Assembly: GCA_018715685.1 (NCBI GenBank)
Contig: DVLC01000055.1
Location: forward strand, 1 to 36,505
Direction: 5' to 3'
DNA length: 36,505 nucleotides
Source: Candidatus Cryptobacteroides merdipullorum
GTDB taxonomy: Bacteria > Bacteroidota > Bacteroidia > Bacteroidales > UBA932
In this document: piece by piece, positions 1 through 36,505 of the stretch
Layout of the letters: every line of letters starts with the position of its first letter
How positions within the stretch are numbered: position 1 is the first letter of the stretch
Made by a program: the position numbers and the translations under genes
The notes under the pieces: generated by a model
Database searches by the model: none
What the model was told of the DNA's origin: nothing
The model's input: only the letters and a program-made list of their open reading frames with translations

Positions 1-180
1 CGAGACATACATATCGCCTATCGACTTTATAATCGAGGCAAAATGGAACTGGAACGAAGCCTCGCTTCCAATATCTCTCACAAAGGCCTTATTGACAAAC
101 TGCCACTTGAAAACCTTCCATGAGGCGTTGAGGATTTCCTTCATTCTGTCTTGATAGCTTTTTAACTCTTCCATGATCAT
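1..180 (-). CDS. Partial CDS (3' end outside window), uncharacterised protein; visible N-terminus MIMEELKSYQDRMKEILNASWKVFKWQFVNKAFVRDIGSEASFQFHFASIIKSIGDMYVS
   Basis: Open frame translated by hand from the reverse complement of 1-180, uninterrupted to the window edge; shares the EILNxSWxxF...II pattern with the neighbouring 679 aa ORF. Confidence 0.7.
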   Translation of the reverse strand, partial: MIMEELKSYQDRMKEILNASWKVFKWQFVNKAFVRDIGSEASFQFHFASIIKSIGDMYVS

Positions 181-192
181 TATGTTTTAATG

Positions 193-2158
193 TTAATAGA
201 ATCCTTCCGTATCGGTTTCATAATAGGCAACCTGGCTCTTGCCGACGATACCGCGCCTTTCCTTTCCGACAGCACGATACGTGTCCGACTTCGAGAAATA
301 CTTTATCAGTTTCCCGTCCTCTATCCTTACCCTCAGCGTCTTGCCGCCCATTTCCTCTGCATTGATTGCGAGAAAATCGTTGAGGACATCGCATATCACG
401 GCAGACGCCGACTTCCCCACTCTTATATCCGAGGCATACAGGATCTTGCCTTTCTCAATAGTCCAGGGCTGAAGCTCCGCCTTTTCGAAAGGCGTCTCTG
501 AAAGCCGGAACGCTGCCTCGAGACCGTCGTCAGAATTTCCGCCGATAAGATCTTCGTACTCTCTTTCCGTTATTATGCCGTGGTTATATATCAGGCCACC
601 GTCGTCGTGGACGCGATAGACTCCGACAATACAGTCCACGACCTTGTCGAGGTCGATTTCAAGGAAATGCAAGTCCGACTGTTCTCCAGTCCGCGTATAC
701 CAGCTGACAGGATATTCCTTCCTGAAGAAGAGTTCCTGTCTCTCTCCGCTACCGCGGGCATCATGATACCTGACATATTTCGCTGTTACGGGCAGGTTCA
801 GACCGAACTCCGGGAAATCTTCCGACTTGGTCTTATATGCAGGCGTCTTCCTGAACGCTTCGACAGGGGTGAGCATATAGAACCTGCATTCGGAATATCC
901 GCACGCACCCTCTCCCTGCCGCTCCAGGAGGCTTTCGAGGAAATGCAGGTCCTTGTATATCCTGAACATCTTACCCGTGAAGGCGTTATTGTCCTTGACA
1001 GACCTCAGCAGGATAGCGCAGGAACACAGGGGCTTTCCCGCCGCCTCGAATCCGCACTCTATATCCACTTTCTTCCGTCGGGCAGAATCGGGAAAGACAT
1101 CGGTCCGGACGAAAAATCCCGTCTCGCCGGATGCCTGCCGCCTGATGATATCGGCCAAAAACCGGCAGCACGAATCCCTGTCACAACCGTTCTCCACGGA
1201 TATCGTATCACGGAATATCCTCCACGATTCGTTCAGGATCTCTGACATTCTGGTCGGCAGCGAGCAGTCCGGGGAAGGTTCTGTGTCTTGGGCGGAATCA
1301 TCGTCACAGCCGGATCCGGACTGCTTCAGACCTTCATACCACCTGTCAAGATGCCCCTGCATCCACAATGCCCCGCCTACGGACTCCCCTGCCTCAGGCT
1401 TCGGATTGTCCTCCCCGTCAAACATGGATTCGCGGACAAAAAGAGGTAACGGAATCCTGTCGCCCTCATCGAGACCGACATCCACGGATATTCCGATGAT
1501 GAGCATACGGACTCCCATGGTTTCAAATGCTTCGACATACTGCACCGGAGACAGGAACTGATAGTCATCCTTGCAATCCTCACTCATCGAAAGCAACGCG
1601 GTCATTTCTGATGCGTCAAAAGAAATCGGAGATTCATCATGTTCGTCCTCACCAATCTTTGCCCTGAAATTGCTTGCGGCGTCGCCTTCCAGCCGGAAAG
1701 ACAGCCTCCCTGTATCCTCCACCTTACATTTGTACGCAAAGGCTGCAAGCCTGACATCGCAATACCTTCCGGGCCGGTATTTTTCCTTATTGATATGATA
1801 GTCGGTGGCAAAGAAACTTATTTCACGGCCTTCACCGAATTTCATGGTCACAACCGCCTCCTCATTGTTGTTCCATATCTCGATGTCGGTAATCAGTCCT
1901 TTCAGCAGTGCCCCCTCATCGGCAAACGGATATGCGGACACCAGTTCATTGGCACCGTTATCGTTGGTAAGGATAGTCATGTAGTGCACAGGACTTTCAG
2001 ATATCGAATCCAAAAGTTCAGATGTCGGGCCCAGAAGTGTGAGCACATCCTTTGCCCCCAGCACCCCGCTGTTCAGTACGATTTCGTGGAGAGCACCGGC
2101 GACGCTTTCCTGTCCCAGCACCGTTTCCCAATGGCTTCCGTGTCCCTGATCTTTCATG
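193..2158 (-). CDS. Uncharacterised multidomain protein; C-terminal half resembles a degenerate PD-(D/E)XK restriction-endonuclease-like domain. Likely start is MKDQGHG at 2158 rather than the ORF-track start at 2232
   Basis: 679 aa ORF in track; a TATTTTTG box at 2186-2193 (minus) lies inside the extended ORF, favouring the 2158 start; motif RRKKVDIECGFE...CSCAILLRSVK...RIYKDLHFLESL...RFYMLTP. Confidence 0.75.
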
Positions 2159-2185
2159 GCTATCCGTTTTAATGTCCTTTCAGCA

Positions 2186-2193
2186 CAAAAATA
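2186..2193 (-). promoter_or_regulatory. Putative Bacteroidota -7 box (TATTTTTG) for the 654 aa gene
   Basis: Exact match to TAnnTTTG, about 28 nt upstream of the ATG at 2158; no convincing -33 TTTG seen. Confidence 0.45.
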
Positions 2194-2244
2194 CCTCACA
2201 GAGTGACATAGTACGGCACTGTAGCTGTTCATCTTTACCGACAG

Positions 2245-2317
2245 AAAAGCGTGGGCGATCCCGGCGGCTGTTGAGGTCCTGACAAAACCTTTGATGCACG
2301 AAAGGAGAGCCCACGCT
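2245..2317 (-). terminator. Terminator-like stem (AGCGTGGGC ... GCCCACGCT TTT) at the 3' end of the candidate RNA
   Basis: 9-bp perfect complement 2309-2317/2248-2256 with an internal CCTTT/AAAGG hairpin and T-run on the minus strand. Confidence 0.45.
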
Positions 2318-2394
2318 ACGCGTAAGCAGACCTCATCTTTTGCATCAATTTGAAATTGTCAGGTTCCAACAGGCAAGATGAAGCGTTGCGGTAT
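2245..2394 (-). ncRNA. Candidate structured non-coding RNA / leader RNA of about 150 nt
   Basis: Several long complementary segments: 2268-2273/2367-2372, 2278-2285/2356-2363, 2291-2298/2341-2348, plus a 9-bp stem 2248-2256/2309-2317 followed on the minus strand by TTT; upstream -7 box TATATTTG at 2401-2408. TSS is approximate. Confidence 0.55.
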
Positions 2395-2400
2395 TTATGT

Positions 2401-2408
2401 CAAATATA
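2401..2408 (-). promoter_or_regulatory. Putative -7 box TATATTTG upstream of the candidate RNA (a second TATATTTG lies at 2434-2441)
   Basis: Exact matches to TAnnTTTG on the minus strand. Confidence 0.4.
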
Positions 2409-2459
2409 CGCAGCCATATAAATGGCCGTCAGGCCAAATATAAGAATTTTCTACAGACT

Positions 2460-3407
2460 TTACACTTCCCCGGCATCCGGAACATCGTTCCGTTCCAGAG
2501 CCTTTCTGTAGATTTCGCAGAGTTCCTGACGAAGATGTTCGGGCGCGATGACTACAAGGTCGCGGCTCTGCGACAGGAGTTCCTGCTTGAAGTCGTATGT
2601 AATCTTGATTCTCAGGCGGATGCGGAATTCCTCATCATTGTCGACCAGAGTCTCCTGCGACGAATGCAGGGGGAAGGCCTCGTTATACCTGCCGGCCTTG
2701 GGAGAAAACGACAGTATGACCTCCTCGACCGGAAGTTCTTCCTTGGAATAGGCGCCTATGACATCCCTGAATTCCTTTTCCGGATCAATCGCGGGATTCC
2801 TCGCGAAACGCTTCTCCGTGACAATCAGGTCCCTGATGCGGTCGAGTCCCCAGCTCTTGATTTCGCCGGCATGGCGGACGTTCTCCCCTATCTCCACAGC
2901 CAGCAGATACCACCTTCCCCTGCCCTCCTTCAGGGCATACGGCATCACGCTGCGGAAACTCGAGACCGAATTGTTGAACTTCACATAGGTGAACTCCACT
3001 ATCAGATTGCGCCTTATCGCATGAATCAGCGGAGACAGATTCCCCGTACCGCGAGGCTTGCGCTTTTCCGGAAACACAAACGCTGACAATTCCTCACGGG
3101 CGCGAAGCGACGTCAGCAGGTCATACTGCTCCAGTATTCTTTCTATGTCCGAAAACTGGTCTTCGTCTTCCGGTATATAGTAGCCCTTCTCCGTCCGCGA
3201 ATACTCTATGCTGATATTCATCCCTGACCGGATTTCCTGCAGGTCACGCAGAATCGTCCTGCGGGAGACTCCGACATCGCCGGTGTCGTCATAATACGCC
3301 AGGCCGTCATCGACTTTGCGTATCAGTTCCTGAAGCGAAATGTAGCGGTTGTTCCGTATTATCCTGATAATCAACAGATACCGCCGAATGTACCCTTGTT
3401 TTGACAT
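2460..3407 (-). CDS. WYL domain-containing transcriptional regulator with N-terminal HTH
   Basis: 315 aa ORF; N-terminal HTH-like YISLQELIRKV...VSRRTILRDLQEIR and WYL-type core (LIHAIRRNLIVEFTYVKFNN...RWYLLAVE). Confidence 0.85.
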   Translation of the reverse strand: MSKQGYIRRYLLIIRIIRNNRYISLQELIRKVDDGLAYYDDTGDVGVSRRTILRDLQEIRSGMNISIEYSRTEKGYYIPEDEDQFSDIERILEQYDLLTSLRAREELSAFVFPEKRKPRGTGNLSPLIHAIRRNLIVEFTYVKFNNSVSSFRSVMPYALKEGRGRWYLLAVEIGENVRHAGEIKSWGLDRIRDLIVTEKRFARNPAIDPEKEFRDVIGAYSKEELPVEEVILSFSPKAGRYNEAFPLHSSQETLVDNDEEFRIRLRIKITYDFKQELLSQSRDLVVIAPEHLRQELCEIYRKALERNDVPDAGEV

Positions 3408-3466
3408 AGCATCCTCAATTTCGTACCTATTCCGTCTTCCGGCAAAGCAACACCCCGGTGAAGACG

Positions 3467-5926
3467 CTACTTCCGTTTTCGGGACAGAGCCGGCACGGCA
3501 ACGAAGCCGGCGGAAAGCAGCACCACGAGCACGATAGCTATCGAACTTGCGCGCGATACAGTCTCGCCTGTCCTGTAGGAAGGAGGATCGAAGCGCATCA
3601 CGAGCGTGTGCTCCCCGGCGGGCACGAGCGCGCTGCGAAGAATGTCACCCTCCAGTCCGATGGGCAGCAGCTCGCCGGTATCCTCGACCATAAGCGTCCA
3701 GCCCACAGGATAGTAGACCTCGCTGAACACCACCTTTCCGCCCTCTGCGGAGCTGTACTCGTAGCGCAGCTCGTTGGGGGCGTATGAAACCAGCTCTATC
3801 CGGTCCGGCTCCGCAGCGGCCTCTTCCGCCGCATCGCCAGCCTCTAAACAAGCCTGTGCAAACCAAGCGTTGCCCGCGGCGTACTTATATCTGAGCGCAA
3901 GGTCGTCGGCTATTATGATATAGCGGCAGTTCATCTTCGCGAGCCCTTCGAGATAAGGCATGTTCTCCTCGGCCTCCTGAACGGTCCCGGCCGACGAAAT
4001 GGAAGAATACAGCTCGTTGATTTCGGAAGTCAGCGTGCTCTCGATGAACTCCTGATAGCGCTGGAGCTTGGCGGGGGAGTAGCCCCCGATGTTCTTGTGC
4101 CAGTATGAGGGATGAGAGTCATTGAACACGTTGACCGTCAGATCCAGCACACGATAGGACAGGTCCGGATCGGAGAGTATCGCCTCATCCACCGGCCTCT
4201 TGTCGAACTGACTCTGAAAATTCCTCGGAGTCACGAAGTCTCCGGCGTTCAGATAGCGCTTTCCTGCCAGTCCGAGGTCTCCGAGCACGAGTACGCAGAC
4301 CAGCAGCACTGCCGTGCGGCGCCTTACGAAGCCGGACTTCCCGTCAGCCATGCCTTTCTTCGGCGCGCTGACCCCCCAGAGAATCAGAAAATATGCGGCG
4401 GCTACCAGCAGCAGAGAGCGCAGCGCATCGGACACCAGCAGCCGTTTCCTGTCGGCCTGCAAAGCCTCCACGAGAATATCAGGCTGACCCGAATCCACGC
4501 TCCCGGTGAAACTTCCCGCGAGCGAAGGGACAAGCAGAAACAGCAGGCAGAAACCGCCGCTCACCGCCAGAGCCCAGAAACCCTTTTTCCTGAATCCCGC
4601 AGCAAAATCCCCGTCCTTCAATATCCTGTCCAGTGCCAGAAAAGCCAGCAGCGGAAGCGTGAACTGGAGAACCACCAGCGCCATGGACACCGTCCGGAAC
4701 TTGTTGTACAGCGGCACGCAGTCATAGAACAGTCTGGTGAACCACATGAAATGGCTTCCCAAAGCCAGGAACACCGCCAGCACGGAGCACACGACGATCC
4801 ACCACTTCTCCTTCCCCTTATACATGAACAGCGCCAGCACGAACAGGAATATCGTGACCGCACCCATGTACATCGGGCCAGCCGTGAAAGGCTGAGGGCC
4901 CCAGTACATCGGCAGGCTGTCGGCCATCGAGCGCGCTCCGGGCTGTCCGGCCGACTCAAGCAGAGCTATGGTCTCAGACTTGTCGGGATCCACGGAACCG
5001 GCCGACGAACCGCCGTTGAAATTCGGTATCAAAAGATTGGGCAGCTCCTCCCAGCCGTAAGACCAGGCCGTCGCGTAGTCCAGCTCCAGTCCTTTTGTCT
5101 CCTTGCTTCCGTCCGCCTCGGCGGTGCTGCCTCCGCGCATGGAGTACGGTGTATATTCAAAGGTGGGCAGCAGCTTTATCGCGTTGGTGGCGATTCCGGT
5201 GCAGCCCAGCACGAGCAGCAGGCCCGACGCGGCGAAGAAGCGGCCGAGCAGCCCCCTTCTTTCCTTGCGCCGGAGCAGCCATACCAGCAGCATCAGCGCG
5301 TAAAGCAGAATCATAATCGCGAGATAATATGTTATCTGCGGGTGGTTCGCCTTGACCTGGAAGCTCACGAACAGAGCGAACATGGCCGCCCCGAACGCGC
5401 ACGACGGCAGCCATTTTTTCTTCTTCAGCGCCGCATTGTAGGTATACACGAGGGCGGCGAGCACCCACGGCAGGAACGCGATCGCCTGCATCTTCGTATT
5501 GTGGCCGACCTGTATGATCTGGAGGTTATACGAGCAGAAAGTCACCGCGACCGCACCTCCGACGGCAATCAGAGGATGCACCCCGAACGCGAGCATAAGC
5601 AGCCACGCCCCCACCAGGGATATGAACAGATATGTCGCCGGGCGGCGTCCCGTCAGCAGGAAGTCATAGATCTTCTGGGTCCAGTCACCGTCGGTCGCCG
5701 CATGTATCGTCGCGGTCGGCATTCCGCCGAACATCGACTCCGTCCAGGCGGTGGGGTCATCGGGATGGGCGGAATTCCAGTCCATCATTTCCCTGGACAT
5801 GCCCTGCCATCCGGATATGTCGCTCTGATTGACAATCTTGCCGTCCAGCACCTGCGGGACGTAGGCATATGAGAGCACCAGCATTCCGATGATGATGCAG
5901 AAAAAATAAAGTATCTTCTTTTTCAT
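3467..5926 (-). CDS. YfhO family multi-pass membrane protein
   Basis: 819 aa ORF; many TM segments; N-terminal VLSYAYVPQVLDGKIVNQSDISGW and FGGMPT motifs typical of YfhO-like proteins. Confidence 0.85.
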   Translation of the reverse strand: MKKKILYFFCIIIGMLVLSYAYVPQVLDGKIVNQSDISGWQGMSREMMDWNSAHPDDPTAWTESMFGGMPTATIHAATDGDWTQKIYDFLLTGRRPATYLFISLVGAWLLMLAFGVHPLIAVGGAVAVTFCSYNLQIIQVGHNTKMQAIAFLPWVLAALVYTYNAALKKKKWLPSCAFGAAMFALFVSFQVKANHPQITYYLAIMILLYALMLLVWLLRRKERRGLLGRFFAASGLLLVLGCTGIATNAIKLLPTFEYTPYSMRGGSTAEADGSKETKGLELDYATAWSYGWEELPNLLIPNFNGGSSAGSVDPDKSETIALLESAGQPGARSMADSLPMYWGPQPFTAGPMYMGAVTIFLFVLALFMYKGKEKWWIVVCSVLAVFLALGSHFMWFTRLFYDCVPLYNKFRTVSMALVVLQFTLPLLAFLALDRILKDGDFAAGFRKKGFWALAVSGGFCLLFLLVPSLAGSFTGSVDSGQPDILVEALQADRKRLLVSDALRSLLLVAAAYFLILWGVSAPKKGMADGKSGFVRRRTAVLLVCVLVLGDLGLAGKRYLNAGDFVTPRNFQSQFDKRPVDEAILSDPDLSYRVLDLTVNVFNDSHPSYWHKNIGGYSPAKLQRYQEFIESTLTSEINELYSSISSAGTVQEAEENMPYLEGLAKMNCRYIIIADDLALRYKYAAGNAWFAQACLEAGDAAEEAAAEPDRIELVSYAPNELRYEYSSAEGGKVVFSEVYYPVGWTLMVEDTGELLPIGLEGDILRSALVPAGEHTLVMRFDPPSYRTGETVSRASSIAIVLVVLLSAGFVAVPALSRKRK

Positions 5927-7176
5927 AACAATTCGACCAGTTTTTCAGTCAGAACACGGCGGGAATACTTCCCTATGCCGGAAGCTCCGTCGTGAGCCCC
6001 GCAGATGAACTCCATGAGTCCGTCGCGGCGGTCCCATCCGAACATCACGCCCGCACCCGAATCCCTGAGAACTTCCGCGGCGGCACCGTCCTCCTGTCCT
6101 ATCCCGAGCACCGGGCGGCCGGCCGCGAGATATTCGAAAATCTTGCCGGGCAGCACTTTCGCATACTCCGGCTCCCGCCGCAGCGGCAGGATGAGAATGT
6201 CCGCCCCCATCTGCTCGGCCACCACTTCGTCATGAGGCAGATAGCCCAGATCGACGAGATTGTCTCCGAGACCGCGCGCGCGTATAGCCTCCGTCACCTC
6301 GGAATCGGTCTTTCCGGCGAGGCGGATCTGGAGCTTCGATGCAAATTCCGGGTCGTTACCGCACTTTTCCGCCAGCACGTCCCACAGATTCAGCGGATTG
6401 CCGTCCGCGGCGAACAGGCCGGTGTGCACTATGGTGAATTTTCCCTCATGCACGGCAGGCCGCACCCCGGCGAAGTCGTCCTCATCGAAGCCGTTGGTGA
6501 TCAGCGCAACGGGAGTTTTCGTGCGTGCCGCGAAATCATCGCGCACATACGGAGTCACGGCAATCACCGTATCCGCCGCGTCGAGCACCTGCCGTTCGAG
6601 CTCATGATGCCTGCGGTCGGCCCTTCGCCCGAGTTCCAGATGCTTGTAGTAGAAAATCTCTGTCCACGGATCGCGGAAATCAGCTATCCACTTAAGACCG
6701 AGAGCTTTCTTGAGTCCGAGACCGATGAGATGCATGGACTGGGGAGGCCCGGTGGTGACCACCGCATCGACCGGATGCTCCTTCAGCCATCGCTTCAGAA
6801 AGCGCAGCGAAGGCCTCACCCAGGAGACGCGCGGATCCGGAATGAAGAAATTTCCCCTCACCCTGAGCGAGAGCTTCTGCAGCGCCGTCTTGCCGCCTCC
6901 GTTCACCGGATTCACTTCAGTCCGGCCGCCATTCCCGCCGATAAGACGGCGGTATATTCCGTAGGGTTCCAATATGCGGGTGCGTATGACCTCGACGCAT
7001 CCGGGGATGTCCTTGAGCAGACTTTCGTCGTATGCGAGCCTCTCGGGATTCTCCGGAGTGTAGACGACCGGCTGCCATCCGTACTGCGGAAGATATTTGC
7101 AGAATTTCACCCAGCGCTGCACCCCCGACCCTCCGGTCGGCGGCCAATAATAGGTGATGACGAGCAGCCGCTTCAT
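5923..7176 (-). CDS. Glycosyltransferase, GT4-like
   Basis: 417 aa ORF; GGSGVQRWVKFCKYLPQYGWQPVVYTP N-terminus and C-terminal LPGKIFEYLAAGRPVLGIG; overlaps the YfhO start by 4 nt. Confidence 0.85.
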   Translation of the reverse strand: MKRLLVITYYWPPTGGSGVQRWVKFCKYLPQYGWQPVVYTPENPERLAYDESLLKDIPGCVEVIRTRILEPYGIYRRLIGGNGGRTEVNPVNGGGKTALQKLSLRVRGNFFIPDPRVSWVRPSLRFLKRWLKEHPVDAVVTTGPPQSMHLIGLGLKKALGLKWIADFRDPWTEIFYYKHLELGRRADRRHHELERQVLDAADTVIAVTPYVRDDFAARTKTPVALITNGFDEDDFAGVRPAVHEGKFTIVHTGLFAADGNPLNLWDVLAEKCGNDPEFASKLQIRLAGKTDSEVTEAIRARGLGDNLVDLGYLPHDEVVAEQMGADILILPLRREPEYAKVLPGKIFEYLAAGRPVLGIGQEDGAAAEVLRDSGAGVMFGWDRRDGLMEFICGAHDGASGIGKYSRRVLTEKLVELL

Positions 7177-7214
7177 ACAGAGTTCAAAGTTAAAGATATT
7201 TTGGTATAAAATTG

Positions 7215-7222
7215 TAAATTTG
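7215..7222 (+). promoter_or_regulatory. Putative -7 box TAAATTTG for the GH28 gene
   Basis: Match to TAnnTTTG, 25 nt upstream of the ATG at 7248. Confidence 0.4.
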
Positions 7223-7247
7223 TACTTCCAACCAAGCGTAACGCCAC

Positions 7248-9182
7248 ATGAACTCTCTTTTCATAAGCTCTCTCCTGCTATGCCTGCTCCCGGGCGCGAA
7301 GGAGCATGGATCCGAGGCCGCGGCCGGAATCCCCGGCGCAAGAGCGGCCGTCTACATGCCGTCGGGCTCCGACGAGGACGACATGGCCCGGCACGACAAA
7401 GCAATATCCCTTCTGGAAGCTCATCTCGTCGATTATTCGACGGTTGAAGACAAGGACTTCGGCACCGAACTGAAAGCCGGGTCGGCATGTCTCGAAGCCG
7501 GGAACGGACAGAGATTCCAGACTCTCATCGTCACCTCCGCCGACGGAATCTCCGAAAGCGCCTGGTCCGTAATCAAAGAATTCTCGGAATTCGGAGGGAA
7601 GCTTCTCTTCTGGGGAGAGAGGCCGGAGAATCTCCAGGACTGCCCCAAGGCCATATACGAATCCCTTCCCGAATGGACTCGGACGGTATATTCGGCCATG
7701 CCTGAACCGGAAATCGAAATATACGACAGAATCCCCGCGGCGAGTCTGGACTACTCAAGATTCATCCGCGACGACGAAGATCTGTTCGTGCTCAAGAACA
7801 TAAGCGACACCGACCTGACCTTCCACGCCGGTTTCGACGCCGCCGGAAAAGTGTTCCTGCTCGGGCCCGACGGCCGCGAGACCCTGATTCCGTCTACAAT
7901 GCGGGATGACAGGGCGGTCGCCGAAATCAGCATCGGAGCCGGCATGGAACTGTCCCTGGCCGTCAGGCGCAGCGAAGGCACATTCAATGTCAGGGACTTC
8001 GGAGCATGCGGCGACGGAATCTCGAAGGACACCGAAGCGATCCAGAACGCCGCGGACGCCGCCTACGCCGACGGCGGAGGAACCGTGGTGATCCCTGCCG
8101 GAACATACCTTACAGGAGCACTTTTCTTCAGAAACGGAGTGAATCTGGAAATACAGGAGGAGGCCGTGCTGGTATCCACCGTCGACTCCGACGACTTCCC
8201 GCAGATCCCCACCCGCTTCGAGGGAACCGAGAAATACTGGCGCTGCGCGCTGCTCAATTTCGACAATTCCCGCGACGTGCATGTCTACGGAGGAGGCACC
8301 ATACTCGGCCGCGGCCAGGAATGGTCAAAATACAAGAACAAGGACGGCCTCTGGGGTCGCCCGAGGATGATATGCTTCACCGACTGCCCGGGAGGCCTGA
8401 TTGAAGATCTCACGATGAAGGATCACGCCTCGTGGTGCCTGCACGTCCTCTATACCGACGGATTCACCATCGACAACCTCAACATCAGCGTCAGTTCATA
8501 CGTGCCCAGCTCCGACGGAGTCGACATCGATTCGTCCTGCAACATAAAGATGACGGATGTATACACCTATGTCACCGACGACTGTCTGTCGATCAAGAGC
8601 GGCAAGAACGAGGACGGCCGCAGGGTAGGCAGGCCCAGCATGAACATTCTCGTGCAGAACTGCAACTTCGACGGAGGGCACGGGGTGGCCATGGGAAGCG
8701 AGATCTCCGGATGCATACGGAACGTGCTCATAGAAGACTGCGTATGCGGCCCTGAGAACAGGGCTCCCGTCAGATTCAAGTCCCAGCCGTCGCGCGGAGG
8801 CGTTGTCGAGAACATCACCTTCAAGAACATGACCCTCAACGGCTGCGGAACGTTCATCGACGCCAATCTGGTATGGAGAATGGTCGAAGACTATGAACCG
8901 TTCTTCCCGAGAACCGTCCTGCGCAACATCAGGGTCATCAATGTGAGCGGCACCGCCAGAACCGTGGGAACAATCTCAGGAGACCCGGCCGCTCCGATTC
9001 CGGAAGGTACGTTCATCTTCGACGGATGCCGCATCAAGGCGGACAAGGGGCTCATGCTCTCCAATGTCGAACAGAGAAATTTCGACGGACTGGAAGTACG
9101 GCTGCCCGAAGGCGAAGATTTCCTGAACTTCCACAAAGCCGCAGCGCGCGGAATCAACTCCGGCAACAAGACAGGCCGCTGA
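7248..9182 (+). CDS. Secreted glycoside hydrolase family 28 (polygalacturonase-like) protein with extra N-terminal domain
   Basis: 644 aa ORF; FNVRDFGACGDGISKDTEAIQ...GGGTVVIPAGTYLTGALFF, SDGVDID, DDCLS, GGHGVAMGSE and RFKS motifs of GH28; hydrophobic N-terminal signal. Confidence 0.9.
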   Translation: MNSLFISSLLLCLLPGAKEHGSEAAAGIPGARAAVYMPSGSDEDDMARHDKAISLLEAHLVDYSTVEDKDFGTELKAGSACLEAGNGQRFQTLIVTSADGISESAWSVIKEFSEFGGKLLFWGERPENLQDCPKAIYESLPEWTRTVYSAMPEPEIEIYDRIPAASLDYSRFIRDDEDLFVLKNISDTDLTFHAGFDAAGKVFLLGPDGRETLIPSTMRDDRAVAEISIGAGMELSLAVRRSEGTFNVRDFGACGDGISKDTEAIQNAADAAYADGGGTVVIPAGTYLTGALFFRNGVNLEIQEEAVLVSTVDSDDFPQIPTRFEGTEKYWRCALLNFDNSRDVHVYGGGTILGRGQEWSKYKNKDGLWGRPRMICFTDCPGGLIEDLTMKDHASWCLHVLYTDGFTIDNLNISVSSYVPSSDGVDIDSSCNIKMTDVYTYVTDDCLSIKSGKNEDGRRVGRPSMNILVQNCNFDGGHGVAMGSEISGCIRNVLIEDCVCGPENRAPVRFKSQPSRGGVVENITFKNMTLNGCGTFIDANLVWRMVEDYEPFFPRTVLRNIRVINVSGTARTVGTISGDPAAPIPEGTFIFDGCRIKADKGLMLSNVEQRNFDGLEVRLPEGEDFLNFHKAAARGINSGNKTGR

Positions 9183-9190
9183 ACGGACAA

Positions 9191-11785
9191 ATGGCAAAAC
9201 GAGCGGAAGACACACCCCTGCTGAAGCAGTACTTCAGCATCAAGGCGCAGCATCCGGAAGCCGTGCTGCTCTACCGGGTAGGAGATTTCTACGAGACCTA
9301 CTCCGACGACGCCGTGCTTGCGAGCAAGGTGCTGGGCATAGTGCTGACGAAGCGCTCCAACGGCGACAAGGGCAGCGTCGAGATGGCTGGATTCCCCCAC
9401 CACGCAATAGAGACCTATCTGCAGAAGCTCGTGAGGGCCGGCTACAAGGTGGCTATATGCGACCAGCTCGAAGACCCGGCATTGGTCAAGACCAAGCTCG
9501 TCAAGCGCGGCGTCACCGAGATTCTGACCCCCGGCATAGCCTTCGGCGAGAACATGCTCGACCAGAAGGAGCACAACTACCTCGCCGGACTGAACTTCGA
9601 GGGGCGTCTGTGCGGCGCGGCCCTGCTCGACGTTTCCACTGGAACCTTTCAGGTCGCCCAGGGTTCCGTCGACTATATCGCGACGCTGCTCTCATCTTTC
9701 GGTCCCAAGGAGCTGGTCGTCCAGAGAGACGTGGCCAAGGCTGTCAAGGAGAAGTTCGGAGACTACTATGTGACCTCTCTCGACGAATGGGCCTTCGTCT
9801 ACGATTCCGCGGCGGAGAAACTCCGCACCCAGCTTCAGGTCGGCAGCCTCAAGGGCTTCGGCGTGGAAAGGTTTCCGCTCGCGATATGCTCGGCAGGAGC
9901 CTTGCTCGTCTATCTCGAACAGACCCAGCATTCCGGACTCAGGAACATCTGCTCCATTTCCAGAATCGACGAGGACAAGTTCGTCTGGATGGATCAGTTC
10001 ACGATACGCAATCTTGAGATTTTCCAAAGCTCGTCAGGCAGGGACGGCGTGTCGCTCGTCGACACGATAGACCGCTGCTGCTCCCCCATGGGCTCGCGTC
10101 TGCTGCGCCAGTGGCTCTCCATGCCGATAATCGATATCCGGGAGCTCGACCGCCGCTACGACATAGTGCAGCATTTTCTCGAGAATCCGGAGAAACTCTC
10201 CGAACTTCAGCTGCATATCAGCGGCACAGGCGACCTCGAGCGCACGATCTCCCGCGTGGCGACCGGCAAGATCTTCCCTCGGGAGATGCTCCAGCTTGGC
10301 CGTTCATTGAGCCGCATGGAACCTATTCGGCAGCTCTGCTCCGGCAGCGGCGTGGACGCGCTCGACAGGCTGGCCGGCGGCATGAGGAACACCGACAGCA
10401 TATTCGGACGCATCACCGGGACTCTGGCCGAGAATCCGGCGGCGCAGATAGGCAAGGGCGACGTCATCGCCCCGGGTGTAAGCAAAGAGCTCGACGAACT
10501 CAGGGAAATCTCCCGCGGGGGCAAGGAATATCTGCTCCAGATGCAGCAGAGGGAGATGGAGCGCACCGGCATCTCGACGCTCAAGATAAGCTACAACAAT
10601 GTCTTCGGCTACTATATCGAAGTGCGCAACAGCTCCCGCGACAAGGTTCCGCCAGAGTGGGTACGCAAGCAGACACTCGTGAACGCGGAGCGATACATAA
10701 CTCCGGAACTCAAGGAATACGAGGAGAAGATCCTGGGCGCGGAAGCCACGATATACGAAACCGAAAGCAGACTCTATGCGGAGCTCATCCGAGATGTGCA
10801 ACAGTCGATACGCGACATCCAGCAGAACTGCGGAATCATCGCCGGGCTCGACGTGCTCCAGGGTTTCGCGCAGCAGGCCGCCGACAGGAACTACTGCAGA
10901 CCCGTCGTAGACAAGTCGTCATCCCTTGAAATCAAGGCCGGAAGACATCCCGTAATCGAGACTCTGATGGCGCCAGGGGAGGAATATGTGCCCAACGACA
11001 TCTGCATGGACAGCAAGAGCGACCAGATAATCATCCTGACCGGTCCGAACATGGCGGGAAAATCGGCGCTCCTGCGGCAGACCGCGCTCATAGTGCTCAT
11101 GGCGCAGTGCGGCTCCTTCGTGCCCGCCGAAAGCGCACGCATAGGCTGGTTCGACAAGATATTCACGCGTGTCGGAGCCACCGACAACATATCGCGGGGC
11201 GAGTCCACCTTCATGGTGGAGATGCTGGAGACCGCGATGATCATGCACAACCTGTCGGCGCGCTCGCTCGTGCTGCTCGACGAGATCGGCCGCGGCACCT
11301 CGACCTACGACGGAATGTCCATAGCCCGCGCCCTCGTGGAATACATCCATACTTACGGAAAGGGGGCCAAGACACTGTTCGCCACACACTACCACGAACT
11401 GAACGACCTCGAGAAGCTGTATCCGAGAGTGAAGAACTACCACATCGCAGTCAAGGAGGAGGGCAGGAACGTGATTTTCCTGCGCAGGCTGGAACCTGGA
11501 GGAGTCGCGCACAGCTTCGGAATCCATGTGGCAAGGCTCGCCGGCATGCCCCGCGAGGTCATCGAGTCGGCCGAACGCACCCTGCGCGAACTCGAAACGC
11601 GGGAAAAGCACATGGACAGCATGTCGGTCGACGAGGACGGAGGGCTGCAGCTCTCGCTCTTCCAGCTCGACGACCCCACCCTGTCTTCGATCCGCCGCGA
11701 GCTCGAAGCGGCAGACCTCAACAACATGACCCCTCTCCAGGCCTTCGACCTGCTCCGCAAGATGAAGCAGGAGGTGGGGCTGTAG
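9191..11785 (+). CDS. mutS: DNA mismatch repair protein MutS
   Basis: From MAKRAEDTPLLKQYFSIKAQHPEAVLLYRVGDFYETY to the end; GPNMAGKS Walker A, LLDEIGRGTSTYDG, FATHYHEL; ORF-track start at 9026 is an unsupported extension. Confidence 0.97.
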   Translation: MAKRAEDTPLLKQYFSIKAQHPEAVLLYRVGDFYETYSDDAVLASKVLGIVLTKRSNGDKGSVEMAGFPHHAIETYLQKLVRAGYKVAICDQLEDPALVKTKLVKRGVTEILTPGIAFGENMLDQKEHNYLAGLNFEGRLCGAALLDVSTGTFQVAQGSVDYIATLLSSFGPKELVVQRDVAKAVKEKFGDYYVTSLDEWAFVYDSAAEKLRTQLQVGSLKGFGVERFPLAICSAGALLVYLEQTQHSGLRNICSISRIDEDKFVWMDQFTIRNLEIFQSSSGRDGVSLVDTIDRCCSPMGSRLLRQWLSMPIIDIRELDRRYDIVQHFLENPEKLSELQLHISGTGDLERTISRVATGKIFPREMLQLGRSLSRMEPIRQLCSGSGVDALDRLAGGMRNTDSIFGRITGTLAENPAAQIGKGDVIAPGVSKELDELREISRGGKEYLLQMQQREMERTGISTLKISYNNVFGYYIEVRNSSRDKVPPEWVRKQTLVNAERYITPELKEYEEKILGAEATIYETESRLYAELIRDVQQSIRDIQQNCGIIAGLDVLQGFAQQAADRNYCRPVVDKSSSLEIKAGRHPVIETLMAPGEEYVPNDICMDSKSDQIIILTGPNMAGKSALLRQTALIVLMAQCGSFVPAESARIGWFDKIFTRVGATDNISRGESTFMVEMLETAMIMHNLSARSLVLLDEIGRGTSTYDGMSIARALVEYIHTYGKGAKTLFATHYHELNDLEKLYPRVKNYHIAVKEEGRNVIFLRRLEPGGVAHSFGIHVARLAGMPREVIESAERTLRELETREKHMDSMSVDEDGGLQLSLFQLDDPTLSSIRRELEAADLNNMTPLQAFDLLRKMKQEVGL

Positions 11786-11817
11786 TTCAATGCCTCATTT
11801 GGCAATTCGGCGGGATT

Positions 11818-12360
11818 TCATTCGGCTGTCCGGCTATAGACGACGAACTCGAAGCTTATTCCGCTTTTTGGGTCGGTGAAGGTTTCAGAGCAGGATTCCT
11901 CTCTCCATACATCAGTATCGATCCCGGGGAAGAAGGCGTCGGCGTCTCCGACCATCGTGTGGACACGGGTCAGATAGAGCATGTCGGCGCAGTCCAGCAG
12001 CTGGGCATAGACCTTGGCGCCGCCGATTATGAAGCAGCGCTCTTCCGCCATGACTTCATCGTCGGAAGCGGCACTTCTCATTTCCGCCAGCGCCTTCTCC
12101 GCCTCGCGGAACGCCTCCTCCGCCGACTGCACGCAGACGACTCCTTCGGGGAAATCTCCGCGGCTACGGCTCAGAACTATGTTCAGACGCCCCGGAAGCG
12201 GCTTTCCGAGCGACTCGAGGGTCGTCCGGCCCATGATCACGGGACAGCCCATGGTCACCCGCTTGAAGTACTTCAGGTCCTCGCTGATATGCCACGGCAT
12301 TCCGCCACGGACTCCGATGGCCCCGTTGTCCGCCACCGCCGCTATAATGCACTTTCTCAT
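11818..12360 (-). CDS. folA: Dihydrofolate reductase
   Basis: 180 aa [59 protein letters not shown]. Confidence 0.95.
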
Positions 12361-13151
12361 ACGGCTACAGGCGCCTTTATGGCCGGCCAGGGATCATAGC
12401 CTTCGAGCGTGAAGTCCTCGTACCTGAAGTCGAACACGCTCTTCACGTCCGGATTCAGAACCATCTTCGGCAGGGGTCTCGGCTCCCTCGAAAGCTGCTC
12501 CCGGACCTGGTCGAAATGATTCAGGTAGATGTGCGTGTCCCCCGTCGTATGGATGAACTCGCCCGGCTGCAGTCCGCAGGTCTGCGCGATCATCATCGTG
12601 AGCAGAGCATACGAAGCTATATTGAAAGGCACCCCGAGGAAGGTGTCGGCACTGCGCTGGTAGAGCTGGCAGGAGAGCCTTCCGCCGGCGACATAGAACT
12701 GGAACAGGCAATGGCAGGGAGGCAGGGCCATGCTGTCGATCTCACCGGGATTCCAGGCGGTTACGAGCATCCGTCTGGAGTCGGGATGGTTGCGTATCAG
12801 CTCTATCACCTGCGACAGCTGGTCTATGCTGCGTCCGTCAGGAGCCGGCCAGCTGCGCCACTGGTGTCCGTAGACAGGGCCGAGATCTCCGTTCCCGTCG
12901 GCCCATTCGTCCCAGATCGTGACCTTGTGCTCCTGCAGCCAGCGCACGTTCGTGCTTCCGCTGATGAACCACAGCAGCTCGTAGATTATCGACTTCAGGT
13001 GCACTTTCTTGGTGGTAAGCAGAGGGAAGCCCTCGGCGAGGTCGAAGCGCATCTGATGGCCGAATATGCTCTTGGTGCCGACGCCGGTGCGGTCGGTCTT
13101 GACCACGCCGCGGTCCATTATCTCCCGCAGCAGATCCAGATACTGCTTCAT
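12357..13151 (-). CDS. thyA: Thymidylate synthase
   Basis: [38 protein letters not shown]...[12 protein letters not shown]...[20 protein letters not shown]; start at 13151; stop overlaps folA start by 4 nt. Confidence 0.96.
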
Positions 13152-13156
13152 GCCCG

Positions 13157-14203
13157 TCAGTCTTTTACTCCGAAGTCGAAGATGATGGCTTCGTGGAAGG
13201 TCTTGCCGGGACGCAGCACCGTGCCCGGATAGTCCGGATGGTTGGGGCTGTCGGGGAAATGCTGGCATTCGAGGGCGACGGCGCAGTAGTCATGATATAT
13301 CCTGCCGCGTTTGCCGACCGGGCAGCCGTCGATCCAATTGCCGGTGTAGACCTGCACGCCGGGCTGGGTGGTGTAGACCGTAAGCGTCCTTCCGCTGTGC
13401 TTCGACCAGAGTTCGGCCGCCTCCTGGAGCTGTCCGGGCATGTAGCCGTCGATCACCCAGCAGGCATCGTAGCCCTTTCCGTACCTGAGAGCCGGGAAGT
13501 CCTTCTTTATGTCGCGGCCGAGGGTCTTGAAAGACAGGAAGTCCATCGGCGTCCCGGCCACCGGCTCGCTCGCCCCGATAGGTATCAGCGTCGGATCCGT
13601 GGGCAGGTATTCCGAAGCGTTGAGCTTAAGATAGTGACGCAGCACGCTTCCGCCTCCATTGAGGTTGAAATAGCAGTGGTTGGTGAGGTTCAGCACCGTG
13701 GGCGCGTCGGTCTTCGCGGAGAAGGTGAGCCGAAGCTCGTTCTCCTCGCTCCACTCATAGCGGGCGACGACCACGACGTTGCCCGGATAGCCCATCTCCC
13801 CGTCCCGGGACACATACTTGAACTCCACTCCTCCCTTGTGCTTGCGGGATTCCCAGACCTGGTTCTGGAAGCCTTCCGGGCCGCCGTGCAGATGGTTCGG
13901 CCCGTTGTTTACCGGCAGAGAATACTCCTTGCCGTCAAGCGAGAACTTCCCCGCGGCGATGCGGTTGGCATAGCGGCCGGGGCACTTTCCCGCGCAGGGT
14001 CCGTCCGCGAAATAGCTTTCCGGCTTTCCGTAGCCGAGCACCACGTCGGCGAGTTTTCCGTTCCTGTCGGGCACGTTCACCGAAACGATCGCCGCCCCGA
14101 CACTGCAAAGCGACACGGAAGCGCCGCTGGAATTGGTCATCGTGTACTTGTAGATGGGACGGCCGTCCGCGGTCCTGCCCCACAGTTTTCTCTTGGTTGC
14201 CAT
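13157..14203 (-). CDS. galM: Galactose mutarotase (aldose 1-epimerase)
   Basis: 348 aa [42 protein letters not shown]...[11 protein letters not shown]. Confidence 0.93.
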
Positions 14204-14205
14204 AA

Positions 14206-15186
14206 TTATCTGTAGTCAGTCAAATTGTCGAAAAACCTGAGCACCCTCTCGAGGGGAGCGTCCTTATAGATCACGCGCTTCTCCGCATCGAGCAGGTAGA
14301 TCGAAGGAATCGCCCTCACGAAATAGAGCTGGTCCGAGTTGATCACCTGGGCGAAGTCATAGGCGTTGATCCAGTTGTCGGGATAGATGGGCGCGTACTC
14401 CTTCCACTTTTCAATCTCTCCGTCGATGTAGATGTTGACGATCGCAAGCGTCCCGTCGGCTATCATCCCGTCAATATAGGGTCTGGACTCTATCTGCTCT
14501 ATGATCTCCCTGCAGTAGTTGCATCCTGGATTGCTGAAGAAGAGCAGAGTGTAGTCTGCGCGGACCCCGTGAAGCGAGCCGGTTCTCCCCTTAATGTCCC
14601 TGAAGCCGAAATCCGGGGCCACGCTGCCGTAAGGATTCATCCTGCACATCCTGAGCTCGAACTCGTAACCGGCGCGGCGCGCATCGTCGGTGAAGCGGGA
14701 ACCCGCCATCCCTTCGACGAAAGGCAGATAGAAATCCTCGCTGCGCAGCGGGGAGTTGGGGTCATAAAGATACTTGGAGACCAGTTCGGTCATGCGCAGA
14801 TACACCAGCGATGCGGTGTCGGCCGCCTGCTTCTCCTCGATTCTCCCGAACAGCCTGGCGACTTCGGACTGCGCCCTGTCCATCGGCAGCGCCTCCAGAA
14901 ACATTATGAAAGCGGAGATGTTCTGCTCCAGCTCCGCGTCCCCCACCCCGAGCACATGGGCCGAATCGGTCGGCCACTCCCCCTCGAAGAAACCGTCCCA
15001 GTAATGGGCGGCTATATATTCCTGACGCTCCTGCATGTCCGAAATCATCGCGGGGACGTCGGGCAGCGGGAAAGCGCGGTATGCCGGAGCCGTGACCATA
15101 CGCCGGCCTCCGCAGGAGACGAGCAGCAGCGTGCAGCCGAGGACGGCGAGAAATTTCATCTTCATACGACGAAGCATTTCATTCAA
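14206..15186 (-). CDS. Lipoprotein with thioredoxin-like fold, DUF5106-like N-terminal region
   Basis: 326 aa ORF; LLLVSCGG lipobox; NPGCNYCREI (CxxC); DUF5106-like ISDMQERQEYIAAHYWDGF. Confidence 0.75.
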   Translation of the reverse strand: MNEMLRRMKMKFLAVLGCTLLLVSCGGRRMVTAPAYRAFPLPDVPAMISDMQERQEYIAAHYWDGFFEGEWPTDSAHVLGVGDAELEQNISAFIMFLEALPMDRAQSEVARLFGRIEEKQAADTASLVYLRMTELVSKYLYDPNSPLRSEDFYLPFVEGMAGSRFTDDARRAGYEFELRMCRMNPYGSVAPDFGFRDIKGRTGSLHGVRADYTLLFFSNPGCNYCREIIEQIESRPYIDGMIADGTLAIVNIYIDGEIEKWKEYAPIYPDNWINAYDFAQVINSDQLYFVRAIPSIYLLDAEKRVIYKDAPLERVLRFFDNLTDYR

Positions 15187-15223
15187 AATTCAAAACAGGT
15201 TCTAAAGTTAGCCAAAATTGTGG

Positions 15224-15231
15224 TATTTTTG
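15224..15231 (+). promoter_or_regulatory. Putative -7 box TATTTTTG, only 6 nt before the ATG of the downstream gene
   Basis: Exact TAnnTTTG match; ATG at 15238. Confidence 0.45.
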
Positions 15232-15237
15232 ACGGAA

Positions 15238-18200
15238 ATGCTTCGATTGAAAACAATACTGACTACCGCCGCGCTTTCCGCGGCCACGCTCGCAGGCCTT
15301 CCCGCCGCAGCCCAGTTCTATTCGCTCGGCAGCGAGCCCGCATCCGTAAGATGGAGCCAGGTCGAAACTCCGACCTACAGAATCATATATCCAGCCGGTC
15401 TGGACTCCCTTGCCCGCATCTACGCCCTGAATCTGGAGCAGGCGGCGCAGGTGGTCGGCGGCACCTCGGGGTTCCGGCCGAACGAGAGCTTCAGGAAGCG
15501 CATGCCCGTCGTCCTCCATGCGAATGCCGCATATTCCAACGGCCTGGTGGGCTGGACGCCGCGCAGGATGGAGCTCATGACCATGCCTGACCCGTTCGAT
15601 CCCGAACCTACACCATGGGAGATTCAGCTGGCGGTTCACGAGTCCCGGCACGTTTCGCAGATGCAATATTCCTCAGCCAGACCGTTCAGAGGCTGGAGGA
15701 TAGTCACCGGCGAGCTCGTCTCCGGAGCCCTCGCCGCAGTCTACTGCGGGCCGGCTTTCCTCGAAGGCGATGCAGTGGTCGCGGAAACGGCCCTGACCCA
15801 CGGAGGACGCGGACGCACAGCCGATTTTCTCGAATACTACCGCGTGAGCTTCGCCGACGGAGACTTCCGCAGCTATTGGCAGTGGAGATACGGCTCGCAG
15901 CGGCACCACACGCCCGACTACTACCGGCTCGGCTACATCACAGCCGCCGGAGTGCGCACCCTCTACGACACCCCTGACTTCACAGCGAGATACTTCAGCC
16001 GCATCAGGGAGCACGGCGGAGTCGCGATCAACAATTTCAGTAAGACCATACGCGATGTCTCCGGGAAGAAACTGCGCGAGGCGTTCACCGAAATCAGCGA
16101 CAGCCTTGCAGCCTTCTGGGCGGAAGACGAACGGCGCAGGGCTCCGTTCATGGAAAGCCGCAGGCTCACTGAACCTGACAGGCGCTATACCGAGCTCAAC
16201 GGACTCGTGTCCGACGGCGTGCGGATATTCGCCATACGCAGCGGGATGACCATTCCCGAGCAATTGGTCGGCATAAGCGGGGACGGCAAACTCGAAATTC
16301 TCGGAAACATGGGCGCAAGCAGCACCGGCCCCGAATACAGCGCCGTCACCGGAATGCTCTACTGGAGCGAATACCGCCCCGATCCGCGCTGGGAGATGCG
16401 CTCGTCTTCCGACATCCGCAGTCTCGACGCGTCAGGCCGGAGACACACCCTGACTCATGGCAGACGCTATTTCCATCCGGCGGCAGCGGAAAGCGAGGCC
16501 GTGCTCGCGGTGAGCGAATATCCCGTGGAAGGCGGCAGCGCGACCGTGGTGCTGGATGCACTCGACGGCAGGCGCATCAGGGTCTACTGGGCCCCCGACG
16601 GCATGCAGGTGCTCGAATCCTTCTGGAGCGGAGACGAACTGTACACCACGGCGCTAACCGAGGGAGGCTACGGAATCTACAGAGTCCGGGATTTCAGCTG
16701 CGTGCTCGGACCCCGGCATGTCAAGATCAAGCAACCTTGGGCGCATGAAGGCAGGATTCTTTTCACTTCCGACCTCGGCGGAGTCAACGAACTCTACTCC
16801 CTCGACCTCGCCGACGGCAGCCTCACGCAGTTGAGTTCCACCCGCTTCGGAGCAGCCGACTTCATTCTGAATTCCACGGAAGACACTCTGTACTATACTT
16901 CCCTGCTGCCCGAAGGACGCATAATCTGCAGCACTCCGACCGATTCGCTGATGCCGCGCCCCGCGGATTTCAGCCGGCTTCCCGAATATCCTTTCGCGGA
17001 GGAGCTGGCGGACGGGGAGCCAGTGAAATTGTATGAACTCGAAAGCTCCGGAAGCCACATGCTATCGGACGGCGGAAGCTCCGTATCGGACCCTCGCAGA
17101 TATTCCAAACTCGCGAATCTCTTCCGCTTCCATTCGTGGATTCCTCTTTATGTGGACTACGACGCCGTAAGCAGCCTGAGCATGTCCTCCGTCTACAGCG
17201 CCGCCTTCCTCGGAGCGACAGCTTTCTTCCAGAACGATCTCGGCGATTTCTGGGGCTCTGTCGCCTACAAGGCAGGATACGAAAGTCTTTCCGGATGGAG
17301 GCACAGCGGACATCTGAACCTGCGCTGGTCGGGATGGTACCCGGTGATCGAGGCTCATGTGGATTTCAACGACAGAGCGGCGCTGAGCTGGCGCGAATTC
17401 ACGGACGACGAGGGAAATGCTGGTCTCGGATACTCAGCATCCGCTCTTCCGCTGCTGAACGCCGGAATCAATGTCTATGTGCCTCTCGGTTTCTCCCGCG
17501 GCGGCTGGAACAGCGGAATCATCCCGGAAATCAGCGTCGCGGCCACCAACGACCATTATTTCACCTCCGACGGTTCCGTCAGATATATGAGCAGGGCAGT
17601 CGCAAGAGTGCGCGGATACATAATGGAATCCACGCCGGAATCCCGCATATACCCTCGCTGGGGCATAGGCGCCGAAGCGGGAATCAACGGAAGACCTGAA
17701 CTGCTGCGGCTGTTCTGCCCGAATTTCTACTCATATCTCTACGGCTATCTTCCCGGTGTATGGCAGACCCACGGAATCAGGCTCACGGCTATGTATGAGC
17801 GCCGCTTCGACACCGGTCCCTGCTGCGAAGCCTACATGGTCAGCGCTCCACGCGGCTTCGACACCGGCGTCAGCACCCTGCTCTCCGCCTTCCCCGACAA
17901 GATGAAGCTGAGCGCCGACTACGCGATGCCCGTGCTGCCCGTGGACTGGGACGGACTCGGACCGGTGGCGTATGTGAAGAATTTCGAGCTGACCCTGCAC
18001 GGAGACCTGAGTCTGGCTGGAAACTGGATACCGGCTGCGGACGATTCCAACAGAATCCCCACCTCAAGCCTCTACAGCGTCGGCGCCGATTTCAGCGTCC
18101 GTCTCGGAAACCTGATCTGGCTGCCATACGACACCCGGATAGGTATCTCATATAACTACAAGAGCGGCAGCCTCTTCGACACCCTGCAGTCCCTCGGCTA

Positions 18201-18249
18201 CGAGCACTCCCGCCACAGCGTGGAGCTGGTTTTCAGCGTGGATTTATGA
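15238..18249 (+). CDS. Outer-membrane beta-barrel protein with HExxH metallopeptidase-like N-terminal domain and TolB-like propeller-type middle region
   Basis: From MLRLKTILTTAALSAATLAGLPAAAQ signal peptide; VHESRH and downstream FLEGDAVVAET; beta-rich repeats; C-terminal barrel-like strands ending in a hydrophobic/aromatic tail. ORF-track extension to 14569 is antisense noise. Confidence 0.75.
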   Translation: MLRLKTILTTAALSAATLAGLPAAAQFYSLGSEPASVRWSQVETPTYRIIYPAGLDSLARIYALNLEQAAQVVGGTSGFRPNESFRKRMPVVLHANAAYSNGLVGWTPRRMELMTMPDPFDPEPTPWEIQLAVHESRHVSQMQYSSARPFRGWRIVTGELVSGALAAVYCGPAFLEGDAVVAETALTHGGRGRTADFLEYYRVSFADGDFRSYWQWRYGSQRHHTPDYYRLGYITAAGVRTLYDTPDFTARYFSRIREHGGVAINNFSKTIRDVSGKKLREAFTEISDSLAAFWAEDERRRAPFMESRRLTEPDRRYTELNGLVSDGVRIFAIRSGMTIPEQLVGISGDGKLEILGNMGASSTGPEYSAVTGMLYWSEYRPDPRWEMRSSSDIRSLDASGRRHTLTHGRRYFHPAAAESEAVLAVSEYPVEGGSATVVLDALDGRRIRVYWAPDGMQVLESFWSGDELYTTALTEGGYGIYRVRDFSCVLGPRHVKIKQPWAHEGRILFTSDLGGVNELYSLDLADGSLTQLSSTRFGAADFILNSTEDTLYYTSLLPEGRIICSTPTDSLMPRPADFSRLPEYPFAEELADGEPVKLYELESSGSHMLSDGGSSVSDPRRYSKLANLFRFHSWIPLYVDYDAVSSLSMSSVYSAAFLGATAFFQNDLGDFWGSVAYKAGYESLSGWRHSGHLNLRWSGWYPVIEAHVDFNDRAALSWREFTDDEGNAGLGYSASALPLLNAGINVYVPLGFSRGGWNSGIIPEISVAATNDHYFTSDGSVRYMSRAVARVRGYIMESTPESRIYPRWGIGAEAGINGRPELLRLFCPNFYSYLYGYLPGVWQTHGIRLTAMYERRFDTGPCCEAYMVSAPRGFDTGVSTLLSAFPDKMKLSADYAMPVLPVDWDGLGPVAYVKNFELTLHGDLSLAGNWIPAADDSNRIPTSSLYSVGADFSVRLGNLIWLPYDTRIGISYNYKSGSLFDTLQSLGYEHSRHSVELVFSVDL

Positions 18250-19068
18250 TTACACTCCGCTGAACGAGCTGAAACCGCCGTCGACCGGAAGAATCACGCC
18301 GGTGATGAAGGAGGCCGCGTCGCTGCAGAGGAACTGGGCCGCCCCGTTGAGTTCGTCGATATCGCCGAAACGGCGCATCGGAGTCTTGGCTATCACTTTG
18401 TTCGAGCGTTCCGTCAGCGAGCCGTCCTCGTTGAGCAGGGCGGCGCGGTTCTGCTTTCCGATGAAGAATCCGGGAGCAAGGGCGTTCACGCGTATCTTCT
18501 CCCCGTATTTTATCGCCATCTCTGCGGCGAGCCAGCGGGTGAAGTTGGACACGCCTTCCTTGGCAGCCCCGTAGCCGGCAACCCGCGTAAGAGCGTCGTA
18601 CGCGGCCATGGATGAAATATTCAATATGCAACCATAACCCTGGGAAGCAAATATCCTCGTGAACACATGGCAGGGATACACTGTGCCGTTGAGATTGAGC
18701 GCCAGCACCTTGTCCCAGTCTTCGAGCCGCATGTCCCAGAAATTCCGGTCCGGCATCACGTTCGCTCCGGCGACATTGCCGCCCGCCACATTGATCAGGA
18801 TGTCCACATGCTGATATCTCCGGACTATGTCCTCTGCAACCCGGGTGAGAGACGCCGTATCGAGGACATTGCATGCATATGCGCAATGCTCCGCCTCTCC
18901 GGCGGAATTCAACGCCTCAAGCACTTCCGGAATCTGCTCCTCTCTGTGCACAAGCGCCGCCACAACGGCTCCCTGAGCGGCGAAATGGCGTGCAAGCGAA
19001 CCGCCAAGCACTCCGGCGGCACCGCTGATCACGGCGACCTTGCCGGCTATGGAATACTGTTCATTCAT
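18250..19068 (-). CDS. SDR family oxidoreductase (fructuronate reductase-like by context)
   Basis: 272 aa ORF; GKVAVISGAAGVLGGSLA, NVAGGN, YGAAKEGVSNFTRWLA; adjacent to mannonate dehydratase. Confidence 0.85.
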   Translation of the reverse strand: MNEQYSIAGKVAVISGAAGVLGGSLARHFAAQGAVVAALVHREEQIPEVLEALNSAGEAEHCAYACNVLDTASLTRVAEDIVRRYQHVDILINVAGGNVAGANVMPDRNFWDMRLEDWDKVLALNLNGTVYPCHVFTRIFASQGYGCILNISSMAAYDALTRVAGYGAAKEGVSNFTRWLAAEMAIKYGEKIRVNALAPGFFIGKQNRAALLNEDGSLTERSNKVIAKTPMRRFGDIDELNGAAQFLCSDAASFITGVILPVDGGFSSFSGV

Positions 19069-19087
19069 ATAGTCGTCTTATTGATAG

Positions 19088-20257
19088 TCATTCTGACTCA
19101 AGCGCCGCCATCATGCCCTCCACCTGCGCGAACGCGAGCATGCGCCCGTGGAAGCTGTATCCGGGATTGTATCCTTTGTCGGCATCGCCGAGCATTTCGC
19201 GGCCGTGGTCGACACGCATCGGAAGGTTCCTTCCCTGCCGTTCGAATATGCGTATCAGCTCCGGAAGATTCACGCGTCCCGAAGTATGCGGAGCCTCGAT
19301 GAAATCGCCGCCCGGAAGCAGATTGCAGCTTCTCAGATGCACGAAATGCGTGCGAGGGGCGAACTCCCGCGCCATCGCCTCCACATCGTTATGCGCACCG
19401 GCCGAAAGCGAACCTGCGCAGAAAGTCAGACCGTTATGGAAATCGTCGGCCGCGGCGAGAATTTTCCTGATGTCGCCGGCGCTCCCGGCTATTCTCGGCA
19501 GGCCGAACACCTGCATGGGCGGATCGTCCGGATGTATGCACATATTGATGTCATACTCACGGCAGACCGGCAGCACGGCGTCGAGGAAATACTTGAGATT
19601 GGCGAGCAGACTCTCCTTTCCGACTCCGCGGTATGGTTCCATCATCGCCTTGAAACGCCGCACCGGGGCCGCCTCGCCGTCGGAGATGTTACCGCAGATG
19701 AAACCCTGGGTCTTCACGATTATGGTGTCCACGAGCTCCCTCCTGTCGGCCCGAGTCGCCGTCGCGGCGAACTTCTCCATACGCTCCAGCACGGTGTCGG
19801 GATAGTCTTTTTCGGCTCCCTCTCGCTCAAGTATGCGTATGTCGAAATACGCCAGCTTCGCATAGTCGAAATACAGAGTCGTGCTTCCGTCCGGCAGAGC
19901 GTGGCGGAGGTCGGTGCGCACCCAGTCGATAACGGGCATGAAATTGTAGCACACCGTCCTGATTCCCTGGCGGCCGAGCGCCGCAAGGCTCCCGCGGTAG
20001 CGGTCTATGACCTTGTCCCTGTCCGCTCCGCCATACTTTATCGTCTCGGCGACGGGCAGGCTTTCCACCACGGACCAGCGAAGACCGGAATCCTCGATCA
20101 TCCCGCGGAGCCGCCCTACGCGATCCTCCGGCCAGAGCTCTCCGGCAGGGATATCATAGAGCGACGTCACTATACCCTCAACGCCTATCTGACGTAATTC
20201 ATTGAGTTTTATGGGGTCGGAAGGGCCGAACCATCTCCAGGTCTTCTCCATTTCCAA
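19088..20257 (-). CDS. uxuA: Mannonate dehydratase
   Basis: 389 aa ORF; TWRWFGPSDPIKLNELRQIGVEGIVTSLYDIPAGELW, CIHPDDPP, DHGREMLGD. Confidence 0.95.
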   Translation of the reverse strand: MEMEKTWRWFGPSDPIKLNELRQIGVEGIVTSLYDIPAGELWPEDRVGRLRGMIEDSGLRWSVVESLPVAETIKYGGADRDKVIDRYRGSLAALGRQGIRTVCYNFMPVIDWVRTDLRHALPDGSTTLYFDYAKLAYFDIRILEREGAEKDYPDTVLERMEKFAATATRADRRELVDTIIVKTQGFICGNISDGEAAPVRRFKAMMEPYRGVGKESLLANLKYFLDAVLPVCREYDINMCIHPDDPPMQVFGLPRIAGSAGDIRKILAAADDFHNGLTFCAGSLSAGAHNDVEAMAREFAPRTHFVHLRSCNLLPGGDFIEAPHTSGRVNLPELIRIFERQGRNLPMRVDHGREMLGDADKGYNPGYSFHGRMLAFAQVEGMMAALESE

Positions 20258-20292
20258 ATAGTGCGAAATCGTAGCAATTTACTGAATTTTCG

Positions 20293-20300
20293 TATATTTG
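20293..20300 (+). promoter_or_regulatory. Putative -7 box TATATTTG for the YeiH-like operon
   Basis: Exact TAnnTTTG match 35 nt upstream of the ATG at 20336. Confidence 0.45.
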
Positions 20301-20335
20301 TCAAGTTTAAAACCGTAAACCCACACATCGGAAAG

Positions 20336-21691
20336 ATGGAGAAAAAGAATAATTCCTGGGCGCAGCTCTGGAGGACAGAGGACTGGCTCGCCGTATGGAT
20401 CGGCTTCATTATAATAGCATTAGGATGCATGTCAGTACTTACCGGGGCTTTTGACTTCTCGGCGTTCAACTTCAAGACCTGGGGCTGGGGCGAAGCTGCC
20501 GCGACCAATGTGACCCCTCTCGGAGTTCAGATGAGTTCGCCGTCATTCTGGACGAAACTGCTGCTCACCTTCGCCGTTCTCGGAATACTTTTCACCGCAG
20601 GAGCCAGACTGCTCGGAGAAAAGGCGAAAAAATACTTCCCCGCATTCACCGGAGTGTTCGTGCTCGGCGTCATCGTCAGGCTGATCAGCGCCGAATTCAC
20701 GCTCAACCGCTATCTCGAATGGGCTTTCTGGGCCCTTATCGTGGGACTGCTGGTGTCCAACACCGTGGGCGTCCCCAAATGGCTCAAGCCGGCGGTCAAG
20801 ACCGAGTTCTACATCAAGGCGGGACTCGTGGTGATGGGCTTCTCCGTGCTGTTCTCGAACATCGCCAAGTTCGGACTCTATGGCCTGGGAATCTCATGGA
20901 TAGTCTGCCCCTTGTGCATAATCTTCATGTGGTGGTTCGGCACCAAGGTGCTCAAGATCAAGAACAAGCCTCTTGTGATCACTCTTGCGTCCGCGACCAG
21001 CGTATGCGGAACTTCAGCGGCCATAGCCACGGGAGCGGCTGCCAAGTGCAAGAAGACCGACCTCACTGTGGCAGTGTCCATCTCGATAATCTTCACCGTG
21101 ATAATGATGGTCGCGATGCCTCCGATCATCGAGGCCGTGGGCATGTCTCCTATCATGGGTGGAGCGCTGATCGGCGGTACCGTCGACAGCACTGGGGCTG
21201 TGGTCGTCGCAGGAACCGCACTTGGAGAGGAAGCGCAGACCGCGGCGGTGCTCGTGAAGTCCATCCAGAACATACTCATCGGCTTCGTAGCCTTCTTCGT
21301 GTCGCTGTTCTTCGCCACCCGCGTTGAGCCTTCGGAGTCAGGTTCGGTGGAGAAAGTCGGTGCCATCGAGATCTGGAGGCGTTTCCCGAAGTTCATCCTC
21401 GGATTCTTCGCCGCTTCGCTGATCGCGTCGTTCATAATCCAGCCTCTCGCCGGAGCCGACCAGGTGTCAGTCATCAACAAGGTTCTCGACCAGTACAAGA
21501 ACTGGGCGTTCGTGCTCGCCTTCGTGAGCATAGGACTCGACACAAATTTCAAGGAGATAATCAGCCAGCTTCACGGCGGCAAGGTCGTATGGCTGTATAT
21601 CGTGGGCCAGCTGTTCAATATAGTCCTCACGATGGCTATGGTATGGCTGCTGCTTTCAGGCGTGCTTTTCCCTGTCCCCACCCTTGACTAA
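20336..21691 (+). CDS. YeiH family putative sulfate exporter
   Basis: From MEKKNNSWAQLWRTEDW; multi-TM, ATSVCGTSAAIATGAAAKCKKTDLTVAVS and GTVDSTGAVVVAGTALG characteristic of the family. Confidence 0.85.
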   Translation: MEKKNNSWAQLWRTEDWLAVWIGFIIIALGCMSVLTGAFDFSAFNFKTWGWGEAAATNVTPLGVQMSSPSFWTKLLLTFAVLGILFTAGARLLGEKAKKYFPAFTGVFVLGVIVRLISAEFTLNRYLEWAFWALIVGLLVSNTVGVPKWLKPAVKTEFYIKAGLVVMGFSVLFSNIAKFGLYGLGISWIVCPLCIIFMWWFGTKVLKIKNKPLVITLASATSVCGTSAAIATGAAAKCKKTDLTVAVSISIIFTVIMMVAMPPIIEAVGMSPIMGGALIGGTVDSTGAVVVAGTALGEEAQTAAVLVKSIQNILIGFVAFFVSLFFATRVEPSESGSVEKVGAIEIWRRFPKFILGFFAASLIASFIIQPLAGADQVSVINKVLDQYKNWAFVLAFVSIGLDTNFKEIISQLHGGKVVWLYIVGQLFNIVLTMAMVWLLLSGVLFPVPTLD

Positions 21692-21974
21692 AAAGAAGAA
21701 ACATATTTCCGGCTGGGCGCTGTCGAGCATCATAGTGTGTGCGATAGCCCTCGTGGCCGTGATCTACATCATGGCCAACGGCCTCGGACTCCAGGAGGAA
21801 CTGGATTTCGGGGCAGGGGCCTATTACTATGCCGACATCCCCGAGTTCGAGAAATATCTGGCATGGGACGCGTTCAAGACCACGCTCCCCTATCTGCTGT
21901 ATCTCGCGATATTCCTCGTCTGGGGCTTCTGCGTATATAAAATATGGGTATGGGTGGACAAAAGGAAAAAGTAA
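21684..21974 (+). CDS. Small membrane protein, about two TM helices, unknown function (apparent TTG start)
   Basis: 96 aa ORF overlapping the exporter stop by 8 nt and the CpXC gene by 31 nt; hydrophobic segments WALSSIIVCAIALVAVIYIMA and LPYLLYLAIFLVWGFCVYKIWVWV. Confidence 0.65.
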   Translation: MTKKKKHISGWALSSIIVCAIALVAVIYIMANGLGLQEELDFGAGAYYYADIPEFEKYLAWDAFKTTLPYLLYLAIFLVWGFCVYKIWVWVDKRKK

Positions 21975-22540
21975 TCTGCCGCGGCTGCGGGAAACCGCAC
22001 GAAGTGGAATACACTGGCAGTGTCAATGTTTCAGCGAACCCCGAGCTAAAGGAAAAGGTCAGGAGCGGGGAGATGTTCCTCTGGACCTGCCCGGACTGCG
22101 GCTGCGTGAACCTGCTCAACCTGCCTTTTCTCTACCATGACCCTGACGGGAAGCTGATGATCCTGCTGACGCAGACACCGCTCCGTTCCGAAAATCTTCC
22201 CGACGGCTACACGGGACGCCTTGTACACAGTGTCGGAGAACTCGTGGAGAAAATCAATATCTTCGACGCCGGCCTCGACGACGTGGTCATCGAGATGTGC
22301 AAGTATGTGACGAAGCATGAACTCGGCAAGGTCGTGCAGCTCAAGTTCTTCAAGATCGACGGAGCTGACTCCGAAATGACATTCACCTATCCGGAGGACG
22401 GCCAGATGCAGATGGTGGAGACCGGCTTCAAGGTCTACGAGGACTGCGCCGGCATCGTGAACCGCAACCCCGAAATGAAAAAGGCAGCCCGGGGACTCGT
22501 GGCTGTCGACCCGGACTGGCTTTCAAGGTTCTTCGCCTGA
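21944..22540 (+). CDS. CpXC domain-containing protein
   Basis: 198 aa ORF; CRGCGKPHEVEYTGSVNVSANPELKEKVRSGEMFLWTCPDCGCVN zinc-ribbon-like CpXC pattern. Confidence 0.8.
   Translation: MGMGGQKEKVICRGCGKPHEVEYTGSVNVSANPELKEKVRSGEMFLWTCPDCGCVNLLNLPFLYHDPDGKLMILLTQTPLRSENLPDGYTGRLVHSVGELVEKINIFDAGLDDVVIEMCKYVTKHELGKVVQLKFFKIDGADSEMTFTYPEDGQMQMVETGFKVYEDCAGIVNRNPEMKKAARGLVAVDPDWLSRFFA
22480..22540 (+). repeat. Direct repeat copy A: 3' end of the CpXC gene
   Basis: aaaggcagcccggggactcgtggctgtcgacccggactggctttcaaggttcttcgcctga; 58/61 identical to 23724-23784 by hand alignment. Confidence 0.95.
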
Positions 22541-22574
22541 ACCGTTCTCAAAGATTCCGCAAAAAAAGGCTTTG

Positions 22575-23675
22575 TCATAGTTTGATTCTGCCAAGCCAGG
22601 CATTGCCTTCGATATCGTTGACGATGGCATATAACATGTCCGCATCTTCGTCCAGACACAGTTTTTCTATCCGATAATCAGTATGTATCAATCTCTCAGG
22701 AGTACCTTCCCAGTCAAACACGGCAATATCGGTATAGATAAGTTCCTGCTCGTCAAGCGGTTTCGCAAAATTTCCCTTCAGTCTTACACCAACTCCGAAT
22801 ACAGCATAAATCCGATTATCAGTAGCGTATATGTCGTTGAAGGAATCCACCGTGTTATCATTGAAAGAGTAGCCTCCATTCTCATTTACAGCAAAATCCG
22901 GCTCGATGAAATATTCTGTGGTGACGTTTCTTATAATATTGTCCTTAAGCGAGAATATCTCAAGAATTCCTCCAAGTGTCGTTGCTACAGCCAGATGAGT
23001 TTCATCCGGAGATACCGCGATGCGGTCCTGATAATACATGTTGAATCTTTTTCTGTCATCATCGATTACAGGAAATTCATTCCAAGAGGAGAGAACATTT
23101 CCGGAACCATCACATAATTCCATCCTGTTCACTTTGGACGTATCCCTGTAAAGATAGCTTTCGCTGCCCATATATAAAGTCGCATCCTCCAAATCGACTA
23201 TATGTCTGTTCCATTTGGGAGCAATGAACGGTTGTTCATTCACGGCAGAAAGACCATCATTGAGCAGAGAGTCTACCTGAAACCATAATTTCTTGGCGAC
23301 AAGAGCATCATAAAAAGTCATAATGCCCCTATTCTGATTAAAATTACAATTAAGGGAATACAGCAGTTCTTTTGGTCCGCGTCCGCTGTTCAGGGTGCTC
23401 ACAAGCAAGTTCCCGGTGTTCTTGTCGAACACATGTATACACTTGCCCGATTCAAGATTAACGGCTGACACTATCACCTTATCTTCATAAACAGCAATAT
23501 CCGATATGGCGCTGAAGCCATAAAGAGTGTCCGTCAGAACCTCAAACACCCCCTCGGATTCACTGATGAATTCAGGTAATTCATACCGGACTCTGTTCTT
23601 CACCGAACAGGATGATACCAAGAGGCAAAAAAGCATAATGCCCGACAAACATGATGTGTATCTGAAAGTTCTCAT
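22575..23675 (-). CDS. Lipoprotein resembling BF3164 / 6-bladed beta-propeller family
   Basis: 378 aa ORF (track start 23711; MRTFRYTSCLSG start at 23675 preferred); lipobox LLVSSC; repeated beta-rich segments (DIAVYEDKVIVSAVNLESGKCIHVFDKNTGNLL, RIAVSPDETHLAVATTLGGILEIFSL). Confidence 0.7.
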   Translation of the reverse strand: MRTFRYTSCLSGIMLFCLLVSSCSVKNRVRYELPEFISESEGVFEVLTDTLYGFSAISDIAVYEDKVIVSAVNLESGKCIHVFDKNTGNLLVSTLNSGRGPKELLYSLNCNFNQNRGIMTFYDALVAKKLWFQVDSLLNDGLSAVNEQPFIAPKWNRHIVDLEDATLYMGSESYLYRDTSKVNRMELCDGSGNVLSSWNEFPVIDDDRKRFNMYYQDRIAVSPDETHLAVATTLGGILEIFSLKDNIIRNVTTEYFIEPDFAVNENGGYSFNDNTVDSFNDIYATDNRIYAVFGVGVRLKGNFAKPLDEQELIYTDIAVFDWEGTPERLIHTDYRIEKLCLDEDADMLYAIVNDIEGNAWLGRIKL

Positions 23676-23723
23676 GCTTCCTGTATCATTTGGTAAGACG
23701 CTCTCTTTCAAAAAAAAATAACG

Positions 23724-23784
23724 AAAGGCAGCCCGGGGACTCGTGGCGGTCGGCCCGGACTGGATTTCAAGGTTCTTCGCCTGA
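23724..23784 (+). repeat. Direct repeat copy B: orphan copy of the CpXC gene 3' end
   Basis: aaaggcagcccggggactcgtggcggtcggcccggactggatttcaaggttcttcgcctga; would encode ..KAARGLVAVGPDWISRFFA* versus ..KAARGLVAVDPDWLSRFFA* in copy A. Confidence 0.95.
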
Positions 23785-23814
23785 CCGTAGCAAGCGGAAA
23801 TACGGCAGCCGCCG

Positions 23815-24960
23815 TTATTCCAGCTTCCTCGCTCCGTCGGAAATCACCACGTCGTAGACCTTGGGCTCGTGGCTGAATCTGGCGGCAAACTGCTCCTTCG
23901 CGGCCTTGACGAAAGGTTCGTAGAGTTCGTCCTTCACGAGGTTGATGGTGCAGCCTCCGAAGCCTCCTCCCATGACGCGCGAACCGGTGACATCCATCTT
24001 GCGCGCGAGCCGGTTCAGGAAATCCAGTTCCTCGCAGCTGACTTCATAGAGACGGCTCAGGCCGAAATGCGTCTGATACATCATCTCTCCGACGGTCTCG
24101 TAGTCACCCCTTTCGAGGGCGTCGCAGACATCGAGAACTCTCTGCACTTCGCCGATCACGTATTCTGCCCGCAGGAAATCCTCTTCGGGAATCTCCTCCC
24201 TGACCTCCTCGAGCCAAAGCCTCTTGGCATCGCTGAGGAACTCGACCTCGGGATGTCTCTTCCTGATAGCCGCAGCGGCGTTCTCGCAGGAGCGGCGTCT
24301 GTCGTTGTATGCGGAGGAAGCAAGCTCGTGCTTCACGCAGGAATCCAGAAGCACCAGCTTGTATCCCTCGGGATTGAAAGGATAGTATTTATGCTCGAGA
24401 GTCTTGCAGTTCAGCAGCATCAGGCTCCCCTTCCTGCCGAAGCAGGACGCGAACTGGTCCATGATGCCGCAGTTGACCCCGCAGTAGTTATGTTCGGTAG
24501 ACTGGCCTATGCGGGCAAGCTCGAACTTGTCGATTCCGTTGCCCATGAGGTCGTTGATCGCAAAGGCGAAGCAGCTTTCGAGCGCCGCCGAAGATGAAAG
24601 TCCGGCTCCGAGAGGCACGTCACCGGCGAATACGGCATCGAATCCGGCCACCTTGCCCCCTCTCTTGAGAGTCTCGCGGCATACTCCGAAGATATATCTG
24701 GCCCAGGCCTGCTCCGGCTTGTCCTCCTCGTTGAGTCCGAAACTTGCCGCCTCGTCATAGTCGAGTGAATACACCCTTACCTTGTCGAGTCCGTTAAGCC
24801 TGATTTCGGCGCTTATCCCCTTGTCGATGGCACCCGGGAACACATATCCGCCGTTGTAGTCGGTGTGCTCCCCTATCAGATTGATTCGCCCTGAGGCGGC
24901 GTAGAAAGTTCCTCCCTCTCCATAGAGTTCGGAGAACTTAGCGTGGATCTTGTCTGTCAT
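23815..24960 (-). CDS. galK: Galactokinase
   Basis: GRINLIGEHTDYNGGYVFPGAID, PLGAGLSSSAALE, VMGGGFGGCTINLV; start at MTDKIHAKF (24960) likely. Confidence 0.96.
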   Translation of the reverse strand: MTDKIHAKFSELYGEGGTFYAASGRINLIGEHTDYNGGYVFPGAIDKGISAEIRLNGLDKVRVYSLDYDEAASFGLNEEDKPEQAWARYIFGVCRETLKRGGKVAGFDAVFAGDVPLGAGLSSSAALESCFAFAINDLMGNGIDKFELARIGQSTEHNYCGVNCGIMDQFASCFGRKGSLMLLNCKTLEHKYYPFNPEGYKLVLLDSCVKHELASSAYNDRRRSCENAAAAIRKRHPEVEFLSDAKRLWLEEVREEIPEEDFLRAEYVIGEVQRVLDVCDALERGDYETVGEMMYQTHFGLSRLYEVSCEELDFLNRLARKMDVTGSRVMGGGFGGCTINLVKDELYEPFVKAAKEQFAARFSHEPKVYDVVISDGARKLE

Positions 24961-25030
24961 GTTCATGATTATGCGGTTATTAAACACATTCTCACAAAAT
25001 TACCAAATTGCCGCCTCTTATCAAACACGC

Positions 25031-25879
25031 TCAGAGGAGAATTTCAAGAATTATCGGCAGATGGTCGCTGACTCCTCCCTCGTAGCGAGGGCCGACGAAG
25101 CAGCGCCGGGGCTTCATCCCTCCGAAAGCCTTGTCCTCGGTCAGCAGCAGAGGATGGACGAACACTTCCTCACGGATCTCGAAGTCCCCGAAACTGAAAA
25201 AGCCGTCGATTTTCTCCCAGCGGCCGTTATATTTCAGGGTTCCGGCTCCGTCCGGAGGCCACAATTCGTCGTTGAAGTCTCCTATCGCCAGAATCCGCTC
25301 GTGGCCGGCGGAAAGCAGGGAATCGGCCGTTTCGAGCATTCTGCGCATGGCGGCCTCGCGCCTGTCGGCTTTTCCTCCTATCTTCGAAGGATGATGGTTG
25401 ACCAGCACCGCGAGTCCGTCGAATTCGGCAAGCAGAATGTCCCGCGTGGCCATCACGGTCCCGCTGCTGTCATGGACATGTATGGGACTGCTGCCTGTCA
25501 GTTCCAACGACTGTCTCCTGTAGAGCAGTCCGCAGTCGATTCCACGATGGTCAGGAGAGTCATAATGGACAATTCCGTATCCAGCCTTCCTGAGAAGAGT
25601 TGACGACACGATGCTGCGCAGAACGAAAGCATTCTCGATTTCCGCGAAACCCACGATGTCCGGAAGTCTGCCATGACGGTCGGCGACCAGCATCAGTGTC
25701 TTCGCGACGGCGTCGCACTTGGAGTAGAAGCGGCCGCGCGTCCAGTATTCCTGCGCCGCCTCGGAACGGTAGTCGAAGAAATTCTCCAGATTCCAGAACA
25801 CGGCCAGCAGAGAATCCTGGCCGTAAGCCGCAGCCGCGGGAAGCAGCAGGGCGAGAAGTTTGATCATAGTCAGTTTCAT
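25031..25879 (-). CDS. Secreted endonuclease/exonuclease/phosphatase family protein
   Basis: AVFWNLENFFD, DIVGFAEIEN, GIDCGLLYR, ILAIGDFND, GVSDHLPIILEI; signal peptide MKLTMIKLLALLLPAAAAYGQ. Confidence 0.88.
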   Translation of the reverse strand: MKLTMIKLLALLLPAAAAYGQDSLLAVFWNLENFFDYRSEAAQEYWTRGRFYSKCDAVAKTLMLVADRHGRLPDIVGFAEIENAFVLRSIVSSTLLRKAGYGIVHYDSPDHRGIDCGLLYRRQSLELTGSSPIHVHDSSGTVMATRDILLAEFDGLAVLVNHHPSKIGGKADRREAAMRRMLETADSLLSAGHERILAIGDFNDELWPPDGAGTLKYNGRWEKIDGFFSFGDFEIREEVFVHPLLLTEDKAFGGMKPRRCFVGPRYEGGVSDHLPIILEILL

Positions 25880-25904
25880 GGTCGTGAATATAGCGAATTT
25901 TGAG

Positions 25905-25912
25905 TAAATTTG
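25905..25912 (+). promoter_or_regulatory. Putative -7 box TAAATTTG for ychF
   Basis: TAnnTTTG match 20 nt upstream of the ATG at 25933. Confidence 0.4.
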
Positions 25913-25932
25913 CCGTCCTAAATCCATTTGCA

Positions 25933-27033
25933 ATGTCACTCAAATGCGGAATAGTAGGATTGCCCAACGTAGGCAAGTCCACACTTTTCAACTGCATAAG
26001 CTCAGGCAAGGCCCAGAGCGCCAATTTCCCTTTCTGCACCATAGAGCCCAACCTCGGATCGACCAACGTGCCCGACCGCAGGCTGGACACCTTGTCGGAA
26101 ATATGCAAGCCCCAGCGCACGATTCCTGCCACCGTGGACATAGTAGACATAGCCGGTCTCGTAAAGGGCGCGAGCCATGGTGAAGGGCTCGGCAACCAGT
26201 TCCTCGCCAACATCCGCGAATGCGACGCCATACTGCACGTGCTCCGCTGCTTCGACGACGAGAACGTAGTGCATGTCGACGGCTCCGTGGATCCCGTCAG
26301 GGACAAGGAGGTCGTGGATCTCGAACTTCAGATAAAGGATCTGGAGACCGTCGAGACAAGGCTGGCGAAGGCCGACAAGGCCGGAAAGGCCGGAGACAAG
26401 GAAGCCAGGAAGCTCGCAGACCTGCTGACACGCTACAAGGCCGCACTCGAACAGGGCAAGTCCTGTCGTACCGTGGAGCCTGCGAACGAGGAGGAGGCCG
26501 CGATGGCCAGAGACCTGTTCCTGCTCACGAACAAGCCGGTCATGTATGTCTGCAATGTCGATGACGCCTCGGCGGCTTCAGGCAACGAGTATGTGGAAGC
26601 CGTGCGCAAGGCGGTCGCCGATGAGAACGCCGAAATACTCGTGATCTCCGCACGCACCGAAGCCGAAATCGCCGAACTCGAGGACTACGAAGACCGGAAG
26701 GCCTTCCTCGAGGAAATGGGTCTTGAGGAGTCAGGCGCAGTGAGACTGATCCAGGGCGCATATCATCTGCTCGGTCTCCAGACCTTCTTCACGGCCGGAG
26801 CAGACGAGTGCAGGGCTTGGACGATACATGTCGGAGACAAGGCCCCGAAGGCCGCAGGAGTCATACATTCCGACTTCGAGAAAGGTTTCATCCGCGCGGA
26901 GGTAATCAAATATGACGACTTCGTCAAATACAGGACTGAAGCTGCGGTGCGCGCCGCCGGAAAGATGGGAATCGAGGGCAAGGACTATGTGGTGCAGGAC
27001 GGTGACATCATGCACTTCCTTTTCAATGTTTAG
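25933..27033 (+). CDS. ychF: Redox-regulated ATPase YchF (Obg-like GTPase family)
   Basis: MSLKCGIVGLPNVGKSTLFNCISSGKAQSANFPFCTIEPNLG...DIAGLVKGASHGEGLGNQFLANIRE...GKDYVVQDGDIMHFLFNV. Confidence 0.97.
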   Translation: MSLKCGIVGLPNVGKSTLFNCISSGKAQSANFPFCTIEPNLGSTNVPDRRLDTLSEICKPQRTIPATVDIVDIAGLVKGASHGEGLGNQFLANIRECDAILHVLRCFDDENVVHVDGSVDPVRDKEVVDLELQIKDLETVETRLAKADKAGKAGDKEARKLADLLTRYKAALEQGKSCRTVEPANEEEAAMARDLFLLTNKPVMYVCNVDDASAASGNEYVEAVRKAVADENAEILVISARTEAEIAELEDYEDRKAFLEEMGLEESGAVRLIQGAYHLLGLQTFFTAGADECRAWTIHVGDKAPKAAGVIHSDFEKGFIRAEVIKYDDFVKYRTEAAVRAAGKMGIEGKDYVVQDGDIMHFLFNV

Positions 27034-27045
27034 AAGAAAATAACC

Positions 27046-27759
27046 ATGGGATACGAAGCATACGACAAGTACGCCTCCGAATACGACGCCTGGTTCATCA
27101 AGAACGAGAATGTTCTCGAAACGGAAGCGGCACTGGTGGCGAAGACCCTTGAAAATGCCGGCCGGGTCCTGTCAATAGGATGCGGAAGCGGACTTTTCGA
27201 GATGATAATGAAGAAACGCTGGAACATCAGCGTGACCGACGGCATCGAACCGTCGCGGAGCATGGCCGAAATAGCCGGGAAAAGGGGTATGGAAGTGACC
27301 ATAGGGACAGCGGAGGAAGTGGATGCGCACGAACTTGACGGACAATACGACACCCTTCTGTTCAACGGATGCCCCTGCTATATCAACAATCTCCAGAAGG
27401 CCTTCGACAACACCGCGAGATTCCTCAGGAAAGGAGGAAAGGCAATAGTGATCGACATACCCAAGGAAAGTTCCTACGCACTGCTCTACAACCTCGCCAA
27501 GACTCTTGGGACGTGGGACCATCCCATGCTCCGGGGAGTCTGCCCTCCCAACCCCTACCCCATCGAATTCGTGGCCATGGCGAACTGGAGGACGACAGCG
27601 GAGAAAGTGGAATGCCTCGAAAGGGCCGGATACTCGGATTTCCGTTTCATGCAGACTCTGACGCGCATGCCGCTCCATTCCGACTCCTCGGTCGAAGAAC
27701 CATCCGAAGGCTGCGACAGAGGCAGCTACGTGGCAATAACGGCCATTCTCGACAAGTAA
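27046..27759 (+). CDS. Class I SAM-dependent methyltransferase
   Basis: 237 aa ORF; VLSIGCGSGLFEMIM, GIEPSRSM, DTLLFNGCPCYI. Confidence 0.85.
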   Translation: MGYEAYDKYASEYDAWFIKNENVLETEAALVAKTLENAGRVLSIGCGSGLFEMIMKKRWNISVTDGIEPSRSMAEIAGKRGMEVTIGTAEEVDAHELDGQYDTLLFNGCPCYINNLQKAFDNTARFLRKGGKAIVIDIPKESSYALLYNLAKTLGTWDHPMLRGVCPPNPYPIEFVAMANWRTTAEKVECLERAGYSDFRFMQTLTRMPLHSDSSVEEPSEGCDRGSYVAITAILDK

Positions 27760-27800
27760 CGGACAGTACTCTCAACTGAAACAAAGACATATAAAAACAA

Positions 27801-27832
27801 CGATGCCGGAAGATTTCAAATCTCCGGCATCG
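27801..27832 (-). terminator. Strong hairpin, likely terminator of the leftward ppiD-side operon
   Basis: cgatgccgg-a-agatttcaaatct-ccggcatcg inverted repeat; on the minus strand followed by TTGTTTTTAT. Confidence 0.75.
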
Positions 27833-27853
27833 TTCATTGAATCTGCTCTGATT

Positions 27854-29935
27854 CTAGAAGAACCTGGCCCTGTTGTCCACCACTCCGTCGTAGTCGGACA
27901 TAACTGAAAGAATCAGCTGAGCCATGTACTGCGCCTTCTGGGAAGCGAGATTCCTTGCATCGTCCTCTGTATAGAAGCTGCCAGTCTCCTTGTTGGTGAC
28001 ATTCACCACATATACTCCCATGCCTCCGGGAACGGGACCGTAGAGCGTTCCTTCAGGAGCGACTGAAGCCGCACCTACGAGAGCCGGATCCACATTGGTC
28101 GCAGCGAGAGAAAGAGCCTCGCTATGGTCTACCTCGACATCGAGAACCTTGGCGGCGTCAGCAAGCGTGGTGATTCCTTCAAGCTTGGCCTTTACATCCG
28201 AGAGAACCTTGTCCTGGATCTTCTCGGCATACAGCCTCTGATTGATTACTGAAGATACATCCTCAAGAGGCGTGTAACCTTCCTTGTTGACCTTCTTGAC
28301 AGTGGCGATGAAGAAATAATTGTTGTTTACGGTTATGATTTCAGACGCCTTGCCGGCCTTGTTGTCGAAAGCCCATCTGGTAACCTCCTTGGCATTGTCG
28401 ATTGCCCCGTAGCTGGAAGTGGCCTCTGTGATGGTCATGGGATGAGAGTATACCTTCACTGAATCCACGGCCCTTCTGTATCCCTCGTAGGTTCCGTCGG
28501 CAAGCGTAGCGAAGGTGTTGGCCTGTGAATAATACTCGTTGAAGGTGTCGCGTCCTGCAATGGCCGTCTTCTCAAGCAGAGCCACCTGCTTCTTGAGCAC
28601 GGGCTTTGTCCTGTCGGTCACGAGCACGACATGCGTGCCGTACTGGGTGTCGAGCACGAAAGGACGGTCCTCACGCGCCTCTATCACTGATTCGAAGCCG
28701 GGAATCATGTAGGTCTGGGTCATCCAGCCTATGCTTCCGAGTTCTCCGTCAGCCGCACTTGACTGATCGGCGGAATACTGGGCTGCAAGATTGGAGAAGT
28801 TGCCTCCCCTGTTGAGAACTCCCACGAGGCTGTCTGCAAGATGCTCGGCGCCATCGCCCTGGAGCAGGATATGCTTCACGAACACGGAGTCGGGAAGCAT
28901 CTTGCTGTCGAGCTCGCGCGCCGCGATGAAGGTGTCACCCGTCCTTACGACCGGAGTCAGCTCCTCATCGTCATCGAAGATATACTTGTTGATTTCACTG
29001 CTCACGGTGTTGAGGTCTCCGTCCTTGTACCAGTACTCGGAAAGAGGCTCGTCGGAATTCCTGAGCAGGAACGCCCTCATGTTTTCGGTAGTCTTGAACT
29101 CCTCGTAAGCCGCATTCATTTCATTGCTGGTCGCGAGGATATCTTCGTCAGAAGGAACAACCTCGAACACCACATACTCGATCTCGCGGTTGGCGCGCTG
29201 TCTGAAGAAGTTCTTGTGGCTGTCGTAGTAGTTCTTGATCTCCGACTGGCTCACGGTGACGGTGCTGTCGCGTCCGATGGGATACATCACGAGGCAGTAG
29301 TCCACATCTGCCGTGGTGTTGTTGAACATCAGATCGTCGGAAAGCTGGAGAGCGTTCTCGTAGTTGCTCGCATTGAACAGAGCGTTGTATTTCAGATAAT
29401 ACTGCTGGGTGTTGATGCTGTTCTGCAGGTAGTTCCAGTACACGCGCAGACGGCCGGTCTGATCCTGATTGACATTCGCGATGAATTCATTGAGCATGTC
29501 AAGTGAAAAATTGCCGGACTCGTCCAGGAACACCGGATTCTGGGCCATTACGGGAGAAAGCGTCTCGCCAGAGACAAGGTCAACCAGCTCGGCCTCCCCC
29601 ACATTGATGCCAGCGGCCCTGGCGTTGTCGACAAACATGTATTTGTCGACCAGCTCCTGCCACGCGGCATTTCTGATCTGCTCCTGCATCTGCTCGCTCT
29701 GAGCCGAAGAACCTGTCATAAGTTCGTTGATGGTCGTGTATTTGTCCACTTCCGACTGGAACTCGTTGTATGAAATCCTCTTTCCGTCAATCTTTCCGAC
29801 ATCATATTTCGACGACATCGAGTTGAGGGCGGACTCCAGGGTTCCGGGGTCGATGATGAACGAAAGAAGGGCAAGCGCGATTATTATGGAAATCACGATG
29901 CCGAACTTAACGCGTATTTTCTCAAGTAACGCCAT
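27854..29935 (-). CDS. Peptidylprolyl isomerase, PpiD/SurA-like
   Basis: 693 aa ORF; N-terminal TM MALLEKIRVKFGIVISIIIALALLSFIIDPG, SurA_N-like region, parvulin-type VKHILLQGDGAEHLADSL...GELGSIGWMTQTYMIPGFE. Confidence 0.9.
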   Translation of the reverse strand: MALLEKIRVKFGIVISIIIALALLSFIIDPGTLESALNSMSSKYDVGKIDGKRISYNEFQSEVDKYTTINELMTGSSAQSEQMQEQIRNAAWQELVDKYMFVDNARAAGINVGEAELVDLVSGETLSPVMAQNPVFLDESGNFSLDMLNEFIANVNQDQTGRLRVYWNYLQNSINTQQYYLKYNALFNASNYENALQLSDDLMFNNTTADVDYCLVMYPIGRDSTVTVSQSEIKNYYDSHKNFFRQRANREIEYVVFEVVPSDEDILATSNEMNAAYEEFKTTENMRAFLLRNSDEPLSEYWYKDGDLNTVSSEINKYIFDDDEELTPVVRTGDTFIAARELDSKMLPDSVFVKHILLQGDGAEHLADSLVGVLNRGGNFSNLAAQYSADQSSAADGELGSIGWMTQTYMIPGFESVIEAREDRPFVLDTQYGTHVVLVTDRTKPVLKKQVALLEKTAIAGRDTFNEYYSQANTFATLADGTYEGYRRAVDSVKVYSHPMTITEATSSYGAIDNAKEVTRWAFDNKAGKASEIITVNNNYFFIATVKKVNKEGYTPLEDVSSVINQRLYAEKIQDKVLSDVKAKLEGITTLADAAKVLDVEVDHSEALSLAATNVDPALVGAASVAPEGTLYGPVPGGMGVYVVNVTNKETGSFYTEDDARNLASQKAQYMAQLILSVMSDYDGVVDNRARFF

Positions 29936-29980
29936 ATTATTTTAAAATTTTTAAGATTTCAAACAAGACTGCGAATTTAA

Positions 29981-30616
29981 TTATTTTTTCGGAAACGGCC
30001 CAATAAAATTCACAGAATCAATGATTACCGCAGTAGTGTCCTGAACCGTCACTACATAACTGTCGAAAGGATTGTAAAGTCTCGCGTTGCGCATGTGGTC
30101 GTCGGAACGCATCCCGTACCCCTGCGTGAACCCGTCAGGGGAATACATCTTCACGTAACAGTCCGTATACACCTCCCTCTTGGTCTGATCCCAGTAGAGA
30201 GTGTCAGTCTCCATTGTCTCCTGCTTGATCACATTGTGAAGAATCACGTCTCCGTAGGCCTCCCATATCTCATCCTCGTCTCCCGAACTCTTCGGTGTGA
30301 CATGACGGGCGTTGTCGGCTACAATCACCGATTCCAGCAGTCCCTCATCGGTGTAGGCGAACACCGATATGCCTTCCGGGAAAAGGTCGCGGCTTTCGTC
30401 CTCATCGTCGTAATGCTCCATTACAGGGGCCTCAAGCCTCATTTCAATTTTCCCGTTCTTTGTCTGGACGGCGAACATGTCGTTGATTCTCTGCATGGGA
30501 GTTTCGGAGAGATCCAGCTTCTCGGCCTCTCCTATGCCCTTGTCGCAAGAAAGCAGAATACTGGCAATCACGGACGTGACTGCCAGTATTCGCAGAATAT
30601 CATGAACCCTGTTCAA
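29981..30616 (-). CDS. lptC: LPS export ABC transporter periplasmic protein LptC
   Basis: 211 aa ORF; lipobox ILLSC; VQTKNGKIEMRLEAPVMEHYD...FPEGISVFAYTDEGLLESVIVADNARH...WEAYGDVILHN. Confidence 0.8.
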   Translation of the reverse strand: MNRVHDILRILAVTSVIASILLSCDKGIGEAEKLDLSETPMQRINDMFAVQTKNGKIEMRLEAPVMEHYDDEDESRDLFPEGISVFAYTDEGLLESVIVADNARHVTPKSSGDEDEIWEAYGDVILHNVIKQETMETDTLYWDQTKREVYTDCYVKMYSPDGFTQGYGMRSDDHMRNARLYNPFDSYVVTVQDTTAVIIDSVNFIGPFPKK

Positions 30617-30619
30617 AAT

Positions 30620-31948
30620 CTACTTGGTGGTGCGTACGGTGGTGGTAGCCCTCATGCCGTTGCAGATGACCGTATAGGACTGTCCGTCGGTAAGGTCATA
30701 CATGAACGCCTCGGCAGCCTCGGGGAAGTATACGCTGTACTGTCCGATGTACCTGTTGGCTTCTTCGGCGAGAGAAGGATCAGCCTGCTTCGCTCTTGCC
30801 ATGTAGTCGCATGCAACCCAGTAGGGAGCGCGCTTGGAAATCTCGTCGCCTCCGCATACTGATGAACCCCAGATGTTGCCGATAAGGAAGTAAGCCTTGC
30901 CCTTGAGTTCCTCAGAAGTCTCCGCAACGATGTTCGCAGCCTCGAAAGCACGGGCGTTCTGGCCGTTCTTATAGCAGAACACAGCGAGTTCATACTCCCA
31001 CTCGGCGTCAGTTGCAGCATCTGAATCCTCGGCGGCGATAGCTGTCTCCATGTAGCGGATAGCCTCGTCGATATTGCCCCTGTTGCCGTGGAGCTTGAAG
31101 AGGTAGTATGCCGAATTGGCTGAAGGATCGAGATTGTTCATGGTGGTGACCGCATTCAGATAGAGGTCGTTGTCAGTACATCCCTCGGTAAGGGTCATCG
31201 TTGACACGATGCTGGTCGCAAGTTCAAGATTGCTCGGATCAGCCTCGAATCTCGGAGTGAAGAGCTCGATGAGGTTGTCGCAGCTTGCAACCTTGCTTCC
31301 TGCGAAGAGGCTTCCCATGTCGGTCTTGATGTTCTCAATCTGCTCCTTCTCGGCTTCGTTCTCGGAAGGCATGCTTTCCAGAAGGTCGTTGTTCCTCTGA
31401 TATGCCATGATCACGGTCTCGGCGTCGATTGAACCCTGCTGATAGAGGTTGATGGCTGCCTGAAGATCGAAAAGAAGGAGATTGGGCCTGGTATTCTCCT
31501 TGTTGTTGGCGATGATGCCCTCGAATCCGTCAAACTGCTTCTGATAGTCGTTCTTGACATAGTTCGCGATATCGATACCCTTGTTGTTGAGAGCGGTGAC
31601 GGCATACTTGGGATAGTACTGCGCACGGGTGTCGTGCAGGGTCAGGAGCGTGTCCACGAGAGCGTCCCTGTAGGCGGGATCGTTCTGGTTCTTCACGATG
31701 AGCTTGCGCACCAGAGTGGCGCCTTCGATAAGCATGTTCTGGCTTGCGGTGGCAGGGCAGAGCTCATAGGCCTTCCTCCAGTTGGGAGTGGCCTCGTCAT
31801 ATGCCTTCTGCTTGTAATACTCCTTGTAGTAGGAGAGGTACTTGATGCATTCCGCGCTGTCAGGACCCCACTTGCCCTGGGCGAAGACATCCGAACTGCC
31901 GATCATCGCGGCTGCGAGTGTTACAATTGCTAAGGTTAATTTCTTCAT
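30620..31948 (-). CDS. TPR-like secreted protein
   Basis: ORF to 31957, start MKKLTLAIVTLAAAMIGSSDVFAQ preferred; helical repeat composition; position between lptC and OMP gene. Confidence 0.7.
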   Translation of the reverse strand: MKKLTLAIVTLAAAMIGSSDVFAQGKWGPDSAECIKYLSYYKEYYKQKAYDEATPNWRKAYELCPATASQNMLIEGATLVRKLIVKNQNDPAYRDALVDTLLTLHDTRAQYYPKYAVTALNNKGIDIANYVKNDYQKQFDGFEGIIANNKENTRPNLLLFDLQAAINLYQQGSIDAETVIMAYQRNNDLLESMPSENEAEKEQIENIKTDMGSLFAGSKVASCDNLIELFTPRFEADPSNLELATSIVSTMTLTEGCTDNDLYLNAVTTMNNLDPSANSAYYLFKLHGNRGNIDEAIRYMETAIAAEDSDAATDAEWEYELAVFCYKNGQNARAFEAANIVAETSEELKGKAYFLIGNIWGSSVCGGDEISKRAPYWVACDYMARAKQADPSLAEEANRYIGQYSVYFPEAAEAFMYDLTDGQSYTVICNGMRATTTVRTTK

Positions 31949-31967
31949 ATCAAACAATGGTTATTGA

Positions 31968-33284
31968 TTATTCATACTGTGGCTTCTGGAACCAGATGTC
32001 AAATATATTAATTCCTACTGAAAAATTGATGTATCTTTCGCGTGTAAGATTTCCGCTGAGCGACGCCCGCTGCCCGAATTCGACTCCTACCGACAGACCG
32101 TTATACATTCTGAAAACGGGGAAAGTGGCGCCGAGAGTGATTCCCATCGACGCTATGTCGTGGCCGCTCAATTTATAGTAATCCTTCCTGTAATAGGCTC
32201 CGACCCTGTAGGCTACGCGGTTCATGTAGTACCTGATGTCCGAAATGTTGGGTATGTATTCGAAACCGGCGCGGTAAGCCTCGGAAACGGTGGTGGAAAA
32301 AGGTATAGACGAAAGATTGTATCCGCTGATTCCCTCCACGCCGGAATCTCTCCAGTCAGACCTCGTGTAGTTGAACTCCACCATCCATTTGTTCTCCTTC
32401 TTCAGAGATATTCCGACACCTATCTCTCCGGCCAGACTGGCATGCTTCGTGAGCCCCATGGTGTCTATTCTGTGGGAAAGTGTGTCGGTGGTGGCTGAAC
32501 CTACGGAGAAACTGCCTCTCTCATAATATCCCTTCAGTTCGGACCCCGTGGAGTAGGTCGCACCGACAGTCATCTTCAGATTCTCTCCTACCGGCTGTTC
32601 GTACTGAAGACCGAACTTGCCGCCGATTCCGTTGAGCTGGAGAATATTGGTATTGGATATGGAGCTATAGGAGCCGTCTGAGAAATTGGTGGTGAAAGAC
32701 TTTGAAAGATTGCCGAAATAATAGTCAAGTTCCGCTCCTATGGAGATTCTCTTGAGAAAAGTCACTCCGGCAGCTGCGAAAAGCTTGTACATGCTTCCGA
32801 TACCGGAAGCGGAATAAGATACGTCGCCCGCGTTTCCTACTATGTTCGGATCGTCATACTGCCCGCCGAACTGGAATCCCATGTCGCTGTACGGCACTAT
32901 GCCTATCATCATGGCGGAAGCCCTCTGGATAGGGAAGGATATCACGACGTCATTGACATTCGCCACATTGTTGGCGGAAATGGCACCGCCCTGCCGGAAT
33001 ATCTTGTTGTTGACGTTCATGGAGAAACTCGCCATAAAAGAAAGGGAGTCCCTGGCAGTCACGGCCGCGGGGTTCATGATGTTGAGGTATCTGTGATTCC
33101 TTCCGGCGATTCCTACTCCGCCCATGGCCTTGTTGTAGGCCGTTCCCTGCACAGCCATGTCGCCGACTCCGAAAATCGAATACGGAGAATATCCGCCGAA
33201 CGCCTCCTGGGCGCCGGCCGAAAAAGTGCCTCCGAGCAGAACCGTCAGCAATATCAGAATCTTACTCGATATTTTTCTTGACAT
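31968..33284 (-). CDS. Outer-membrane beta-barrel protein
   Basis: 438 aa ORF; signal peptide; GGYSPYSIFGVGD...ALGVG-type strands; C-terminal FSVGINIFDIWFQKPQYE. Confidence 0.75.
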   Translation of the reverse strand: MSRKISSKILILLTVLLGGTFSAGAQEAFGGYSPYSIFGVGDMAVQGTAYNKAMGGVGIAGRNHRYLNIMNPAAVTARDSLSFMASFSMNVNNKIFRQGGAISANNVANVNDVVISFPIQRASAMMIGIVPYSDMGFQFGGQYDDPNIVGNAGDVSYSASGIGSMYKLFAAAGVTFLKRISIGAELDYYFGNLSKSFTTNFSDGSYSSISNTNILQLNGIGGKFGLQYEQPVGENLKMTVGATYSTGSELKGYYERGSFSVGSATTDTLSHRIDTMGLTKHASLAGEIGVGISLKKENKWMVEFNYTRSDWRDSGVEGISGYNLSSIPFSTTVSEAYRAGFEYIPNISDIRYYMNRVAYRVGAYYRKDYYKLSGHDIASMGITLGATFPVFRMYNGLSVGVEFGQRASLSGNLTRERYINFSVGINIFDIWFQKPQYE

Positions 33285-33993
33285 AATCGTCAGTTATCAG
33301 GGCAAGGCCCATCAGTTCAAGATTACAGACTACAAAGATGGAGTTTTTCATCCTCTTGGCAAAATAAATGGCGTCACCGCCGGTAAATATCACTATATTC
33401 TCCGGTTTCTGACGAATGTAGCCCTCCGTTTCAAACATTATGCCCAAAACCACTCCCGTCTCTATGGACGACACGACCGAATTTCCCTCCGGAAGTATTT
33501 TCTCAGGAGTGTCGACAAGCGGAAGGGCCTTTGAATAGCGGTTCAGAGCCTTGAATCTCGTCCTGCATCCGGGGGAAACGTTTCCTCCCATGTAACGGCC
33601 GGAAGAACCAAGGAAATCTACGGTAAGAGTGGTTCCGAAATCGAATACTGTGCAGGGTTTGTCCTTGAAAAGAAACCTTGCCGCTATGAGGCCTGCAGCC
33701 CTGTCGTACGACAGATATTCGGGAAAGTCATATTTGAGCAGATATCCTGTATGCGCCCTGTCAAGTATGATCAGGTGGCCGCACTCTTTTTTGAGCACTT
33801 CCTCGTCATGCTCCGAAATCTCATAGACGGAAGCCAATGTAAGAACTTCGGGCTTTTCCTTTTCGGTGATGGAAAGCAGGTAGTCAAGCATCTTCTCGCC
33901 CTGATAACGGTAGGTCTTTCCCAGAGTCACTCCGTCTGTCCAGGCCGCCTTCAGGGCAGTGTTTCCAGTTAAAACAAGAAGATTTGCCATCAA
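33262..33993 (-). CDS. coaX: Type III pantothenate kinase-like protein (CoaX-like, atypical N-terminal motif)
   Basis: 243 aa ORF; TGNTALKAAW, YDRAAGLIAA, CTVFDFGTTLTVDFLG, GGNVSPG, IFTGGDA. Confidence 0.82.
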   Translation of the reverse strand: MMANLLVLTGNTALKAAWTDGVTLGKTYRYQGEKMLDYLLSITEKEKPEVLTLASVYEISEHDEEVLKKECGHLIILDRAHTGYLLKYDFPEYLSYDRAAGLIAARFLFKDKPCTVFDFGTTLTVDFLGSSGRYMGGNVSPGCRTRFKALNRYSKALPLVDTPEKILPEGNSVVSSIETGVVLGIMFETEGYIRQKPENIVIFTGGDAIYFAKRMKNSIFVVCNLELMGLALITDDYVKKNIE

Positions 33994-34011
33994 CCAAAAG
34001 TTACGAACTTA

Positions 34012-34019
34012 CAAAGTTA
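34012..34019 (-). promoter_or_regulatory. Putative -7 box TAACTTTG upstream of coaX
   Basis: TAnnTTTG match on the minus strand, 18 nt upstream of the coaX ATG. Confidence 0.4.
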
Positions 34020-34027
34020 TAAAATAT

Positions 34028-36505
34028 TTACTTCAATCCGCTCAAAATTCCGTACGCTTCCTTCAGGGATGATATGTTCCGGCTCAGAATCTTGAGTTTG
34101 TTCTCATTCTGCTTAAGCTCTATTTTCCCGGGGGATGCCGCGATTTTCTCCATAACGGAAGCGAAAGTCCGCGACTTGTAGTAGGGTGACATGGGATTCG
34201 ACACGAAGAAGGCTATGAGCAGACCGTTCTTCACAATTATCTTTTCGAAACCGATGGCCGCGCCGGCGTTCCTTATCTTGACCACATAGAAAAGATTGTC
34301 CAGCTCTTCCGGAAGCGCCCCGAACCTGTCGGCGAGCCGTTTCGCGTAATTGTCGGTCTCCTTGTCGGAGTTCATGGAATCTATCGCCCTGTAGATACGT
34401 ATCTTCTCCGCCGTTATGTCTATATAGTCATCGGGGATAAGGGCGGGCTGGTCGGTCTCCACGGTGCACTCCGTAACATAGCTTCCTCTCTCTCTTCCCG
34501 GTGTCAGTCCTGTCTCCACTCCGAGTTCCTCCATGGCTTCCGAAAGTATCTTCTGATATGTCTCGAAACCCATTTCGGTGATGAAGCCGCTCTGTTCCGC
34601 ACCGAGAAGATTTCCGGCTCCGCGTATGTCGAGATCCTGCATGGCTATGTTGAAGCCGCTGCCGAGGTCGGAGAATTCCTCTATCGCCTTGAGTCTTCTT
34701 CTGGCCTCGTCGGTGACGCTGGCCAGGGGAGGCACTATCAGGTAGCAGAAAGCCTTCTTGTTGGAGCGCCCGACCCTTCCGCGAAGCTGGTGAAGGTCGC
34801 TGAGTCCGAAATTCTGCGCCTGGTTTATGATAATGGTGTTGGCGTTGGGAATATCCAGACCGTTTTCGATCAAAGTGGTGCAGAGCATCATGTCATAGTC
34901 TCCGCGCATGAAATCCAGCATCACGTTCTCAAGCCTGCGGGACTCCATCTGCCCGTGCGCCATGCATATCTTCATGTCCGGCACCAGTCTGTGGAGTATT
35001 TCATATATGGAATCAAGCTCCTCGACCCTGTTGTGAAGGAAGAACAGCTGCCCTCCGCGGTTGAGTTCATAATTGATTATGCTCTTTATCTCCTTTTCGT
35101 CGAAGAGTATTATTTCCGTCTGAACCGGAATTCGGTTGGGCGGGGGAGTGTTGATTATGCTCAGGTCCCGGGCTCCGAGCAGAGAAAACTGCAATGTGCG
35201 GGGAATGGGAGTGGCCGTCAGAGTCAGGGTGTCGACCGAAGCCTTTATTTCCCTGAGTTTCTCCTTCGCGGAAACTCCGAATTTCTGCTCCTCGTCTATT
35301 ATCAGAAGTCCGAGGTCCTTGAATTCGAAGTCCTTTCCCAATATCTTGTGGGTTCCTATCAGTATGTCTATCTCTCCGCTTTTGAGCCTCTGCTTTATCT
35401 GTGTCAGTTCCTTGGCCGTCCTCAGCCTGCTCACGTAGTCAACATTGCAGGGAAGATTCTGAAGCCTCTGCCTGAAAGTGTTGTAATGCTGCAGAGCGAG
35501 TATGGTGGTCGGTACAAGCACCGCGACCTGCTTGCTGTCGGCCACGGCCTTGAACGCCGCTCTCACAGCCACTTCCGTCTTTCCGAAGCCCACGTCGCCG
35601 CAGACAAGCCTGTCCATCGGACAATCGTCCTCCATATCCCTCTTAACTGCGATGGTCGCGCTTTCCTGGTCCGGAGTGTCCTCATACATGAATGAAGATT
35701 CGAGCTCCTCCTGGAGATAGGTGTCCCCGGAAAAAGCGAAACCCTTCGAAGCCCTGCGCTTGGCGTACAGCTGAATCAGCTCCTTGGCTATGTCCTTCAC
35801 CTTGGACTTGGCACTGCTCTTGAGCGTGCTCCACGTCTTGGACCCCAGCTTGTTGATACGCGGCGGCTCTCCGTCCCTGGAGCGGAAACGGGATATCTTG
35901 TTAAGCGCGTGTACGGATACGAACACCACGTCGCCGTCCTTGTAGGTAATCTTCACGACCTCGTGCATCCGCCCCTTGTCGTCACGCATCCTCACCAGAC
36001 CTCCGAATATGCCTACTCCGTGATCTATATGGACCACATAGTCTCCTATATTGAAGGAATTAAGGTCATTTATAGTCAGCTGCTCGCTCTTCTCGACGGA
36101 ACGTCGTATGCTTACTCTCTGGAAACGGTCGAATATCTCATGATCGGAATAGCAGCATACCTTGTCCTCGGAATCGACGAATCCCTGATGGACGGTCTTT
36201 CCGGAAACGAATTCTGGAATAAGACCGCCGTTCTGCGACAGAATGGACTTGATACGTTCGAGCTGCGCAGTCTTGTCTCCGTATATGAAAACCTTATATC
36301 CGCTCTCGATCCTGCTTCTCACATCCGCGGCAAGAAGCTCGAAATTCTTGTTGAATGAAGGTTGGGGGGATATCGCGAACTGTATCTGTTCCTCATTCTG
36401 CAGAGAAAGGGGAGTGTCTATATAGACGGAACGGAATTTCCTGATCAAACCGAAGAATTCCCTGTCCTTGTACATGTCGGACGAATCGAGCCACACAAGA
36501 GCGGA
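34028..36505 (-). CDS. mfd: Transcription-repair coupling factor Mfd, partial (5' end outside window)
   Basis: NIGDYVVHIDHGVGIFGGLVRM, DRLVCGDVGFGKTEVAVRAAFKA, IDEEQKFGVSAKEKL, TATPIPRTLQFSLLGARDLSIINTPPPNR, QLRGRVGRSNKKAFCYL. Confidence 0.97.
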   Translation of the reverse strand, partial: SALVWLDSSDMYKDREFFGLIRKFRSVYIDTPLSLQNEEQIQFAISPQPSFNKNFELLAADVRSRIESGYKVFIYGDKTAQLERIKSILSQNGGLIPEFVSGKTVHQGFVDSEDKVCCYSDHEIFDRFQRVSIRRSVEKSEQLTINDLNSFNIGDYVVHIDHGVGIFGGLVRMRDDKGRMHEVVKITYKDGDVVFVSVHALNKISRFRSRDGEPPRINKLGSKTWSTLKSSAKSKVKDIAKELIQLYAKRRASKGFAFSGDTYLQEELESSFMYEDTPDQESATIAVKRDMEDDCPMDRLVCGDVGFGKTEVAVRAAFKAVADSKQVAVLVPTTILALQHYNTFRQRLQNLPCNVDYVSRLRTAKELTQIKQRLKSGEIDILIGTHKILGKDFEFKDLGLLIIDEEQKFGVSAKEKLREIKASVDTLTLTATPIPRTLQFSLLGARDLSIINTPPPNRIPVQTEIILFDEKEIKSIINYELNRGGQLFFLHNRVEELDSIYEILHRLVPDMKICMAHGQMESRRLENVMLDFMRGDYDMMLCTTLIENGLDIPNANTIIINQAQNFGLSDLHQLRGRVGRSNKKAFCYLIVPPLASVTDEARRRLKAIEEFSDLGSGFNIAMQDLDIRGAGNLLGAEQSGFITEMGFETYQKILSEAMEELGVETGLTPGRERGSYVTECTVETDQPALIPDDYIDITAEKIRIYRAIDSMNSDKETDNYAKRLADRFGALPEELDNLFYVVKIRNAGAAIGFEKIIVKNGLLIAFFVSNPMSPYYKSRTFASVMEKIAASPGKIELKQNENKLKILSRNISSLKEAYGILSGLK

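Follow-up and report, generated by a model that had tools for sequence, protein, structure and literature searches.

The window, by which we mean the whole 36,505-nucleotide stretch of Candidatus Cryptobacteroides merdipullorum DNA that was analysed (contig DVLC01000055.1), carries on its minus strand a gene for a WYL/WCX regulator (Pfam WYL, 3.5e-10, and WCX, 1.3e-9; PADLOC WYL, 4.4e-26), an intergenic region that holds the RNA element described here, and a gene for a protein of 654 amino acids (Table 1). This length, which the first-pass annotation had also given, is likelier than the 679 amino acids that an alternative start would yield, since relatives of the gene keep MKDQGHGSHWET at the start at 2157. 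No family match was found for the 654-aa protein, and its predicted fold had a mean pLDDT of 55.8 with no PDB match at E <= 0.001. It shares a domain of ~200 amino acids, repeated in some of the proteins, with the downstream proteins of two other WYL-type loci (L012, 4468-5157, and L059, 188-868). The domain contains the motif VDIxCGF...AIELKF in the relatives and AILLRS in the window protein; its resemblance to a PD-(D/E)XK nuclease motif is a guess, to which the fold search lent no support. No tRNA was found anywhere in the window.

Table 1. The RNA element, its parts, and the flanking features in the window (positions are those of the window)
Feature	Sequence	Position	Strand	Remark
WYL/WCX regulator gene		2460..3407	-	Upstream of the element, same strand
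Promoter-like box	TATATTTG	2401..2408	-	Box start to element start, 12 nt
RNA element		2242..2396	-	155 nt; extent from covariance models R1 and R2
PK1 5' strand	TCATCTT	2375..2381	-	Covaries with 2333-2339
P1 5' strand	CTGTTGG	2366..2372	-	98.5% of cells paired
P2 5' strand	CCTGACAA	2356..2363	-	Six pairs 100% standard
P3 5' strand	TTGATGCA	2341..2348	-	93% of cells paired
PK1 3' strand	AAGATGA	2333..2339	-	Within the apical loop
S1, AH 5' strand	GCTTACGC	2320..2327	-	AH is part of the minimum free energy fold
S2, shared strand	AGCGTGGGC	2309..2317	-	Partner is S1 (AH, 2309-2316) or S3 (PK2)
P3 3' strand	TGCATCAA	2291..2298	-	Partner of P3 5' strand
P2 3' strand	TTGTCAGG	2278..2285	-	Partner of P2 5' strand
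P1 3' strand	TCAACAG	2268..2274	-	Partner of P1 5' strand
S3, PK2 3' strand	GCCCACGCT	2248..2256	-	Immediately 5' of the T-run
T-run		2245..2248	-	4 T in the window copy
Promoter-like box of the downstream gene	TATTTTTG	2186..2193	-	Between element and gene
654-aa gene		193..2157	-	Downstream; alternative start at 2232 gives 679 aa

The first-pass annotation had read the minus strand of the intergenic region as a structured RNA, and its fold bears this out. The minimum free energy of 2240-2400 (minus strand) was -52.3 kcal/mol, compared with a mean of -39.5 kcal/mol for shuffled sequences, and none of 200 dinucleotide shuffles folded as well (z -3.45). The three nested stems that had been proposed (P1, 2367-2372 with 2268-2273; P2, 2356-2363 with 2278-2285; P3, 2341-2348 with 2291-2298) are present, as are the stem that crosses them (2309-2317 with 2248-2256, here called PK2), which is followed by TTT, and both promoter-like boxes. 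A small CCTTT/AAAGG hairpin that had also been listed lies outside the conserved structure. Two further features were recognized, namely a second pseudoknot, PK1 (2375-2381 with 2333-2339), and an apical hairpin, AH (2320-2327 with 2309-2316). In the window copy, AH as a hairpin has an energy of -9.6 kcal/mol, and the PK2 strands have one of -21.4 kcal/mol as a free duplex, a value that takes no account of the energy needed for loop closure. Given the 12-nt spacing of the TATATTTG box, transcription is predicted to start close to the 5' end of the RNA, and a start at the 5' strand of PK1 would be the simplest reading.

The family to which the element belongs was defined by two covariance models, R1, which contains no pseudoknots, and R2, which was trained on matches to R1. 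The window copy scored 178 bits under R1, of which it is a training sequence, and 132 bits under R2. In divergent copies from the same genus (L057, L058, and L061), the stem sequences differ and the pairing is retained. Across an alignment of 11 sequences, 37 pairs were 96.0% standard, compared with 38-45% for slid controls; 16 of the 37 had changed on both sides, and five helices covaried, including PK1 and PK2. In PK1, the pair swaps among relatives include TTATTCGG/CCGGATAA and TGTTCT/AGAACA.

The same picture emerged from 78 distinct sequences, in which P1, P2, P3, PK1, and PK2 together had a covariation of 0.663 (slid controls, at most 0.100) and 88.0% paired cells (slid controls, 38-43%), whilst P1, P2, P3, and AH together had a covariation of 0.779 and 93.6% paired cells. 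The outer pairs of P1 occur as six pair types, the pairs of P2 as up to four types each, and most pairs of P3 as four to six. The core pairs of PK2 are 93-100% standard, with compensatory changes, and PK1 is less well paired, at 64-67%, partly from register shifts. AH is paired in 84-93% of cells, partly by conserved U-G pairs, which argues that the element acts as RNA rather than DNA. The 78-sequence alignments were fitted to P1-P3 by covariance model and so favour those stems; PK1, PK2, and AH are the more independent evidence, because they are absent from R1. Complementarity was also scored in free register against between-locus shuffles, which leave in the kinship among copies, including copies of one genome. 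None of 1000 shuffles did as well for PK1 (z 6.8), for PK2b (ACTTAT/ATAAGT; z 8.6), or for P4, a helix of AGTYCC with GGRACT 3' of the T-run (z 7.8-9.0). The sequences of P1, P2, and P3 vary almost freely among copies, and the conserved letters sit in the joints, with GAAA before P2 and AATTT after P2 on the 5' side, while on the 3' side GG follows P3 and ACCTC follows P2.

The window's element is a single member of a large family of structured RNAs in Bacteroidota. The family is built around a P1-P2-P3 hairpin whose internal loops are conserved. One pseudoknot, PK1, joins the 5' tail to the apical loop; another, PK2, joins the apical loop to the 3' end; and AH shares a strand with PK2. The first-pass annotation had proposed mutually exclusive folds, and this proposal stood in part. 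An exclusive pair does exist, in that AH (S1:S2) and PK2 (S2:S3) share one strand and, by their predicted pairings, cannot both form fully. The particular switch that had been envisaged, with the nested stems exchanging for the crossing one, was rejected, as P1-P3 and both pseudoknots all covary and can coexist. Outside the window, P4, the helix beyond the T-run, competes with PK2 for S3; the window copy has at best a weak P4. PK1 (AGCGTT with AACGCT) extends to the region beside S1, and overlaps S1 in many copies.

The first-pass annotation had also allowed for a known Bacteroidales RNA family, and had named an Rfam match, alongside a lack of covariation, as what would speak against its proposal. 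The stems covary, and no family among the 4227 models of Rfam 15 reached its gathering threshold anywhere in the window; a permissive scan of 1900-2800 at E <= 10 gave nothing relevant, and in the relatives no family came near its gathering score over the element. A known RNA family was thus ruled out by cmscan of the window and its relatives. In the literature searched, we did not find a description of this RNA, though a fragment published outside Rfam may exist.

Three described RNAs were considered individually. DUF805b (RF02914; in clan CL00115 with DUF805, RF03081) is likewise a multicopy motif, cis-regulatory in Bacteroidetes and present in the same genomes, and it lies directly downstream of several element copies, before the start codon (in L125 above the gathering score; in L121, L114, L120, and L126 below it; and also in L142, L143, and L144). 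However, it is a 35-nt motif with one small stem and a 3' AAAAGAGUAGG, does not overlap the element, and matched neither the window region nor the window's genome (G000). In turn, L137-L141, L145-L150, L155, and L156 have DUF805b sites at which the element was not found, and identity was rejected in favour of an adjacent, separate motif. Element-free DUF805b motifs occur several per contig (L137, 930-2345; L139, 1069-2756; L140, 998-2002; L141, 698-1085), spaced about 280 to 1100 nt. The 6S RNA of Bacteroidales (Bacteroidales-1, RF01693) is of similar length, a long imperfect hairpin, and a candidate stand-alone RNA. It was rejected too, with no match in the window or in G000, and in G278 its weak match on contig 7 is a separate locus from the elements on contigs 3 and 10. 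FopS is a multicopy, trans-acting sRNA family of Bacteroides with canonical promoters and a length of about 65-70 nt (PMC11697453). The element shares with FopS its status as a multicopy family in Bacteroidales, but it has two pseudoknots, is mostly a leader, and at about 155 nt is too long to be FopS.

We counted the family by large covariance searches under strict filters and with a capped number of candidates, so that the counts from these searches are lower bounds; owing to a shortened calibration, the E-values are approximate. R1 matched at least 76 of 247 Bacteroidales genomes and at least 62 of 173 genera (E <= 0.1), and R2 at least 74 of 293 Bacteroidia genomes (E <= 0.001) and, phylum-wide, at least 20 of 199 genomes, four of them beyond the class. 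Full rescoring of seven genomes gave 10-22 copies in each, and in well-assembled genomes the copies are dispersed rather than arrayed. Many copies, among them L068, L069, L073, L075, L082, L083, L099, and L106, are 100-400 nt away from the end of a contig, which suggests a repeated sequence nearby. Within the window's genus, 9 of 400 genomes carry a full-length, near-identical copy, and most of those tested lack a close one. Most of the weak DNA matches among L038-L056 resemble chance and were set aside. A blastn search of plasmids and phages with the window sequence returned chance matches only; with canonical copies as query, it returned one plasmid (Rhizosphaericola) and one gut phage-like scaffold. 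On the latter, which is unannotated, 5.2 kb long, and of human faecal origin (L176; MT838511), the copy lies at 1858-2055 and has a longer apical insertion. In G074, the 3' part of the element alone (L060, 2780-2842) precedes a relative of the window's 654-aa gene, and we read it as a decayed or recombined copy.

Of 73 copies, 68 are followed by a gene on their own strand. The start codons lie mostly 35-135 nt past the element, with 50-56 nt the commonest spacing. Among the 98 copies that are not of the WYL type, 82 have a TAnnTTTG box within 110 nt upstream (6.6 +/- 2.5 expected in shuffles), and 73 have TTTTTT exactly at the 3' end (0-6 of 98 in neighbouring stretches). Such a box between element and gene was found in five of these 98 copies, and in all seven of the WYL type. 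At the level of the family, the same-strand genes and upstream boxes are those of a cis-regulatory leader, and we infer that most copies are mRNA leaders; the window copy, with its second promoter-like box before the gene, fits this description less clearly. At L151 (255-634), two elements stand in tandem, 50 nt apart, ahead of one gene, and another close pair, ~120 nt apart, was seen on contig 103 of G869.

The downstream genes are a mixed set. By a simple hydrophobicity rule, 50 of 95 downstream proteins have a signal-like N-terminus, versus 73 of 265 proteins elsewhere in the same loci. The families represented, with one to four members each, include proteins with T9SS sorting tails, BspA repeats, adenine methyltransferases, Zorya-like proteins, response regulators, and sigma factors, and the products also include lipoproteins, restriction-modification proteins, and T9SS cargo. 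Genes as varied as these do not point to any one metabolite as the sensed signal.

The best explanation of the findings as a whole, to which we assign a probability of roughly 60%, is a leader that attenuates transcription, with the window copy probably a separate RNA. The leader would act as a three-state attenuator built from the exclusive helices AH, PK2, and P4, one of which lies directly before the U-run. Pairing of S2 with S3 (PK2) would place a terminator-like structure immediately before the U-run, and RNA polymerase would stop. When AH holds S2, S3 would be left to form P4 with S4, on the far side of the U-run, and transcription would continue. A ligand or protein that stabilizes the hairpin core would favour PK2, and hence shut-off; since PK1 overlaps AH in many copies, it is suggested that the folded core together with PK1 removes AH and favours PK2.

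Strand-exchange logic and a U-run are common to the element and to the attenuators and riboswitches that use exclusive hairpins, but here the terminator-like helix is a pseudoknot rather than a local hairpin, and the downstream genes have no common pathway. It would be unusual for a terminator to have its 5' arm some 60-100 nt upstream and a folded domain in between, as one formed by PK2 would. The conserved internal loops (GAAA/ACCUC and AAUUU/GGG) are compatible with a riboswitch. A bolder proposal is a new, Bacteroidota-wide riboswitch class, in which a double-pseudoknot aptamer for a signalling molecule would act through a pseudoknot terminator on many unlinked surface, defence, and regulatory genes, and in which the WYL branch would be a leader turned free-standing small RNA. 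We regard this proposal as tentative, and would sooner doubt it than defend it.

That the family might instead consist throughout of stand-alone, trans-acting small RNAs, with the downstream genes mere neighbours, seems unlikely to us. WYL-type copies do have their own promoter box and a T-run end, the next sizeable gene is more than 300 nt away at L057 and L061, and multicopy sRNA families such as FopS are known in Bacteroides (PMC11697453). Against this stand the 68 of 73 same-strand genes at short spacing, the 93 of 98 non-WYL copies without a promoter box before the gene, and P4, which pairs S3 with sequence past the T-run. 

The first-pass annotation had suggested a stand-alone ncRNA at this locus; the idea is plausible for the WYL-linked subclade only, the family at large being mostly mRNA leader. 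In all seven WYL-type copies, one promoter box precedes the element by 12-17 nt, another precedes the gene, and the T-run is of four, and the shortness of this run and the weak P4 argue against attenuation in these copies. With a promoter at the 5' end of the RNA and a separate box for the gene, the window copy is probably a stand-alone RNA of ~155 nt ending near the T-run, and may act in connection with the WYL regulator and the neighbouring gene.

A leader might also act on translation or mRNA stability, with the U-run serving as a protein or ribosome binding tract. The element's place in the 5' UTR, close to the start codon, would suit such a role, as would the known cis-regulatory motif DUF805b directly behind some copies. 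We nonetheless think it improbable, as the T-run follows a GC-rich strand precisely, like that of an intrinsic terminator, and the pairings S1:S2, S2:S3, and S3:S4 are exclusive, both of which favour attenuation.

A close relative of the WYL gene is present at 25 loci, and at ten of these the element lies downstream of it, at 93-96% nucleotide identity by BLAST. When WYL-linked relatives were aligned globally, identity was 93.5-97.4% for the element, 76-84% for the WYL gene, and 42-95% for the downstream gene, so that in every pair but one the element is more strongly conserved than either flank. L011 and L012 fall in one genome bin, which implies that the module was duplicated. The 93-97% conservation might reflect the recent spread of one WYL-RNA-gene cassette rather than RNA function, and the swapping of downstream genes beside a near-constant element could be taken that way. 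We give this little credence, considering the lower identity of the WYL gene on the other flank and the substitutions in the wider family, which preserve pairs.

Finally, a DNA element, whether a recombination site or a miniature mobile element (attC-like or MITE), that spreads accessory genes would account for the many copies per genome, often near contig ends and beside very diverse accessory genes, and for those on one plasmid and one phage-like scaffold, but it is highly improbable, given P1-P3 sequences that are nearly free to differ while pairing is kept (unlike recent transposition), conserved AH U-G pairs, upstream promoter boxes, and dispersed copies in well-assembled genomes. Integron attC sites are imperfect hairpins, multicopy, and situated beside accessory genes; the element is unlike them in its two pseudoknots, conserved U-G pairs, own promoters, and dispersed single copies.

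The attenuating leader that we favour belongs to an RNA family of about 155-160 nt that has two pseudoknots and covaries extensively. The family lacks an Rfam 15 entry, reaches 22 copies in a single genome, and is carried by roughly a quarter to a third of the sampled Bacteroidales and Bacteroidia genomes. Its exclusive pairings, precise U-run, and leader position open the mechanism to direct tests, and the WYL branch is an example of a leader that has apparently turned into an independent RNA. If the element is regulatory, it would control many accessory genes, including those for secreted and T9SS proteins, lipoproteins, restriction-modification, and regulators, in the Bacteroidota, a phylum that is central to the gut microbiome and in which few regulatory RNAs are understood.
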